64,000 bases of DNA, taken from positions 67,547 through 131,546 of the forward strand of contig RHGE01000001.1 of the NCBI GenBank assembly GCA_004296775.1. The letters run 5' to 3'. The position numbers and the translations under genes were made by a program. The notes beneath the pieces are model-generated. The model saw only the letters and a list, made by a program, of their open reading frames with translations. It was not told the origin of the DNA and did no database searches. Positions 1-64,000 of this stretch are shown in pieces (positions within the stretch are counted from its first letter, which is position 1; every line of letters starts with the position of its first letter). Origin of the DNA: Marinilabiliaceae bacterium JC017 (GTDB taxonomy: Bacteria; Bacteroidota; Bacteroidia; Bacteroidales; Marinilabiliaceae).

Positions 1-72
1 AATGCGGGAATTCTGGCATGTGGGTTAGCAAAAATTCATCAAGGAGGTGGGTGGAAGCTTTTATTTGACTAG
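1..72 (+). CDS. possible C-terminal tail of a truncated gene
   Basis: Frame 1 is open from the window edge to a TAG at 70-72, giving about 23 residues that end in GGGWKLLFD. The composition looks protein-like, but the stretch is too short to assign, and the following 770 bases are clearly non-coding repeats. It may be the end of a plus-strand gene that lies mostly outside the window, or chance. Confidence 0.2.
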   Translation, partial: NAGILACGLAKIHQGGGWKLLFD

Positions 73-86
73 CGTTTTTTGCTTCG

Positions 87-137
87 TTTTTGGGGCGATG
101 CCAAAAATGAAGTAGGGTTTGGGACAACGTCCCAATT
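87..137. repeat. dispersed intergenic repeat, GGGACAACGTCCC family
   Basis: This 51-bp block aligns without gaps and with only a handful of mismatches to 38137-38187. Both copies carry TTTTTGGGGCGATGCC followed about 20 bp later by the near-palindrome GGGACAACGTCCC. Shorter or diverged relatives containing the GGGAC(A/G)A(C/T)GTCCC core occur at about 10898-10912 and inside the 110-bp repeats at 480-589 and 721-830. All copies lie between genes. No terminal repeats, target duplication or reading frame is seen. Confidence 0.75.
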
Positions 138-479
138 AAACTATTACTGAAGAATTAAAAACCTACCTATCAACTAACCCGCTTGTAAAGTTATTAGCTT
201 GGCGTCAATATGGCCAATAGCCATCTCTGACTACTATATAACTCTTTTAAATCCTCACTGGTTGATATTACAATCAAACCACCCCGATTTTCATTGCTTA
301 CTCAATGAAAATCACCCCTCCTAAATCTTTTAGGAGGGGAAAAGAGTGACCGGGCGACAAGAAAATGAATTACGAGTATTTAGTAGATGTGTAGAACAAT
401 CCTCTCTGCATCCCTTTGGATCTGCGTGAAACCAAAGGTACTGGTAGCGTCAATAGAGATATTTGGTATTACTTAATTC

Positions 480-589
480 CGTAAAAAATACACCACCCGG
501 CTCTCTTTTCTTTCATAAACTCTGTGACTTTGTGTCTCTGTGTTTTAACCCGGAACGATGTCCCAATCCCTCCTTCATAGGATTAGGTG
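480..589 (+). repeat. 110-bp direct repeat, copy 1
   Basis: Copy 1 of a pair offset by 241 bp. Both copies begin near AAAAATACACCACCCGGCTC, pass through a tract reading CTTTGTGTCTCTGTGTT, and end in GGATTAGGTG. I count roughly six or seven differences over 110 bp. The tract also contains the GGAACGATGTCCC variant of the dispersed repeat. A short open frame can be read through it but has no coding character. Confidence 0.85.
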
Positions 590-720
590 ATAAGCCACCT
601 CACCCCACCCCTCTCCTTAAAGGCGAGGGAGTCTGCAAACCTGGCGGTTGGGCTCATAGGAATTAAGTATAGTGAAATATTGTTATGTGAAAGACAGAGA
701 TAATTCGAAATGTTTTGTGC

Positions 721-830
721 CGTGAAAAATACACCACCCGGCTCTATTTTCTTTCATAAACTCTGTGACTTTGTGTCTCTGTGTTTTAACCTGGAACGAT
801 GTCCCAATCCCTGCTTCAGAGGATTAGGTG
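721..830 (+). repeat. 110-bp direct repeat, copy 2
   Basis: Second copy of the element at 480-589. It ends just before the 3' end of the DUF4249 lipoprotein gene on the minus strand, so it could be transcribed as that gene's 3' untranslated region. Nothing resembling a transposase is nearby. Confidence 0.85.
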
Positions 831-845
831 GTTACCTATCCCCCG

Positions 846-1721
846 CTACTCTTTCTCATAAACCACCATCGTAGCCCGCGAAGCCATCCCGGTCCAACGT
901 CCTACACCACCGGTGATGTTAGTGGCCGTTTTTTGATCAATGAATGAAAAAGGATTTCCATTATTGAGCTGATCCATAAAAATACCATTCAACACCAGAT
1001 AACTGTCTTTATCGATGGTCGACACTTTTACCGATATGGTATCGGAGAGGGCGAACTCCGTCCGGGGAAGGTTCCGCTCCATATCAATACCATATATACC
1101 TAACGGATCAGGTTGGTTACTGCGCTTCACATGAATCACAGCACTGGTGCCATTAATGGTGTTATCAACCGTGAATGGGAAAGCCGAGGGATGATACCGG
1201 CTATCCATCCCTTTTGTTTTAATCTGTGTGTAATAATAATTAACCTCATCGGCCGGATCATCCACCACTGCTTCAATAATACCCGTGGTATCCGATGCCG
1301 GCACCATGCGCATGGACGTCACCAGGGGGGCCGAAGGAATCGTTGTGGTGCTTGTAACCGTTTTGCCCATAGTCTCTATCTTAAGGGTGTATGACTCCCC
1401 TACTTCTCCTTTAATACGAATGGTCTTATAAATAAAGGGTGGGAAAAATTCAGACTGCCGGAAAAGTGTCAACACCTCCGAATCACCACTCCCGGTGGTG
1501 ACAGTTACCTTCGCATAATTCAGAAAAGTATTGCGAATAGAGGCCGAATCATACTCCGTTAAAAAAGGAGAGCTGAGGGTTAAAATGACATGGGCAAAAT
1601 TACCCTGTTCAATCCATCCGTCCACAGCAATCTTATTTTCATACGCCGGCTGTTCTACCTCAATCTCCTTGGTACAGCTCATCACCATTATCGCTATATA
1701 GAATAAATATCTTAAACGCAT
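846..1721 (-). CDS. DUF4249 family lipoprotein
   Basis: A 291-residue predicted lipoprotein. The short N-terminal hydrophobic segment ends in the lipobox VMSC with Cys16, so it should be lipidated and sit in the outer membrane or face the periplasm. After the anchor the protein begins with an 'N-K-I-A-V-D-G-W-I-E' strand of the kind that opens DUF4249 proteins, followed by a beta-rich body. DUF4249 proteins in Bacteroidota are typically encoded directly after a TonB-dependent receptor, as here: only two bases separate the receptor stop from this ATG, so the two are almost certainly co-transcribed and translationally coupled. By analogy it is an accessory lipoprotein of the receptor; the ligand is not known. 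Family assignment is by recall of sequence pattern and context. Confidence 0.85.
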   Translation of the reverse strand: MRLRYLFYIAIMVMSCTKEIEVEQPAYENKIAVDGWIEQGNFAHVILTLSSPFLTEYDSASIRNTFLNYAKVTVTTGSGDSEVLTLFRQSEFFPPFIYKTIRIKGEVGESYTLKIETMGKTVTSTTTIPSAPLVTSMRMVPASDTTGIIEAVVDDPADEVNYYYTQIKTKGMDSRYHPSAFPFTVDNTINGTSAVIHVKRSNQPDPLGIYGIDMERNLPRTEFALSDTISVKVSTIDKDSYLVLNGIFMDQLNNGNPFSFIDQKTATNITGGVGRWTGMASRATMVVYEKE

Positions 1722-1723
1722 CG

Positions 1724-4066
1724 TTAAAATTTAAACCGCCAACTCACTGATGGCATGATTGGAAATAATGAGATCTGCTTGGCTTTAACCGCCAACTCAT
1801 AATCTTTCTCCCCATTGTCTATATAATAATAAATAAAATAGGGATTGGCCCGGTTATATAGGTTGATAATAGAAAAATTGAGGATGGACTCATGAAAAGT
1901 TTTCGATTTCAACCTATAGTTCATTGACAGATCCAGGCGATGATAGGCCGGCATACGATAATTATTCACCCCCTGGTAATCATTCACCACATCTCCCATC
2001 ATCCAGTAACGGCCGGTGGGAAGCGTGGCTTTATTGCCGGTGGCAAAAATAAACACACCGCCAAAATCAATTCGATCATTCAACCGGTAGGTACAAAGCA
2101 AGTTCAGATCATGACGCCGGTCGTATTTGGCATCATACCACTGACCTTCGTTGATTGTGGCAAATTTTTGCCGGGCCCACCCCAATGTGTAACCCAAGGT
2201 ATACTGAAATTTCCCTTTGGTCTCCTTTAAAAACACCTCCACACCATAGGCCATCCCTTTTCCGGAATAAAAGTTGTCTTCGAAATTAAGAATGTCTTCA
2301 TTGTCCACATTCACTTTAAACAACAACTGCTCGTCCAATAACTTACCATAGGCTTCCACCCCATATTGAATGCCATAAACAGGCAGCTGTCTGAAATACC
2401 CCAGCGTGGCCTGATGGCCTGTTTCCGGTGGCAATAGTCGTGTTGCCGGCATCCACATGTCGGTAGGCAACGGAATGGTGGCAATGGAAGCCAGGTGCAT
2501 ATTTTGCGTTCCATAGGTATAAGACCCTTTAATGGAAGACAACGGTGACGGGTAATAATTAAAAGAACATACTGCATTGCACTGAGCCCTGTGATCAACC
2601 ACCTCGCCTGCACGATAACGGTCAACATGCCCGTTCTGCTCGTAAGTATATGGCCCCAGCTGGGCATAATACTCAAAGGCTACACCTCCATACAGTGACA
2701 GCTTATCCGACAAGGTAACATGATCACTCAGATATACTTTGTTACTTAATCCATTAAACAAATCATACTCATCCACCTGGTTCGAAAAAAGGGATACATC
2801 CAGATCCTGGGGTGAAACATGATACCTGGAAACATTAAGCCCCCATCTCAACAAGTGCTTATCCTTTTCAAGCAAAAAATCACTCTTGAAATTATATTGC
2901 TGATAATCGGTATTAAAACGTAATTGATTATCGGTGAAATCCACTGCAAACTTCGACTGATAGCCCGAATAGCCTATACTATTCTTCATGGTAAAACCAG
3001 ATGATAACAGTAGCTTCCACGAAAACACAGCACCCTGGTTACCCCACCGGGTGTCAGCGGCTAAATGGTTCTTTTCATTGTGCAGGTTAAAAATATCCTC
3101 CCCCACATACCAGGTGAGCGCCAACCGGCTTTTCCCTGTCTTATACAGCAACTTCCCATTGAAGTCGTAGAAGTTATAATTGTTTTTCTCAAAGTAGTTA
3201 TTTTCATCCGATACCAGGGGCTTGACCATGTATTTCAGAAGGTCGATATAACTGCGACGGATACCACAGCTAAAATACCATTTATCGTTTTTCGATTGCC
3301 CGTTATAAGTCAGGTTAGTGGAGATATTACCCAGGTTGCCGGCCCAGTTACTCTTTGTCTCTTTTTGATCGCGGGTGTGAACAATAATGGAAGAAGCCAG
3401 GCGAGTGGATTGGTGGATGGGGGCATTGCCCTTAAAGAACTCTACCCGGTCGGTGAGCAAAGGATTAAACACCGAGTAGATCCCCATCAGGTGAGAGGGA
3501 TTCATCAATTCAATATCGTCAAACAGGATAAGGTTTTGCCCGGGCGAACCGCCACGCACATAAATGCCCGAATTCCCTTCATTCACCGACTGAATGCCCG
3601 GCATTAGCTGCAGCGTACGCACCACATCGGGGGTGCCCAACAAGGTGGGGACCGATAAAACATCTTCTTTCTTGAGGGTTAGTTTCCCGGGGATGTAGTT
3701 TTTTACAATGGAGGCATTGCTACTCACAACAGTTACCTCCTGTGTTTGGTAATCTTTAATGGATAATTCAACAATAAGATCCCGGGGGTGGTTCTTATCG
3801 GCTGTAATCATCTGTTTTTCGTAGGCCGTATGGAAAACCAGCAGCTCCACCTGCTCCTCATTCAACCCACATAATTCAAACAGGCCTTGTGCATCGGTAA
3901 CGGCTCCCCTTTCATAAGTTGGTGTGGTAACGTGTGCATCCGGCACAGGCAGACCATTTTCCGCATCCAGTACCTTACCGGTGAGGCACCATCCTCGCGA
4001 TTGCGTATAAGCCGAGAGATTTAAACAAATAAGACAAGTAATAAGAAACAGACGATTGAATGACAT
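1724..4066 (-). CDS. TonB-dependent receptor with carboxypeptidase-regulatory-like N-terminal domain
   Basis: Predicted outer-membrane active-transport receptor of about 780 residues. Order of parts: signal peptide MSFNRLFLITCLICLNLSA, a carboxypeptidase-D-regulatory-like beta sandwich (roughly residues 25-110, 'GKVLDAENGLPVPDAHV'), a plug domain (about 120-230, containing 'PDVVRTLQLMPGIQSV' and 'GIYVRGGSPGQN'), and a long beta-barrel ending in the aromatic C-terminus SWRFKF. An upstream ATG at 4096 exists in frame, but 4066 is preferred because AGAGGTG lies a few bases upstream and the signal peptide then starts cleanly. It pairs with the downstream DUF4249 lipoprotein. It is not SusC-like, and no SusD or sigma/anti-sigma pair is adjacent, so the substrate cannot be inferred. 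Confidence 0.93.
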   Translation of the reverse strand: MSFNRLFLITCLICLNLSAYTQSRGWCLTGKVLDAENGLPVPDAHVTTPTYERGAVTDAQGLFELCGLNEEQVELLVFHTAYEKQMITADKNHPRDLIVELSIKDYQTQEVTVVSSNASIVKNYIPGKLTLKKEDVLSVPTLLGTPDVVRTLQLMPGIQSVNEGNSGIYVRGGSPGQNLILFDDIELMNPSHLMGIYSVFNPLLTDRVEFFKGNAPIHQSTRLASSIIVHTRDQKETKSNWAGNLGNISTNLTYNGQSKNDKWYFSCGIRRSYIDLLKYMVKPLVSDENNYFEKNNYNFYDFNGKLLYKTGKSRLALTWYVGEDIFNLHNEKNHLAADTRWGNQGAVFSWKLLLSSGFTMKNSIGYSGYQSKFAVDFTDNQLRFNTDYQQYNFKSDFLLEKDKHLLRWGLNVSRYHVSPQDLDVSLFSNQVDEYDLFNGLSNKVYLSDHVTLSDKLSLYGGVAFEYYAQLGPYTYEQNGHVDRYRAGEVVDHRAQCNAVCSFNYYPSPLSSIKGSYTYGTQNMHLASIATIPLPTDMWMPATRLLPPETGHQATLGYFRQLPVYGIQYGVEAYGKLLDEQLLFKVNVDNEDILNFEDNFYSGKGMAYGVEVFLKETKGKFQYTLGYTLGWARQKFATINEGQWYDAKYDRRHDLNLLCTYRLNDRIDFGGVFIFATGNKATLPTGRYWMMGDVVNDYQGVNNYRMPAYHRLDLSMNYRLKSKTFHESILNFSIINLYNRANPYFIYYYIDNGEKDYELAVKAKQISLFPIMPSVSWRFKF

Positions 4067-4248
4067 GCGGGCACCTCTGATTATATTATCGATCACCTTC
4101 TTCCCCTTCCTTCATAACTACATTAACGACAAAAGAATGTATCAAGGTGACCACAAAATTATTCCTTTACAGGTATCATACAAAGAAAAGAATTGGAGTA
4201 CCCAAAAAGGGCCTCCAATTCATGAAACTATTTTTTCTGATCAAATAA

Positions 4249-5499
4249 CTACTCGATGGTTTCTAATTCCATGTCGTAGTTTTTATTCATTGTATCAATC
4301 AAAGTATTGATTTCGGTAATCATTTTTCCGAAACCATTTTCGAAATAAGTTGACTCATCCAATGACGATCCGTCGCCAAATACCATACGCATGGATGGTT
4401 CTTTAGATACTGACTGGTCCCAATCATCGATTTCCTCCGTCAGGTAAAACTCACCTTTAGCAATAATCTCCTTGCTGTCGGCGTAACGCACAAAAAGCTT
4501 GGCATTATCATTTACCATTTTCACAATTTCCTCTTCCGTTGTCTCTTCTTTGAACGATTTGTAACCATCAATTAATCCTTTTACATCAAGCAATGCATCA
4601 GCTTTAATGTTACCAATCTGGAAATAAGCATTAGTGTTATCAACGATTTGCTGATCCAGTGGTAAGTTAGCTTCATCAACACCATCCATTGTTTCTTTCA
4701 CTGATGTGTAATCAATGTTACCATCAATATCTAAGCCACTGGCAAAAATCACCTTGTCGTTATAATCAAAAGAAGTACTGCTCTTGAATTTGGTTTTGTC
4801 CTTCAAATTCAAAGTAGTTTGCCATTTGAATCCTTCCAGGTTGAATACCTCTTCCAAAAATTTTGGGGTATCATTGTCATAATACTCACCGGTAAAAGTG
4901 AAAGCACACAACTCTTTTTCACCTAACTTAATGTTCACATTAAGCGACTTGATCAGCTCCACAGTGAAACCCTCAGCATCTTGGTTTTTTGCCAACTGGT
5001 AAGTGAAATTAGTTAAGCTGATAACTGCTTTGGCGTCTTTCGAGGTGAAATTATAGGTAATCTCCTTGTCAGATGCCTCTACGTCCCAATCATTTTTAGC
5101 CGCATTCCAGGTACGGATACCAGCTTGCTTTTTGAACTCTTCAGACAACATCTTATTCACACCATCCTCGGAAAAAGACTTTAGATTAACCGCAGTCTGA
5201 GGACCTTCAGGCAATGCTGTCACTTGCTTTAATACCACATTCAGTGGGCTATAAACTTCTTCACCTTCTTCATTGTCCATAAGCGTGCTGAACTGCTCAA
5301 TAACTGAATAAACTTCCAGATTGGCCACCGCACCCATGTTTTGAACAAAAGCTACGCCTTCGTCTTCCAGTTTAGCTTTGTGCTCTTCTGGTTTCAAAGT
5401 ACTAAACACTTCCTTATCGGAAGCATCGTCGTCACTACATGAACTGAGGACACAGGTTCCGGCAATTAAAATTGCCATTAAAGATTTTAGGTTTTTCAT
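4249..5499 (-). CDS. large acidic surface-type lipoprotein, unknown function
   Basis: A 416-residue protein that I do not recognise as a named family. The N-terminus is a classical lipoprotein signal with lipobox LSSC and Cys21. The next residues are SDDDASD, the acidic pattern after the Cys that in Bacteroidota favours export to the cell surface (LES-type signal). The rest is soluble, acidic and Lys/Glu/Asp-rich with alternating helical and strand-like stretches and no membrane segment or catalytic motif that I can see. It stands alone: about 180 bases separate it from the receptor gene downstream, and 650 non-coding bases lie upstream. It could be a ligand-binding or structural surface protein, possibly expressed with the receptor. 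Confidence 0.8.
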   Translation of the reverse strand: MKNLKSLMAILIAGTCVLSSCSDDDASDKEVFSTLKPEEHKAKLEDEGVAFVQNMGAVANLEVYSVIEQFSTLMDNEEGEEVYSPLNVVLKQVTALPEGPQTAVNLKSFSEDGVNKMLSEEFKKQAGIRTWNAAKNDWDVEASDKEITYNFTSKDAKAVISLTNFTYQLAKNQDAEGFTVELIKSLNVNIKLGEKELCAFTFTGEYYDNDTPKFLEEVFNLEGFKWQTTLNLKDKTKFKSSTSFDYNDKVIFASGLDIDGNIDYTSVKETMDGVDEANLPLDQQIVDNTNAYFQIGNIKADALLDVKGLIDGYKSFKEETTEEEIVKMVNDNAKLFVRYADSKEIIAKGEFYLTEEIDDWDQSVSKEPSMRMVFGDGSSLDESTYFENGFGKMITEINTLIDTMNKNYDMELETIE

Positions 5500-6151
5500 A
5501 CGTTTAAATTTGTTTTTTCATGCGCCACACGCTACGCCCCGGATTGTATTTTCTTCATGAAAAAGTACAATGCTCTCCCGGTTTGCCTCATGTCAACGTT
5601 GGTAAAATAGTATAAAAATTAATAAATAATAAAACACCAATACCTTATTGATGCTTCTGAAAACTACGGTACGCAAGGGACAGAAATTGGTTACTACCGC
5701 TACATATAATCATTTGAGCTTCATTGGGAAAAAATTTTAATGCCTTTAAACCATTAGTTTTCGACCATTTGAGAAGAAAATACGAAAACCTTTTCTCCCA
5801 TTTCTCAACGATTAACAATGAGCAGTAAACAGTGATCAATTAGCAGTTAACAGTTAGCAGAGGGCAATGGAAAAATATAAACACAGAGGCACAGGGACAC
5901 AGAGTTTTTTTGTCGACAGAGCTTCGTGAATTAACCCTGATGAAAGAGAATAACTACTGAGGATACCGGCATACCTTCAAACCGGAACTTAAAACAAAAT
6001 ACAAACAGCGAATGACCAAACGTCAATACGGCGAATAACAGCAGGGGACGCGGAGGAACATGTACAACTTGCAACACAGAACCCAGAACTTAAAACAACG
6101 AACATCCCAGGAAACACAAATAAAAACACCATGAAAAAGGCCAATAAGGCA
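5500..6151. other. intergenic region with low-complexity repeats
   Basis: About 650 bases without a credible gene. It contains a short run of degenerate 10-11-bp units of AGCAGTTAACAGT type (5812-5861) and a 'CACAGAGGCACAGGGACACAGAG' type tract near 5880-5905 that recurs elsewhere in the window (765-785, 38195-38215). An 'AGAACTTAAAACAA' motif appears near 5985 and again near 6085. No promoter or structured RNA could be assigned. Confidence 0.6.
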
Positions 6152-6871
6152 TTAGTTAGTGGTTTCTTCCTTTTCGTTTAACGTGTGTGAGATACGGGCA
6201 CTGGCCATGCTTTGACTGATAAGATTATTCAGTTGTTCCACCAGTTGATTTAGTTCCGCATTGTTTGAAGCCTGTTGTTGCAATTCAATCATTTTTAATA
6301 ACGACCGTGTGCCAGCAACCAGCGGCTTACGGGTTTCGCCCAACGTAAAATAATTCGCTTCAGTCTCACTAACACGCTGTTGTTCCAATAGAGAAAAAGC
6401 CTCCTGTGCTTCCGTTAATTCGGAAATCCAGGCACCCGCTTCAATGGTATTGCAAGCTGTCAGCAATGGTTCGGTATTCAAATCACTCACTAAATTCCGG
6501 ATAGCAGCCGACTCCTCGGCATTTGCCATGCGGTACAGATCGCCGCCGTAGCGCTCAATAGCCCGGCCAATTTGTTCGGCCGCTTGTTGCCACGCTTCAC
6601 TCTTGCGGTAACGACAAGCATTCACATAATTTTTAAACCCTAAAAAACGGTTGTCGCGTTCCTGATCAGCCTCGCCCACCTTAACCGTAAACGGATCCAC
6701 CATGTCACGCTTCAGCGCCTTATCGAAATTGCTGAACAACCGCTTCACCATGTCAACAAATACCGCCAAACCCAGTGTGGCAGCATCCTTCTCCTCTACA
6801 ATGGCTAATAATCGTTTCACAAAAGTAAACAACCCATTATGCGAGAAGAGGTAATAAGCTACTTTTTTCAT
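6152..6871 (-). CDS. DUF6261 family helical protein
   Basis: A 239-residue, almost entirely alpha-helical cytosolic protein with no signal peptide or membrane segment. It shows features I associate with DUF6261: an 'EADQERDNRF' segment near residues 67-76, 'EESAAIRNLVSDL' near 118-130, and an 'ISEL' turn followed by two long C-terminal helices. The function of DUF6261 proteins is not established. The gene is monocistronic; its upstream side (6872-7028) leads directly into a degenerate tandem repeat array at 7029-7335 oriented across its 5' region. A second small helical gene at 54337-54993 has the same arrangement, which is the main reason to suspect a link between such proteins and the arrays. 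Confidence 0.75.
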   Translation of the reverse strand: MKKVAYYLFSHNGLFTFVKRLLAIVEEKDAATLGLAVFVDMVKRLFSNFDKALKRDMVDPFTVKVGEADQERDNRFLGFKNYVNACRYRKSEAWQQAAEQIGRAIERYGGDLYRMANAEESAAIRNLVSDLNTEPLLTACNTIEAGAWISELTEAQEAFSLLEQQRVSETEANYFTLGETRKPLVAGTRSLLKMIELQQQASNNAELNQLVEQLNNLISQSMASARISHTLNEKEETTN

Positions 6872-7028
6872 ACTGATTAGTTTTAGTTATTTAAGCTGAA
6901 ATTATTCTCTCTGTATTTAGCCCAATGGCCTTGCAAGAAAAGGGCATAAAGCCTCTTTGAATAGTACTGCCCAACAATCACCCAAGACTTTTTCATACTT
7001 GCAATCCAGCCAGGATGAAGTCATTTCT

Positions 7029-7335
7029 TTGAAAAAAGAACTTGCACGGCTGCATAAACGCTTCACTGTTTGAGTCAGGGGCTTTACACAGCTGCAGATC
7101 CGTTTTTTGCCTTGAAAAATGAACTTGATCGTTTGCGAGAGCATTTTACCAAGCCGAAAAATGAACTTGATCCATAACAAACGCCTTTTTCAACCTATAA
7201 AAATGAGAATCATCAACGTGAAAACGGATTTTTCAAGGTGAAAAATCGACTTGATCGTCTGCAAAATCAATTTCATAAGCTTAAAAATGTACTATTCAAG
7301 TGTGCAACCCCATTTTCGAAATTTTGAAATGAACC
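7029..7335. repeat. degenerate tandem array A, 41-43-bp units (two half-units of about 20-21 bp)
   Basis: Seven units plus a partial copy can be laid out at 7029, 7072, 7113, 7156, 7197, 7239 and 7281, with lengths 43, 41, 43, 41, 42, 42 and 41 bp. The best conserved half is GAAAAATGAACTTGATC; the other half ends in a variant of CATTTTTCAAGC. Unit junctions form imperfect dyads; the clearest is ATTTTTCAAGGTGAAAAAT at about 7229-7247. The two leftmost units (7029-7112) are the most decayed. Lengths that vary between 41 and 43 break any reading frame, so this is not a coding repeat. It sits about 160 bp upstream of the DUF6261 gene. Confidence 0.85.
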
Positions 7336-8018
7336 AGGCAGGTGATAATCCTCCTTTTTTAAGGAAGAGAAGGTCATCCACTACCCGTTAGCCTCTATTT
7401 TTCGTTCCATATTATAAGGACAAAGACCTACACCATTCATTTCGCAGGTTAAAAACCCGGTTGTATCCCGGGTGAACCATCGCCACCGGGATGAAACAAC
7501 CACTTTACATGCCGGGCCTCTTTCATTAGTGCTTTCTTTTTTCAGTATCAAGACTTGTCAACCAAGTTGAATCTGTTTATGTACTGATCATTCACCACGC
7601 CTTTCCCCTGTTCCTCAACCCTCTAATTACTTTACTCACCATTGTTGCCCTAAAAAGGAACTCAAAAAACAACCTTTCACACACTCTGATGCAGTAACCT
7701 GTTTTCACCAAACATTTCAACCGGTATTATTTCACATTTTTCTTGATACCGTTATGTTATTCCCTTCCAGTAAGTCAAAGAACTTGAATGTTATTTTTCA
7801 GGTAATTCATTCTTAATAAGCAACAGGAAGTTACTAAATCTTTTGTTAACACAATCTACCGATAACAACTAACACTTACATCAACTCCTTATAAGAGTCT
7901 GCCTTTATAGGAAAGAAGCCATGAGAACCGGGCTATATGCCAACTGAGAAATTTACCCGGTCAGGGTGAAATATTAAAGAACACCTCACTTGGCTCGCCA
8001 ATGTTTATGCTCTTTTGT
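7336..8018. other. intergenic region with a long imperfect hairpin
   Basis: No credible gene. At 7459-7501 the segments GGTTGTATCCCGG and CCGGGATGAAACAACC can pair into a hairpin with a 3-nt bulge and a loop of about 10 nt. No T-run follows on either strand, so it is not a simple terminator. The remainder is AT-rich, unremarkable sequence between array A and the TPR gene. Confidence 0.5.
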
Positions 8019-8026
8019 TATTTTTG
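8019..8026 (+). promoter_or_regulatory. candidate -7 promoter box for the TPR gene
   Basis: TATTTTTG matches the Bacteroidota -7 consensus TAnnTTTG and lies 57 bp before the chosen ATG. No good TTTG -33 box at the expected spacing is obvious, so the call is tentative. Confidence 0.4.
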
Positions 8027-8082
8027 AGAGTTTAACAACAATTATATCCACTATTATGACCTACTTCACAACAACAATAAAG

Positions 8083-8958
8083 ATGAAAAAACTGATAACT
8101 CTTTCGATAATATTGATGACTGGATTCTTTGTCAAAGCGCAAAGCAATGATGAACTATTGGAAACCGCTATTAAAGCATTGGATAAAGGAAGAAATGTAA
8201 CGGCTATGGACTTATTCTCCAGCTATATTGAAAAAGAAAAGTCAAATCCTACCGCATATTTTGGCAGAGCCAAAGCTACTTATTGGGTATGGAGACTAAG
8301 AGATCAAGAAGATAGTACTTTATTGAAGAGTTATTTATCAGACATTTATACTTCTTTCGAACTCGATTCAACAAATAGTGATTGTAATTATTGGATTGCA
8401 GAAAACATAGAAAAATCAAAAGATTTAAATAATGCCATTACATATTACAACCGGGCAATAAAGTATGATGGAGAAAGAGAACGATTCTACAGGAGCCGTG
8501 CCTATTGTTATATGAATTTAGGGTTGTTTAGCAAGGCAATTGAAGATTTTAAGTTGTCAAATAAGCTTTTAGACAAAGACATAAAAAAAAGTTTGGAAGA
8601 AGACAATTTTAGTAAAATGTCATTGTGCTATGCAAAGATTGATAATTTCAATCAAGCAATTACCTCCATTAAAAAATCCATAAAATCAAATCCGACAAAT
8701 AATATTTATCGTTTATATTATGCAACCTATTTGGCATTGTTGGATAAACCACAAAAGAGTTTGAAAACATACAATCATTTGATTACTAAAAATCCATATC
8801 TAGGCATTGCTCATTTGTTTATAGGGAATATTTACAACAATGAGAATAAAAAAGAATTAGCAGAAAGCCATTATTCAAAAGCAAGAGAGTTAGGATTCGA
8901 AGTAAATGAAAAGACCAAAAGCATAAAGAATCAAGTTGATTTACTATTATACAAATAG
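8083..8958 (+). CDS. exported tetratricopeptide-repeat protein
   Basis: About 291 residues. A signal peptide (MKKLITLSIILMTGFFVKAQ) is followed by TPR-like helical pairs, visible as repeated 'A..YY.RAI....' and 'Y..RA..Y..LG....AI.D' patterns around residues 110-280. It should act as a protein-interaction scaffold in the periplasm or at the outer membrane. An in-frame upstream ATG-less extension to 7990 exists, but the start at 8083 is preferred because it gives a clean signal peptide. The gene is more AT-rich (many AAA/ATT codons) than the housekeeping genes further along, compatible with accessory status. The partner is unknown. Confidence 0.8.
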   Translation: MKKLITLSIILMTGFFVKAQSNDELLETAIKALDKGRNVTAMDLFSSYIEKEKSNPTAYFGRAKATYWVWRLRDQEDSTLLKSYLSDIYTSFELDSTNSDCNYWIAENIEKSKDLNNAITYYNRAIKYDGERERFYRSRAYCYMNLGLFSKAIEDFKLSNKLLDKDIKKSLEEDNFSKMSLCYAKIDNFNQAITSIKKSIKSNPTNNIYRLYYATYLALLDKPQKSLKTYNHLITKNPYLGIAHLFIGNIYNNENKKELAESHYSKARELGFEVNEKTKSIKNQVDLLLYK

Positions 8959-9025
8959 TAAAAAACCATTCTACATGGCATAAGAAAGATATCCTAACAA
9001 ATTACCACCCCCTAAAAAACCTCCC

Positions 9026-9637
9026 TTGGAAAACGAAATTTTAAAAATAGCAAAGAGCATTCAGGCCATTTCACAAACGGGTATCCGGTTCACAAAAGAT
9101 AATTTCGACAAACAGCGGTTCGAGGAATTAAGAGAGTTAAGCGTAAGGCTGGTTGCCCAAATCGCTGATTCAAACATCGAAAAAATACGGGATTTATTTA
9201 CTTGTGAAACGGGATTTCAAACACCCAAGATCGATATTCGTGCCGTTGTGGTGGAGAAAGGCCGACTGCTGCTTACCAAAGAAAACTCAGACAACAAATG
9301 GTCGCTGCCCGGCGGATATGCCGATATTAACTATTCCCCCAGTGAAATAGCCGAGAAAGAGGTGTTTGAAGAAACCGGTTTAAAAGTAAAGACCAATCGT
9401 ATCCTGGCAATTATTGATACCAACAAACACAGCTTTCCACCATTGGAATATCATTTTTACAAGATTGTGATATTATGCGATTTAATAGAAGGCGAACTAC
9501 GTGGCAGTGATGAAACGGAAGAATCTGATTTTTTCGATTTCAACAACCTCCCTGAATTATCCCTAAAACGAAACACCTACGAGTTGATTGATTTAATAAA
9601 ACAGGGAATCGAACATCGGGAAACCTATATCGATTAA
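9026..9637 (+). CDS. Nudix hydrolase with N-terminal Nudix_N-type helical domain
   Basis: A 203-residue hydrolase of nucleoside-diphosphate-linked compounds. Residues 1-65 form a helical segment resembling the domain found in YjhB-like ADP-ribose-type hydrolases. The Nudix box spans about 96-119: GGYADINYSPSEIAEKEVFE then ETGL. The metal-binding core is kept as K-E-V-F-E-E (111-116), but two consensus positions differ: Tyr replaces the first Glu, and Lys replaces the Arg of REUxEE. Both changes are seen in this subfamily as I recall it ('GGWADVGYTPSE' type). The only available start is TTG at 9026, since no in-frame ATG precedes the conserved region. It follows the TPR gene by 67 bp and may be read from the same transcript. 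Confidence 0.85.
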   Translation: MENEILKIAKSIQAISQTGIRFTKDNFDKQRFEELRELSVRLVAQIADSNIEKIRDLFTCETGFQTPKIDIRAVVVEKGRLLLTKENSDNKWSLPGGYADINYSPSEIAEKEVFEETGLKVKTNRILAIIDTNKHSFPPLEYHFYKIVILCDLIEGELRGSDETEESDFFDFNNLPELSLKRNTYELIDLIKQGIEHRETYID

Positions 9638-9773
9638 AACAGTACGGATGAAATTCAGGTACTATCCCCGTTTTACGTACCAGCCTTAGGATTCAAACAA
9701 TTAGTGTCGAGATTTGCATAATCTGAATTGTAATTTTCTTCTAAAAAGAACACGAACATCATTTATAAAACAC

Positions 9774-9829
9774 CTAACCTGGACAAGCCAGAAAAGTAAA
9801 AAGTATCAAGTACAGAGTATCAAGATGAT
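9774..9829. repeat. dispersed intergenic repeat, copy 1 (CTAACCTGGACAAGCC)
   Basis: The block CTAACCTGGACAAGCCAGAA plus AAGTA and a trailing AGTATCAAG-rich tail is repeated with small changes at 16906-16950. Both copies are followed within about 100 bp by a weakly similar 'AAAGAACACGAATATTA'-like stretch. Both are intergenic. No gene or obvious structure is present. Confidence 0.7.
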
Positions 9830-9900
9830 TTACTACTTGCCAAAAATATTCTATCAAAAAGAACACGAATATTACGGATAAGACAAATAACTGATCGACC

Positions 9901-10821
9901 ATGGCTATACCAACAACAAGAACCAAGGAACGGGCAAAAATTATCATCCATCCTGAAAAATGCACCGGATGCGGTTTATGTGTTCGAACCTGTAAAGACT
10001 TCAGTCTGAAAATCAAAAATCACAAGGTAGTATTAAGTGATTCACCAATTTTCGGCTGTTTTGGCTGTGGCCAATGCATGGCCATTTGTCCGCAACAGGC
10101 CATCGAGATAGAAGGACGAACACTATCACCCAACAATATTTTTGATTTACCTAAAGCAGAATGTGCCGCCGATTATAACCAATTATTATCATTGTATCAA
10201 AGACGCAGGTCGGTCAGGAATTTTGCAGACCGGGAAGTAGAACCCGAACTAATCCGAAAGATTCTGAAAGCAGCTCAATGTGCACCCATGGGATTACCGC
10301 CTTCTGACGTAAATGTTTTAATACTTGACAGCAAAGCAAAAACACACGCCTTTGCCAATGATTTTTGTGATTACCTGGAAAGTATGAAATGGCTGGTTTC
10401 CGACTGGTTTTTGGCCCTGATGCGGCCTTTCTGGGGAAGGAGCAACAATGAAATATTCAGAGACTTTGTTAAACCAGTTTTTCAATCCTACATTGAGCAA
10501 AAAAACAAAGGCATTAACATTGTGAATTATGATGCTCCCCTTGCTATGTACTTCTATGGTTCACCTTACTCCGATCCGGCCGACCCCATTGTTGCGGCCA
10601 CAGCTGCCATGTACGCCTGCGAATCATTAGGTCTTGGCACCTGCATGCTTGGAGTGGTTCATCCGCTCATTCAAAATGGACCGCAAGCCAAAAAATTCAG
10701 AGAAAAGCACAACATCAAATACAAGAGCAAGGAAGGATTGTTTGTTGTTTTTGGCTATCCATTGGCAAAATATAATAAAGGAATAGAACGAACCTTCGCC
10801 TCAGTATCCACCTGGGAATAA
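9901..10821 (+). CDS. ferredoxin-nitroreductase fusion, FMN-dependent oxidoreductase
   Basis: A 306-residue cytosolic flavoprotein. The N-terminal part is a two-cluster 4Fe-4S ferredoxin domain: Cys21/24/27/31 and Cys53/56/59/63 in CxxCxxCxxxC spacing. The rest is a nitroreductase fold beginning with the FMN-binding RRRSVRNF near residue 100 and continuing through 'AAQCAPMGLPPSDV' and 'AAMYACESLGLGTCMLG'. Family members reduce small electron-poor substrates using electrons from ferredoxin rather than NAD(P)H directly, a pattern common in anaerobes. The physiological substrate is unknown. The gene appears monocistronic. Confidence 0.9.
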   Translation: MAIPTTRTKERAKIIIHPEKCTGCGLCVRTCKDFSLKIKNHKVVLSDSPIFGCFGCGQCMAICPQQAIEIEGRTLSPNNIFDLPKAECAADYNQLLSLYQRRRSVRNFADREVEPELIRKILKAAQCAPMGLPPSDVNVLILDSKAKTHAFANDFCDYLESMKWLVSDWFLALMRPFWGRSNNEIFRDFVKPVFQSYIEQKNKGINIVNYDAPLAMYFYGSPYSDPADPIVAATAAMYACESLGLGTCMLGVVHPLIQNGPQAKKFREKHNIKYKSKEGLFVVFGYPLAKYNKGIERTFASVSTWE

Positions 10822-11585
10822 TCACACCCTGACTGTTTTTTCCCTAACGGAATAAATCATGAAGCAATTAAGGGAGCGGGAGACTCCTCAAGTTGGATCC
10901 GGGACAACGTCCCATTAATAATTGCGCGAAAGTAATGTTTTATTAATCTGTCGTACCTAAGGCACTCTTTTTTAACGCCAACTTGATTGGCTACCAAACT
11001 GTCGCCCCGATGGGGCTGGTGAATAAAGGATTTCTTTTGGAGATGGCTGCCTGGCAAATAAATTGGAAATTGCTTTTGATCAGTCCCGGAAGGATGACAG
11101 ATTCTAGGGTTATAAGCATTAATAGAATTCTATAAAAAACACACTTATCAAATTCCATACAAACCACCCAATTCCTCGCGTCACACCTGCCTGACACATC
11201 CATTTTCATGAACTCCCACAACATGCACATGTGGATATATTGATTTTTTATGTACATTCACCCTGTCAAATTTTAAACAACCTCATATAAATTCCAAAAC
11301 CTAACAACACCCCTAACATCATGAATATTTCCTTTTTAGCCTTTTTGAAAGAAACACCTTTTCGAAGTACACGCATCCGAATACGGGATAAAACTACAAT
11401 GAATAAAATTTCTTACCCGGAAATTATAATTCAACACTTCATCCCATAGCGCGACTAACAACCTATTTAAAAAAGGAAATCAATTGAACGACATTGCAAA
11501 GCGATTATAATGCAATTTAGAGATCGATCTGATTCCTGTTTGACCAATTAATAAACAACCAATTAATCCAAAAAAATATAATACC
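10822..11585. other. intergenic region with a dispersed repeat fragment
   Basis: About 760 bases. GGGACAACGTCCCATTAATA near 10898 belongs to the dispersed GGGACAACGTCCC repeat. A short hairpin GCCCCGATGGGGC lies near 11003-11015. The rest is AT-rich, and frames through it show no coding pattern. No promoter consensus was found for the gene that follows. Confidence 0.5.
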
Positions 11586-12350
11586 ATGAAAAAACCCTGG
11601 CATTTAAATTGGCCATATACTTTGGCCCTAATATTTCTCTCGGCATTGGTTATTTTAAGTATAATAACCATTGTTAGAAACATGGAAACATTACCTGACA
11701 ACGCAGTTACAGGTTTTTATCCAACCCTCTTCACAGGCATGGGAATGTTTATTTTTACAGCCGTATTCTTGCCTAAGTTTATTTTGAATGAAACAGTCAA
11801 AGACAAAGTTGAAGAATTAAGAAAGGAGTTAAACTCTGAGAAGAAAGATTTCGACATAGAGATTTATAAAACCGAAGCCCACGACAACAGGATGAATGCC
11901 TATTTTTTAATGAAACATGGCGAACACCTGTGGGCCTTCGGCTGGGCCATAAAGGCATACAAGCAATATTTGAAATTACTCAACAATGACAATTTCAATG
12001 TCGACTATGAAGATTTAATTGAAAAAGAACTTGGTGAAAAAATAATAAGAAAAAATAAAAAGCCCCTGGAAGACATAATCCTCTCTAAGGAGCAATCGGG
12101 AATGCTGACCCGGCAGTTAAAAGACTTTTATGATGTACGCGTGGAATACATTGAATTAGAAAAAAACAAGAGAAATCATAACAATACAGATTTGACAGAA
12201 GAAATTATGCGTATCTATAAATCATTAAAAGACAAAGAAGGTAATAATGAAATTTGGGAAAAAATCACATTAGAACAGATACACAATAAAACACCTAATC
12301 GGTGTGAGAAAACTGATAACCTATTTAAAAAAGAATTAGGTATCGAATAA
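11586..12350 (+). CDS. two-TM membrane protein with a cytoplasmic helical domain, unknown
   Basis: A 254-residue protein, not recognised. Two hydrophobic helices (about residues 8-30 and 45-68) form a hairpin in the inner membrane. A coiled-coil-like Lys/Glu segment follows ('KDKVEELRKELNSEKKDF', about 76-93), then a soluble helical domain. A segment near 110-130 ('HGEHLWAFGWAIKAYKQYLK') looks like one TPR-type helix pair. The end is lysine-rich. It stands alone and is followed by a clear terminator. It may sense or scaffold at the membrane; no function is inferred. Confidence 0.7.
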   Translation: MKKPWHLNWPYTLALIFLSALVILSIITIVRNMETLPDNAVTGFYPTLFTGMGMFIFTAVFLPKFILNETVKDKVEELRKELNSEKKDFDIEIYKTEAHDNRMNAYFLMKHGEHLWAFGWAIKAYKQYLKLLNNDNFNVDYEDLIEKELGEKIIRKNKKPLEDIILSKEQSGMLTRQLKDFYDVRVEYIELEKNKRNHNNTDLTEEIMRIYKSLKDKEGNNEIWEKITLEQIHNKTPNRCEKTDNLFKKELGIE

Positions 12351-12417
12351 TTATCATCATCCGATAACGAAACCCAGGAACTGAAGGTTTTTTCTTATAG
12401 TATGAATATTTTAAAAC

Positions 12418-12446
12418 AAAAGCCATCTCGCAATGAGGTGGCTTTT
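12418..12446 (+). terminator. rho-independent terminator
   Basis: AAAAGCCATCTC - GCAAT - GAGGTGGCTTTT: a 12-bp stem with one G-T type mismatch pair and a 5-nt loop. It lies 68 bp downstream of the two-TM protein gene. The hairpin is almost identical to the one at 14551-14585. Confidence 0.85.
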
Positions 12447-12682
12447 CTGTTTCCTGTCTATAAATCTAAATTCAAAAACTCAGGAAACCTCTGGCACTCT
12501 GCCTTTCTTAACCTTCTCCAACAATGGACCATAGCACAGCTTGAAAGAGCTTTTGAAGTTTTGTAGCTTGCTTCAGAAACATAAGTTTTGAAAAGAGTAT
12601 GCACCCCGGCTCCCTCTACTTCATTCTGCCGGCCCATCTGTAATCAACACAAATTTTCAGGTAATAATCAAGAACACAAATC

Positions 12683-13318
12683 ATGGCTCTGATCACTAAA
12701 AAAGACAAACTCCGTTTCTTTAGAAAATGGACCTTAATAAATGCATTAGTCCTTTTCCTATGCTATCCCATTGGTTCTATTCTTAGCATATTACTCAGCG
12801 AGGCTATGGGTTATCCCGTTGATGAATGGGGAACGCCTGTTGTGCAATCGTTTATAGCAATTAGTTTTGCCATCCTACTTGGCTTAAGCATCGGAATCAT
12901 ACAAAAAAGGTTATTAAAGAAGATTTTCAAAGTATCGTCTCTCTGGATTTATTCAGCTGCTACAGGTTTCATAATAATTGAATTGATAGCAGGTTTTATT
13001 TTTTGGAAACTGGACATAAACAGAGGGGAATTAAATTTCCTTGAAGGCAATCCTTTTGCTCATGCGCTTATTCTTGCCATCAGTGGCCTGTTGATAGGTT
13101 TTATTCAACGGCCTTTATTGAAAACTTATTTCAGCCGAACGAGCTATTGGGTTATTGCCAGCACTCTGGCATGGGGTATAAGTGTTTTAGTAACGGCTAT
13201 AGGTCACAACTATAACATCGCCCTTCTTATTACTTTTATTACGGGCACTTTATTATATGGGGCAATTACCGGAGCCGCACTAACCTGGGGACTACAATTG
13301 AAGAAAAGGGCTTCATAA
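12683..13318 (+). CDS. six-TM integral membrane protein, unknown
   Basis: A 211-residue hydrophobic protein with about six transmembrane helices in two similar halves. Each half ends in a 'G...IQ(K/R)(R/P)LLK' stretch: 'SIGIIQKRLLKKIF' near 74-87 and 'LIGFIQRPLLKTYF' near 137-150. This suggests an internal duplication of a two- or three-helix unit. No catalytic motif is seen. It lies 90 bp before a class C beta-lactamase-like gene on the same strand, possibly co-expressed. Function unknown. Confidence 0.7.
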   Translation: MALITKKDKLRFFRKWTLINALVLFLCYPIGSILSILLSEAMGYPVDEWGTPVVQSFIAISFAILLGLSIGIIQKRLLKKIFKVSSLWIYSAATGFIIIELIAGFIFWKLDINRGELNFLEGNPFAHALILAISGLLIGFIQRPLLKTYFSRTSYWVIASTLAWGISVLVTAIGHNYNIALLITFITGTLLYGAITGAALTWGLQLKKRAS

Positions 13319-13408
13319 GATTACTACGCAACCTTGCTTAATAAATTAAGTGTAACGCTTTCGTAATACCAAGCGTCCAAAGGATGGAATTAACAAATAA
13401 TACAACCT

Positions 13409-14494
13409 ATGAAGACGTTTTTTAGATTATTTTTTATCCTTCTTATTACAGTAAACTCTAATGCACAAGAGGAAATTCAAATCAATAGTCCTGAAATAGA
13501 TAAAATCATTGAAGAGCTAAAGGATAGTTTAAGCATCCCTGCCGTTGCGGTAGGAATCGCAATAAAGGGCGAAATTAAATACACCAACACGTTTGGCTAT
13601 TCTAACCTTGAAACACATACAAAACTAAAAACTAATTCAGTTTGGCATTTATGCTCTATTTCAAAGCAATTCTCCACAGTAGCCTGTCTTAAACTAGCCG
13701 AAGAGAATAAGCTATCTCTTAGCGACAACCTGTGTCAATATATCGATACCTTGCCCAAAGAATATAAAAGAATTACAATTGCTAACCTGTTATCTCAAAC
13801 ATCAGGCATCAAGGATTACCTAAACGAAAAAGACTTATTTGGCCACCTCTGGAAAGAAGTAAAAAAAGAAGTATTCTCTGACAGTTTAAATTTTAGTCCT
13901 GGAACATCCTGGAGCTACTCTAATACGGGATTTTGGATTATTGCTAAAATAATCGAAAAAGTGTCCGGCCTGGATTACAATCAATATCTTGAACAAAACT
14001 TCTTTTCAAAACTGGGAATGAGTAATACCCAAAGAATATCATGGTACAACATAGTACCTCAAAGGGTGAATGGGTATGTAGAGAAGAAGAATACAATGTA
14101 CAATTCGGTTGCTGACATGAACCAATTTTGTGGACAAGGCGATGGTGATATCACATCCACAATAAATGATCTGCTAAAGTGGAATCTGGCATTAGCGAAT
14201 GGCACACTGTTGCAAAAAGAATCAATCGCTAACCTATGGTGTCCGACAACACTTAAAAATGGTAACAAAGTTGAAGTTTTTCCTCATTCAGCCATAAGTT
14301 ATGGGATGGGGTGGTTTATTAAAAAAATAAAGGGGTATAACATTGTCTGGACTCCCGGTTCAGGCTTCGGCTTTTCCGCCTCATCCCAATATATCCCACA
14401 AAAAGATCTAACTATTATAGTTTTCTGTAACAAAGAGCAATTTCTTATGGCAGACGACATCGGATTTTCCATTGCCCAAAAACTCATAAACTAA
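13409..14494 (+). CDS. serine hydrolase, class C beta-lactamase/penicillin-binding-like
   Basis: A 361-residue exported hydrolase. The signal peptide runs to about residue 20 (ends NSNAQ). The active-site SxxK motif is S83-I-S-K86 and the YxN motif is Y170-S-N. The third box appears as TPGSGFG near residue 313, in place of the Lys/His-Thr-Gly of true beta-lactamases. Members of this broad family include esterases, D-aminopeptidases and peptidoglycan-recycling enzymes, so a resistance role should not be assumed. The gene ends shortly before a strong terminator. Confidence 0.88.
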   Translation: MKTFFRLFFILLITVNSNAQEEIQINSPEIDKIIEELKDSLSIPAVAVGIAIKGEIKYTNTFGYSNLETHTKLKTNSVWHLCSISKQFSTVACLKLAEENKLSLSDNLCQYIDTLPKEYKRITIANLLSQTSGIKDYLNEKDLFGHLWKEVKKEVFSDSLNFSPGTSWSYSNTGFWIIAKIIEKVSGLDYNQYLEQNFFSKLGMSNTQRISWYNIVPQRVNGYVEKKNTMYNSVADMNQFCGQGDGDITSTINDLLKWNLALANGTLLQKESIANLWCPTTLKNGNKVEVFPHSAISYGMGWFIKKIKGYNIVWTPGSGFGFSASSQYIPQKDLTIIVFCNKEQFLMADDIGFSIAQKLIN

Positions 14495-14550
14495 AATTTA
14501 TGAATTTCACCTACCCTGCTACACAAAGTTTGCAACTGCATCGAAGTAAA

Positions 14551-14585
14551 AACAAAAGCCATCTCGCAATGAGATGGCTTTTGTT
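14551..14585 (+). terminator. rho-independent terminator
   Basis: AACAAAAGCCATCTC - GCAAT - GAGATGGCTTTTGTT is a perfect 15-bp stem with a 5-nt loop. Because it is symmetrical with T-rich and A-rich arms, it could serve both the hydrolase gene upstream and the convergent peptidase gene. The core and loop are shared with the terminator at 12418-12446. Confidence 0.9.
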
Positions 14586-14647
14586 TATTATATAAACGAA
14601 CAGTCAAGGCTTAAGTCGCCTGCCTGATATCTCACTTTTATCGATTC

Positions 14648-16780
14648 CTACAAAAAATCTTCAAAGTAACGGGTTACTTTCTGCATCAGGTGCACCCTGT
14701 TTGGTCCCAACACATTGTGTTCGTGGCGGGGATACACGAAATAATCGAGCTGCACGCCCTCTTTCACGCACTCCCGCACGAAAGACAAACTGTGCTGCCA
14801 CACCACCACCGGATCAATGCCACCATGAATCACCAACAGGCGTCCTTTCAAGTTTTTCACATATTGCTTCAGGTTGGCACTCTTATACCCTTCGGGATTT
14901 TCGTCCGGCATGTCCATGTAACGCTCCCCATACATGATTTCGTAGTATTTCCAGTCGATTACCGGTCCGCCGGCCACACCTACTTTAAACACATCAGATT
15001 GTTTCAACATGAGCGAAATGGTCATGAAACCACCATAGCTCCATCCGTGCACACCAATACGATCGGTATCCACATACGGCAGGCTTTTCAGGTACTCAAT
15101 CCCCTTCATCTGGTCATCCACCTCCGGATTTCCCAGGTGACGGTGAATGGCCTGCTCAAAGTCTTTTCCGCGGTAAGGCGTTCCACGGTTATCCATGGTA
15201 AAGGCAATGTATCCCTGCTGAGCCATGTACAACTGCCAGCCACGTGCGCCACCCAACCAACGGTTTTGCACCAACTGGGCATGCGGACCACCATATACAT
15301 AGACGATCACCGGGTATTTCTTCGCCGGATCGAAATTTGGCGGCAGCACAATGCGTCCGTTCAAATCCGTAGTGTTATCAGCCGATTTAATGGTTACCAA
15401 CTTGATCTGCCCCGCATCATATCCCTCGTAGGGATTGGCCACCACCTGCAGCTCTTTACTTTTTGTGCTACCAACAGCCAATAATTGTGTTTTAGAAGGC
15501 ACATCCAAAGCCGACCATCTATCCAATGCCAGCTTACCATCACTACTTATCTTAACGGCATGTGAACCACTCTCACGGGTAATCTGAGTCATTTTACCAC
15601 TCGCCAGGCTCACCCGGTAGGCATGACGTTCCAGAGCATCTTCACTGGCACATTCAATAAACAGGTTGCGGGCTTTGGCATCAAAACCAATGATTCGGGT
15701 CACATCACGTTTCTCTCTCGTGAGCTGTTTTTTCAGATTACCGTCCAAGTCATACACATACAAATTATTGAAACCATCCTTTGGTGTCTGCCAGATGAAC
15801 CGGTCACCTTTACCAGGAATAAACAAGGCCGGATACTGCGGTTCTACCCAGTGGTCATCCTTCTCTTCAAACAATGTTTTAACCAGTTCACCGGTGGCAA
15901 TGTCGTATTTGTTCAGCTTCATGTGGTTTTGCTCACGGTTCAGCTCAGCCACCAACAAATATTTCTCATCAGGAGTCCAGGATAAGTTGGTGAAGAAACG
16001 AGCTTTGGGCTCACCGGTCTTCAGGTAAGCCACCTTCTTCGTTTTCATGTTATAAATACCCACAGTCACTTCATGACTCGCCATGCCAGCCATGGGATAT
16101 TTTATATTCTCCACTTCCGCTGAACGCTTTTCAATATTCACCAAAGGATAATCCGTAACCATTGACTCATCTTTCCTATAAAAGGCTAGGAAATTCCCTT
16201 TAGGCGACCAATAGGTACCCTTTGCTATTCCAAATTCGTTACGGTGTACAGTACGACCATAAACAATGCCGTCGCCTTCCGAAGCAGCCACCATCACTTG
16301 TTTATCGCCACCGATGTATAAATCATTCCCTTTGGCATAAGCCACCTTTTTATTTGAAAGGCAGAAATCAGGCACCTCGCCCCCGTCAGCCATTTGTGTC
16401 ACCGAAGCAATTTTCTTATTAGTTACATCCAGCACCACAAAATGAGTCCCGGCCCGGAACCACAATTGTCCTTTATCCATCCAATTCAACCAAGGTAACC
16501 GTTGTAATGCTTTCTCTCCTTTTGCCTCAATTAGTGTATTTAGATCGGTTAAATTAAATAACTCCTTTTCCTCCGCACGCCAAGCTTGTTGTGTAAATAC
16601 CGTGTCGTGCTTCACAATGATTAATTCGCTGGTACCCGGTCTAAAATCCACATTCATCCTTCTCGGATAGAAGTTATAAAAGCTTTTTCCACCCGATATA
16701 ACATCATCGAGGGTCAGCTTCTTCTGTCCAAAGGCTAAAACCGGCAGAGCGATTAAACACAGGAATAATATTCGTTTCAT
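14648..16780 (-). CDS. S9 family prolyl oligopeptidase, dipeptidyl peptidase IV type
   Basis: A 710-residue exported serine peptidase, the usual length for bacterial DPP IV. A signal peptide covers about residues 1-18 (ends LAFG). A beta-propeller DPP IV N-terminal domain follows to about 460, and the alpha/beta-hydrolase catalytic domain occupies the rest. The nucleophile lies in HGWSYGGFM at about residue 580, the Asp in 'GGIDPVV', and the His in 'YPRHEHNVLG' near the C-terminus. The double Glu of the DPP IV propeller loop may correspond to 'AEELNREQ'-like segments but was not verified. Such enzymes release X-Pro dipeptides in the periplasm during protein use. Monocistronic on the minus strand. 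Confidence 0.92.
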   Translation of the reverse strand: MKRILFLCLIALPVLAFGQKKLTLDDVISGGKSFYNFYPRRMNVDFRPGTSELIIVKHDTVFTQQAWRAEEKELFNLTDLNTLIEAKGEKALQRLPWLNWMDKGQLWFRAGTHFVVLDVTNKKIASVTQMADGGEVPDFCLSNKKVAYAKGNDLYIGGDKQVMVAASEGDGIVYGRTVHRNEFGIAKGTYWSPKGNFLAFYRKDESMVTDYPLVNIEKRSAEVENIKYPMAGMASHEVTVGIYNMKTKKVAYLKTGEPKARFFTNLSWTPDEKYLLVAELNREQNHMKLNKYDIATGELVKTLFEEKDDHWVEPQYPALFIPGKGDRFIWQTPKDGFNNLYVYDLDGNLKKQLTREKRDVTRIIGFDAKARNLFIECASEDALERHAYRVSLASGKMTQITRESGSHAVKISSDGKLALDRWSALDVPSKTQLLAVGSTKSKELQVVANPYEGYDAGQIKLVTIKSADNTTDLNGRIVLPPNFDPAKKYPVIVYVYGGPHAQLVQNRWLGGARGWQLYMAQQGYIAFTMDNRGTPYRGKDFEQAIHRHLGNPEVDDQMKGIEYLKSLPYVDTDRIGVHGWSYGGFMTISLMLKQSDVFKVGVAGGPVIDWKYYEIMYGERYMDMPDENPEGYKSANLKQYVKNLKGRLLVIHGGIDPVVVWQHSLSFVRECVKEGVQLDYFVYPRHEHNVLGPNRVHLMQKVTRYFEDFL

Positions 16781-17134
16781 ATCTCATTATTTTATTTAGT
16801 ACCTATAAAGAAGCTGCATAATTGATAAAAATATTCTTAAAAACCAATGAAAATAGCTTCGTATCCTTTTCTTCCTTTTACTTCATTAGAAAACAATGCA
16901 ATTTTCTAACCTGGCCAAGCCAGAAAAGTACACATATATAAGTATCAAATTTTTTACATGACCGAGAATACAGTATCCTACAAAAAAACACAAACATTAG
17001 TGATAAGCCACGAAGAAATCACTAATCATTCCCCTTAAATCACAAAAGGCGTATAACCCATTCTTTCGTTTTTTTGACAACCAATTACAACTGGCTTAAA
17101 ATATTATTGCAAAAAAAGCGCTAAACCTTTTGTA
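16781..17134. other. intergenic region with second copy of a dispersed repeat
   Basis: No gene is visible. Positions 16906-16950 match the repeat at 9774-9829 (CTAACCTGG(A/C)CAAGCCAG). The remainder is AT-rich and includes the upstream region of the divergently oriented peptidase gene. Confidence 0.55.
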
Positions 17135-17275
17135 CGATGGGATTGAAGGTGATTATCCTCCTCATTGATCACAGTTATTTTTCAACAAAGCATACGATAT
17201 TTATAAAGAATTAAATATCTTTCAGGAAAATTTGCACTTGACAGATGCGATGATTAATCCCATCGCATCATTTTA
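17135..17275 (+). ncRNA. candidate terminator/antiterminator RNA leader
   Basis: GATGCGATG (17244-17252) and CATCGCATC (17261-17269) form a perfect 9-bp hairpin with an 8-nt loop followed by ATTTTATTT, a plausible intrinsic terminator. CGATGGGATT at 17135-17144 is perfectly complementary to AATCCCATCG at 17256-17265, which overlaps the loop and 3' arm of that hairpin. The two pairings exclude each other. No known riboswitch family was recognised. The gene downstream starts about 200 bp later. It may equally be a small RNA with its own terminator. Confidence 0.35.
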
Positions 17276-17476
17276 TTTATGTAAAAACCAATATCATATC
17301 AGATAGATTACGGCATGAATCTTTCACCATTGAAGGATAAATCACAATCCACTGGCATGATTAATTTTAAAATATTAAAAGTCATATACGAACGAGCCAT
17401 TACCAAAACTTCCCTTACACACGGGCAATTTAACAATGACATGTTACATATGACCAATTAAAACAATTTTAGCCAT

Positions 17477-17908
17477 ATGAAAAAAGGACTAATAGCACTG
17501 ATAGCTTTTTTATCTTTTTCATTTATCACTACCACAAATCTTAACTCACAAGAAGAAGAACTATTAAATACCTGTGCCAACTATTTAAAATCACCTTATA
17601 TAATAAGCGGCCAACCATTTAAAGCCTTTCTCACCGGTGATGAAGTAGCTGAATTCCACACCACTTTTTTTTCGGGTAGCACCTATCGGGTGGTTGCTTG
17701 TAGTCATAAACAAAACAACATCATCTTTTCCATATATGACAAGGAGCGTAACCTGGTTTTCTCCAATCAGAACCATGAAAATATTAATTTCTGGGACTTT
17801 AAAATTGATGGCTCCTTGGAATGCATCATTGAGGCAAAGTTAAACACTAAACAAACCACCTCAGGCATAGCCATGCTTATGGTTGGGTTTAAAAACAACA
17901 CTAAATAA
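17477..17908 (+). CDS. small exported protein, Bacteroidota-conserved type
   Basis: A 143-residue protein with a signal peptide (about 1-24, ending NLNSQ). The mature part is beta-rich, with one pattern 'LTGDEVAEFHTTFFSGSTYR' and a C-terminal strand 'SGIAMLMVGFK'. It has three Cys. I recall similar small proteins in Bacteroidota but no assigned function. It precedes the ABC transporter gene by 85 bp on the same strand, so the two could be one transcription unit. Confidence 0.7.
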   Translation: MKKGLIALIAFLSFSFITTTNLNSQEEELLNTCANYLKSPYIISGQPFKAFLTGDEVAEFHTTFFSGSTYRVVACSHKQNNIIFSIYDKERNLVFSNQNHENINFWDFKIDGSLECIIEAKLNTKQTTSGIAMLMVGFKNNTK

Positions 17909-17993
17909 CCGAATCAGATTCTAATTCATATCTTTTCTATTTATTTTCCTGGATTGAAGTAAGTACTCCGGTACTAATAGCGTTTGATGATTT

Positions 17994-20900
17994 ATGAGTG
18001 AGGGAATATTAAAAGCATTGATTCAGCTCTTCGCCCTGGTAGCTTACCCGCGTAACGGTCAGCAATCACGACGCGAAATCGTAAAGGCCTTTCTATCCCA
18101 ACAACTCAACAAACAACTGATTGAAGACTACCTGGTTCTCTTTGACACCTATTGTGTTGAACAGGAACGAAAATTGCTTCACACCGATCACTTCCGGAAA
18201 TCCACTTCGGCCAACTCGGTAAAAGTACTGCGCATTGCAACCAATATAAATCATGAACTCACCCATTACCAGAAAGTCTTTGTACTTATCCAGCTCATTG
18301 AGTTTTTAAACTCCGGGGAAGGCATTAGTGATTTTGAACAAGAATTTATTGAAACCGTAGCCTTAACATTCAACATCCCAACCCATGAAATTGTCGGCAT
18401 CATCGATTTTATTCTTAATTCACTCAACAACATACCTTCATCTAATCATTCGTTACTCTTAAATAATAACAACAAAAACGACATAAAAGGCATCAAACAC
18501 CTTTACTGGGAACACCTGGATGGCAATTTGCGTTTCTTACACATTGAATCGGCCGACTTATATATCTTCCGGTTTGATGCCCAGCTGGATCTTAATATGA
18601 ACGGGCAACTGATCCCGCATGACCGTGTCCACATATTGCGGCCAGGCAGTTCGCTACGTAATCAACGTATCGACTCTATCTATTACAGCGATATTTTAGG
18701 TCAGTTTACTAAAGACAACATCTCCACCCCGGTTACCTTCGAAGCCAAAGAGGTAGAATACTATTTCAACAAACGTATCAAAGGACTTAATCCCACCAGT
18801 TTCACATCTCAATCAGGCAAACTAGTGGGTATCATAGGTGCAAGCGGCGCCGGTAAAAGCACCCTGGTAAATGTACTATGTGGCACCAATGTGCCCTCCA
18901 GCGGCAGTGTGCTGCTGAATGGCATCAACATCCACGAAAATCCAAAAGAAATAGAAGGATTAATCGGATATGTTTCTCAGGATGATTTACTCATTGAAGA
19001 CCTAACCGTTTACCAAAACCTCTACTTCAACGCAAAACTTTGTTTCGACAATCTGTCCGGCTTTCAGCTAAAACGGAAAGTACTGAAGATCCTCAGATCG
19101 CTGGGCTTATATGAGATCCGAAACATGAAAGTTGGTTGCCCCCTGGATAAAAAGATTAGTGGCGGACAACGAAAGAGGCTGAACATCGCCCTGGAACTTA
19201 TCCGCGAACCAGCTATCCTGTTTCTGGATGAACCAACCTCCGGCCTATCAAGTCGTGGTTCTGATAACATCATGGACCTGTTAAAGGAACTTGCTGTTAA
19301 AGGGAAGCTGGTGTTTGTGGTTATCCACCAACCCTCATCCGATACATTTAAAATGTTTAACCAACTGCTTGTGTTAGACACTGGCGGTTACATGATTTAT
19401 AACGGCGATCCGGTTGAGAGCATTAAATACTTTAAAGCATGTATTAATCACGCCAACAGGGATGAAGCTCAATGCCCCAAATGCGGAACGGTCAATGCCG
19501 AGCAGGTGCTGAACATCGTCAATGCTCAAGTTGTGGATGAGTACGGACACTTTACCCAAACCCGCCGTATTGAACCCAATGAATGGTATTACCGCTTTAA
19601 AAATACGTTCCGTCTCAAAACGAAAAGAAAACCACTAAAAAAAGAACTGCCGAAGGTATCTTTTAAGATCCCTAACCGCATTAAACAATTCTTTCTTTTT
19701 TTAAGACGGGATGTAGCTGCCAAATTAGCCAACAAACAATATCTACTCATCAACCTGTTTGAAACGCCCCTATTGGCGTTATTGCTTGCTTTCATCATCC
19801 GTTATTACGACGTAGATGCCTCCAATACTTCCGGATATACGTTTGCCAATAACCCCAACATCACCACCTACATCATCATGGCCGTTATTATCGCCATTTT
19901 TGTAGGACTAACTGTTAGTGCGGAAGAGATCATAAATGATCGAAAAATAAGAAAACGTGAAGCTTTCTTAAACCTCAGCCGTTTTAGTTATCTATTATCA
20001 AAAGTAACGCTTCTGGCAGGCCTTTCCGCCATTCAAACATTGCTCTTTGTCTTGATTGGCAACACAATTATCGAATTAAAAGGAATGTATTTCCATTATT
20101 GGCTCATCTTGTTCAGTTCTTCAGTATTTGCCAATATATTAGGATTAAACATCTCAGACACCCTCAAAAAAACCGTTAATGTTTATATCCTAATCCCTTT
20201 TCTGATCATTCCTCAACTGATTTTAAGTGGTGTGTTCATTAGTTTTGATCGCTTAAACCCAGGCATCTCTTCCCCCGAGAACATTCCCTGGTATGGTGAA
20301 CTAATCACCTCCCGCTGGGCTTTTGAAGCATTAGCTGTTCATCAATTTAAGAACAATGAATACGAAAAGAATTTTTTTACCTACGACAAGCTAAAGAGTG
20401 AAGCAAGCTTTAAAAAAGACTATTGGATTCCGGCATTAATCAATCATTTGGAAAAAGCTTATAATCATTACCTGGCAGAAGAACCTGATAAAAATAACAC
20501 CTCGCTGATACTATTAAAGAATGAGTTATCCCGGCAAACAATAAAACACCCCTCTAACGTCAAAGAATTCTCGACAGATGACTACATTGAAGCATTCAAT
20601 GACTCATTATACCATACCACAAAAACCTATCTGGAAAAACAAAAAAACTTCTATCGCAGCTTATACAATAAGGCAGATGCACTGGAGGATCAAAAACGCA
20701 GGAATCTGACACGATTACCAGCCCAACGAGACTCTTTTCTTCTCGTAAAAAACACCGCCTATAACGAAGACCTGGAGCGCTTCATGCGCAATTCAAACAA
20801 CTTCTTTTCAAACAAGGTTATAGAATACAAAAACCGATTGTTACAAAAAGTTGATCCTATATTTCTGGTACCTGAAAATCGATTTATTAAAGCCCATTTC

Positions 20901-21074
20901 TTTGCCCCTAAAAAACATCTATTCTCATTAGAAATAGACACCTACTACATGAATCTAATAGTTATTTGGCTATTAAATCTCCTCCTATTACTAACGCTCT
21001 ATTTTAAAGTTTTTCCAAGAGCATCTAAAATTGGAAAAAGCATTAAACAAAAAATGAATAACCTACATCAATAA
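17994..21074 (+). CDS. TerB-like/ABCG-type half transporter fusion
   Basis: A 1026-residue protein with at least three modules. Residues 1-150 form a helical TerB-like domain ('LIQLIEFLNSGEGISDFEQE' is typical). A linker to about 260 is followed by an ABC ATPase: Walker A GASGAGKST near 281-289, signature ISGGQRKRLNIALEL near 388, Walker B ILFLDEPTSGLSS near 408. The C-terminal half (about 570-1010) carries ABC-2-type membrane helices, with five clustered between roughly 600 and 750 and one last helix near 985-1005. Between them lies an unusually large, Lys-rich extracytoplasmic insertion (about 770-980). A Cys pair 'CPKCGTV' (about 495) sits in the ATPase-membrane linker. The direction and substrate of transport are unknown. 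Confidence 0.88.
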   Translation: MSEGILKALIQLFALVAYPRNGQQSRREIVKAFLSQQLNKQLIEDYLVLFDTYCVEQERKLLHTDHFRKSTSANSVKVLRIATNINHELTHYQKVFVLIQLIEFLNSGEGISDFEQEFIETVALTFNIPTHEIVGIIDFILNSLNNIPSSNHSLLLNNNNKNDIKGIKHLYWEHLDGNLRFLHIESADLYIFRFDAQLDLNMNGQLIPHDRVHILRPGSSLRNQRIDSIYYSDILGQFTKDNISTPVTFEAKEVEYYFNKRIKGLNPTSFTSQSGKLVGIIGASGAGKSTLVNVLCGTNVPSSGSVLLNGINIHENPKEIEGLIGYVSQDDLLIEDLTVYQNLYFNAKLCFDNLSGFQLKRKVLKILRSLGLYEIRNMKVGCPLDKKISGGQRKRLNIALELIREPAILFLDEPTSGLSSRGSDNIMDLLKELAVKGKLVFVVIHQPSSDTFKMFNQLLVLDTGGYMIYNGDPVESIKYFKACINHANRDEAQCPKCGTVNAEQVLNIVNAQVVDEYGHFTQTRRIEPNEWYYRFKNTFRLKTKRKPLKKELPKVSFKIPNRIKQFFLFLRRDVAAKLANKQYLLINLFETPLLALLLAFIIRYYDVDASNTSGYTFANNPNITTYIIMAVIIAIFVGLTVSAEEIINDRKIRKREAFLNLSRFSYLLSKVTLLAGLSAIQTLLFVLIGNTIIELKGMYFHYWLILFSSSVFANILGLNISDTLKKTVNVYILIPFLIIPQLILSGVFISFDRLNPGISSPENIPWYGELITSRWAFEALAVHQFKNNEYEKNFFTYDKLKSEASFKKDYWIPALINHLEKAYNHYLAEEPDKNNTSLILLKNELSRQTIKHPSNVKEFSTDDYIEAFNDSLYHTTKTYLEKQKNFYRSLYNKADALEDQKRRNLTRLPAQRDSFLLVKNTAYNEDLERFMRNSNNFFSNKVIEYKNRLLQKVDPIFLVPENRFIKAHFFAPKKHLFSLEIDTYYMNLIVIWLLNLLLLLTLYFKVFPRASKIGKSIKQKMNNLHQ

Positions 21075-21156
21075 CAAAAAAAAACCAACAGATCCCCTTA
21101 TGGCGATCAGTCAGTTTTTATAATTTTTTCTTGCGATATGATATAGAAAAATACCC

Positions 21157-21537
21157 CTATTCTTCCATCTCAATCATTTTAAAAGGAATGTTGATGATAG
21201 ACTGATAATCTTCACCAGCCTCAAACATATCCTCATCATCCTCTTCATAATACCAGTTTATCTCTACCGGACTTCCTTTCTTATAAATTAACTCCAGCTT
21301 TTTAAAGATATCCAGAATACATTTAGATGAACTGGTGTTAAAATATTCAAGCTGAATATTTACACTTGTTTCATTTGTTGGCTCACTTCCATACTTCTCG
21401 AGCCAGTCGATTAACGGCTTATAAAACTCAATTGAATTTTCGGGAATTGAACGCCCTTTTATTTCTATAATTCCCTTATCTCCGTCCAATCGCACATAAG
21501 GCGTTTTTGGTGTTCCTTCACGAATAATTGTTTCCAT
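21157..21537 (-). CDS. siaC: SiaC-family (DUF1987) regulatory phosphoprotein
   Basis: A 126-residue single-domain protein. It opens with 'GTPKTPYVRLDGDKGIIEIKG' and contains 'EYFNTSSSKCILDIF', both characteristic of DUF1987. Thr68 in YFNTSSS sits at the position of the phosphorylated Thr68 of Pseudomonas SiaC. In that system SiaC switches between a free form that binds a diguanylate cyclase and a phosphorylated form made by SiaB. It lies 17 bp downstream of the SiaB-like gene and is clearly co-transcribed. No SiaD-type cyclase or SiaA phosphatase is adjacent, so the output here may differ. Symbol used by homology. Confidence 0.88.
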   Translation of the reverse strand: METIIREGTPKTPYVRLDGDKGIIEIKGRSIPENSIEFYKPLIDWLEKYGSEPTNETSVNIQLEYFNTSSSKCILDIFKKLELIYKKGSPVEINWYYEEDDEDMFEAGEDYQSIINIPFKMIEMEE

Positions 21538-21554
21538 ACTGGCAACTATATGGG

Positions 21555-22103
21555 TTAACTAATATAAACATCTAATGAAAAAAAGATATACTCCTTATCG
21601 AACTCATCAAAGAAATACTCCAGTTTATTCCCTGTTTTTCTAACAATATCTAACATTCCTAATCCTCCACCACCTTTTTCAGAAAACTCTTCGTTTGAAA
21701 GAATATCCCGGTAAAGCATCCGCACTTCCTCTTCTGTCAATGAATTAACCTGATCAATTCGATCCTTTATGTAACTAATTTTCTCTTTTTTCACAAAATT
21801 TCCTGTGGAAATGCGATAAAAAGTCTCGTCTTTACTAAGGATAATTATTCCAAAATTTTCTTTTTGCTCTACAGGGGCACTTTTAGGGGGCAGATCAACA
21901 TGATGATATAAATTTTGCAAACATTCAACAAAGACATTATAAACTCTCTTCCGAATTTTAAAGCGCTCATTTTTTAAATTAAGACTCTCTTCAATTTCGT
22001 TTAGAGCTTCAGATATAACATCAGCTGTGATGCTGCCATTATATTCCAGGACAACATCACCATGTCTTTTCTTTTTATACCAATCATTTAGATTAAAGCC
22101 CAT
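21555..22103 (-). CDS. siaB: SiaB-family protein kinase (DUF6272)
   Basis: A 182-residue GHKL-fold kinase related to anti-sigma kinases. The N-box is seen in 'NVFVECLQNLYHHVD' (about 62-76) and a glycine-rich ATP-lid region in 'SEKGGGGLGMLDIVRKTGN' (about 140-158). Family members phosphorylate the partner SiaC, encoded immediately downstream. Assignment rests on these motifs and on the adjacent DUF1987 gene. About 160 bp separate it from the serine acetyltransferase gene upstream, so it probably has its own promoter. Confidence 0.85.
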   Translation of the reverse strand: MGFNLNDWYKKKRHGDVVLEYNGSITADVISEALNEIEESLNLKNERFKIRKRVYNVFVECLQNLYHHVDLPPKSAPVEQKENFGIIILSKDETFYRISTGNFVKKEKISYIKDRIDQVNSLTEEEVRMLYRDILSNEEFSEKGGGGLGMLDIVRKTGNKLEYFFDEFDKEYIFFSLDVYIS

Positions 22104-22262
22104 CTTAAAAGCGGCATGTGAAACGTTACAAATATAGAAATTTTAGTCAAACTGACAGCTCAAATACAAGTATATACTTATTACTTTAAAAACAGCAAGA
22201 ACAGAATCTCTTTTTGGCCAATCCCTAAATTATCAAGATAAAAGCCCACTTGTTATCCATTT

Positions 22263-23189
22263 TTATATTCCCCCTCCATCACTATATAACACTTCACGGG
22301 GCTTAAATTGCACTAATTTCGATCCGGCAGGGACATCTCCGGTCACCCAAACATTACCTCCAATTACTGTATTGGCGCCAATTGTTACCCGTCCAAGAAT
22401 TGTTGCTTGTGCATATATAATAACATTATCTTCCAGAATCGGATGTCGATCGATTCCTTTAATAGGATTTCCGTCATCATCCAACGGAAAACTTTTAGCC
22501 CCTAAGGTCACTCCCTGATATAATTTCACATTATTCCCAATAATCGATGTGGCGCCAACCACAACCCCTGTCCCATGATCAATAGTGAAATAATCACCAA
22601 TCTTTGCCCGGGGATGAATATCAATTCCAGTTTCCGAATGAGCCATTTCAGAGATAATTCGAGGAATTAAAGGGACGCCTAACTCCAGCAGGCTATGCGC
22701 TATTCGGTAATTTGTTATCGCGCGAATTGCCGGATAACAAAATATTACCTCCCCACGACTTTGAGCTGCCGGATCTCCAAGAAAAGCAGCTTCAACATCC
22801 GTGACTAATACCTGCCGGATAACAGGTAATTGACTAACAAAACTGGCCGCCATGGAACGAGCCTTCTCTTTCTGATTCTCAAGATCCATTTTTTCAGGTG
22901 AATCACAAGAGAAGCACAAACCTGCCATTATTTCCATCGACAAAAGCTCATAAAGCTTTTCTGTATTAACGCCAATGTAATACTGTATACTTTCCGGACG
23001 GGCAGAAGACCCTCCAAAATACCCGGGAAACAATATCTCCCTTATTAAATCCACAACCTCTGATAAGTTTCGGGCGGAAGGCATATAATGATCCAGGTAA
23101 TGCTTGTGGCATACAGAGTTATATGACTGCTCGCGCGATAACTCTCCGATTGCCTTCTGTATAATTTCAGGAAAATGTTGGTTTGTCAT
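22263..23189 (-). CDS. cysE: serine O-acetyltransferase
   Basis: A 308-residue transferase of the first step of cysteine synthesis (L-serine + acetyl-CoA to O-acetylserine). An extended N-terminal helical domain (1-175) precedes a left-handed beta-helix of hexapeptide repeats (about 185-300), with the active-site segment HPRAKIGDYFTIDHGTGVVV. The length matches the long anaerobic/plant-like SAT group rather than the 170-residue EpsC form. It is the last gene of a run that starts with the S41 peptidase, 12 bp after the NadR-like kinase. Confidence 0.9.
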   Translation of the reverse strand: MTNQHFPEIIQKAIGELSREQSYNSVCHKHYLDHYMPSARNLSEVVDLIREILFPGYFGGSSARPESIQYYIGVNTEKLYELLSMEIMAGLCFSCDSPEKMDLENQKEKARSMAASFVSQLPVIRQVLVTDVEAAFLGDPAAQSRGEVIFCYPAIRAITNYRIAHSLLELGVPLIPRIISEMAHSETGIDIHPRAKIGDYFTIDHGTGVVVGATSIIGNNVKLYQGVTLGAKSFPLDDDGNPIKGIDRHPILEDNVIIYAQATILGRVTIGANTVIGGNVWVTGDVPAGSKLVQFKPREVLYSDGGGI

Positions 23190-23201
23190 CTTATTCTTAT
23201 T

Positions 23202-23726
23202 TTAATGTATAGAAAAGTTGTCTATGGCTTTTTTAGCAGCACATAATCGCTCCTCTCCAATTCCTCGAACTTCTATATACTTAAAACCATAATTTTCTAA
23301 CTCTTTTTTATATAATTCATACAATTCCTCTCTGATATTACCATTCTCTCTAACAGCATCCGCCCTCCAGGGAATATCAGGATAACACAACAAAAACAGA
23401 TCTACTTTTAATTCACGTATTGCTTTCTCCAGCCAATCAGGTATCCGATTATACACAATCTGAAACCATACTTTTGTAATTATCAAAGAAGTATCAAAAA
23501 ATACCGGTTTCTTCTTTTCTTTGCTCAATTGCTCGTATTGCCTATACTCAGATATCTGCGTCCTGGCAATGTGCTCTACATCATCAAACGTATATTCACG
23601 ATCAAGCTGTTCAATATAATATCGGGCATATTCAGGTACTTCAAACCCGTCATAAATTTCAGCTAATTTTCCGGCCAGTAAACTTTTTCCAACTGATTCG
23701 GGTCCCGTAATTACTATTTTAAACAT
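23202..23726 (-). CDS. NadR-type nicotinamide riboside kinase-like ATPase
   Basis: A 174-residue P-loop kinase. Walker A GPESVGKS occurs at residues 8-15, followed by 'VPEYARYYIEQLDREYTFDD' typical of the ribosylnicotinamide kinase domain of NadR, and 'FFDTSLIITKVW' as the Asp-containing strand. It lacks the nucleotidyltransferase and helix-turn-helix domains of full NadR. It should phosphorylate nicotinamide riboside brought in by PnuC, whose gene ends one base before this ATG. That coupling strongly supports a role in NAD salvage. Thiamine kinase-like use is a less likely alternative. Confidence 0.86.
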   Translation of the reverse strand: MFKIVITGPESVGKSLLAGKLAEIYDGFEVPEYARYYIEQLDREYTFDDVEHIARTQISEYRQYEQLSKEKKKPVFFDTSLIITKVWFQIVYNRIPDWLEKAIRELKVDLFLLCYPDIPWRADAVRENGNIREELYELYKKELENYGFKYIEVRGIGEERLCAAKKAIDNFSIH

Positions 23727-23727
23727 A

Positions 23728-24333
23728 CTATATTACTACAGTTTCTTTCTTCAGGTTTTTATTCCACTCCATCCAGCCCCATATGGCCCCGATGGTATAT
23801 ATTAAGAAAAGCACGGCATAAAAATACATCCCCTTATACACATACATTCCTGTTGACATCATATTAATAACAACCCAAATCATCCAATGCTCAATTAATT
23901 TCCTGGCCAGCATCCATGTCGCAACAATACTTGCAGCCGTAGTAAATGCATCCATATAAGACATTTCAGAACCTCGAATACCAAGTTGTTCCGGCAACCA
24001 CAACAATGCTTTAAGGATTAGTATATACACTAAAACACAGGATACAATCAAAGCAATAATTTGTCGGGTCGAAACATTGGTTATTTCCACTGTAATGGCC
24101 TTATTACCTCTTTTCCAATGAACCCATCCATAAATACTCACAATGACATAATACCATTGCAATCCCATATCAGCATATAACTGATTTTGAAAAAAAACTA
24201 CCACTGAAGTAAAAGAACAGACAATACCCCATGGCCAACACCAAATATTCTCTTGAATAGAATAATACAAATATATTATGGAGGAAACCAATCCAAATGC
24301 TTCCAACCAATGATTTACAAGATAATCAAACAT
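23728..24333 (-). CDS. pnuC: PnuC-family nicotinamide riboside transporter
   Basis: A 201-residue inner-membrane protein with about six or seven helices. It contains the family signatures 'WCWPWGIVCSF' near residues 31-41 and 'YGWVHWKRG' near 68-76. PnuC proteins are energy-independent facilitators that depend on intracellular phosphorylation of the vitamin. The adjacent NadR-like kinase, one base away, points to nicotinamide riboside rather than thiamine. No TPP or NAD-type riboswitch was recognised upstream, consistent with expression from the S41 peptidase promoter, whose stop codon is one base before this start. Confidence 0.9.
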   Translation of the reverse strand: MFDYLVNHWLEAFGLVSSIIYLYYSIQENIWCWPWGIVCSFTSVVVFFQNQLYADMGLQWYYVIVSIYGWVHWKRGNKAITVEITNVSTRQIIALIVSCVLVYILILKALLWLPEQLGIRGSEMSYMDAFTTAASIVATWMLARKLIEHWMIWVVINMMSTGMYVYKGMYFYAVLFLIYTIGAIWGWMEWNKNLKKETVVI

Positions 24334-24334
24334 C

Positions 24335-25927
24335 TTACTTTAAAACTTGTGAAAATATGTGTTTGTCCTCTACTACCTCTAATGCCTTTTCGTATACCTC
24401 CATTAAAGGATTAATGGCTTGATAATACTCAGAACTACTCCAAAGATCCCTTGCGATCAAGGCTTTTATCTGATATCTCAACAGTCGGCCAGACAATTTA
24501 AGAGCCTCCTCATCTTTATGAATAGCCTCTTCCTCTGCTTTGGCTATTAATTCAGACATTAACTCATTGGTTACCTTAAATCGTTTCTCAAAGCTGGAAT
24601 AATCCTTATAGTTTTTCACCAGGATAGGCCTATTCTGATCCATGTAGTTCAGCACAAAACGATTTAAAATTCCAGATGCCACGATATCCCGATAATAGTC
24701 AGAATACATGGTTGTATCAACCGGCACAAATATATCAGGCATTATTCCTCCTCCTCCATAAACAGTCCGACCGGATATCATGGTATTATATTTCAAACTA
24801 TCCACTTGGCTAACACTATCCGGCGATGCCATTTCACCATGTAAATAACGATTAAATATTTCCTCCTGATATGCTAGATTACCGTCTGCATAATCCTTTT
24901 GAATACATCTTCCTGAAGGGGTATAATACTTAGCAATCGTCAATCGCATCATAGCCCCATCAGGCAAAGAAAACGGCCTTTGCACTAATCCTTTTCCAAA
25001 ACTACGACGTCCCAACACAATACCGCGATCCCAATCCTGAACAGCACCTGCTACAATTTCACTGGCAGAGGCAGATCCATCATCAATTAAAACCACTAAA
25101 TTCCCTTTTTCAAATAATCCCATCCCCCGGGCGTGATGCTCTCGCCTTGGACTTGTCATTCCTTCCGTATACACCAATAATTTCTTATTATCTATAAGTT
25201 CATCTGCCACCTCAATGGCAGCTTTCAAATAACCTCCACCATTTCCTCTCAAATCAAGAATAAGATTCTCAGCCTTTTCATCTTTCAACTTCTTTATAGC
25301 TGCAACAAACTCATCATGCGTAGTAGAAGAAAACCGGCTAATTTTAATGTAACCTGTTTGCGCATTGGCTTTATAGGCAGCCTCTACACTATAAATAGGA
25401 ATTTTATCTCTTATCACTACAAACGCAAGCAAATCTAAATTTCCTCTCCGTCGTATCTGCAGATTTACCTTAGTCCCTTTCTTTCCCCTCAACAGCTTAA
25501 ACACCTCACTGTTTTTAAGTCCAACACCAGCAACATTCTTCCCATCAATAGATACAATACGGTCACCCGATTTTAATCCCACCTTTTCTGAAGGCCCCCC
25601 AGGTATTGGCGAAACAACCATTAAAGTATCCTGCAAAATATTAAACTCAATACCAATCCCTTCAAAACTGCCATCCAAGGGCTCATTCATAGCCTTCACT
25701 TCATCCGCACTAATATAAACAGAATGTGGATCAAGATTCTTTAACATTCCCACAATGGCATCCTCAGTAACAGAAGCTTTATTTACCGTATCTACATAAA
25801 AATTGGTAATAATTTGCCAGGCCATCTGCAATTTATGTATATCCCGATCATACTTTTGTGCAGGTAAATTAAAAGAGATACTAATTGAAAATGCTATCAA
25901 TAATACTAACCGAACTAAATTTCTCAT
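24335..25927 (-). CDS. S41 family C-terminal processing peptidase (CtpA-like)
   Basis: About 530 residues. A signal peptide (MRNLVRLVLLIAFSISISF) targets the periplasm. A PDZ domain is centred on 'GGPSEKVGLKSGDRIVSIDG' (about 105-125). The S41 catalytic domain contains 'DDGSASASEIVAGAVQD' (Ser near 288) and 'RRSFGKGLVQ' with the catalytic Lys near 313. A C-terminal extension of about 140 residues is common in Bacteroidota members. The start at 25927 is preferred to an upstream in-frame ATG at 26032 because AAGGAGAG lies 8-9 bp before it and the signal peptide starts there. It heads the run S41-pnuC-kinase-cysE. Confidence 0.92.
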   Translation of the reverse strand: MRNLVRLVLLIAFSISISFNLPAQKYDRDIHKLQMAWQIITNFYVDTVNKASVTEDAIVGMLKNLDPHSVYISADEVKAMNEPLDGSFEGIGIEFNILQDTLMVVSPIPGGPSEKVGLKSGDRIVSIDGKNVAGVGLKNSEVFKLLRGKKGTKVNLQIRRRGNLDLLAFVVIRDKIPIYSVEAAYKANAQTGYIKISRFSSTTHDEFVAAIKKLKDEKAENLILDLRGNGGGYLKAAIEVADELIDNKKLLVYTEGMTSPRREHHARGMGLFEKGNLVVLIDDGSASASEIVAGAVQDWDRGIVLGRRSFGKGLVQRPFSLPDGAMMRLTIAKYYTPSGRCIQKDYADGNLAYQEEIFNRYLHGEMASPDSVSQVDSLKYNTMISGRTVYGGGGIMPDIFVPVDTTMYSDYYRDIVASGILNRFVLNYMDQNRPILVKNYKDYSSFEKRFKVTNELMSELIAKAEEEAIHKDEEALKLSGRLLRYQIKALIARDLWSSSEYYQAINPLMEVYEKALEVVEDKHIFSQVLK

Positions 25928-26030
25928 TCCAACACTCTCCTTGTTTTGGTTAAAATTTATTTCCCCTATAGAAGTTCTATATGAACCATGCAAAGTTAAA
26001 AACAATTGCACGAAACCTTTCAAATTAAAC

Positions 26031-26064
26031 AAAAACCGGATTGGAAAGTTCCAATCCGGTTTTT
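26031..26064 (-). terminator. intrinsic terminator of guaA
   Basis: AAAAACCGGATTGGAA - AG - TTCCAATCCGGTTTTT is a perfect, A/T-flanked palindrome lying 7 bp after the guaA stop. With T-runs on both strands it can work in either direction. Confidence 0.92.
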
Positions 26065-26070
26065 AATTTA

Positions 26071-27600
26071 TTATTCCCACTCAATAGTTGCAGGTGGCTT
26101 TGAGCTGATATCATAAACAACCCGATTGACCCCTTTAACTTTATTGATTATATCATTTGAAACCTTAGCTAAAAACTCATATGGCAAATGCACCCAATCA
26201 GCAGTCATCCCATCCGTAGAAGCCACAGCACGCAATGCTACCACTTTTTCATAGGTACGCTCATCACCCATAACTCCTACTGATTGAACAGGCAGCAATA
26301 TGGCACCTGCCTGCCAAACCTGATCATACAGATTATTGCTTTTTAATCCATCAATAAATATGGCATCAACTTCCTGTAATAAAGCTACTTTTTCTTCAGT
26401 AATATCTCCCAAAATACGAATAGCTAATCCTGGTCCTGGAAACGGATGTCTGCCAAGAATATTATCTGATAATTCTAATGCTTTTCCTACCCTCCGTACT
26501 TCGTCTTTAAAAAGTAGATTTAAAGGTTCTACAATCTTAAGCTTCATAAAATCAGGTAAGCCACCAACATTATGATGTGATTTAATTGTTGCAGAAGGTC
26601 CATTTACAGATACTGACTCAATTACATCAGGGTAGATAGTTCCCTGAGCCAACCACTTCACATCTTTAATTTTGTGAGCTTCTGCATCAAACACCTCGAT
26701 AAATACGCGCCCTATAATTTTACGCTTCTTCTCAGGATCACTAACACCGTTCAATTCACCTAAAAACCGCTCTTTAGCATCAACTCCAATCACATTTAGT
26801 CCCATGTGTTTATAAGAATCGAGGACGGACTCATATTCATCCTTACGCAACAAACCGTTATCAACAAAGATACAGGTTAAATTTTTTCCAATAGCTTTAT
26901 GCAATAATGCTCCAGCAACTGAACTATCCACCCCCCCGGATAAACCAAGAATTACTTTGTCATCTCCTAACTTTTTCTTCAGATCATCTACGGTAGAATC
27001 AACAAATGAATCAGGCGTCCAATCTTGAGAACAACCACAAATTCCCACCACAAAATTCTTCAGAATCTGACTTCCTTCAAGAGAATGATAGACTTCCGGG
27101 TGAAATTGCAACCCAAAAGTGATTTCTTCTTCGATTTTAAAAGCAGCAACATTTACTTCTTCAGTACTTGCAATAATTGAATACTTTTCCGGTAAATTCA
27201 CAATAGTATCACCATGTGACATCCACACCTGAGAATGTTGACTTATGCCTTTTAACAGATCATTGTTTTCATCAACATATCCCAAATTAGCCCGACCATA
27301 CTCACGAGTATTAGACGGCTTAACTTCTCCCCCATAATATTGAGACAGGAACTGAGCACCATAGCAAACTCCAAGCAAAGGAAGTTTTCCTTTAATACTT
27401 TCCAAATCAGGAATTGGTGCCTTTTCATCACGCACACTAAAAGGACTTCCGCTTAATATCACTCCTTTTACTGACTCATCCAGCTCCGGCACCTTATTAA
27501 AGGGATGAATTTCACAATAAACATTTATTTCTCTTATTCGTCGGGCAATCAATTGTGTATACTGGGACCCGAAATCCAGAATGATGATTTTCTCCTGCAT
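26071..27600 (-). CDS. guaA: GMP synthase (glutamine-hydrolysing)
   Basis: A 509-residue enzyme that converts XMP to GMP with ATP and glutamine. The class I glutamine amidotransferase domain carries Cys79 in GVCYGAQFL and the His/Glu pair in QFHPEVYHS. The ATP-pyrophosphatase P-loop LSGGVDSS is near residue 222, and the C-terminal dimerisation domain contains '[14 protein letters not shown]' and ends in ATIEWE. The start at 27600 ([16 protein letters not shown]) matches family length; an in-frame extension to 27714 would run into rnz and is rejected. It lies 73 bp downstream of the rnz stop. Confidence 0.96.
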
Positions 27601-27673
27601 CAATCTTTGCCTTAAAGGTTTTACTCCAAAATTTTGCGCAAATATAGTGATTAATTTCCTTGGATGGGCATTA

Positions 27674-28603
27674 TCATTTACTCTCCTGATTTGCGACATG
27701 AAAAGTATCTCCATCCTTCACTAAAACTGTATTATTAAAAACATCAGATGATTCCACAATGAAATCATCCAATTTTTTATACCGATTGGAAAAATGACCA
27801 AGTAATAATTTCCCCACATTAGCATCCCTAGCAAGGGTAGCCGCCTGCCGCGCCGTAGTATGACTTGTCTGAGTTGCCAACTTCTTTAATTCATGAGTGA
27901 ATGTGGCCTCATGATATAATAAATCCACTTCATTGATAATCGGCAGAATCCTTCTACAATAACGTGTATCAGAACAATATGCATATGACCTCGCCCTAGG
28001 CGAAGCAACAGTCAATTGTTCAACTGGTATCTTATTCCCACCTTCTTCCACAAAATCATTTCCTTGTTTTATACTTACAATATCTCTAATGGACAGATTA
28101 TACCTAATAATAGCATCCTTTCGAATATTAGGTTCTTTTTCTTTTTCCCTAAAAAGAAAGCCACAAGTGGGTACTCTATGAATCAATGGAAAAGATTCTA
28201 CAACAACCCGTTTATCTTCATATATCACCTTCTGATTCTTAAAATCCAGGTGGTGAAATATAATTTCATAAGGCAAATCAGCACAGAAATACTCCAGATG
28301 AGGACCTAACAACTCCTCTAGATCTTTATGAGCATAAATGTGTAAATCCACTTTACGCCCAAGCAGCCCCAATGTAGAGATCAATCCGATTAATCCAAAA
28401 CAATGATCACCATGAAGATGTGAAATAAATATGTGATTTATTCGCGCAAATTTAATTCTATACTTTCGTAACTGCATTTGGGTTCCTTCCCCACAATCAA
28501 TCAAAAAAAACCGCTCAGATACATTTAGTATCTGAGCGGAGGGATATCTTGTTGATGTTGGTAATGCAGAGTTACTTCCTAAAATGGTAACAGAAAAAGT
28601 CAT
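27674..28603 (-). CDS. rnz: ribonuclease Z
   Basis: A 309-residue metallo-beta-lactamase-fold endonuclease that trims tRNA 3' ends. The zinc motif HLHGDH is at residues 62-67. Further ligands are visible as 'HRVPTCGF' (near 143), 'YCSDTRY' (near 208) and the exosite/His motif '[12 protein letters not shown]' and 'LLGHFSNRY' near the C-terminus. Length matches short-form bacterial RNase Z. The start lies 4 bp after the STAS gene stop, so the two are coupled. Confidence 0.94.
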
Positions 28604-28607
28604 CTAT

Positions 28608-28964
28608 TTATTCAGTTTCAATACTTTTTCGCATCATTTCCATTCCATCATCCAGCGTTGGGGCAATGTTCAAAACAGAATCCAGCTGTGAAACAGAAAT
28701 CAGACGTTCAACAGCCGGTTGTAATCCTGCCAGCACAAATACACCATCCGCATTTTTACATAAGCGATTCGCAACAAGAATGGCACTCAAACCGGATGAA
28801 TCACAGTAATTGCACTTACTCAAATCCAACAGAATGTTGTTTTCACCATTTCCCGATAAAAGCACTAATTCTGATTTTAAAGCAGGAGCAATATGTGTAT
28901 CAAGTTTTTCTTTCAACACTTGTACCAGTGTAAAATCATCCAGTTTGTCAATTTTGAAGTCCAT
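28608..28964 (-). CDS. STAS-domain anti-sigma-factor-antagonist-like protein
   Basis: A 118-residue protein made of a single STAS domain. The phosphorylatable loop reads CNYCDSSGLSAIL (about 51-63), with Ser56/57 at the site used in SpoIIAA-type antagonists. Such proteins are controlled by a GHKL kinase and a PP2C phosphatase; neither is adjacent, although a GHKL kinase of the SiaB type lies 6.5 kb away. It sits between rpsA and rnz, spaced by 17 and 4 bp, and so is probably produced with the translation machinery. Its target is not known. Confidence 0.88.
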   Translation of the reverse strand: MDFKIDKLDDFTLVQVLKEKLDTHIAPALKSELVLLSGNGENNILLDLSKCNYCDSSGLSAILVANRLCKNADGVFVLAGLQPAVERLISVSQLDSVLNIAPTLDDGMEMMRKSIETE

Positions 28965-28981
28965 CTCGTATTTATTATTTA

Positions 28982-30859
28982 CTATTCGTTATCGCTCTCT
29001 GGAGTCTTCTTTTCATCAGCTTCCAACTGATCTTTCAAAGCAGCTAATTCAGAAATATCTCCAAGAGTTGTTTTCTCAAGACTATCTTTCAGCTTCTTAA
29101 CACCTTTTTTGGTTGTTTTAGCAGCCGTCTTTTTAGCAGCAGTATCTTCAGCTCTTTTCTCATCCTCAAACACTCTGGAGTGTGACAAGATGATACGTTT
29201 AGCAGCTTTATTGAATTCAATCACTTTGAACTCTAACTTCTCGTCAACTTTAGCTTGTGATCCATCTTCCTTCACAAGGTGACGTGGAGTCGCGAATCCT
29301 TCAACACCATACTGAAGAGCAATTACTGCACCTTTGTCAAAGATCTCAACAATGGTTCCTTCGTGAATGGAATCAACCGCAAAAATAGATTCGAATACAT
29401 CCCATGGGTTCTCCTCAAGCTGCTTATGACCCAAACTCAAACGACGATTTTCCTTGTCGATTTCAAGCACAACAACCTCAATATCTTCACTAATTGAAGT
29501 AAACTCAGCTGGATGCTTAATCTTTTTCGTCCATGAAAGATCGGAAATATGAATCAAACCATCAATACCTTCTTCAATTTCTACAAATACACCGAAGTTG
29601 GTGAAATTGCGAACGATTGCTTTATGCTTAGTTCCAACAGCATATTTTTCTTCAATCTTTTCCCATGGATCTGGCTTCAACTGCTTAATACCAAGAGACA
29701 TCTTTCTTTCTTCTCGATCAAGAGTAAGAATCATGGCTTCAACTTCATCACTAACTTTCAGGAAGTCCTGAGCACTTCTTAAGTGTTGAGACCATGACAT
29801 TTCAGAAACGTGAATCAAACCTTCAACTCCTGGAGCAATTTCGACAAATGCACCATAGTCAGCCATAACAACTACTTTTCCTTTAACGATGTCACCCACT
29901 TTCAGCTCTGCATCCAATGAATCCCAAGGATGAGCAGTCAGCTGTTTCAAACCAAGAGCAATACGTTTTTTCTCATCATCGAAGTCAAGAATAACAACAT
30001 TCAATTTCTGATCAAGCTGCACAATTTCTTCCGGATGAGATACTCGTCCCCAAGAAAGGTCAGTAATGTGGATTAATCCGTCTACACCACCCAAGTCAAT
30101 AAATACACCGTAGGAAGTGATGTTTTTAACGGTTCCTTCAAGAACTTGTCCTTTTTCAAGTTTCGAGATAATTTCTTTTTTCTGTTGCTCAAGTTCTGCT
30201 TCAATAAGCGCTTTGTGAGAAACAACCACGTTTTTGAATTCAGGGTTAATTTTAACCACTTTGAATTCCATGGTTTTTCCTACGTACATATCGTAGTCAC
30301 GAATTGGCTTAACATCAATTTGTGAACCTGGCAAGAAAGCTTCAATACCAAATACATCAACGATCATACCACCTTTTGTACGACATTTGATGTATCCTTT
30401 AATAACCTCATCGTTGTCCAAAGCTTCGTTTACACGATCCCAAGAACGAAGAGCACGAGCTTTTTTGTGAGAAAGAACTAACTGTCCTTTTTTGTCTTCC
30501 TGACTCTCAACATAGACCTCTACTTTGTCCCCAACTTTTAATTCCGGGTTGTAGCGAAATTCGTTGCGACTAACAATACCATCGGATTTAAACCCGATAT
30601 TAATAACAACCTCACGCTTGTTCAATGCGATAACTTCACCTTCAATCACTTCTTTTTCAGAAATGGTAGACAAAGTTTTGTCGTACATTTGTTCAAGCTC
30701 TTCTTTTGTACCTGTAATGCTTACTGCATCACCGCGCTCATAACTATCCCAGTCAAATTCGGCATCTGCAGCATTAGAAGTTGGCTGAGCAACTACCTTT
30801 TTTTCTTCGTTTGCTTCAGGAGCGTTTTGTTCCTGAGCGTTTTCGTTTAATTCACTCAT
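28982..30859 (-). CDS. rpsA: 30S ribosomal protein S1
   Basis: A 625-residue RNA-binding protein of the small ribosomal subunit that helps load mRNA. It contains six S1 repeats of about 75-85 residues from roughly 60 to 555; repeats 3-5 carry clear 'YGVFIDLGGVDGLIHITDLSWGR'-like cores (e.g. GVFVEIEEGIDGLIHISDLS). An acidic N-terminal extension (about 1-45) and a Lys/Ala-rich then acidic C-terminal tail (555-625) are typical of Bacteroidota S1. Bacteroidota generally lack strong Shine-Dalgarno use, in line with most genes here. First gene of the rpsA-STAS-rnz run. Confidence 0.95.
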   Translation of the reverse strand: MSELNENAQEQNAPEANEEKKVVAQPTSNAADAEFDWDSYERGDAVSITGTKEELEQMYDKTLSTISEKEVIEGEVIALNKREVVINIGFKSDGIVSRNEFRYNPELKVGDKVEVYVESQEDKKGQLVLSHKKARALRSWDRVNEALDNDEVIKGYIKCRTKGGMIVDVFGIEAFLPGSQIDVKPIRDYDMYVGKTMEFKVVKINPEFKNVVVSHKALIEAELEQQKKEIISKLEKGQVLEGTVKNITSYGVFIDLGGVDGLIHITDLSWGRVSHPEEIVQLDQKLNVVILDFDDEKKRIALGLKQLTAHPWDSLDAELKVGDIVKGKVVVMADYGAFVEIAPGVEGLIHVSEMSWSQHLRSAQDFLKVSDEVEAMILTLDREERKMSLGIKQLKPDPWEKIEEKYAVGTKHKAIVRNFTNFGVFVEIEEGIDGLIHISDLSWTKKIKHPAEFTSISEDIEVVVLEIDKENRRLSLGHKQLEENPWDVFESIFAVDSIHEGTIVEIFDKGAVIALQYGVEGFATPRHLVKEDGSQAKVDEKLEFKVIEFNKAAKRIILSHSRVFEDEKRAEDTAAKKTAAKTTKKGVKKLKDSLEKTTLGDISELAALKDQLEADEKKTPESDNE

Positions 30860-30916
30860 TAAATTAATTCTTCTAAAATTCTAGTAGTTAGACATTATAT
30901 TGTTTAAAAACAGCTG

Positions 30917-30924
30917 CAAAATTA
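30917..30924 (-). promoter_or_regulatory. candidate -7 box for rpsA
   Basis: On the minus strand TAATTTTG matches TAnnTTTG, 57 bp upstream of the rpsA ATG. The -33 element is not clear. Confidence 0.45.
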
Positions 30925-31137
30925 GGAACTTTTTCATAGAAAAAAAGTGATTCCCATTATTTCGCAGCTCAAAGCTTTAAAATTAATGGCATTACTTTTC
31001 TTTGTCAATGTATTCGACAGCAATTTAAAATTCTATATCACCATTAACTAATTCTTTTATTGAAGCTTTCGCCAATGATAACAAATCATAAATAGATTTT
31101 ATAACTCCCCAAGACGTGTCACACAACAATTATTTCC

Positions 31138-31145
31138 TATTTTTG
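31138..31145 (+). promoter_or_regulatory. candidate -7 box for ugd
   Basis: TATTTTTG matches the Bacteroidota -7 consensus and lies 56 bp before the ugd start codon chosen here. Confidence 0.5.
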
Positions 31146-31201
31146 GAATAAATCATGATTTAATCATAATATTGCAATTAGCATCAACAAAAAACAAATA
31201 C

Positions 31202-32536
31202 ATGAAGATTTCAATTGTAGGCACCGGCTATGTTGGCTTAGTAACAGGCACTTGTTTTGCTGATACAGGCGTTAATGTTACTTGTGTGGATATTGATGAA
31301 GAAAAAGTCCAAAAACTAAAAACTGGAGTTATTCCAATTTATGAACCAGGACTTGACAGGATGGTACTTTCCAATGTTGAAAAAGATCGTCTTCATTTCA
31401 CAACAATTTTAAAAGAGAGTATCGAGCAGTCAGAAGTTGTTTTTATTGCAGTAGGTACCCCACCCGATGAAGATGGCAGTGCTGATTTAAGCCATGTAAT
31501 TGAAGTAGCAAGGCAAATTGGGAAACACATGACCCACTACCTGGTGGTTGTCACAAAGAGTACCGTCCCTATTGGAACCGCAAATAAAGTGAAGGCCGCA
31601 ATACAAGATGAGCTTGAAAAAAGAGGCGCTGAGATTGAATTTGATGTCGCCTCAAATCCCGAATTCCTGAAAGAAGGCAATGCAATAGATGATTTCCTTA
31701 AACCTGACAGAATAGTTGTAGGTACAGAATCAGAAAGAGCAAAAAAAATCATGGAAAGACTCTATAAGCCATTTTTACTTAATGGACACCCCATTCTTTT
31801 CATGGATATTCCATCGGCTGAGATGACTAAATATGCGGCTAACTCAATGCTGGCCACAAAAATCAGTTTCATGAATGACATGGCTAACCTATGTGAAATA
31901 GTTGGCGCTGATGTAGCCATGGTTAGAAAAGGTATCGGCTCTGATTCAAGAATTGGTAACAAGTTCATCTATCCCGGAGTTGGTTACGGAGGCTCCTGTT
32001 TCCCAAAAGATGTCAAAGCAATTATAAAAACAGCAGCCGACTACAACTATTCCCTTCGTCTGCTAAAAGCTGTTGAAGACATCAATCAAGATCAAAAATC
32101 AGTGCTTTTCAAGAAAATCAAAGAACACTTTGGAGAAAAGCTAGATGGAAAAACCTTTGCAATCTGGGGTCTTTCGTTCAAACCCAACACAGATGATATG
32201 CGTGAAGCACCTTCTGTGGTTCTGATCAATGAATTAATTGGAGCTGGTGTAAAAGTAAAAGCATACGACCCGGTTGCCATGGAAGAAGCCAAACATCACA
32301 TTGACTCCTCCCTGGTGGAATTTGGGAAAGATCCATATGATGTTTTAATCGATGCTGACGCCCTTGTACTGGTAACCGAGTGGCCTGAATTCAGAATACC
32401 GAATTTCAAGGTGATGGAAAAGCTCTTGAATAATAAGGTAATATTTGACGGACGTAATATTTATGACCCGACCGAAATGAAAGAAAACAATTTCTCTTAT
32501 TACAGCATTGGTCGTCCAGCCATTACTAATGGTTAA
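31202..32536 (+). CDS. ugd: UDP-glucose 6-dehydrogenase
   Basis: A 444-residue NAD-dependent enzyme oxidising UDP-glucose to UDP-glucuronate. The Rossmann motif GTGYVGLVTG opens the protein, the middle domain carries 'SNPEFLKEGNAIDDF', and the catalytic Cys is in GGSCFPKD near residue 265. The C-terminal domain contains 'WGLSFKPNTDDMREAPS'. The start at 31202 is chosen because the Rossmann strand begins at once; an in-frame upstream start at 31172 adds ten residues with no family support. The product feeds the next enzyme, UDP-glucuronate decarboxylase, 126 bp downstream. Confidence 0.95.
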   Translation: MKISIVGTGYVGLVTGTCFADTGVNVTCVDIDEEKVQKLKTGVIPIYEPGLDRMVLSNVEKDRLHFTTILKESIEQSEVVFIAVGTPPDEDGSADLSHVIEVARQIGKHMTHYLVVVTKSTVPIGTANKVKAAIQDELEKRGAEIEFDVASNPEFLKEGNAIDDFLKPDRIVVGTESERAKKIMERLYKPFLLNGHPILFMDIPSAEMTKYAANSMLATKISFMNDMANLCEIVGADVAMVRKGIGSDSRIGNKFIYPGVGYGGSCFPKDVKAIIKTAADYNYSLRLLKAVEDINQDQKSVLFKKIKEHFGEKLDGKTFAIWGLSFKPNTDDMREAPSVVLINELIGAGVKVKAYDPVAMEEAKHHIDSSLVEFGKDPYDVLIDADALVLVTEWPEFRIPNFKVMEKLLNNKVIFDGRNIYDPTEMKENNFSYYSIGRPAITNG

Positions 32537-32556
32537 ATAACACCATAAGATATAAG

Positions 32557-32590
32557 GCCTAAAAGAGAAATAACTCTTTTAGGCTTTTTT
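32557..32590 (+). terminator. rho-independent terminator after ugd
   Basis: GCCTAAAAGAG - AAATAA - CTCTTTTAGGC followed by TTTTTT. It separates ugd from the uxs gene, so the two are at least partly separate transcription units. Confidence 0.9.
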
Positions 32591-32662
32591 CATTTTTTAG
32601 CTATAAAGGTAGTTGTACTTTTATACAATTTTAAATAAACACTCTCACTCAAGACCCCAAGA

Positions 32663-33619
32663 ATGAAACGAATATTAGTAACCGGAGGTGCCGGATTTAT
32701 AGGTTCACATTTATGTGAACGATTACTAAACGAAGGAAATGAAGTAATATGTCTGGATAATTACTTTACAGGCAGTAAACGAAATATCATTCATTTACTT
32801 GACAACCCCTATTTTGAATTAATTCGGCATGATGTCACCCATTCTTACTTTGTGGAAGTAGATGAAATTTATAACCTGGCCTGTCCTGCTTCACCGGTTC
32901 ACTACCAATACAACCCTATAAAGACGATAAAAACATCAGTAATGGGGGCAATAAACATGTTGGGACTGGCCAAACGCATTAAAGCCAAAGTACTTCAGGC
33001 ATCAACCAGTGAAGTTTACGGAGATCCCCTGGTACATCCTCAGCAAGAAGACTATTGGGGCAATGTAAATCCCATTGGCATACGCTCTTGCTATGACGAA
33101 GGAAAACGCTGTGCCGAAAGCTTGTTTTTAAACTATCACCGTCAAAACGATGTCAGAATCAAGATCATTAGAATATTCAACACCTATGGCCCGCGGATGT
33201 TACCCAATGACGGACGCGTTGTTTCTAATTTCATCGTTCAGGCATTAAAGGGAAAAGACATAACCATTTTTGGGGACGGTACTCAAACACGAAGTTTTCA
33301 ATATGTGGATGACCTTTTGGAGGGGATGATTCGCACCATGAATACCGGAGACAATTTCACGGGACCGGTGAACATCGGTAATCCTAATGAATTCTCAATG
33401 CTTGAGCTGGCCAGTGCAATTCTGGAATTAACCAATTCAGCTTCGAAAATTACGTTCAGACCATTACCCCAGGACGACCCTACACAAAGGCAACCTGATA
33501 TTTCTTTGGCCAAACAAGAACTAAACAATTGGGAACCAAAAATTCAGTTGAAAGAAGGATTAACCAAAACCATCGAATACTTTGATGATTTATTAAAACA
33601 AGAAAATCTATCATTATAA
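32663..33619 (+). CDS. uxs: UDP-glucuronate decarboxylase (UDP-xylose synthase)
   Basis: A 318-residue extended short-chain dehydrogenase. The NAD-binding motif [15 protein letters not shown] is at 7-21. The catalytic Thr/Ser-Tyr-Lys set appears as 'STSEVYGDP' and '[12 protein letters not shown]' (YxxxK, near 143-147). '[13 protein letters not shown]' and '[10 protein letters not shown]' are strongly characteristic of UDP-xylose synthase. It converts UDP-glucuronate from Ugd to UDP-xylose for cell-surface polysaccharide. Length is normal for bacterial single-domain enzymes. Confidence 0.93.
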
Positions 33620-33737
33620 ATCGATCCTTACAACAGACAGATTAGGCAAACATAATCTGAGATCTACATCACGATTAATTAATTCAGTGGATAAAGGAAC
33701 AAACCAACGACGTTTATCACTCACCCACGAGGATGAG

Positions 33738-33745
33738 TAACTTTG
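33738..33745 (+). promoter_or_regulatory. candidate -7 box for rfbA
   Basis: TAACTTTG fits TAnnTTTG exactly and lies 39 bp upstream of the preferred ATG at 33785. An alternative TTG start overlaps this box, which argues against that longer start. Confidence 0.6.
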
Positions 33746-33784
33746 GCAAGTTCCCTATCCCAACTGAAAACAACTTTTAGACAC

Positions 33785-34660
33785 ATGAAAAAACTTAAAG
33801 GCATAATTCTGGCAGGTGGTTCCGGAACACGTTTATATCCGGCTACTCAAAGCATTTCAAAACAAATCATCCCGGTTTATGACAAACCAATGATCTATTA
33901 TCCTTTATCCGTTCTGATGTTGTCGGGCATACGTGAAGTATTGATCATCAGCACCCCTCATGACTTGCCCCTCTACCAAAATCTTTTTAAGGACGGTTCA
34001 CACCTCGGCCTTCACATTGAATATGCCGAACAACCCTCCCCGGATGGCTTGGCACAGGCTTTCCTCATAGGCGAAACATTTATTGGTGACGACGACGTGG
34101 CACTTATTCTCGGTGATAACATTTTCTATGGCTATGAATTTAGCCGGGTATTAGCCGATGCCGCCAACTTTGACGACGGAGCCATCGTCTTTGGTTATTA
34201 CGTGAGCGACCCGGAAAGATATGGTGTAGCCGAATTTGATGCAGCCGGCAAAGTCCACAGCATTGAAGAAAAACCGGAAAACCCAAAATCCAACTATGCA
34301 GTTACCGGCCTCTATTTTTACAGCAACGACGTAGTCAAAAAAGCCAAAACACTTCAACCCTCCAAACGGGGCGAACTGGAAATTACCGACCTAAACAAAT
34401 TATACCTGCAGGAAAACCGGTTAAGCATGAAACTTTTGGGCAGAGGCATGGCCTGGCTCGACACAGGCACACATGACAGCCTGTTGCAAGCAGCTAATTT
34501 TATATCAACCATTGAAAACAGGCAAGGACTCAAAGTAGCCTGTCTGGAGGAAATCGCCTATCAGAAAAACTATATTTCAAAAGAACAACTTGTGAAGCTG
34601 GCCGAACCGCTGAAAAAAAACGAATACGGAAAGTATCTTTTGAAGATTGCGGCACAATAA
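33785..34660 (+). CDS. rfbA: glucose-1-phosphate thymidylyltransferase
   Basis: A 291-residue nucleotidyltransferase making dTDP-glucose from dTTP and glucose-1-phosphate. The nucleotide-binding motif [16 protein letters not shown] is at the N-terminus, followed by '[14 protein letters not shown]', 'LGDNIFYG' and '[11 protein letters not shown]'. Length is that of RmlA. An in-frame TTG start at 33743 is rejected because it overlaps the promoter box and family members begin at [12 protein letters not shown]. It is the first gene of an rfbA-rfbC-rfbD set for dTDP-rhamnose; rfbB is not present in the window. Confidence 0.95.
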
Positions 34661-34741
34661 GATAATATCACCATATTTACAATTCGTAAGAAAACACCAT
34701 AAGAATATAAAAGAACCAAAATTTCCAGCGGCCATTTTTAA

Positions 34742-34749
34742 TATATTTG
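34742..34749 (+). promoter_or_regulatory. candidate -7 box for rfbC-rfbD
   Basis: TATATTTG matches TAnnTTTG, 21 bp before the rfbC ATG, implying a short leader. It suggests that rfbC and rfbD are expressed separately from rfbA. Confidence 0.55.
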
Positions 34750-34770
34750 CAGTGGCCTAAAAACATAAGC

Positions 34771-35331
34771 ATGGAAGTAATAAAAACAGATATTCCCGGA
34801 CTACTAGTATTAAAGCCGACAGTTTTCGAAGACAGAAGAGGTTTTTTTGTCGAAAGCTATAATGAAGCCAGGTATCACAAGTTTGGAATTGACTCTCAAT
34901 TTATTCAAGACAACACCTCCAAGTCATCCTATGGCGTGATAAGAGGACTACATTTCCAATTGGCGCCCTATTCGCAAGCCAAATTGGTACAAGTATTAAA
35001 AGGAAGCGTGTTAGACGTTGCCGTTGACCTGAGAAAAGGATCACCTACTTACGGCCAACATTATGCCATTGAGATTTCCGAAGAAAACAAATTGCAATTT
35101 TTCATTCCCGAAGGCTTTGCACATGGCTTCTCGGTACAGAGTGAAGAAGTGATCTTCACCTATAAATGCAACAACTATTATAACAAGGAAGCCGAACGGG
35201 GCATCAGTTATAATGACCCGTTTCTGAACATCGATTGGAAGATCGCCGAAGCAGATCACATCATATCTCATAAAGACAGCACACTGCCTTCGTTTAAAGA
35301 AGCCGAAAAAAATTTCCTGTATAACCTATGA
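34771..35331 (+). CDS. rfbC: dTDP-4-dehydrorhamnose 3,5-epimerase
   Basis: A 186-residue cupin-fold epimerase. Family motifs are 'FEDRRGFFVESYNEA' near 20-34, 'SKSSYGVIRGLHFQ' with the catalytic His near 63, and 'IPEGFAHGFSVQS' with the second His near 120. The start at 34771 (MEVIKTDIPGL) matches family length; a TTG at 34747 overlaps the promoter box. Its stop overlaps the rfbD start as ATGA, so the two enzymes, which act consecutively, are translationally coupled. Confidence 0.95.
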   Translation: MEVIKTDIPGLLVLKPTVFEDRRGFFVESYNEARYHKFGIDSQFIQDNTSKSSYGVIRGLHFQLAPYSQAKLVQVLKGSVLDVAVDLRKGSPTYGQHYAIEISEENKLQFFIPEGFAHGFSVQSEEVIFTYKCNNYYNKEAERGISYNDPFLNIDWKIAEADHIISHKDSTLPSFKEAEKNFLYNL

Positions 35332-36215
35332 TAAAAATTCTCGTTACCGGATCCAATGGACAGTTGGGATGCGAATTTAAAAAATTAGCCTCCCACGTTG
35401 AAGATATATCTTTTACTTTCGCCTCGTCTGCAGATCTGGACATAACCCAACCCGACCAAGTGGAAGCTGCTCTCAACGGGCAAGACTACCACTATTTAAT
35501 TAACTGCGCCGCCTACACGGCCGTTGATAAAGCAGAAACCGAACGGATTAAAGCCTTTGCCACCAATAGTGAAGCCCTTAATCACATAGGCCAGAAATGC
35601 CGCTACCATAACACCCGGGTGATTCACATCTCCACGGACTACGTGTACGATGGCAAAGCATGGAAACCCTATACCGAAGATGCCAGTTCCCTGCCCGAAT
35701 CCTATTACGGACAAACAAAACTTTTGGGCGAGAAAAAACTGGTGGAACACCAACCGGATACAATCATTCTGCGCACCTCCTGGCTCTACTCCTCGTTTGG
35801 GAACAACTTCGTAAAAACCATGCTCAAACTAGGTAACCAACGCGAAGAACTAAGAGTTGTCTTCGATCAATTGGGATCGCCCACCTATGCCGAAGATTTG
35901 GCTAATGCGGTAATTACCATGTTGCAGAAAATAAACACCGGCCGGGTGAAATTCACCCCCGGCATCTATAATTACAGCAACGAAGGCGTGACCAGCTGGT
36001 ATGATTTTGCCGTAAACATACTTCAACAAGCACACAGCACCTGTCGGGTGCTGCCCATCTCCTCAAAGGAATACCCTACAGCGGCGCCACGCCCCTACTA
36101 TTCCGTGATGGATAAAACCAAAATAAAGAAACAGTTCAAAATCACCATCCCGCATTGGCAGGCAAGCCTTGAGAAATGCTTGGCAGTATTACTGCATGAA
36201 GAAATTGAATCCTAA
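35328..36215 (+). CDS. rfbD: dTDP-4-dehydrorhamnose reductase
   Basis: A 295-residue SDR enzyme catalysing the last step to dTDP-L-rhamnose. It carries TGSNGQLGCEF at 7-17, 'STDYVYDG' near 101-108, and the YxxxK pair in 'ESYYGQTKLLGE' near 125-136. It overlaps rfbC by 4 nt and precedes the phosphohexomutase gene by 23 bp, so the mutase is probably the third gene of this operon and supplies glucose-1-phosphate. Confidence 0.94.
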   Translation: MIKILVTGSNGQLGCEFKKLASHVEDISFTFASSADLDITQPDQVEAALNGQDYHYLINCAAYTAVDKAETERIKAFATNSEALNHIGQKCRYHNTRVIHISTDYVYDGKAWKPYTEDASSLPESYYGQTKLLGEKKLVEHQPDTIILRTSWLYSSFGNNFVKTMLKLGNQREELRVVFDQLGSPTYAEDLANAVITMLQKINTGRVKFTPGIYNYSNEGVTSWYDFAVNILQQAHSTCRVLPISSKEYPTAAPRPYYSVMDKTKIKKQFKITIPHWQASLEKCLAVLLHEEIES

Positions 36216-36238
36216 ATAAACCCATAAATTTTTCAAGC

Positions 36239-37984
36239 ATGAAAAACCAAAACGTCTCTGAAGCTATCGTTGCCAAAGCGCAATCGTGGCTTAATGGAAA
36301 CTACGATACACAAACAAAAGACGCCATCAAATCAATGATGGATAACGAAGATAAAACAGACCTGATTGATTCCTTCTATAAAGACCTGGAATTTGGTACC
36401 GGCGGCTTGCGCGGCATCATGGGACCCGGATCAAACCGCATGAATCGCTACACCGTGGGTGCTGCCACACAAGGACTGGCCAATTACCTGAAGCAACAAT
36501 TCGCCCACCTGGACGAAATCAAAGTGGTGATTGGTTATGACTGCCGCAACAACAGCCGCTATTTTGCCGAAACGGTGGCCAATATTTTCTCAGCCAACGG
36601 CATCAGGGCCTTCTTGTTCGAAGACCTGCGCCCAACGCCCGAGATCTCCTTTACCATCCGTCATTTAAAATGCCAGAGTGGTGTTATCATCACCGCCTCT
36701 CACAACCCCAAAGAATACAATGGCTACAAAGCCTATTGGGACGATGGCGCCCAGGTGATTGCCCCGCATGACACCAACATCATTGATGAAGTCAACAACA
36801 TCTCATCAATCGATGCCATTAAATTTGACGGCAATCCCGAACTCATCACCACCCTGGGTAAGGAAACCGACGAGCTCTACCTGGAACAGGTGAAAAATAT
36901 CCTGCTCGACCAGGAGGTGATCAACCGCAATGCCGACCTGAAAATTGTATACACCCCCATTCACGGTACCGGTGTTGAACTGATTCCGGCCGCCTTAAGA
37001 AATGCCGGGTTCACCAATGTCATTAACGTGCCCGAGCAGGACGTAGTAGACGGTAATTTCCCAACCGTGGTATCCCCCAACCCCGAAGAGCCCGCCGCCA
37101 TGGAAATGGCCCTGGCCAAAGCCCGCGAAACGGATGCCGACATCGTGATGGCTTCCGACCCCGATGCCGACCGTTTGGGTATTGCCATCAAAAATCCGCA
37201 GGGTGAATTCTTCCTGGTAAACGGTAACCAAACGGCCATTTTACTCACCTGGTACATGCTGAAAAAATGGAAAGAAAAAGGCCTCCTCACCGGTAAGGAA
37301 TACATCATTAAAACCATCGTCACCTCCGAAATGCTGAAAGCAATTGCCGAGAAAAACGGCGTGGAATTTTTCGATGTCTACACCGGCTTTAAGTGGATTG
37401 CCAAAGAGATTCGCGAACTGGAAGGGGTGAAAAAATACATCTGTGGTGGTGAAGAATCCTACGGCTTCCTGCCAGGCGACTACGTACGCGACAAAGACGC
37501 CGTAGCATCTGTTTCCATGATGGCTGAAATTGCCGCCTGGGCCAAAGACAACAACAAATCGTTGTATGACGTGCTCAAAGACATCTACCTGGAGTATGGT
37601 TTCTCCAAAGAGAAGATGATCTACATCGTGCGCAAAGGCAAAACAGGTGCCGACGAAATCCAGGAAATCATGAAAAATTTCCGCGAGAACCCGCCAAAAA
37701 CACTGGCCGGCGAAAAAGTATCGTTGGTGAAAGATTACGCCACACTGGAAGCCAGCACCGGCAACGGATCAGTCACCAAATTGGATTTCCCATGCACCTC
37801 CAACGTGCTGCAGTTTTTCACCGAAGGCGGCTCCAAGGTGTCGGTACGTCCATCGGGCACCGAACCCAAAATCAAATTTTACTTCGAAGTAAAAGTACCG
37901 CTCACCAATGAGGCAGAGTACGAAAACGCAGATAAAAAAGCCGAAGAAAAGATCGACTTAATTGTCAAAGACCTTAATCTTTAG
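36239..37984 (+). CDS. phosphoglucomutase/phosphomannomutase
   Basis: A 581-residue alpha-D-phosphohexomutase of the long PGM2-like form. The four family signatures are in place: the phosphoserine loop ITASHNPKEYNGYK near 146-159, the metal loop DPDADRLG near 301-308, the sugar loop GGEESYGF near 401-408, and the phosphate loop RPSGTEPKIK near 539-548. The N-terminal 'FGTGGLRGIMGPGSNRMN' is also typical. It interconverts glucose-6-phosphate and glucose-1-phosphate, the precursor for the upstream nucleotide-sugar enzymes. The gene looks GC-richer than ugd or rpsA, with many GCC/GGC/ACC codons. Confidence 0.94.
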   Translation: MKNQNVSEAIVAKAQSWLNGNYDTQTKDAIKSMMDNEDKTDLIDSFYKDLEFGTGGLRGIMGPGSNRMNRYTVGAATQGLANYLKQQFAHLDEIKVVIGYDCRNNSRYFAETVANIFSANGIRAFLFEDLRPTPEISFTIRHLKCQSGVIITASHNPKEYNGYKAYWDDGAQVIAPHDTNIIDEVNNISSIDAIKFDGNPELITTLGKETDELYLEQVKNILLDQEVINRNADLKIVYTPIHGTGVELIPAALRNAGFTNVINVPEQDVVDGNFPTVVSPNPEEPAAMEMALAKARETDADIVMASDPDADRLGIAIKNPQGEFFLVNGNQTAILLTWYMLKKWKEKGLLTGKEYIIKTIVTSEMLKAIAEKNGVEFFDVYTGFKWIAKEIRELEGVKKYICGGEESYGFLPGDYVRDKDAVASVSMMAEIAAWAKDNNKSLYDVLKDIYLEYGFSKEKMIYIVRKGKTGADEIQEIMKNFRENPPKTLAGEKVSLVKDYATLEASTGNGSVTKLDFPCTSNVLQFFTEGGSKVSVRPSGTEPKIKFYFEVKVPLTNEAEYENADKKAEEKIDLIVKDLNL

Positions 37985-38000
37985 CACAAGATAACAAGCC

Positions 38001-38033
38001 ACAAAAGCCACCTGATCACCAGGTGGCTTTTGT
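38001..38033 (+). terminator. rho-independent terminator after the phosphohexomutase
   Basis: ACAAAAGCCACCTG - ATCAC - CAGGTGGCTTTTGT followed by GTTTTTA. Stem sequence AAAAGCCA(C/T)CT resembles the hairpins at 12418 and 14551. Confidence 0.9.
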
Positions 38034-38083
38034 GTTTTTACCCCTATAATTTCAGCCGAGAAAGTATTGAGAGATTAGTATTA

Positions 38084-38187
38084 ATAGATCGTTAGATTAT
38101 TAGACAATAGACCTTAGACTGATTTACACTACTCTCTTTTTGGGGCGATGCCAAAATGTAAGTAGAATTTGGGACAATGTCCCAATG
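38084..38187. repeat. dispersed repeats: ATAGATCGTTAGAT and GGGACAATGTCCC blocks
   Basis: ATAGATCGTTAGATTATTAG (38084) and the following 'ACAATAGACCTTAGACTGATTTAC' match two tandem copies at about 60592-60700 and a short piece at about 50067. They are joined directly to the 51-bp GGGACAATGTCCC-type repeat (38137-38187) shared with 87-137, so the region is a mosaic of intergenic repeats. Confidence 0.7.
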
Positions 38188-38363
38188 AAAACACCCAGAC
38201 ACAGAGACACAGAGATATGATAATGCCGTTGTATCAATCAGTGTCATCGGCACAACAGTATGGTAGACATTAACAAGCAAACCAAACAAGTGCCGTAGGT
38301 ACGACACAAAAAAGACAGACGCCCTTCATCACAATTTTGTTATCCATTGATTGCAGAAAAAAG

Positions 38364-38592
38364 CACAGAGATTTTTTATCAATAGGGAGGTAAGAGCGTT
38401 CTTTGAGGTTGACAATGGTAAGTACAAGTTGCTTCAATATATTTCCATTTATCTCTAAATATTTCCACCTGTTTCCATGTATTTCCATTTATCTCTATAT
38501 GTTTCCATCTATTTCAATATATCTCCACCGGTCTTAAAGTATCTCCATCCATTTTGAACCACATGTTGGTAAAAATTGCAACCTAAGCACCT
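38364..38592 (+). repeat. array element D: six exact 20-bp units with conserved flanks
   Basis: Six contiguous 20-bp units occupy 38440-38559; the first is TATTTCCATTTATCTCTAAA, and each half-unit of 10 bp follows T(A/G)T(T/C)TCCA(T/C)(T/C), so there is a 10-bp sub-period. The flanks (a GGTAAGTACAAGTTGCTTCA side and a CATGTTGGTAAAAAT - CCTAAGCACCT side) recur around an inverted copy at 43373-43580. The conserved flanks show that this is a defined element rather than a chance microsatellite. No gene product is encoded. Confidence 0.85.
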
Positions 38593-38750
38593 ATCCTTAT
38601 CCCTTTTTTTTAGGCGTCCCCCTTCGCCTGAGGCTCAGGGCCGGGCTTTCCGTTGCAACTCCTCGCTATCCCCTCCCGCCAGCCATGCCTCGCTGCGGGG
38701 TTTCCACTGCAATCCCTGGCCGAGGTCCCTCACCGGCTAACTCGTATTAG

Positions 38751-38758
38751 TAACTTTG
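38751..38758 (+). promoter_or_regulatory. candidate -7 box reading toward array C
   Basis: TAACTTTG, an exact match to TAnnTTTG, lies 65 bp upstream of array C on the plus strand and about 390 bp before the nearest plus-strand open frame, which is not convincing as a gene. If active it would transcribe array C as RNA. The -33 element is not evident. Confidence 0.35.
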
Positions 38759-38823
38759 CTGATACCTTCCCCATTACCCCTAACAGGGATGGCCGCATTT
38801 CTTTGGGTTCGTTCCACCCAAAA

Positions 38824-39110
38824 ATCATCCGGACCGGTTTCTCAATGATGCGGAACGTTCCGGGATGACCCGGACCATCAGAGCAACGATGCGGACCGTT
38901 TCGGAATGACACGGACCACCGGAGCATCGATGCGGATTGTTTCGGGATGACCCGGACCAACAGAGCAACAATGCGGACCATTCCGGGATAACCCGGACCA
39001 ATGGAGCAATAATGCGGACCGTTCCGGGATGACCCGGACCACCGGAGCAACAATGCGGATTGTTCCGGGATGACACGGACCACTTTCCAAACGATGCGGA
39101 CTGTTCCGGG
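38824..39110 (+). repeat. tandem array C: seven 41-bp units, each 21 + 20 bp
   Basis: The 287-bp block divides exactly into seven 41-bp units. Each is a 21-bp half (typically ATGACCCGGACCACCGGAGC plus A) followed by a 20-bp half (typically ACAATGCGGACCGTTCCGGG). Both halves share the core CGGACC, so the array is also a 20.5-bp repeat. Junctions between units form the inverted repeat CCGGG-ATGA-CCCGG. Substitutions are scattered, but unit lengths do not change. 41 is not a multiple of three, so the repeat is not coding. The array is much GC-richer than its surroundings. Confidence 0.92.
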
Positions 39111-39279
39111 ATGACTCTGAGATTGATCTTTATCAAAAATCCATGAAACAAAAAGATTTTACAGGCTTACATCCTCTTTTTACACCGTTCACCTGTGGCT
39201 GCTTTTTTATCCCTGCCACTTTTCACCTGTCACCTTTCACTTTCGACCGGTTACCTTCGAACCATTACCGGCTCGCTGT

Positions 39280-39455
39280 TACCCCTCCGGCTGTGATGAT
39301 GCTGCGGCAGGGGGCGCAGTGGCAGCCGCTTGCCGCCGGGGCTGATGTGGCGTGCCGGGCGGAGGCGACGAAGGAGCCCACGTACCGGCAGACGCCACAC
39401 AGCCCGGGGGGCAAGCGCTATAACGGAGCACCCGCCCGGCCGCCCAAAAAATAAT
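39280..39455 (+). other. GC-rich island
   Basis: A strongly GC-rich tract (long runs such as CAGGGGGCGCAGTGGCAGCC and GCCCGGGGGGCAAGCGC) sits in an AT-rich intergenic region just downstream of array C. An open frame from 39143 to 39454 crosses it but has an atypical Pro/Arg/Ala composition, no recognisable domain, and starts in plain AT-rich sequence. I think it is a repeat relic or structured RNA segment rather than a protein gene. Confidence 0.45.
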
Positions 39456-39463
39456 CTCGGGGG

Positions 39464-40885
39464 CTATTCATTGAAAAATTCATCGCGGAAATTAACCAGG
39501 TAAAGTTTCTCGGTGGCGCGGGTGAAGGCGGTGTAGAGCCAGCGGAGGTATGATTTTCCCAAGTGTTCTTCGGTGATATAGCCCTGGTCGACAAAAACAG
39601 CTTTCCACTGTCCGCCCTGGGCTTTATGGCAGGTCATGGCATAGCCGAATTTCACCTGCAGGGCATTGTAATGGGGATTGTTTTTAACGCCTTCGTAGCG
39701 CTTGGCAGCCGATTTTTCATACTGGTAGTCCTCCAGCACCTGATAGAAAAAATTTTCCTGCTGCTTGGCGGGCATGCCGGGGGTCTCCATATTTAACACG
39801 TCGAGGATCACCTTCACATCCACCTCCAGGTCATAATCGACGAGCCGCAAGGTGATGTCGGCAAAACGCAGGTCGTACAAATTTTCATAGCCGTTGATGC
39901 GCACCACCTCGCCCAGGTCGCCGTTGGCGATAAAATCCACTTCCTTGTAATCCTTCACCCAGTGGTAGTTATTTTTCACAATGAGCAGGTAATCGCCACG
40001 GGTGAGCTCTTCTTCACGATAGAGGATGGAATTACGGATACCATTATTAAACAGGTTGGCGCGTTTGTTGGAGCGAGTCACCACCAAGGTCTCCTCCAAG
40101 CCAAACTGGTCCTGGCAAGTGGAGAGGGTTTCAATGAGCTCTTCACCGGAGATGCGTTGAATGTCGTCAAAACCTGTAGTTTGTAGCTGAGGGAAATCAT
40201 CCAGGTCGTATTCCGAATCGATTTGCGTTCTAATTTTGGTGGCGTTATAAAGGATACCGCTCTCCAGGTCCTGCCGCACCACGTCGGTCAATTCACATTC
40301 ATCGACCGAAAGACCATACCCTTCAAGCATCATTTTCTCCAGCGCGGGACTCTCGGCCACCGAAACCGGCGGCAGCTGGGCCGTGTCACCAATGATCAAC
40401 AGCCGGGCATTCCGGGCCATGAATACGTATTTTATCACATCGTCGAGCAACCGGCCGCTTCCAAAGGCGGTGCCGTCATTGGGATTATTGGAAATCATGG
40501 AGGCTTCATCCACAATAAAAACAGCATCTTGGTTTTTATTGAAGTTGAGATCGAAACTTCCCAGACCATCGTTGGCCGATTTTTGCCGGTAAATAATTTT
40601 GTGAATGGTGTAGGCCGGTTTCCCCACATAGCCACTCAACACTTTGGCCGCCCTGCCGGTGGGCGCCATCAGCACCGAAGGCGTTTTAAATTCGTCCAGC
40701 ACCTCCACAAACCCTTTCATGAGTGAGGTTTTGCCGGTTCCGGCGTACCCTTTTAAGATCATTACTTTTTGTTGTTCGGAGCTGGTTAAAAACCGGGCCA
40801 GGGCCCCTATCGCCTTTTCCTGAGAGGGCGTTGGCGCAAAAGAAAACTTTTGCGTGAGAACATTTGCTATGTGTGTATCGAGCAT
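39464..40885 (-). CDS. RecD-like superfamily 1 DNA helicase
   Basis: A 473-residue ATP-dependent DNA helicase. Walker A GYAGTGKTS is at 46-54, Walker B 'VFIVDEASMISN' near 122-133, motif III 'LLIIGDTAQLPPV' near 159-171, and a C-terminal UvrD_C_2-type segment 'FGYAMTCHKAQGGQWKAVFV' near 415-434 with the final 'LYTAFTRATEKLYLV'. It is shorter than RecD and has no RecB/RecC neighbours, matching the stand-alone AAA/RecD-like helicases common in Bacteroidota. It is divergent from the following operon; both promoters lie in the 88-bp gap. Its role in repair or recombination is inferred. Confidence 0.9.
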   Translation of the reverse strand: MLDTHIANVLTQKFSFAPTPSQEKAIGALARFLTSSEQQKVMILKGYAGTGKTSLMKGFVEVLDEFKTPSVLMAPTGRAAKVLSGYVGKPAYTIHKIIYRQKSANDGLGSFDLNFNKNQDAVFIVDEASMISNNPNDGTAFGSGRLLDDVIKYVFMARNARLLIIGDTAQLPPVSVAESPALEKMMLEGYGLSVDECELTDVVRQDLESGILYNATKIRTQIDSEYDLDDFPQLQTTGFDDIQRISGEELIETLSTCQDQFGLEETLVVTRSNKRANLFNNGIRNSILYREEELTRGDYLLIVKNNYHWVKDYKEVDFIANGDLGEVVRINGYENLYDLRFADITLRLVDYDLEVDVKVILDVLNMETPGMPAKQQENFFYQVLEDYQYEKSAAKRYEGVKNNPHYNALQVKFGYAMTCHKAQGGQWKAVFVDQGYITEEHLGKSYLRWLYTAFTRATEKLYLVNFRDEFFNE

Positions 40886-40908
40886 TTTTTCTTAAAATAA
40901 AACCAGTG

Positions 40909-40916
40909 CAAATTTA
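40909..40916 (-). promoter_or_regulatory. candidate -7 box for the helicase gene
   Basis: On the minus strand TAAATTTG fits TAnnTTTG, 24 bp upstream of the helicase ATG. It mirrors the plus-strand box at 40934-40941, giving a compact divergent promoter pair. Confidence 0.5.
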
Positions 40917-40933
40917 TAAATAGATTTTTTTTT

Positions 40934-40941
40934 TAAATTTG
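40934..40941 (+). promoter_or_regulatory. candidate -7 box for the DUF3822-rsmD operon
   Basis: TAAATTTG on the plus strand, 33 bp before the ATG at 40974. Confidence 0.5.
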
Positions 40942-40973
40942 TGCATTCATACTAAAACAAAATCCGAAAAATA

Positions 40974-41603
40974 ATGAAAACAGTTATTCAGATTATCCTG
41001 ACCGTTGCCATCATTATCCTAGGCTATCTGTGCTACGAGAGTATTAATAGACCAATTGAGTTTAAAAAAGAATACAAAACAAGAAGCGAAGCCGTTATTC
41101 AACGCTTGAAAGATATTCGGGAAGCTCAGGTGGCCTACAAGTCAGTGCATAATCGTTATACAGGAAGTTTTGATACGTTAATCAATTTTGTGAAAACAGA
41201 TTCACTGCAGTTGGTTAAAAAAGAGGGAAGTCTTACTGACAGCATGTTAAATGAAGGTATGACAGAAGTGAAAGCATTAGCACTTGGTATCATCAGTCGT
41301 GATACCATTCCTGTGAGTGTGTTAGATTCACTCTTCTCAAAAACGTATCCCATCGACTCATTACGTTACGTTCCTTTTACGGAAAACGAGCAGTTCGAAA
41401 TGGGTTCAGGTATTGTTACCACAGGATCAGGAGTAAAAGTAAAAGTGTTTGAAGCCAAAGTACACAACAACATTTACCTAAACGGTCTTGAAAAGCAGGA
41501 AATCATCAACCTGAGCGACAAAACACAGAAACTGGAAAGATACCCAGGCTTAAAAGTTGGATCGCTGGATGAAACTAACAACAATGCCGGTAACTGGGAG
41601 TAA
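40974..41603 (+). CDS. membrane-anchored protein, unknown, first gene of the rsmD operon
   Basis: A 209-residue protein with one N-terminal membrane helix (about residues 4-22, 'VIQIILTVAIIILGYLCYES') and a soluble periplasmic domain. A helical stretch 'RSEAVIQRLKDIREAQVAYKSV' (about 38-60) resembles the start of a pilin-like or prepilin-type periplasmic domain, and 'YTGSFDTLINFVKTDSL' follows. I recall it as a Bacteroidota-conserved hypothetical gene beside DUF3822. It is 5 bp from the DUF3822 gene and certainly co-transcribed. Function unknown. Confidence 0.75.
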   Translation: MKTVIQIILTVAIIILGYLCYESINRPIEFKKEYKTRSEAVIQRLKDIREAQVAYKSVHNRYTGSFDTLINFVKTDSLQLVKKEGSLTDSMLNEGMTEVKALALGIISRDTIPVSVLDSLFSKTYPIDSLRYVPFTENEQFEMGSGIVTTGSGVKVKVFEAKVHNNIYLNGLEKQEIINLSDKTQKLERYPGLKVGSLDETNNNAGNWE

Positions 41604-41608
41604 AGCAT

Positions 41609-42457
41609 ATGACATCATTGTTCGTTGTCGACGACACATTTGACAAAAATATTACGTCATCTTATTTTTTGTCCATCCAAATTTCTTTGGATGGACTTTC
41701 TTTTTGTATTCTTGACCCGGTCAGGAACAATTACATCCTTTTTAAACACCTTCCGTTCAAACAAAAGGACGTGAACTGGTCAAAAACACAGGAACTGCTT
41801 CTCACGGAAGAGATCCTGAGTTATTCCTACAAAAAAACCTTTGTGGTATTCAACACCACCCGGGCCACCATCATCCCCGGAGCACTCTACCACAAAGACA
41901 AAATAACCGATGTAATAAACTTTACCCATGCCGGTAACCAGGAAGCTACCCAGGTTATTTCGAATAAAATTCGGATGCTTGATGCCTGGAATGTATTCGC
42001 GATACCGGAATTCCTTTACCACCTTTTAAAGAATCAATTTCAGGATATCAGCCTTTATCAGCAATTCACTCCAATGATTGAATCGAACCTGATAATGGCC
42101 TCCTCAGACAAAGGGGAATACGTTCTACAGGTTAATATTCAAGAGGGATTTTTCGATATTGTGGTACTCCACAAACATCACCTGCAACTGTGTAACTCTT
42201 TTCGCTATACAAACGATACCGACTTTGTCTATTACGTATTGCTGGCATTCGAGCAGCTAAAGTTGACACAGGACCAAACAGATGTATTCATCAGTGGTAT
42301 TGAGAGTCGTCAGAATCCATACTTCCTGTTGTTGAAAAAATATCTTCGTAAGACAAAACTCATTACTCCCAGCCGCCATTTCGACTACAGTAATGCCTAT
42401 AAAAACATCTCAAAAGAGAAATACTATAACCTTCTAAATATCTCTTCATGCGTATAG
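41609..42457 (+). CDS. DUF3822 family protein
   Basis: A 282-residue cytosolic protein. It opens with a segment ('SYFLSIQISLDGLSFCILDP') that looks like the first strands of an actin/ASKHA-like fold, and has an internal repeat of this kind near 160-200 ('YVLQVNIQEGFFDIVVLH'). This matches what I recall of DUF3822. It overlaps rsmD by 10 nt and follows the membrane protein gene by 5 bp. Its co-occurrence with rsmD suggests a link to ribosome or envelope maintenance, but no function is established. Confidence 0.82.
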   Translation: MTSLFVVDDTFDKNITSSYFLSIQISLDGLSFCILDPVRNNYILFKHLPFKQKDVNWSKTQELLLTEEILSYSYKKTFVVFNTTRATIIPGALYHKDKITDVINFTHAGNQEATQVISNKIRMLDAWNVFAIPEFLYHLLKNQFQDISLYQQFTPMIESNLIMASSDKGEYVLQVNIQEGFFDIVVLHKHHLQLCNSFRYTNDTDFVYYVLLAFEQLKLTQDQTDVFISGIESRQNPYFLLLKKYLRKTKLITPSRHFDYSNAYKNISKEKYYNLLNISSCV

Positions 42458-42981
42458 TTAGCGGACAACTAAAAGGTATAAGATTCAGTCCTCCCAAAAG
42501 CTTTTCGGCTCGGCCTACGACCGATTTTGCCAAGGAGAATCTTTTTAATGTATTGGGTAATCGCATTGATTTCGAAGATCAGAAGGTATTGGATTTATTT
42601 GGGGGTACGGGTAGCATCTCTTATGAATTTGCTTCTCGCGGCTGTCAGCATATCACCTGCATTGAAAAGAATTTTAAACATTATAAATTCATTAGTGACA
42701 CGGTAAAAAAACTGAAGCTGGACACGCAAATCCGTCCCTTCAAGTATTGTTCGTTCAAATACCTTGAAAAATGCGACGAGACGTTTGATATCATCTTTGC
42801 TGATCCTCCATTTGACTTGAAAACGTTGGATAATTTACCCGACCTGGTATTTAGCCGACCAATATTAAGCGAGAATGGTTTTTTCATTTTGGAGCACTCG
42901 GATAAAAAAAGCTTTTCGAACCACCCGCATTTCTTCGAAGTGAGAAAATATGGGAAAGTTCATTTTTCCCTCTTTAAATAG
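42448..42981 (+). CDS. rsmD: 16S rRNA (guanine966-N2)-methyltransferase RsmD-like
   Basis: A 177-residue SAM-dependent methyltransferase. The N-terminal 'MRIVSGQLKGIRFSPPKSFS' plus 'RPTTDFAKENLFNVLG' is the RsmD signature. SAM motif I is LDLFGGTGSISYEF (about 47-60), and the catalytic motif IV is ADPPFDL (about 114-120). It methylates a guanine in 16S rRNA during assembly of the small subunit. Last gene of the three-gene operon. Confidence 0.93.
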   Translation: MRIVSGQLKGIRFSPPKSFSARPTTDFAKENLFNVLGNRIDFEDQKVLDLFGGTGSISYEFASRGCQHITCIEKNFKHYKFISDTVKKLKLDTQIRPFKYCSFKYLEKCDETFDIIFADPPFDLKTLDNLPDLVFSRPILSENGFFILEHSDKKSFSNHPHFFEVRKYGKVHFSLFK

Positions 42982-43372
42982 GAAGGAACACCTTCCTACA
43001 GGAAATGTACGATCTCTGGTAAACGCCGGAGGTCGAACACTCACTCCTGGTATTACAATAGCCACTCAAGATACTCCCAAATAAGGCTCAAAAAATCCAA
43101 ATACGGCCTTTACAGAAAACCCCAGTCAAGCCTTAAAGCAAAGCCTCAACCTTCCTGAAACAGTATTGAAATTCGTAAAATAACCTTTGTTTTTACTATG
43201 GCAATCAATCACCGGATTTCAGGTGATTACCATACAATGATATCTACCCACATGAGTTAACCCTCCCCGCTACACTGTAACACTTTTACAAAAAATCAGA
43301 TTTTCAACTGATGGCCTATTGCCATGAGCAATTCTTCTCATTCCAGGCAAAAAGATGAAAGACTAGTAATCA

Positions 43373-43580
43373 AGGCGCTTAGGAAGCATTTTTTTACCAA
43401 CATGCTGTTCAAATTGGATGGAAATACACAGAGAGGATAGAGATCAGAAGTTAGAGGAAGGAAATAGATGGAAACATTTAGAGATAAATAGAGATACGTT
43501 GAAACAGGTAGAAATATTTTGAAACAACCTGTACTTACCAAAGAACAATCTCAACTCCAATTGATGAAAAATCTCTGCGT
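43373..43580 (-). repeat. array element E: inverted copy of element D with six 20-bp units
   Basis: Read on the minus strand this segment follows element D end to end: the AGAGATTTTT - ATCAATTGGAG flank, GGTAAGTACAGGTTG, then 20-bp units, then GAACAGCATGTTGGTAAAAA and CCTAAGCGCCT. The units on the plus strand lie at 43407-43526 in six exact 20-bp steps, e.g. GATGGAAACATTTAGAGATA. Individual units are not colinear one-to-one with those of element D, so the interior has diverged or been reshuffled faster than the flanks. Confidence 0.85.
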
Positions 43581-43711
43581 CTCAGCGCCTCCGAGATGTA
43601 TAATGAAGGATCATATTAAAACAACAAACTAAAGGCAACAGTTATTAGTAAGCAAAAAAAATGAAGGACGATGACGGGTACAGAAGATAAAAAAACTACC
43701 CTTTATGAAAC

Positions 43712-43738
43712 AAAAAAGCCCTCCAAAGAGGGCTTTTT
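43712..43738 (-). terminator. terminator of the tRNA-Asp cluster
   Basis: AAAAAGCCCTC - CAAA - GAGGGCTTTTT, immediately beyond the 3' end of the last tRNA-Asp gene on the minus strand. Confidence 0.93.
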
Positions 43739-43739
43739 G

Positions 43740-43813
43740 CGGTCTGGACGGGACTCGAACCCGCGACCTTCGGCGTGACAGGCCGACATTCTAACCAGCT
43801 GAACTACCAGACC
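43740..43813 (-). tRNA. tRNA-Asp(GTC), copy 1
   Basis: Read on the minus strand: acceptor GGTCTGG pairs with CCAGACC, the D-arm is GTTC...GAAT, the anticodon stem-loop is TCGGC-CTGTCAC-GCCGA with anticodon GTC, and the T-arm is GCGGG-TTCGAGT-CCCGT. The discriminator base is G. No CCA is encoded, so it must be added enzymatically. All five copies are identical over the mature sequence. Confidence 0.97.
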
Positions 43814-43843
43814 TAATAATAACCATTAAACTTTCTTACTTAG

Positions 43844-43917
43844 CGGTCTGGACGGGACTCGAACCCGCGACCTTCGGCGTGACAGGCCGACATTCTAACC
43901 AGCTGAACTACCAGACC
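43844..43917 (-). tRNA. tRNA-Asp(GTC), copy 2
   Basis: Identical in mature sequence to the copy at 43740-43813. It is separated from that copy by 30 nt of AT-rich spacer. Confidence 0.97.
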
Positions 43918-43950
43918 AAGTAATAATCATTAAACTCTTTTTTACTTAAG

Positions 43951-44024
43951 CGGTCTGGACGGGACTCGAACCCGCGACCTTCGGCGTGACAGGCCGACAT
44001 TCTAACCAGCTGAACTACCAGACC
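43951..44024 (-). tRNA. tRNA-Asp(GTC), copy 3
   Basis: Identical mature sequence. The 33-nt spacer to copy 2 shares 'AATAATCATTAAACT' with the spacer between copies 1 and 2, indicating duplication of gene plus spacer. Confidence 0.97.
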
Positions 44025-44055
44025 AAGTAAAAAATCAATAAACTGCTTTCTTCAG

Positions 44056-44129
44056 CGGTCTGGACGGGACTCGAACCCGCGACCTTCGGCGTGACAGGCC
44101 GACATTCTAACCAGCTGAACTACCAGACC
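44056..44129 (-). tRNA. tRNA-Asp(GTC), copy 4
   Basis: Identical mature sequence; 31-nt spacer to copy 3, with partly similar sequence (AATCAATAAACT). Confidence 0.97.
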
Positions 44130-44162
44130 AAGAGAGTCACTTCAAAACCGTTGTTTTTTTGG

Positions 44163-44236
44163 CGGTCTGGACGGGACTCGAACCCGCGACCTTCGGCGTG
44201 ACAGGCCGACATTCTAACCAGCTGAACTACCAGACC
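44163..44236 (-). tRNA. tRNA-Asp(GTC), copy 5, promoter-proximal
   Basis: Identical mature sequence; first gene of the minus-strand array. Its 33-nt spacer to copy 4 is unlike the others. Confidence 0.97.
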
Positions 44237-44263
44237 AGTGTAACCCTCTCCTTGAAAGCGATG

Positions 44264-44293
44264 CAAAGATAATGCTTCTTTTTGTTTCTGCAA
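44264..44293 (-). promoter_or_regulatory. promoter of the tRNA-Asp cluster
   Basis: On the minus strand a -33 TTG (44291-44293) is followed after 19 bp by TATCTTTG (44264-44271), a full match to the Bacteroidota -33/-7 arrangement. It lies 28 bp before the first tRNA. Confidence 0.7.
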
Positions 44294-44783
44294 TACCAAT
44301 CTCTTTATTCATGCGGGTTTTTCAACATTACGCTTCCCTATAATACCAATACATCTTTTGGTTTCAGCCAATTATAACGATTAAAAAAAATCACATTTTT
44401 TCTCTGACCAATCAACTAACCAGTGATATTTCCGCCATCCCCACTAATCACTGCCTGGTGCGACTTTTCTTCATTCCCCTTTACTGCATTCAAAATACTG
44501 GTTTTAGTTTTATGGATAAAGTATATTTAAGGCTTGTTCCTTCCCTATTTTCTCGGAATAAGAGTCATTTTAATGATATGGCATCATTCCTCTTAAAAAG
44601 TTCTTCTGAGGTACAATTTCCCGTCATCATATCTCAATTACCTTTTTCCTATTGTTTCCTGAATATTGACTACTACAGCTACTGGAAGCCTTTCCATGAA
44701 TCTATCAATACACGCTATACCTATATTATCCAATTAACCTACGAGAAACTGTCTGAATCTTTATTTCCAATAATAGACATACA

Positions 44784-44817
44784 AAAAGGGCTGTCAAATC
44801 AATCTGACAGCCCTTTT
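44784..44817 (-). terminator. terminator of pyk
   Basis: AAAAGGGCTGTCA - 8 nt - TGACAGCCCTTTT, a perfect 13-bp stem 24 bp beyond the pyruvate kinase stop. Confidence 0.92.
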
Positions 44818-44840
44818 CGTATTATTCTAATGTAATCCAA

Positions 44841-46271
44841 CTAATCGATGTAGCTCTCTACTTTTTTTAAGAGCCTTTTAACGGTAATAATCTCAAGATA
44901 GGTTGTTCCCCCACCTACACCAAAACTACCACCTAAATAAGCTACTAAATCATCATCATTGAGAAAATCCTTTTTCTTCAATTTTTTTAGTGTCTTTTTA
45001 AGGATATCACTCTTGTTTTTCCCAGCCTCCATAATCTTAGGGAAAACACCATATGACAATGCTAATTCACGTCCTATTCTCTTATTATAGCACAAACCAA
45101 ACACAGGACAAGAACCTCTGAACGCCGCTAAATAACGTGCTGTCCGACCAGAAAGACTATCAGTAATGATAGCTTTAATATCCAGCTCTTTTAACGCCTT
45201 CACAGCAGTGTCAGCCAGGTACGCTGTAATATCATGCTTCACGATATCTACCGGAATATCATTTTTACTATCTTTTGATGCTTCCACCTCGCGGGCAATC
45301 TGGGACATTGTCTTTACTGCCTCAACAGGATAATCACCATAGGCAGTCTCCCCACTCAACATGATCGCATCCGTACGATAATAAATAGCATTAGCTACAT
45401 CGGTTACTTCCGCCCTTGTCGGACGTGGGTTTTTAATCATTGAATGCAACATCTGAGTAGCAACAATAACCGGTTTTTTAGCTTCCACACATTTACGAAT
45501 CATTCGGCGTTGAATGCCAGGAATCTTCTCCTGCGGAATCTCAATTCCCATATCACCCCGAGCAATCATTACTCCATGCACATGCGCCAATATCTCCTCG
45601 AGCTTCTCAACTCCCTCTTGATTTTCAATCTTAGCAATGATTTTAATGGGGCTATTATATTTATCCAGCTCATTCTGGACTTCTAATACATCATCCTTAC
45701 TCCTCACAAAGGAGTGCGCAATATAGTCCACTTCATTTTCGGCAGACCATTTGATAAAGCTTTTATCCTTTTCTGTGAGTGATGGCAAATTAATGCGCAC
45801 ACCCGGAACATTAATACTTTTACGACTTCCGAGCTCTCCATTATTACCTACCTCACAAACAAGATAATCCTCTTCTTTTCCTTTTACCTCAAGACCTATT
45901 TCGCCATCATCTATTAAAATAAGGCTACCAACAGAAAGATCACCAACAAATCCAGGGTAAGAAACACAAATACATTCTTTGGTTGTCTTACAATCAGGAT
46001 CTCCTTTTAATCGAACAGTTTCCCCTGCTTTCAGTTCTATGGCTGCATCAGATACGGTAGTTCTAATTTCAGGCCCTTTGGTATCTACCAATAAAGCAAT
46101 CTTATCCGAAACTTCCCGAACATTATTAACAACCCTCGCAATTCCTTCAAAATCAACATGTGCCGTATTCATTCTTACAACATTCATCCCGGCTTTATAT
46201 AAGCTTCGGACAAAATCAACTTCACATCGTTGATCCGATACTGTAGCAACGATTTTTGTAAACTTCTTCAT
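44841..46271 (-). CDS. pyk: pyruvate kinase
   Basis: A 476-residue glycolytic enzyme converting phosphoenolpyruvate and ADP to pyruvate and ATP. Key segments are 'MNVVRMNTAHVDFEG' near 29-43 (the usual NxSH is replaced by NTAH), 'DTKGPEIRT' near 63-71, 'IIAKIENQEGVEKLEEI' with the catalytic Lys, 'VMIARGDMGIEIP', 'QMLHSMIKNPRPTRAEVTDV' and 'MLSGETAYGDYPVEAV'. The C-terminal domain is short, without a PEP-utiliser extension. The gene is monocistronic, with its own terminator. Confidence 0.95.
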   Translation of the reverse strand: MKKFTKIVATVSDQRCEVDFVRSLYKAGMNVVRMNTAHVDFEGIARVVNNVREVSDKIALLVDTKGPEIRTTVSDAAIELKAGETVRLKGDPDCKTTKECICVSYPGFVGDLSVGSLILIDDGEIGLEVKGKEEDYLVCEVGNNGELGSRKSINVPGVRINLPSLTEKDKSFIKWSAENEVDYIAHSFVRSKDDVLEVQNELDKYNSPIKIIAKIENQEGVEKLEEILAHVHGVMIARGDMGIEIPQEKIPGIQRRMIRKCVEAKKPVIVATQMLHSMIKNPRPTRAEVTDVANAIYYRTDAIMLSGETAYGDYPVEAVKTMSQIAREVEASKDSKNDIPVDIVKHDITAYLADTAVKALKELDIKAIITDSLSGRTARYLAAFRGSCPVFGLCYNKRIGRELALSYGVFPKIMEAGKNKSDILKKTLKKLKKKDFLNDDDLVAYLGGSFGVGGGTTYLEIITVKRLLKKVESYID

Positions 46272-46391
46272 AATAAACTTTTTTCCTTGGTGGTGTGCGA
46301 AAATTTTTTATTCCTATTCAAAAACCTTTTCTGAAATTTTATATAATCCTGAACTCTCAGCGCAATTAAATCCAGATTTTCTTACATCTTT

Positions 46392-46814
46392 TTAAATAAC
46401 ACTTGACAAAGCCTCGATAGCAAGACGATAAGAATCAAGACCAAAACCAGAGATAGAACCCATACACACAGGTGCAATAAATGAATGGTGTCTGACTTTT
46501 TCCCGTTTAAAAACATTGCTAATGTGAACTTCAATAACAGGTGTTTTCACAGCAGAAATTGCATCAGCCAAAGCTAGTGATGTATGCGTATAGGCCCCAG
46601 CATTTAATACAATTCCATCATAGGAATATCCTACCTCATGGATTTTATCTATTAATTCTCCCTCAATGTTAGATTGAAAATATTCGAAATGATATTGTGG
46701 ATATTTTTTACAAATTCCTTCAAAATATTGCGTAAATGATTTTTCGCCATAAATACTTGTTTCCCTGATACCCAACAAGTTTAGGTTTGGACCGTTAATG
46801 ATAAGAACATTCAT
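46392..46814 (-). CDS. aroQ: 3-dehydroquinate dehydratase, type II
   Basis: A 140-residue shikimate-pathway enzyme. INGPNLNLLGIRE with the lid Arg is at the N-terminus, and the catalytic Tyr is in 'TSIYGEKSF'. 'VLNAGAYTHTSLAL' carries the Asn of the active site, and 'EVHISNVFKREKVRHHS' the catalytic His. The length is standard for the dodecameric type II family. It is divergent from xerD, a gene order I recall as common in Bacteroidota. Confidence 0.95.
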   Translation of the reverse strand: MNVLIINGPNLNLLGIRETSIYGEKSFTQYFEGICKKYPQYHFEYFQSNIEGELIDKIHEVGYSYDGIVLNAGAYTHTSLALADAISAVKTPVIEVHISNVFKREKVRHHSFIAPVCMGSISGFGLDSYRLAIEALSSVI

Positions 46815-47013
46815 ACATTAATATTGGTAAGCAATTTGCCCCAAAATTACTACAGTTTAACGGAATAAAAAAATCCAATTTTTCAAGCCGTTACAACAAA
46901 AAAATAACCCTTATCATAAATTTTTATTGTCATTTTTCTTGCGCATTATCAGTTGATTTCTTATTTTTACTCAATATTTGATACGGGAAATCAATTACTA
47001 AATTACAAGAATC

Positions 47014-47913
47014 ATGAATTGGGAATCAGAAATTAACGAATTCAGAAATTATCTGAAGGTGGAGAAAGGTCTTTCTGACAATTCTATCCACGCGTATGTA
47101 ACTGACTTGACAAAATTGGTCGCCTTTCTTGAGGAAAAAAACTACAAGTTAGCACCTGAGGATGTCCGTCTTAACCATCTGAAAGAGATGATGGAATGGG
47201 TTGCAAACAAAGGCATCAGCCCACGAACTCAAGCACGCGTAATTAGCGGTATTAAATCATTCTACAAATTTTTGATGATCGAAGAAAAAGTGGACAGAGA
47301 TCCAACCGCTCTTCTTGAATCACCAAAAATTGGACGTAAGCTTCCTGAGATTTTATCAGTGGAAGAGATTGATTCAATTATTAATGCTGTTGATACTAAA
47401 AAACCAGAAGGTCAGCGTAACAAAGCTATCCTTGAAACTCTATACAGCTGTGGCTTGAGGGTTTCTGAGTTGATTGACCTTAAAATTTCCAACCTATTCT
47501 TTGAGTCTGGGTTTGTGAAAATTGAAGGAAAAGGAAATAAAGAAAGATTAGTTCCTATTAGCACAAAAGCTATCAAAGAAATTAATCTGTATTTAAGTGA
47601 ATATCGCCGAAACTTAAATATTTTTCCTGAACACGAAGATATTCTCTTCCTCAACAGAAGAGGAAAAAAATTATCTCGTGTGATGATTTTCACCATCATT
47701 AAAAACCTGACCAAAAGACTTGGTTTCGTTAAGAACATCAGCCCGCATACTTTCCGTCACTCATTTGCTACACATTTGATTGATGGTGGTGCTAACCTGC
47801 GTGCTGTTCAAGAAATGCTTGGTCATGAATCAATTATTACGACTGAGATCTATACTCATCTTGATAAGGAATACTTAAAAAACACAATTATACAATTCCA
47901 CCCAAGGTCGTAA
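47014..47913 (+). CDS. xerD: site-specific tyrosine recombinase XerD
   Basis: A 299-residue recombinase that resolves chromosome dimers at dif. An N-terminal SAM-like DNA-binding domain (about 1-90) is followed by the catalytic domain with Arg in 'CGLRVSELIDL' (about 149), Lys in 'EGKGNKERLVP', the HxxR motif in 'HTFRHSFATHLID' (about 244-256), His in 'LGHESIITTEIYTH' and the nucleophilic Tyr near 279. Length and motifs match housekeeping XerD rather than a mobile-element integrase, and no attachment site or mobile element is nearby. Confidence 0.94.
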   Translation: MNWESEINEFRNYLKVEKGLSDNSIHAYVTDLTKLVAFLEEKNYKLAPEDVRLNHLKEMMEWVANKGISPRTQARVISGIKSFYKFLMIEEKVDRDPTALLESPKIGRKLPEILSVEEIDSIINAVDTKKPEGQRNKAILETLYSCGLRVSELIDLKISNLFFESGFVKIEGKGNKERLVPISTKAIKEINLYLSEYRRNLNIFPEHEDILFLNRRGKKLSRVMIFTIIKNLTKRLGFVKNISPHTFRHSFATHLIDGGANLRAVQEMLGHESIITTEIYTHLDKEYLKNTIIQFHPRS

Positions 47914-47946
47914 GCAAAGAATTGATAATTCTAAACTTCTTACTCA

Positions 47947-47980
47947 ACAGCCTTTATCCACTATGCGATAAAGGCTGTTT
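47947..47980 (+). terminator. terminator after xerD
   Basis: ACAGCCTTTATC - CACTATGC - GATAAAGGCTGT followed by TTTGG; a 12-bp stem 33 bp after the stop. Confidence 0.85.
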
Positions 47981-48313
47981 TGGTTATACCGATTTACTTC
48001 CATCTCCACCATTTACCTTCCTGTCTTTCACCTACCAATAAGCCAACTATTTATTGCTTTCAATTTTCCTTACGATTTTAAAATCAAAAAAATCACCAAA
48101 TCACGTAAACCTTTTCATACTAAAAGCGTTAACCTACTAGCCAAAAACAAACGCCTCTAAATACCTGGACAATTACTTGTGTTTGTTCTGTTTTTCAATT
48201 ACTTAAGCACTAAAAAACACCCATATTATTACCCTGAATCTTAAAAAAATGTTAAAAACAGGTTTTTTGAAGAAAAAAGAATAAAGAAATAATTCTGTAA
48301 TTGAAAACTTTTC

Positions 48314-48321
48314 TATATTTG
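48314..48321 (+). promoter_or_regulatory. candidate -7 box for pckA
   Basis: TATATTTG matches TAnnTTTG 60 bp upstream of the pckA ATG. The leader is A-rich, as often seen in highly expressed Bacteroidota genes. Confidence 0.55.
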
Positions 48322-48380
48322 CATCACCGAAATAAAACTGAAAGCAATTATATTCATTTAAATAACAAATTGTTATCATT

Positions 48381-49985
48381 ATGGCTAATTTGGATTTAAG
48401 CAAGTACGGGATTACCGACGTAAAAGAGATTATTCACAATCCATCTTATGAGCTTCTTTTCGAAGAAGAAACTAAACCAGGTTTAGAAGGTTACGAGAAA
48501 GGTACAGTTACTGATTTAGGTGCTGTAAATGTAATGACTGGTATCTTTACCGGACGTTCTCCTAAAGATAAATACATTGTAAAAGATGAAACCACTAAAG
48601 ATACAATTTGGTGGACATCGGAACATTCACCAAACGACAACAAACCTGTTTCTCCTGAAGTTTGGGCAGAGTTAAAAGAAAACACTGCAAAACAACTTTC
48701 AGGTAAAAAATTGTACGTAGTAGATGCTTTCTGTGGTGCAAACGAAAATACTCGTTTAAAAGTACGTTTCATCATGGAAGTTGCATGGCAAGCTCACTTT
48801 GTAACCAACATGTTTATCCGTCCAACTGCTGAAGAACTGGCAAACTACGGAGAACCTGATTTCGTATCCATAAACGGTTCAAAAACAGTTAATAAAAACT
48901 GGGAAAAACATGGTTTGAATTCAGAAGTTTACACTGTATTCAACCTGACTGAAAGAATGCACGTTGTTGGTGGATCATGGTATGGTGGTGAAATGAAGAA
49001 AGGTTTGTTCGCTATGATGAACTACTACCTTCCATTGCGCGGTATGGCTGCTATGCACTGTTCAGCTAACAAAGGTAAAGAGGGTGATGTAGCTATCTTC
49101 TTTGGTTTGTCAGGTACAGGAAAAACTACCCTATCTACTGATCCAAAACGTGAGTTGATCGGTGACGACGAGCACGGTTGGGATGACAAAGGTGTATTCA
49201 ACTTCGAAGGTGGATGTTATGCAAAAACCATCAACCTGGACCCAGTTGCTGAACCAGATATTTACGGTGCCATCAAGCGTAATGCATTGTTGGAAAACGT
49301 AACTGTAGGTGAAAACGGTAAATGTGATTTCGCTGATGGTTCTGTTACTCAGAACACACGTGTATCATACCCAATTTTCCACATCGAAAACATCGTAAAA
49401 CCTGTATCAAAAGCAGGCCATGCTAAAAAAGTTATTTTCCTTACTGCTGATGCATTCGGAGTAATGCCTCCCGTATCGAAATTGACTCCAGAGCAAACTA
49501 AATACCACTTCCTATCAGGATTTACTGCTAAACTTGCAGGAACTGAGCGTGGCGTAACTACTCCACAACCTACTTTCTCTGCTTGTTTCGGTGAAGCTTT
49601 CCTTTCACTACACCCAACAAAATACGGTGAAGAATTGGTGAAAAAAATGGAAGAGCACGGAGCTGAAGCTTATTTGGTAAACACTGGATGGAACGGTACT
49701 GGAAAACGTATCTCTATTCAAGATACCCGTGGTATTATCGATGCTATCCTTAACGGATCAATCGAAAAAGCAGAAACTAAAACAATTCCTGTCTTCAACC
49801 TTGAAGTACCTACTGCTCTTGAAGGTGTTCACACAGACATTCTTGATCCTCGTGACACTTACGAAAATGCAGCAGATTGGAAAGCTAAAGCAGAAGATCT
49901 TGCAAGCCGCTTTATCAAAAACTTCGAAAAATATACTGACAACGAAGAAGGAAAAGCTCTTGTTGCTGCAGGTCCTCAATTGTAA
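48381..49985 (+). CDS. pckA: phosphoenolpyruvate carboxykinase (ATP)
   Basis: A 534-residue enzyme interconverting oxaloacetate + ATP and phosphoenolpyruvate + CO2 + ADP. In anaerobic Bacteroidota it usually runs toward oxaloacetate for succinate formation. Key motifs are '[12 protein letters not shown]' near 54-65, the kinase-1a P-loop [11 protein letters not shown] near 242-252, '[20 protein letters not shown]' near 258-277, and '[17 protein letters not shown]'. Codon use (CGT, GGT, AAC) looks like that of a highly expressed gene. Monocistronic. Confidence 0.96.
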
Positions 49986-50016
49986 GAACAGACTAATTGA
50001 GTCTTTCATAAATATA

Positions 50017-50048
50017 AAAGCGGGTTGCGAAAGCAACCCGCTTTTTTT
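50017..50048 (+). terminator. terminator after pckA
   Basis: AAAGCGGGTTGC - GAAA - GCAACCCGCTTT followed by TTTT: a 12-bp stem closed by a GNRA tetraloop. Confidence 0.95.
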
Positions 50049-50110
50049 ATCTCTATTTTAAAAGAATAGATCGTTAGATTTCAGATAACGGTAATGAATT
50101 AAAACAACCT

Positions 50111-50995
50111 TCACTCTTTCTTTAGTAAGTCATCTAACACATCGCTCATCACAGGAAAGCGAAAATCAAATCCTTGTTTTAATAATCGAGCCGGCAACAC
50201 CTTCTGACCTTTAACCAAAATCTCGGCCCCTTCACCAAACACCAGCCTTATGAGCCACTCCGGCACCTTCATGAAAGAAGGGCGATTCATTTTTTCAGCT
50301 AACATTTTGGTAAACTCAACATTGGAAATCATCTGTGGCGCCACAAAATTATAAACACCATTAATCTTGTCTTTATCTAAAACAAACCACAAGGCATTCA
50401 ATAGATCCTTGATGTGTATAAACGGAAAGGCCTGATGGCCCATTCCAACATATCCACCCAATCCTACCTTAAAAGGTTTTATAAGCCGGGCATATATACC
50501 CCTCTTCTTATCAAAGACCAACCCAAACCGCCCGATTACCAAACGCAAATCCTGCCCCTGCAGCTTTAATATTTCCTTTTCCCAATCCAGACATACAGAA
50601 CCCAGAAAATCATTGGCAAAGCAGGTTGAGAACTCATCATGAACCTCATAAGGATCATAAATCCCAACTGCGGAAGCAGAAAATACGAATTTGGGTTTCA
50701 CCGGCATTAAAGAAATGGCATCGACTAACTTGCGGGTAGTTAGGATGCGGCTCTCCCTTATCTCTTTCTTCCATGCCTTTGTCCAACGTTTTAAAACAGG
50801 CGCCCCTGCCAGATGATAAAGCCCTTCGATGCCATTCAAATGAAATGCTAACATCTTGGCAGGCAAATCAAATAACTTACGCGTTATTGGAACAATTTCA
50901 AATCCTTTAGCCTCTAAAAAATGAGCTAATTCGGACCCGATAAATCCACTAACACCACTAATTGCTATTTTCCTAGAACAAGTTTCCGCTCTCAC
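50111..50995 (-). CDS. TIGR01777-type SDR family epimerase
   Basis: A 294-residue NAD(P)-binding protein. The Rossmann motif SGVSGFIGSELAHFLE is at 12-27, and 'GLYHLAGAPVLKRWTKAWKK' and 'RFGLVFDKKRGIYARLIKPF' are diagnostic of the TIGR01777/YfcH family. The C-terminal part (about 250-294, DUF1731-like) contains 'VLPARLLKQGFDFRFPVMSD', also typical. Its substrate is unknown. It is 24 bp downstream of the mechanosensitive channel gene and probably at the end of the folP-cdaA-mscS-SDR run. Confidence 0.9.
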   Translation of the reverse strand: MRAETCSRKIAISGVSGFIGSELAHFLEAKGFEIVPITRKLFDLPAKMLAFHLNGIEGLYHLAGAPVLKRWTKAWKKEIRESRILTTRKLVDAISLMPVKPKFVFSASAVGIYDPYEVHDEFSTCFANDFLGSVCLDWEKEILKLQGQDLRLVIGRFGLVFDKKRGIYARLIKPFKVGLGGYVGMGHQAFPFIHIKDLLNALWFVLDKDKINGVYNFVAPQMISNVEFTKMLAEKMNRPSFMKVPEWLIRLVFGEGAEILVKGQKVLPARLLKQGFDFRFPVMSDVLDDLLKKE

Positions 50996-51019
50996 ACCAA
51001 AGCTCCTTTCTTCTTATTT

Positions 51020-52315
51020 TCAATCCTGTTTATTTACCAACCACCCTGACTTTAAATGCAAGTCATGCTGAGGGAATGGAATGGATATTTTATTTTCGCG
51101 AAATATCTCGTCAATGGCAAATCGCAGATCACTTTTTATGCGCTCCACCCTAAAAGAATCATTGACCCAGAAGTAAAGCTGAAAATCGAGAGCCGACTCG
51201 CCGAAATTTTTGAAATAAACAAACGGATCCGGGCTTTGCAGTATCTCCTGGTGCGCCATTGCGACTTGAACGAGTAACTTCTCAACTAACCTAACATCGG
51301 AACCATAAGCCACGCCCACTTCAATATTAAAGCGGGTTTCCATTGTATTATAGCTCCAATTAATAACATTGTCGTCGACAAATTTGTGATTGGGGATAAT
51401 CATATAAATATTGTCCCTGGTGAGGATTTTTGTTGTTCGCAATCCCACTTCCAACACCTTTCCAACAATGTTATTTTCTATCTCTACAATATGATTGATA
51501 CGAATACTTCCATCAAAAAGCAATAATATACCGGAGACAAAATCATTAAATAAACTTTGTACCCCGAACCCCAAACCAACGAAAAGAGCAGCTGAACCGG
51601 CAATGAGTACCGTTACATTCACGCCCAGGGAATCAATCAACAGAATGATGGTGATGACCCAAATGAAATAGCGGATAATCTGAAAAGCCGTTTTGCTTCT
51701 TCCCTCATCCATCTTCTTCCGGACTACCTGCTTGTGATACATCAGCTCAATGAGCTTAATCATAACGGATACGCCATACACGGCGATCACTGAAGTAAGA
51801 ATAGCGGATATACGAATCGTCACCTGGTTAATGGTAAACAACTTGATCCGGAGAAAATTTTGAATGCCACTATCTGAAAAATTAATAATGACACTAATCA
51901 ATAGGATGGAAATAACCACCAAGATAAAATGCCGGATGGAATTAAGCATCTTGGGACTTAATTCCCAGCGAAGGCCAAACTTGATCAGAAGAATCTTCAT
52001 CAGTTTATTGACCATCCACATAAAGGCTATGGCCCCCACAATAAAGAAAAGCTGATAAACGGTGAATTCAAATGAGCCAATTCCGATAATTACCACATCC
52101 AAGATATCATGGAGGTTAATATTCAGAACTTGAGTGACAAGGAACCCGCCAACCAGATATAATCCCGTCATTAATAAGCGAAAAACAGCACTCCACATCT
52201 TCTGACTAAATTCTGTTTTTCGCTTAATGATTAACCGGGCAGCCCCCAGGTGAATACCCGTTAGCATCAGGCCAATTACGATTATTTTAATCCCTTGCAA
52301 TACACTAAAGTTCAT
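51020..52315 (-). CDS. MscS-family mechanosensitive channel
   Basis: A 431-residue inner-membrane channel. About five or six transmembrane helices cover residues 1-235. The pore-lining TM3-like helix and following beta domain lie in 'AGSAALFVGLGFGVQSLFND' (about 235-254), and 'IRINHIVEIENNIVGKVLEV' begins the MscS beta sandwich. A cytoplasmic alpha/beta domain ends the protein ('FPQHDLHLKS'). It should release solutes under hypo-osmotic stress. It follows the diadenylate cyclase by 24 bp. c-di-AMP often controls osmolyte balance, which makes the pairing sensible, though direct coupling is inference. Confidence 0.92.
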   Translation of the reverse strand: MNFSVLQGIKIIVIGLMLTGIHLGAARLIIKRKTEFSQKMWSAVFRLLMTGLYLVGGFLVTQVLNINLHDILDVVIIGIGSFEFTVYQLFFIVGAIAFMWMVNKLMKILLIKFGLRWELSPKMLNSIRHFILVVISILLISVIINFSDSGIQNFLRIKLFTINQVTIRISAILTSVIAVYGVSVMIKLIELMYHKQVVRKKMDEGRSKTAFQIIRYFIWVITIILLIDSLGVNVTVLIAGSAALFVGLGFGVQSLFNDFVSGILLLFDGSIRINHIVEIENNIVGKVLEVGLRTTKILTRDNIYMIIPNHKFVDDNVINWSYNTMETRFNIEVGVAYGSDVRLVEKLLVQVAMAHQEILQSPDPFVYFKNFGESALDFQLYFWVNDSFRVERIKSDLRFAIDEIFRENKISIPFPQHDLHLKSGWLVNKQD

Positions 52316-52339
52316 CCATATTCAATTTAATAGAAAAGC

Positions 52340-53107
52340 CTATAGCTCCTCAAGCAACTTAGTTAATTCTTCGGGTGTTATTCCCATCTCCATCTCTCCT
52401 TTTTTAAAGAAGGAAATACGTCCTGTTTCTTCGGAAACAACAATGGATACCGCATCAGTGGATTCGGTAATACCCATGGCTGCCCGGTGTCGGAGCCCCA
52501 CTTTTTTGGGCAGACTATAGTTCTGTGACACGGGCAATATACAACCGGCAGCTTTAATTTTATTGCGGGTAATAATCACTGCCCCATCGTGTAAAGGACT
52601 ATTCTTAAAAAAGATATTTTCCAGGAGTTGGGAAGAGATGACCGCATTGATCAGTTCGCCGGTCCTTACATAGTCTAGCAATTCGGAATCCTTAGTAATA
52701 ACAATGAGGGCCCCGGTTTTTGTTTTTGCCATTTGCTCACAAGCCCTCACCAGAGGTTTATTATAGATATTCATCATCCCTTTGCCTTTACCCAGTAAAA
52801 CTTTATCCATGGAGAATTTCCCGGATAGATTATACTTTGAGCCTAAAAGCAGCAGAAACCGACGTATCTCCTGCTGGAAAACAATGATGAGTGCCAATAC
52901 TCCCACATTGACAAAGTTATCCATGATACTGGCAGACAACTCCATATTGAGAGCCTTTATCATGAGCCAGAATACGATGAAGGCAAATATCCCAATAAGA
53001 ATATTGAGCGCTACAGTACCTTTAATTAATTTGTAGACCCGAAAAAGCAAATAAGCCACTAAAACAATATCCACCAGGTCGATTAACCGGAGATTAAGAA
53101 AACCCAT
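52340..53107 (-). CDS. cdaA: diadenylate cyclase CdaA
   Basis: A 255-residue membrane enzyme making cyclic di-AMP from two ATP. Three N-terminal transmembrane helices (about 10-85) precede the DAC domain with the two catalytic motifs DGA in 'NSPLHDGAVII' (near residue 172) and RHR in 'GLRHRAAMGITE' (near 202). The gene lies 7 bp after folP on the same strand, an arrangement I recall as common in Bacteroidota. A partner CdaR is absent, as expected outside Firmicutes. Confidence 0.93.
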   Translation of the reverse strand: MGFLNLRLIDLVDIVLVAYLLFRVYKLIKGTVALNILIGIFAFIVFWLMIKALNMELSASIMDNFVNVGVLALIIVFQQEIRRFLLLLGSKYNLSGKFSMDKVLLGKGKGMMNIYNKPLVRACEQMAKTKTGALIVITKDSELLDYVRTGELINAVISSQLLENIFFKNSPLHDGAVIITRNKIKAAGCILPVSQNYSLPKKVGLRHRAAMGITESTDAVSIVVSEETGRISFFKKGEMEMGITPEELTKLLEEL

Positions 53108-53113
53108 ACTATT

Positions 53114-53959
53114 TTATTTATGAAGCTGAGCTACTAAATTAATACATTCTTTGGCCTCTTTCACATCGTGTACCCGCAGTATATTAGCTCCTCGTTCCAG
53201 CGCCATGGTATTAAGCACCGATGTTCCATTTAAACTATCGGCCGCCGTGCCTCCCAATAATTTATATATCATTGATTTTCTGGAAATCCCGATTAAAAGA
53301 GGCAATTCATGCAAATCGAACTCTTCCATACGATTTAATAGTTGATAGTTGTGACTAATTGTTTTCCCAAAGCCAAAACCAGGATCCAGGATAATATCGG
53401 TCACTCCTTCCTGTCGTAATTTTTCCACCTGGGTAGAGAAATAGAGAGACACTTCCTTCACCACATCCTCATAGGTTGGGGCTTCCTGCATATTACGGGG
53501 ATTACCTTTCATGTGCATCAGGATATAAGGCACATTGAGCTTACCGACAGTGGAAAACATGTCGGGATCGAGCAAGCCACCGGAAATATCATTGATCATA
53601 TCCACCTCGAAATTCTCCACCCCTTTTTTGGCAATTTCAGCCCGGAAGGTATCCACCGAAATCACCACATCGGGGAAATGGGTGCGGATAATCCCCAGGG
53701 CACTGGCCAACCGGGCCCACTCCTCTTCACAAGAGATATCGACGGCTCCCGGGCGCGAAGAGTAGGCTCCCAGGTCGACCATGTCGCCGCCTTGCTGCAA
53801 TATTTGCTCAACCCGGCTGATGATCCGGTCCGAAGTGGTGTATTTTCCACCATCATAAAAAGAATCGGGTGTAATATTCAAAATCCCCATCACCAATGGG
53901 GAGGAAAGATCGGTTAACTGACCTCTTAAGTTTATGGTTGTTTTCTTCTTGAAATACAT
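53114..53959 (-). CDS. folP: dihydropteroate synthase
   Basis: A 281-residue TIM-barrel enzyme of folate synthesis, joining p-aminobenzoate and dihydropterin pyrophosphate. Motifs are 'VMGILNITPDSFYDGGKY' near 23-40, 'GAYSSRPGAVDISCEEEWAR' near 63-82, 'INDISGG' near 122-128, 'ILDPGFGFGKTISHNYQLL' and the C-terminal 'RVHDVKEAKE'. Length is typical. It is the first gene of the folP-cdaA-MscS-SDR run. Confidence 0.95.
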   Translation of the reverse strand: MYFKKKTTINLRGQLTDLSSPLVMGILNITPDSFYDGGKYTTSDRIISRVEQILQQGGDMVDLGAYSSRPGAVDISCEEEWARLASALGIIRTHFPDVVISVDTFRAEIAKKGVENFEVDMINDISGGLLDPDMFSTVGKLNVPYILMHMKGNPRNMQEAPTYEDVVKEVSLYFSTQVEKLRQEGVTDIILDPGFGFGKTISHNYQLLNRMEEFDLHELPLLIGISRKSMIYKLLGGTAADSLNGTSVLNTMALERGANILRVHDVKEAKECINLVAQLHK

Positions 53960-54171
53960 ATACTAAAGCTGAAAATTCTCTACTTATATACTTGTAAAAA
54001 CATAAAAAGGGGAAAAGCCTGACATCTTAAATTATTGCGGACCATCCCTTGAAAAGTTTCTAATCACCTGAAAGATCAGGTACACCCGGCCACTTACCCG
54101 TAGCTCTAATTGCTGCATTTATATTACGGTGCTGTTTTATCCAAAACAAAATGGCAATCTCTATTGCACCC

Positions 54172-54220
54172 AAGCGGTGCTCCCGATGCATTGGGATTAG
54201 TTTTTGCTATAGCAAAAAAA
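54172..54220. repeat. palindromic dispersed element (CCCGATGCATTGGG), copy 1
   Basis: CTCCCGATGCATTGGGATTA, followed by a second dyad AGTTTTTGCTATAGCAAAAA, resembles the element at about 56261-56310 in the same orientation (ACTCCCGATGCATCGGGAGT then ACTTTTTTGCTACAGCCAAA). The two copies bracket the helical-protein gene and array B. A short open frame crossing this region (54110-54322) is not credible as a gene. Confidence 0.65.
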
Positions 54221-54282
54221 CTAATCAGAACCCGTATGAAAAAAATAGTATCCAAAGATAACCGTAATGACTGTCATCAAAA

Positions 54283-54312
54283 AATCCGGCCTCATCTTTA
54301 TGAGACCGGATT
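54283..54312 (-). terminator. terminator of the helical-protein gene
   Basis: AATCCGGC-CTCAT - CTTT - ATGAG-ACCGGATT with one A/C mismatch. On the minus strand it is followed by a T-run. It lies 24 bp beyond the stop of the 54337-54993 gene. Confidence 0.88.
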
Positions 54313-54336
54313 ACACAGGTAGTTGAATTGTAATTA

Positions 54337-54993
54337 TTAGGAGCGCACCCTTATACCAACTTTTTCAAGGTATTGAGCGTCTTCTCCCACAAAAACCAAT
54401 CGCAGCAGTTTTTTAAGTTTCAGACAATATTTTTTGAGCAATTCAAATTTAGCGTCACGGTCTTTGGTGGCTTGCTGGGCATCTCCTACCTCACGTTGAC
54501 GGCTTAAGTACAATTGATTTAACTCCTCCAGGTCAGAAATAAACCCTGTTATTTTCTCTTCCGAATGACCAAAAGGTACCAACTCGGTAATCGCATCCGA
54601 TTTGGCCAACAATCGCTCACAGAAACGGGATACGTGAGGAAACCATTGGGCATATCCCTGAGGTATTTTTTTGGACAATTCCAGGGCCGACCACATTTCC
54701 TGATCGTCATCAAACACATACCTGGAATGTTTTTGGATGGTTCCAAAAACTTCCTCCATCTCATCGCGTTTGGCGTTGAACTGGTTGGTAGCCGCATATT
54801 GTTCGGCATACTCTTTTTTCTGCTTTTTCATGCTATCCTCAACGGAAAGGTAGAGGGTTTTCCCGCGGCTAAGCTCCTCCTGAGTGAAGCCAAAAGCCAT
54901 AATTCGTGGAGAAATCAAAGGATCATCTGCCGAGTTCCATATCAGCAATTTGAAATCCTGCATTATACTTTCAATTGATCTATTTGTTTTCAT
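54337..54993 (-). CDS. small helical protein downstream of array B, unknown family
   Basis: A 218-residue, highly charged, all-helical cytosolic protein, not a named family to me. Long amphipathic helices are visible at about 35-85 ('SVEDSMKKQKKEYAEQYAAT'), 120-150 and 165-215. The segment 'FISDLEELNQLYLSRQREVG' followed by a final helix is laid out like 'WISELTEAQEAFSLLEQQRV' of the DUF6261 protein at 6152-6871, suggesting a distant relationship or a shared helical-hairpin fold. It too is monocistronic, has its own terminator, and has a degenerate ~21-bp repeat array (55309-55683) about 315 bp upstream. No catalytic residues are apparent. Confidence 0.75.
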   Translation of the reverse strand: MKTNRSIESIMQDFKLLIWNSADDPLISPRIMAFGFTQEELSRGKTLYLSVEDSMKKQKKEYAEQYAATNQFNAKRDEMEEVFGTIQKHSRYVFDDDQEMWSALELSKKIPQGYAQWFPHVSRFCERLLAKSDAITELVPFGHSEEKITGFISDLEELNQLYLSRQREVGDAQQATKDRDAKFELLKKYCLKLKKLLRLVFVGEDAQYLEKVGIRVRS

Positions 54994-55308
54994 AGTTTAG
55001 TAGAAGTTTTAATTAACAATTTTGCTTTAATTCCAACTACCTGTTATAGAATCTTTAACTAATTTAACAAAAGCCCCGGACATTCAAAATATTAAAATCA
55101 AATTATTATTCCAATGATCCCCATTACGTACTCTCAGCCTCATCTTTTTAGTGATTATTTGTATCGCCTGTCCCCATGAAACATGTTTCATGGCGTTCTA
55201 TTCATTTTTATGACCTTTTCCTTCTTTTTTTCATCCAAAAAAAATATTAACAGGAAAAACGCCCGTGACACAGAATATTGAACATACCCGAACATACCCA
55301 CCTTTTAA

Positions 55309-55683
55309 TCATGCCACTTAATCATTTTGCCATTTTTTCTTACATTTTATCACACCACAATGCTTTTTGGTCATGCCACTTCTTCATTTAGTCTCTCCAC
55401 TTATCCTTTCGGTCATGCCACCTTACATTTTTATCATGCCACTTCTTTATTTAATTATACCTCCTAACTATTTTGCCATTTATTCTTACATTTTATCACA
55501 CCACAATACTTTTTAGTCATGCCACTTCTTCGTCTAGTCTTACCACTTAACCTTTCGATCGTGCCACCTAACAATTTTATCAGGCCACTTCTTTATTTAG
55601 TCATGCCACTTAACCTTTTTGCCTTTTTTTCTTACATTCTATCACACCACAATGCTTTTTGGTCAAGCCACTTCCATATTTAA
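55309..55683. repeat. degenerate tandem array B: 18 units of 20-21 bp with a 146-bp higher-order repeat
   Basis: Eighteen units can be aligned, most starting TCATGCCACTT and ending TTTTG, TTTAG or TTTTA. Units of other types (CCATTTTTTCTTACATTTTA, TCACACCACAATGCTTTTTG) occur at positions 2-3, 9-10 and 16-17. The landmark CTTACATT(T/C)TATCACACCA falls at 55339, 55485 and 55631, exactly 146 bp apart each time, i.e. a higher-order period of seven units. The array thus grew both by single-unit and by seven-unit duplication. Stop codons occur in all frames and no protein is encoded. Confidence 0.92.
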
Positions 55684-56421
55684 TCCTCTTTCTCATTGAA
55701 TTTTATATCATCCTGACAAAAATTTATAAATAATCGTATGGACAACACTTAACGATTCATTATAAAAAACCTAACTGATAATAGGTATGAAACCGCCAAT
55801 AAGGTTAATCTCAGCTGCACTTACCTTAAGACATAGCGGGATGCCATGCCTAACAAGGGATTGAAACCTTCTTAGATGTGGTGAGGGTGGCTAGCATTTC
55901 ATTTCAACGCTTTCAGGTTCTGCGGACGCTAACAGGTTGTGCCTGCAGATTTTCCTCTCGTAAACCAAGCGGAAATAAAAGACTTGATTACGTTAAAAAA
56001 TGCTCCTATTGACTTTAAGTGCGTTCCGGTGCAGGGAACATTGTGCGGCGAACGAACTACTGGTTGCGCTGGTATTAATGGTGATCTGAACACAGGGTTC
56101 CGCTGAGCTCCACCCTGTGCTGTTACTGTTAGCCCTTACGAGGGCAGATTTGCTTCTTTGAAAATGACTTTGTTGGATGAGATGTTATTCCTCTTTTCCT
56201 ACTATGGGACTCGTTTCATTACTTTCGAAAATAAATTGGTATTAATCAATGTGCTCTAGCCGCACTCCCGATGCATCGGGAGTACTTTTTTGCTACAGCC
56301 AAAAGAAACAAAAAACGAGACAGCTTAATTTACACGAAGCTGCCTTCGTTTTTTCCAAGAGCAAGAGTAACAGCCGCGGGATGAGCTGTTACTGCCTTGG
56401 ATAACTTTTAGTGTGAACCAA
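55684..56421. other. intergenic region with hairpins and a palindromic element, copy 2
   Basis: No credible gene. Hairpins: CACAGGG...CCCTGTG at about 56092-56120 and GCCCTTACGAGGGC at about 56133-56146. ACTCCCGATGCATCGGGAGT at 56264-56283 is a perfect 20-bp palindrome followed by ACTTTTTTGC, paired with the copy at 54172-54220. A moderately GC-rich stretch (55850-56150) could be a structured RNA, but I could not match it to tmRNA, RNase P, SRP or 6S RNA. Confidence 0.5.
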
Positions 56422-57159
56422 TCAATTTTGGGAAGCCATGCCGGGAAACTGCAATGCTTTAGACACAACGCCTTTGTAACTTCGGCCGACGGGTAATTCT
56501 TTTCCGCCTACTTCGATGGTATTGGCGGTGAAGGCATTAATTTTCTCAACGGCGATAATATAGGATTTATGGATACGCAGAAATTCAACTTCCGGCAGTT
56601 GTTCTTCCATCCAGGAGAGGGATAATTTGGTGATGATGCGTTTCTCTTGAGTAAAGATCTTCACGTATTCGCTAAATCCTTCCACATACAATATATCGGC
56701 AAAACTCACTTTGACGTGCTTCTTGTTTTCTTTCACGTAGATGAATGATGTCTCATGGGGATTTGCCGGTCCATGATTTTCACTCATGGGAGGCGTGGCC
56801 ACTTGCTGGCAGTATTTTGAAACTGCTTTAAAGAACCGTTCGAAGGTGATGGGTTTTAATAAATAATCCACCACATCCAATTCGAATCCTTCCAGGGCAT
56901 ATTCCCGGTAGGCAGTGGTGATGATTACGCGTGGCTTTTGCGGGACCATCCGCAGGAACTCCAGACCGGATATTTGTGGCATTTGAATATCCAGAAACAC
57001 CAGGTCAATCTTATTCTCTCTCAGGGCTGTCATGGCTTCCATGGCCGTGCCACACTCCCCCTGCACCTGGAATCCAGGCATCTTACCGATGTGTTCACGA
57101 ATCAGGTTTCGGGCCAAAGGCTCATCATCTACAATTAAACAATTTGTGGTCATTGGCAT
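56422..57159 (-). CDS. LytTR-family response regulator
   Basis: A 245-residue two-component regulator. The receiver domain (about 5-120) has the acidic pair D11-D12, the phospho-acceptor Asp57 in LVFLDIQMP, and Lys in 'LLKPITFERFF'. The LytTR DNA-binding domain (about 145-240) has 'FIYVKENKKHVKVSFADILY' and 'FLRIHKSYIIAVEKINAF'. The start could equally be the ATG two codons downstream. Last gene of the operon peptidase-kinase-regulator, with about 105 bp after the kinase gene. Its target genes are not known; the partner lipoprotein is a likely candidate. Confidence 0.93.
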   Translation of the reverse strand: MPMTTNCLIVDDEPLARNLIREHIGKMPGFQVQGECGTAMEAMTALRENKIDLVFLDIQMPQISGLEFLRMVPQKPRVIITTAYREYALEGFELDVVDYLLKPITFERFFKAVSKYCQQVATPPMSENHGPANPHETSFIYVKENKKHVKVSFADILYVEGFSEYVKIFTQEKRIITKLSLSWMEEQLPEVEFLRIHKSYIIAVEKINAFTANTIEVGGKELPVGRSYKGVVSKALQFPGMASQN

Positions 57160-57263
57160 GTTATCTTTTTATTACGGGTCCTACTTATTATTACTTTTTC
57201 TCCATTTCTCGCCACACAATAATCTCCTGCCTCCTGACGTGTTTTAAGCAAATCCCTTATATT

Positions 57264-58358
57264 TTAATTTAATACTTTCATTAATTCCTTATTCTCCATT
57301 TGGCTCTCCCGCACGGGTTTTCCTTCCACCTGCAACTGTACCCGGTAGCTTTTTTCTTCTGCCTGAATGGCTAAATGATGCCGTTCGGGGTACAATATCT
57401 CCAATCTCTTTTTTGTATTCACCATCCCAAGTCCGCCCGGCAATGATTTTGTACCGGGTGTTTTTTCAGGAATACTGTTTTCAGCCATCATATGAATAGC
57501 TCCTTTCTCACCGGTTATCTCAATCTTAATCCAGGGTTTACCGGCATCTTGACTGCAACCATGTTTGTAACAATTTTCGATGAATGGAAACAGGATTAAA
57601 GGGGCAATGCGCTCATTGAGCAGTTCTGAGTCATAGCTCAACTTCATATTCAACCGATCCCCATACTTCATGGCTTGCAGGTCGATGTACGCCTCAATTA
57701 ACTCCACTTCTTCACGCAAACTCACATCCGACTTATTACCCTGGTAGAGCATGTACTCAAACAAGGCGGATAGCCGGGCAATGATATCGGGTGTTTTATC
57801 AGATTTCTGGATGGCCAGAGAATAGAGATTATTCAACACATTAAAGAGAAAATGAGGATTGAGCTGTGACTTCAACATCTTCAGTTCGGCTTCGAGACGG
57901 TGGCGCACCATTTCACTTTTCTCCTGGTTTAACACCAGCCATTCGCCATAAAATCGGATGGTAAGCAACAACCCGGTTGGCACCCACACCCAAAACAGGT
58001 TGCGCATTACGGCTTTTAAGGTGAGCCAGTTCTCCGGGGCCAACTCCTCGGGGAGGTACAAGCCATAGAAAAGATGATAGGTGGTGAAGAGTTTTGCCAC
58101 ACTGGCTGCAAAACTAATTGCAACTGCGAGGGCAATCATGAGCGCCATCTGCTTTTTACGCATCAGCCGGGGATATATATAATATACCACCGGATAGGCC
58201 AACACCATTAGGGCAGGGATATTTGAAAAAAAGTGGACCCAATAAAAAGAGAAGGGAAAATCGCCTTCAAGGCTGATCATGAAGGAGAAAAACGTGATAT
58301 ATCCCAACCAGAACTGAATATGAAAAACGATTTGTTGACTTAATGATTTATCTCTCAT
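57264..58358 (-). CDS. LytS/YehU-type sensor histidine kinase
   Basis: A 364-residue membrane kinase. Four N-terminal transmembrane helices (about 10-130) are followed by a coiled coil and the His_kinase domain with the phospho-acceptor in 'SQLNPHFLFNVLNNLYSLA' (near residue 168). An HATPase-like region ends the protein, with 'LFPFIENCYKHGC' as the N-box and 'GGLGMVNTKKRLEILYPE' as the G-box. Its start overlaps the stop of the metallopeptidase-like lipoprotein gene by ATGA, so the three genes form one unit. Confidence 0.92.
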   Translation of the reverse strand: MRDKSLSQQIVFHIQFWLGYITFFSFMISLEGDFPFSFYWVHFFSNIPALMVLAYPVVYYIYPRLMRKKQMALMIALAVAISFAASVAKLFTTYHLFYGLYLPEELAPENWLTLKAVMRNLFWVWVPTGLLLTIRFYGEWLVLNQEKSEMVRHRLEAELKMLKSQLNPHFLFNVLNNLYSLAIQKSDKTPDIIARLSALFEYMLYQGNKSDVSLREEVELIEAYIDLQAMKYGDRLNMKLSYDSELLNERIAPLILFPFIENCYKHGCSQDAGKPWIKIEITGEKGAIHMMAENSIPEKTPGTKSLPGGLGMVNTKKRLEILYPERHHLAIQAEEKSYRVQLQVEGKPVRESQMENKELMKVLN

Positions 58359-59977
58359 TTCGCTTGTGGCATATAGAAATGTGGTAAATAGGAAGGATCA
58401 ATGCCTTCCTTACAAAATGCACCGGCATGTGTTTGCCAACTGCTACTATTTCCCTGTGATAAATACCGGTTGGTGAAACAGGTCCAAAAATCGGGCTGCC
58501 GGTCCTGGCAATGGGCATACTGAGCGGCCAGCATAACGGCATACAGGTAGGCCTGGTAACTTCCGTCCATCATGAGTAAGGGGGCATTTTTAATCCACTC
58601 ATCGTGTTTTTGCTCCTCTGAGACTTCCAGGAAAAGGTATTTCTCCACTTTTGTCCAGAAAAGGGCCGACAGGTTTTGGTCGGGGTTTAGGAACATCTCC
58701 CGCTCGACCTCCGCCATGACCAAAAAATTACGGATTAGAAACAGCAACCAGGGATTAGCCACCTGTTCATCGATAAACGCCCCCGATGTAGCCGTTACAC
58801 CTATGGCTTTCCGGGCTTTTTGCGACCTGAAAATTTGATTTTCCATGAAAATGGCCACACTCTCATTTAGTATCAATCCCGGTTCCCGAAGAAAATAAGG
58901 TACCGAATCGGAAATACTGCTGTAACAAAAGCCATGGGCTAACTCATGAATGCAGTTTAACATACCTGAAAAGTCATACCGTCCATTATAATAAAACCGG
59001 ACATCGTGGTAACTATCAATGTTGCATGCCAATGCTTGTTTCAAACAACACGAATCATTGGATACCCAACGCGGGTCAATCAAATTGGAAACATCCATGC
59101 CAAAACATTTGTAGTAACCGGTTACGCTTGAAATGAATTCATGGCGATCGTGGTAGTTTGATTGCCACCCCGAGGGATTTCTTAAGGATGCAAAGAAATA
59201 ATTGTAATGAAACACACTCAACTCATCGGTCTCTTTATCAAACTGGCGACATAAGTAATCATCAGCTCCCTTTTTTAACTTCTTATAATCATGGCGCGTT
59301 ACGCTATCGATCCGATTAATATAGTCCAGGTGTTTATTTTCATCGATTTCATGACGCGCCAATAAATAACCAAAATAATTGGCATAGCCGATGGATTGGG
59401 CAAACTGGTTACACTGATTCAGGAAATGATGCATTTGCTGATGCACCATGGCAATCTTTCGTTGGTACCCCGAGAAAACAGCTTCATCATTACGCCAGCC
59501 CTTGGGGTAATGATCATACTGCCTGACATCGAAATAGAGTTTCATAATCTGACTCTTGGCCATCTCCAGGCTATCCAATCCTGCTTTTTTATCGCGATAC
59601 ATGAAGTACAACACTTTCGACTGTCGCTTCAGCAATTTATCTTTTATGATGCCCGAATGATACAACCGATGTAAGAATTCATAATCGGAACAGTCGGAAA
59701 ACAACCGGTCGGTTTGAGATTTAAATTCACATAACGCACTCCCCTTACGTAACAGTCCTGAATAGATTTGCTGCAATGTGTCGAAACGACTTTTCCCTAT
59801 GTACGTATTCCATGTGGCGAGGTTGACTTCTTTGTTTATTTCAACCACAGCCTCTTCCTGCTTACCAATAAAATAGCTCAACAGGTTTTCTGTCGCAGCT
59901 GTTTTATTTGAACAGCTGTATGCGAAAGGCAAAAGGGAACAAACCAGCCACAAAAGTTTAAAATATCGTATTCTCAT
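58355..59977 (-). CDS. lipoprotein with M3-like gluzincin metallopeptidase motif
   Basis: A 540-residue predicted lipoprotein; the signal ends in the lipobox AYSC with Cys near residue 22. The N-terminal helical region ('INKEVNLATWNTYIGKSRFD') resembles the opening of M2/M3 peptidases. The zinc motif HELAH lies near residue 343 in 'NCIHELAHGFCYSS', and 'LILNESVAIFMENQIF' about 25-30 residues later supplies a probable third Glu ligand. The whole is helical, as in that clan. It would be a cell-envelope peptidase or a sensor derived from one. It is translationally coupled to the histidine kinase gene, so it may make or sense the signal. Family assignment is by motif only. Confidence 0.75.
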   Translation of the reverse strand: MRIRYFKLLWLVCSLLPFAYSCSNKTAATENLLSYFIGKQEEAVVEINKEVNLATWNTYIGKSRFDTLQQIYSGLLRKGSALCEFKSQTDRLFSDCSDYEFLHRLYHSGIIKDKLLKRQSKVLYFMYRDKKAGLDSLEMAKSQIMKLYFDVRQYDHYPKGWRNDEAVFSGYQRKIAMVHQQMHHFLNQCNQFAQSIGYANYFGYLLARHEIDENKHLDYINRIDSVTRHDYKKLKKGADDYLCRQFDKETDELSVFHYNYFFASLRNPSGWQSNYHDRHEFISSVTGYYKCFGMDVSNLIDPRWVSNDSCCLKQALACNIDSYHDVRFYYNGRYDFSGMLNCIHELAHGFCYSSISDSVPYFLREPGLILNESVAIFMENQIFRSQKARKAIGVTATSGAFIDEQVANPWLLFLIRNFLVMAEVEREMFLNPDQNLSALFWTKVEKYLFLEVSEEQKHDEWIKNAPLLMMDGSYQAYLYAVMLAAQYAHCQDRQPDFWTCFTNRYLSQGNSSSWQTHAGAFCKEGIDPSYLPHFYMPQAK

Positions 59978-60409
59978 TCAATACAGGTATATGAATAATG
60001 AAATCAGAGCCTCATTCAATAGATCTTAAGTCTTCAGGTAATAGAATAACGATTTTTTCACCTCTAATACCAGGAGCATTTTAAAATATGTTTGGTATAA
60101 TTTATTTAAAAAACTACAGGAAGCATCTGCCATTATCACTTCCATAGTTACCCATCAGGTATTTACAAAAGCTTTCCGAGCCACTGAAACTAAAGCGCCT
60201 TCTAATATATAACAAATGAAGGGGAATCGAATCAGGAAAATCCTCTTCGCTATGATCCCTATAAGCTTTACACATCATGAAAACTAATGACTTCCCCCAA
60301 AAAAAATCGACTGAAAAAGGATAACGCATCACTTCGCTGAATCCTGCCTCATAACAAATTATTGACATTTTAATGAACAAAGGACTTAGAAGAGACTTTA
60401 GCTACTTAT

Positions 60410-60448
60410 GAAAAACAAAAAAAAGCGGTAAGGAACCAACTTACCGCC
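60410..60448 (-). terminator. strong minus-strand terminator with no adjacent gene
   Basis: GGCGGTAAG - TTGGTTC - CTTACCGC followed by a long T-run on the minus strand (perfect 8-bp core stem GCGGTAAG/CTTACCGC at 60425-60447). The nearest upstream gene on that strand ends at 60783, about 335 bp away. It may end that transcript's long 3' untranslated region or a separate small RNA. Confidence 0.75.
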
Positions 60449-60591
60449 AAATAAACTCAAACCTTTAATCTACGAATTATTAAATAGTTATCGGTTTCAA
60501 AACTAGAAAAACAATATATTACTACAAATTATTATCAATAAACAACAAATTCTAAAGGGTCATCAACAAGTTTCAGCTTAATTGAACTTTC

Positions 60592-60700
60592 AATAGATCG
60601 CTAGATTTTAGCCAATAGACCTAAAGCTGATTTAGGTCTATTTCATTGACACAATAGATCGTTAGATTTTAGATAATAGACATTAGACTGATTTACATCA
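60592..60700. repeat. two tandem copies of the ATAGATCGTTAGATTTTAG repeat
   Basis: AATAGATCGCTAGATTTTAG near 60592 and AATAGATCGTTAGATTTTAG near 60650, each continuing into 'ATAGACNTNAGNCTGATTTA'. The same block is seen at 38084-38125 and in part at about 50067. It lies in the untranslated region downstream of the exported-protein gene. Confidence 0.75.
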
Positions 60701-60782
60701 CCCTCATTTTTTTGACCATTAACAACTTTACCTATTGGATAGGTATAAACTGTTTTATAATTACTCACAAAAACTTAACAAA

Positions 60783-61256
60783 CTACTTCAGAATAAAACC
60801 CTCTTTTAATAGTTTAGGGAAATAGCAGGCGATAAGTCCTAAAAGTTCTTCCTCAGTTTTCGGCTTCTGAGTGATCACTTTTTGATAAAAAAACTGCTGA
60901 CGATCTATCGCTTCTTTGACATTAACTTGCGTGTCTTTTTGCTTAGGAAGCTTACGGGCACCGAATTGACTTTTTTCACAAGAATAAATTATCTCCATGT
61001 CATCAATTCGCACATGAAAATTTTTACACTTCTTACCATCTTCCACACCAATTAAAATTTCTTTCTTGAAGTTTTCATAATTCAGGACATAGGTTTTAAT
61101 AGCAACCCCTTCATGCTGAATTTGAGTATCTGCCTTTTCGATGAAATAATTCCCCAATTTGGTATTACTACTACCTTCTATCTTATCAGTGGCAAGGGTG
61201 GTAAAGGTGGCACTGATAAAAAATGCTATCGCAAAAACACTCTTTAAAGCTTTCAT
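60783..61256 (-). CDS. small exported protein, unknown
   Basis: A 157-residue protein with a signal peptide (about 1-22, ending TTLATD). The mature part is Lys-rich, with a beta-strand pattern 'TYVLNYENFKKEILIGVEDG' and one 'YSCEKSQFGARKLPKQKDT' stretch containing a single Cys. No family recognised. The gene is alone on the minus strand, 320 bp from the outer-membrane protein gene upstream. It could be a periplasmic stress or binding protein. Confidence 0.7.
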   Translation of the reverse strand: MKALKSVFAIAFFISATFTTLATDKIEGSSNTKLGNYFIEKADTQIQHEGVAIKTYVLNYENFKKEILIGVEDGKKCKNFHVRIDDMEIIYSCEKSQFGARKLPKQKDTQVNVKEAIDRQQFFYQKVITQKPKTEEELLGLIACYFPKLLKEGFILK

Positions 61257-61580
61257 ATTCGATGAATTTAGTTTTACAATTTATTCATGATTCATTGAGG
61301 AATTGTCCTCAAACGATTTCAAAACTAATTCACACAAAAATAATATGCTTATCTAATCAACGACTGACAGGAATACGTATGTGAACGACACATATGAACT
61401 GGATTTCAGTAAAAGGAAAATCAAGGTCTGGCTTGTATTTAGACCATATTTACTTAGTTTTTTTTAAAAGTTCGCCTGAGTTTTCGGTTGAGGATTTTTT
61501 TAATTTCTGAAGAAAAACTAATCGAAAACTATTAGCACCCTCCTCAAAAGACTAACCAGGGAAAATTGATGAATAGCACA

Positions 61581-63050
61581 TCAATCCACACTATCCTCCC
61601 CCATAAGTTTATTTTCCCATTTTTTGGCCACATCCTTAAAGAAAGGAATAGAAATACCGACAATAAAACGCCATCTTGACCAATGGATGGTAGACATATT
61701 ATCGGCTCCAAAAATGGGATCATTATCGCCATCCGGAAAATCAAGCGGTCGTTGAATTTTTTGTTTGGCAAATGAATAGGTGGTTCCCAGGGTAATGTCG
61801 GCACCTTTAAATGTCAACATGATTCCTCCACCCAGATGATTCAAGTCAGATGAAAAAGTAGATATATTCCTTTCTATCCCTGGAGCTATGATAGCTCCTC
61901 CTGTTCCTCCATCAGTGGACGAATAATCGGAGGAGTAACTGGCAAAAGCTTTTACTTTTTCACTGAATGTCATTTCATAGCCAATCCCATAGTTCAACAC
62001 TGATTTCAAATCCTGAAATAATTCATGCTCCAGTTTTTTCCCGCTACTTTGCCCTGTGAACGGATCCGCTTTCATGACGGTATACCGATCCACTTTACTA
62101 AAATATTCTGTACTCAGATGAAGCGTGCCTTTCCAAAAATTAAAACCCACCCCCGCTGCAATACTCCAAGGGGTCTTGTATTTAGCAGTCAATCCATCCT
62201 GAAGCGCCACCTCATAAACTGAGTTTTCAGGATCATTATTAATACCTGTGAAAATATTATCGTACTGCAAAGAACCATCACCACTTAAAGAAACTTTTGG
62301 AGTGGTAATAGTCATTCCTAGCATAATATTATCGTATTCCAATGCCACACCTATTTTCCAGTTCAGTCCATAATGCTGAAAGCTGTAATTATAATCCATC
62401 ACCATTACTGATACTTCTTTCGCTTCGGAATAGGACTGCATTTGATTTCGTATTCTCCCTTTCTGACTCCGGGTGGTAAAAAAGGAAGAAACGCCCACAC
62501 TGACATTTGGATTTATAGGATACGACCAGGTACCACCAATCCATTCCTCATCAAACTTTTTTGCTAACCTTACTTCTCCGCTAAAATGCTCTTCGCCCGG
62601 CATCTCCTCAATCACATCTCCAAAAACATCCTGTCTGGTTGAAAAATCCAAATCAGAATTATGTCGGGTTAAAAAAGCATAGGCAAACCGATGTTTGGGC
62701 AGCCATTTTATTTTGAATGTACCTGCTACCAAACTAGGAACCCCTCCAAATTCCGATTTCTTAAGATCTATATTATCTCCAAGCGCATCCTCGATGGTCA
62801 CCTTCTTTAATTGATGCACCTTAGCACTGATCACAAACGCCGGGTTTTCAATTACACCCAGCCGGGCCGGATTATAATAAACAGCTCCCAGATCACTGAC
62901 ACTGCCCACAACTGATCCGCTTAAAAGCATGGATTTGGTTCCATACTGTTCTGTCCAGTAGTGCGCATCTTGTCCTAAAATAGAAATCAAATTAGCAATT
63001 AAGAGATAACAAATTGAAGAAAGCCGAAAAAAGAAATGTCGCTTATTCAT
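61581..63050 (-). CDS. FadL-like outer-membrane beta-barrel protein
   Basis: A 489-residue exported protein. The signal peptide (about 1-26) ends SILGQ. The mature N-terminus 'SDLGAVYYNPARLGVIENPA' matches the 'YYNPAGL' hallmark of OMPP1/FadL/TodX transporters, and alternating aromatic/polar strands run to the end, consistent with an outer-membrane barrel. The C-terminus continues past the expected terminal strand (FIVGISIPFF) by about 20 charged residues, which is unusual for a barrel. Members import hydrophobic compounds. No neighbour indicates a substrate. Confidence 0.78.
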   Translation of the reverse strand: MNKRHFFFRLSSICYLLIANLISILGQDAHYWTEQYGTKSMLLSGSVVGSVSDLGAVYYNPARLGVIENPAFVISAKVHQLKKVTIEDALGDNIDLKKSEFGGVPSLVAGTFKIKWLPKHRFAYAFLTRHNSDLDFSTRQDVFGDVIEEMPGEEHFSGEVRLAKKFDEEWIGGTWSYPINPNVSVGVSSFFTTRSQKGRIRNQMQSYSEAKEVSVMVMDYNYSFQHYGLNWKIGVALEYDNIMLGMTITTPKVSLSGDGSLQYDNIFTGINNDPENSVYEVALQDGLTAKYKTPWSIAAGVGFNFWKGTLHLSTEYFSKVDRYTVMKADPFTGQSSGKKLEHELFQDLKSVLNYGIGYEMTFSEKVKAFASYSSDYSSTDGGTGGAIIAPGIERNISTFSSDLNHLGGGIMLTFKGADITLGTTYSFAKQKIQRPLDFPDGDNDPIFGADNMSTIHWSRWRFIVGISIPFFKDVAKKWENKLMGEDSVD

Positions 63051-63389
63051 GATTAAAAATATTAGGTTTGGTTATAAATCACAATGAGATAGTTAGCTCA
63101 AATTATATATTTTTATTTTTTACGCCTTTAAATTAATTGAATTTCGATCACCATAACTTCAAGTATTAATCCATAAAAAGTTACGCCTTATTCATGAAAA
63201 AATCTCATCTCTTGCATTTTTGACTTTTCTATTTCCACAAAAAAGCTGCATTTTTTCTTATCATCCTATTAAATTCCATACCTGCTAAAATCATTTATTC
63301 AAACTTCTTTAAAACATAAACACAATGCACTTTTAAGAATTAATTTTCAAGATACTCTTTTGGAATAAGAAAAAAATAGTATATTACGT
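63051..63389. other. AT-rich intergenic region
   Basis: No gene or clear motif. It holds the upstream regions of the divergent outer-membrane protein gene and of the RNA candidate that follows. Confidence 0.5.
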
Positions 63390-63481
63390 AAGCTTTTGTT
63401 CACTTATCTGTCTTTGGCAAACGGACAATTAACCATCACAGCTGCCACTGACATATATCGGGAACAAAAGCTTTTTTTTAT
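63390..63481 (+). ncRNA. candidate small RNA or attenuator closed by a 12-bp stem and T-run
   Basis: AAGCTTTTGTTC (63390-63401) pairs perfectly with GAACAAAAGCTT (63462-63473), enclosing a 60-nt interior and followed by TTTTTTTA. This is the shape of a compact structured RNA ending in an intrinsic terminator, or of a leader attenuator for the gene starting at about 63619. TTTTGG at about 63357 could serve as a -33 element. The interior sequence does not match a riboswitch that I know. Confidence 0.4.
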
Positions 63482-63618
63482 ACTAAAAACAACCTTTTTT
63501 TTCACACTTTCATATTTGCTTTCAATTCATAAGCGACTGCCTTCTAAAGAATATTACAAATCATTGTAGTCTACGGATGACAATTTTCATCAATTTTTGA
63601 TAATTTTACGCCTCATTT

Positions 63619-64000
63619 GTGTCAAAAAGCAATAAAGTGAATAAAACTGACGAACAATTTGAACATGTTATCAGAATCTGCACTGATATCTTTACAAAAA
63701 AAATGAAAGACTACGGAACTGCCTGGCGCATTTTACGCCCGAGTTCCATGACAGATCAAATTTTCATTAAAGCACAACGCATTCGAAGCATCGAAACCAA
63801 AGGAGTATCAAAGGTTGATGAAGGTATCCGCTCTGAATTTATTGGCATTGTAAATTATGCTGCCATGGGCATTATTCAGTTGGAATTAGGCCCCGCTGAA
63901 CAACCGGAAATGGATCATGAGGAGACGCTGAAAATGTTTTTGGAAAAGTTGCAGAATGCTAAATCATTAATGGCAGATAAAAACCATGACTATGATGAAG
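63619..64000 (+). CDS. DUF1599 (nucleotide-modification-associated domain) protein, partial
   Basis: The frame opens with GTG at 63619 (a second GTG at 63637 is possible) and runs off the window after about 127 codons. 'MKDYGTAWRILRPSSMTDQI', 'KAQRIRSIETKGVSKVDEG' and 'EFIGIVNYAAMGIIQLELG' are diagnostic of DUF1599 as I recall it. A stop just upstream excludes an earlier start. The product is a soluble helical protein of unsettled function, possibly acting on nucleotides. The C-terminal part is missing because the window ends. Confidence 0.85.
   Translation, partial: MSKSNKVNKTDEQFEHVIRICTDIFTKKMKDYGTAWRILRPSSMTDQIFIKAQRIRSIETKGVSKVDEGIRSEFIGIVNYAAMGIIQLELGPAEQPEMDHEETLKMFLEKLQNAKSLMADKNHDYDE

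Follow-up and report, generated by a model that had tools for sequence, protein, structure and literature searches.

A gene for a rod-like helical protein and its 21-bp tandem array look like an undescribed two-part genetic unit, recurring in dozens of genes of one Marinilabiliaceae genome and in several phyla

Why should a bacterial chromosome keep a short tandem array beside a gene for an all-helical protein, and do so twice within 64 kb? The window considered here (the whole 64,000-nucleotide stretch analysed, positions 67,547 to 131,546 of contig RHGE01000001.1 of Marinilabiliaceae bacterium JC017) holds two such pairs, and a preliminary description had proposed that gene and array form a linked system. 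That proposal is upheld by a strong association that recurs across many genomes and phyla.

The array at the centre of the question lies at 55300-55685 and consists of about 18 units of 20-21 bp (TRF and a circular 21-mer fit), assigned to the minus strand, which is that of the neighbouring PQLLE-family gene (54337-54993). TRF reported a 146-bp period at 55304-55674 (2.5 copies, 85% match), and with relaxed settings widened the array to 55300-55685 with sub-periods of 21 and 63 bp. Ungapped repeat finding resolved a seven-unit higher-order repeat, to which no strand is assigned, with copies beginning at 55304, 55450 (87%) and 55596 (64%) and thus spaced by 146 and 146 bp. The first copy occupies 55304-55449, the second, 87% identical to it, 55450-55595, and a partial third, delimited with the help of TRF, 55596-55685. 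The unit count given at the outset was correct, as was the recurrence of a landmark sequence at 55339, 55485 and 55631, seven units (146 bp) apart. Fitted over 306-700 bp 5' of the gene, the unit on the gene strand reads 'AaGTGGcATGAcaAAAtaGta' and carries 15 bits. The gene had been called 'downstream' of the array; the adjacency stands and the geometry is corrected, because the gene is on the minus strand and the array, though it comes after the gene in plus-strand coordinates, is on its 5' side, 310 bp from the start codon. Identity as a CRISPR array was rejected, as the units of 20-21 bp are contiguous and have no spacers. An Rfam covariance search of 53900-56300 gave no match up to E = 0.1, and the relatives searched included no second genome of the window's genus.

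The gene encodes a protein of 218 residues (P0001) that is matched over residues 4-214 by the NCBIfam model NF052641, 'PQLLE family protein' (E = 7e-57; 192.5 bits against a cut-off of 80). This was the sole match above cut-off in the Pfam and NCBIfam searches, and nothing in Pfam, PF19775 included, exceeded its curated cut-off. The NCBIfam model as retrieved names the protein and records neither a function nor an array, and the name 'PQLLE' is absent from the papers of the one literature library searched. An AlphaFold2 model, built from an alignment with 75 relatives, has a pLDDT of 97 and is an all-helical rod, confirming the helical character read earlier from the sequence. The helices span residues 7-23, 28-32, 38-93 and 98-103 in the first half and 114-130, 132-141, 145-200 and 206-211 in the second, and two helices of 56 residues make up most of the model. 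The protein is a tandem duplication in which one half aligns to the other (hhalign E = 1e-22). A structure search of the model against the PDB and the viral BFVD returned no match at E <= 0.001, no helix-turn-helix or other known nucleic-acid-binding fold was found in the protein, and its pI is 6.4 with a net charge of -1. The PADLOC anti-phage defence models matched neither P0001 nor the DUF6261 protein of the window (P0002). P0001 and its array are labelled A1 below, and other A labels denote PQLLE paralogues of the same genome.

The second pair is a DUF6261 gene (P0002; 6152-6871, minus strand; PF19775, 2.3e-31) with an array of units of about 21 bp on its 5' side (7103-7316, minus strand; TRF periods of 42 and 84 bp). 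Like P0001, DUF6261 proteins are all-helical, with about 240 residues and an array of their own with a 41-42-bp (two-unit) period, so that the own-array architecture is common to both. They differ in their units, some of which are dyads in DUF6261, spaced about 20.5 bp apart in some arrays and with no or short loops in the best cases, whereas PQLLE units have none. The suggestion that the two proteins belong to one family was not supported by profile-profile comparison: small profiles of the P0001 family and DUF6261 gave a probability of 0.3%, and much larger ones at most 13-22% (P = 0.001-0.002; reversed controls 0.05-0.18). The alignments run consistently colinear over the second half and outdo the reversed controls, yet stay short of significance (P = 0.001-0.02 overall). 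The 'IS-acidic-L-x-E' layout once offered as a mark of kinship is not conserved within the family of P0001 itself, and a DUF6261 structure predicted from a single sequence reached a pLDDT of 47, too poor for comparison with the P0001 model. Shared ancestry of the two is not established.

Elsewhere in this genome the same arrangement recurs. The genome carries seven PQLLE genes (one truncated) and 21 DUF6261 genes, and nearly all of these are accompanied by an array whose period is 21 bp, 41-42 bp or a multiple. Within 1.05 Mb sampled from it, an array lies at most 800 bp upstream of 22/30 family genes versus 15/610 other genes (Fisher 1.3e-24), and three further family genes have an array on the downstream side only; arrays lie near about 2.5-4% of the other genes. 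A third helical family, E, first met at C198:30237, has seven matches in the genome and arrays at 6/6 loci with an intact family ORF; in other genomes of the class, 21/28 loci have one. By hhalign, E and PQLLE are related families (P about 1e-5 to 1e-6), and neither of the two E members tested is covered by an NCBIfam model. Members of E (L277-L282, L325-L353) share a C-terminal FYxxYxNARxIxDLG-like motif, and many have an extra C-terminal domain. The truncated PQLLE gene, A6 (G000:C6:6452-6796), is a pseudogene that lacks its N-terminal half and has no clear array.

Beyond this genome, a scan of GTDB contigs returned 109 PQLLE relatives, of which 80 were kept. Their distribution is patchy, taking in Bacteroidota, Chloroflexota, Cyanobacteria, KSB1, Calditrichota, Aminicenantes, Acidobacteriota and others, and arrays were seen beside relatives from Chloroflexi, Cyanobacteria, KSB1, Aminicenantes, Acidobacteria and Calditrichota. 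Upstream arrays with a period of about k x 21 bp (the k x 20.75-bp class) accompany 50/73 PQLLE genes, versus 0/70 upstream regions of other genes at the same loci (Fisher 5e-21; some PQLLE loci are closely related, which makes the p-values optimistic). Fitting 65 arrays gave a unit of 21.02 bp (sd 0.18) and a mean of 9.8 units per array. The array is mostly 5' of the gene, about 50-600 bp from the start codon, and is found downstream instead at D15, D16, L163 and L190; 21/80 PQLLE loci have no array over threshold, in some cases owing to contig ends. Remote relatives of 220-325 residues, which align to PQLLE with 97.6% probability, mostly have upstream arrays too. Four of these (L258, L260, L261 and L265) end in C-terminal beta-domains and have no signal peptide; the C-terminus of L260 matches CarboxypepD_reg/SdrD_B-like models and the other three look alike. 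Such domains are usual in surface proteins and would be unexpected in a protein that binds DNA. The family proteins are mostly acidic (median pI 5.3-6.1), and inspection by eye picked out basic tails (AAATRAAKK) in L201 and L203 and, in a single relative, the AT-hook-like sequence GRPRGRKRK. Searches of phages, plasmids and viral contigs gave no family matches, among them a tblastn search of paralogue A5 against 72,556 plasmid records. We found the gene-array association described in no paper of the one library searched; its absence there does not prove novelty.

The units themselves are largely private to their genes. Linked arrays of this genome barely cross-match, which argues against a single general host factor; the exceptions are D1 and D2, which are near paralogues, and an array of A2 type beside D21. 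Among PQLLE loci, unit similarity on the gene-sense strand rises with protein identity (Mantel rho 0.28, p = 0.0005), from 0.34 below 25% identity to 0.60 above 65%, and the trend is weaker on the opposite strand. A weak family-wide core, ggAAAAATGA, holds 5.45 bits versus about 3.0 in column-shuffled controls. An excess of plus-strand placements was set aside as evidence, the controls having the same excess. PQLLE arrays have no excess of RNA structure (z = -0.30), and their A-type units have neither dyad symmetry (z = 0.06) nor half-site (10.5-bp) repetition. A coding array, for which 21 bp would be seven codons, was rejected for A1 and A2, where no forward frame is free of stops. Over 65 PQLLE array regions, forward stop-free frames number 39 versus 28.6 (sd 3.3) in column-permuted controls, a mild overall excess of which A1, A2 and A4 are not part and which leaves room for coding arrays at some loci. 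In almost all paralogues, no consensus Bacteroidota promoter was found between array and gene.

Arrays of the same types also stand alone, away from family genes. In the window, a 41-bp (two-unit) repeat present in 6.8 copies lies between convergent genes (38843-39120, no strand assigned); TRF and array cross-matching identify it as A4-type, the repeat family linked to the PQLLE paralogue of contig C270, and further A4-type solo arrays occur on C2 and C360. A1-type solo arrays are found on C277, C471, C7 and C492 (where the far matches are a second array beside the first) and two A2-type arrays on C131, and D3-, D8- and D10-type solo arrays likewise match linked ones. In the four types checked (A1, A2, A4 and D3), homology ends at most about 30 bp from the array edges, which speaks against transport in a longer element, and carriage as cargo of a longer mobile element was rejected on this basis. 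The proposal that arrays grow by duplication of single and multiple units also fits what we observe: the 146-bp, seven-unit period recurs in an A1-type solo array, other arrays have six- and five-unit periods of 125 and 104 bp as well as 105-bp repeats, and unit numbers vary among close homologues (14.9, 11.5 and 18.6 at L166, L178 and L175; 9 versus 12 at L184 and L194), although contig ends restrict some of these comparisons (L148). The window also contains, at 38430-38558, a dispersed repeat of about 10 bp (TTTCCATCTAT-like, with a 20/40-bp period), different from the 21-bp arrays, which recurs between genes of this genome and often near helical genes, as by D3, D13, D15 and D18. Five near-identical tandem tRNA-Asp (gtc) genes lie at 43739-44236.

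Some PQLLE genes sit at type II CRISPR-Cas loci. At no fewer than seven of these (L126, L127, L130-L133 and L136) the gene is beside or between cas9 and cas1-cas2, at L134 and L135 cas9 is upstream of it, and on contig C483 of this genome (L052:2243-7989) it adjoins a cas9 whose product has 1347 residues; NCBIfam confirmed Cas9, Cas1 and Cas2 on representatives. A clear array is present at L130, L134, L136 and A5, with little or none at the others. A RAYT-like transposase gene often adjoins the PQLLE genes at cas loci, amounting to a few loci overall. The PQLLE gene is possibly an unrecognised type II CRISPR accessory or a hitch-hiker.

How might gene and array work together? Our preferred reading, at a probability of about 0.42, is that rod-like protein and private array form a two-part chromosomal unit in which the array is a candidate double-stranded DNA target, both in cis and in trans. 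The private 'satellite' of 21-bp units would be the cognate target of the neighbouring helical protein. Because each unit spans two B-DNA turns, protein copies could line up along a single face of the DNA, each on a unit of its own and with probable cooperativity; a 56-residue helix of the model should measure about 84 Å and 21 bp about 71 Å, which would make one rod per unit geometrically possible. By binding the array in front of its gene, the protein would be able to gauge its own abundance and adjust its expression; occupation of same-type arrays elsewhere would create local nucleoprotein patches. Duplications of one or several units would lengthen and shorten arrays, and protein and unit sequence would change together to yield many mutually exclusive pairs per genome. 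Linkage, private unit sequence, the 21.02-bp period, fixed-strand co-divergence, matching solo arrays and the duplication structure are observed, whereas DNA binding, cooperativity, autoregulation and any chromosomal role are inferred. Sequence-specific binding of the array as double-stranded DNA is suggested by the two-turn period, the lack of RNA structure and of a general open frame, the private and co-diverging units and the arrays in trans, and the basic tails of some relatives and the AT-hook-like tail of one agree with it. Several observations count against DNA binding: the proteins are mostly acidic, with a fold that has no known binding mode and, in some, carboxypeptidase-regulatory-like ends; common descent by itself could produce co-divergence on the same strand, and the sampled loci include several close relatives; and 21 of the 80 loci have no array over threshold, A-type units have no dyads, and forward stop-free frames are in slight excess.

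The array could instead be no more than a cis-regulatory spacer or enhancer: by way of a host nucleoid protein or DNA bending, the number of units would tune or phase-vary transcription of the helical gene, and the protein itself would have an unrelated task, for example a structural one. The mostly 5' position some 50-600 bp from the start codon, the variation in unit number among close homologues and the acidic proteins with no DNA-binding fold would all suit this. We nevertheless think it unlikely, as the linked units of one genome are almost all distinct and no single host factor could read them, same-type arrays also occur away from family genes, and some linked arrays are downstream. Less probable again is that gene and array make up a mobile cassette, selfish or hitch-hiking, and that the arrays are remnants of its mobility, in a way comparable to RAYT-REPIN families. 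Patchy phyletic distribution, many copies per genome, insertion within cas operons beside RAYT-like genes and solo arrays in trans point that way, against which stand the lack of a recognised catalytic motif in the protein, homology that ends at the array edges, non-palindromic PQLLE units, the searches of phages, plasmids and viral contigs that gave no match, and the small number of loci with RAYT-like genes.

In a further reading the array is transcribed and the helical protein forms an RNP with the resulting repetitive RNA, which would suit the fixed strand upstream of the gene and the hairpin-capable dyads of some DUF6261 arrays. This reading seems to us slightly more improbable still, given PQLLE arrays with no excess RNA structure and no Rfam match, a constant 21-bp period that suits B-DNA rather than RNA, and no or short loops in the best DUF6261 dyads. 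That ordinary slippage minisatellites lie near helical genes by chance is very hard to credit: solo arrays do accompany about 2.5-4% of other genes in this genome, but the controls given above (0/70 and 15/610, against 50/73 and 22/30) contradict coincidence, and the 21-bp period holds constant in several phyla and in no fewer than three protein families.

In the known iteron-controlled and single-protein partition systems, such as plasmid ParR/parC, StbA and pSK1 Par, one protein gene is likewise joined to an upstream direct-repeat array that is its candidate target and autoregulatory site, and in the window and its relatives too the array adjoins the gene of its putative binding protein. PQLLE units differ in being chromosomal, with many private pairs per genome and no plasmid matches, and no helix-turn-helix or ribbon-helix-helix domain is recognised in the protein. 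REPINs are dispersed palindromes and their gene is a transposase. The likeness to RAYT-REPIN families (for example PMC3116915) is that a gene has matching repeats both adjacent and dispersed in trans, with RAYT-like genes adjoining some PQLLE genes; PQLLE units, however, follow one another in tandem and lack symmetry, and the rod-like helical protein has no transposase motif. Membership of the REPIN/RAYT class was rejected, since the unit is not palindromic (z = 0.06) and the linked gene, with its PQLLE match only and all-helical model, is not a Y1/HuH transposase. To our knowledge the BrickBuilt minisatellite has no dedicated protein partner, and we know of no bacteria in which numerous private satellite arrays are each paired with a protein. 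By the title of its description, BrickBuilt of Porphyromonas gingivalis sits in a MITE with inverted repeats (PMC4596501); it resembles the PQLLE arrays, by description only, as an intergenic tandem minisatellite of a Bacteroidota genome.

We suggest tentatively, and no more firmly than the reading above, an undescribed class of dedicated bacterial satellite DNA with its own binding protein, in which PQLLE and its remote relatives, E and DUF6261 would each read a private array in cis as well as solo arrays, forming dozens of mutually exclusive, co-diverging pairs per genome, some of them recruited to type II CRISPR-Cas. PQLLE genes between cas9 and cas1-cas2 would be a possible and directly testable accessory of those systems. 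If the pairs do bind, they would supply natural examples of protein-DNA specificity by the dozen, built on a new fold, and a first way into the function of DUF6261 and PQLLE, both families with no assigned function. They might also organise the chromosome locally or regulate themselves, in Bacteroidota and outside it, and would be the bacterial counterpart of proteins that bind satellite DNA.
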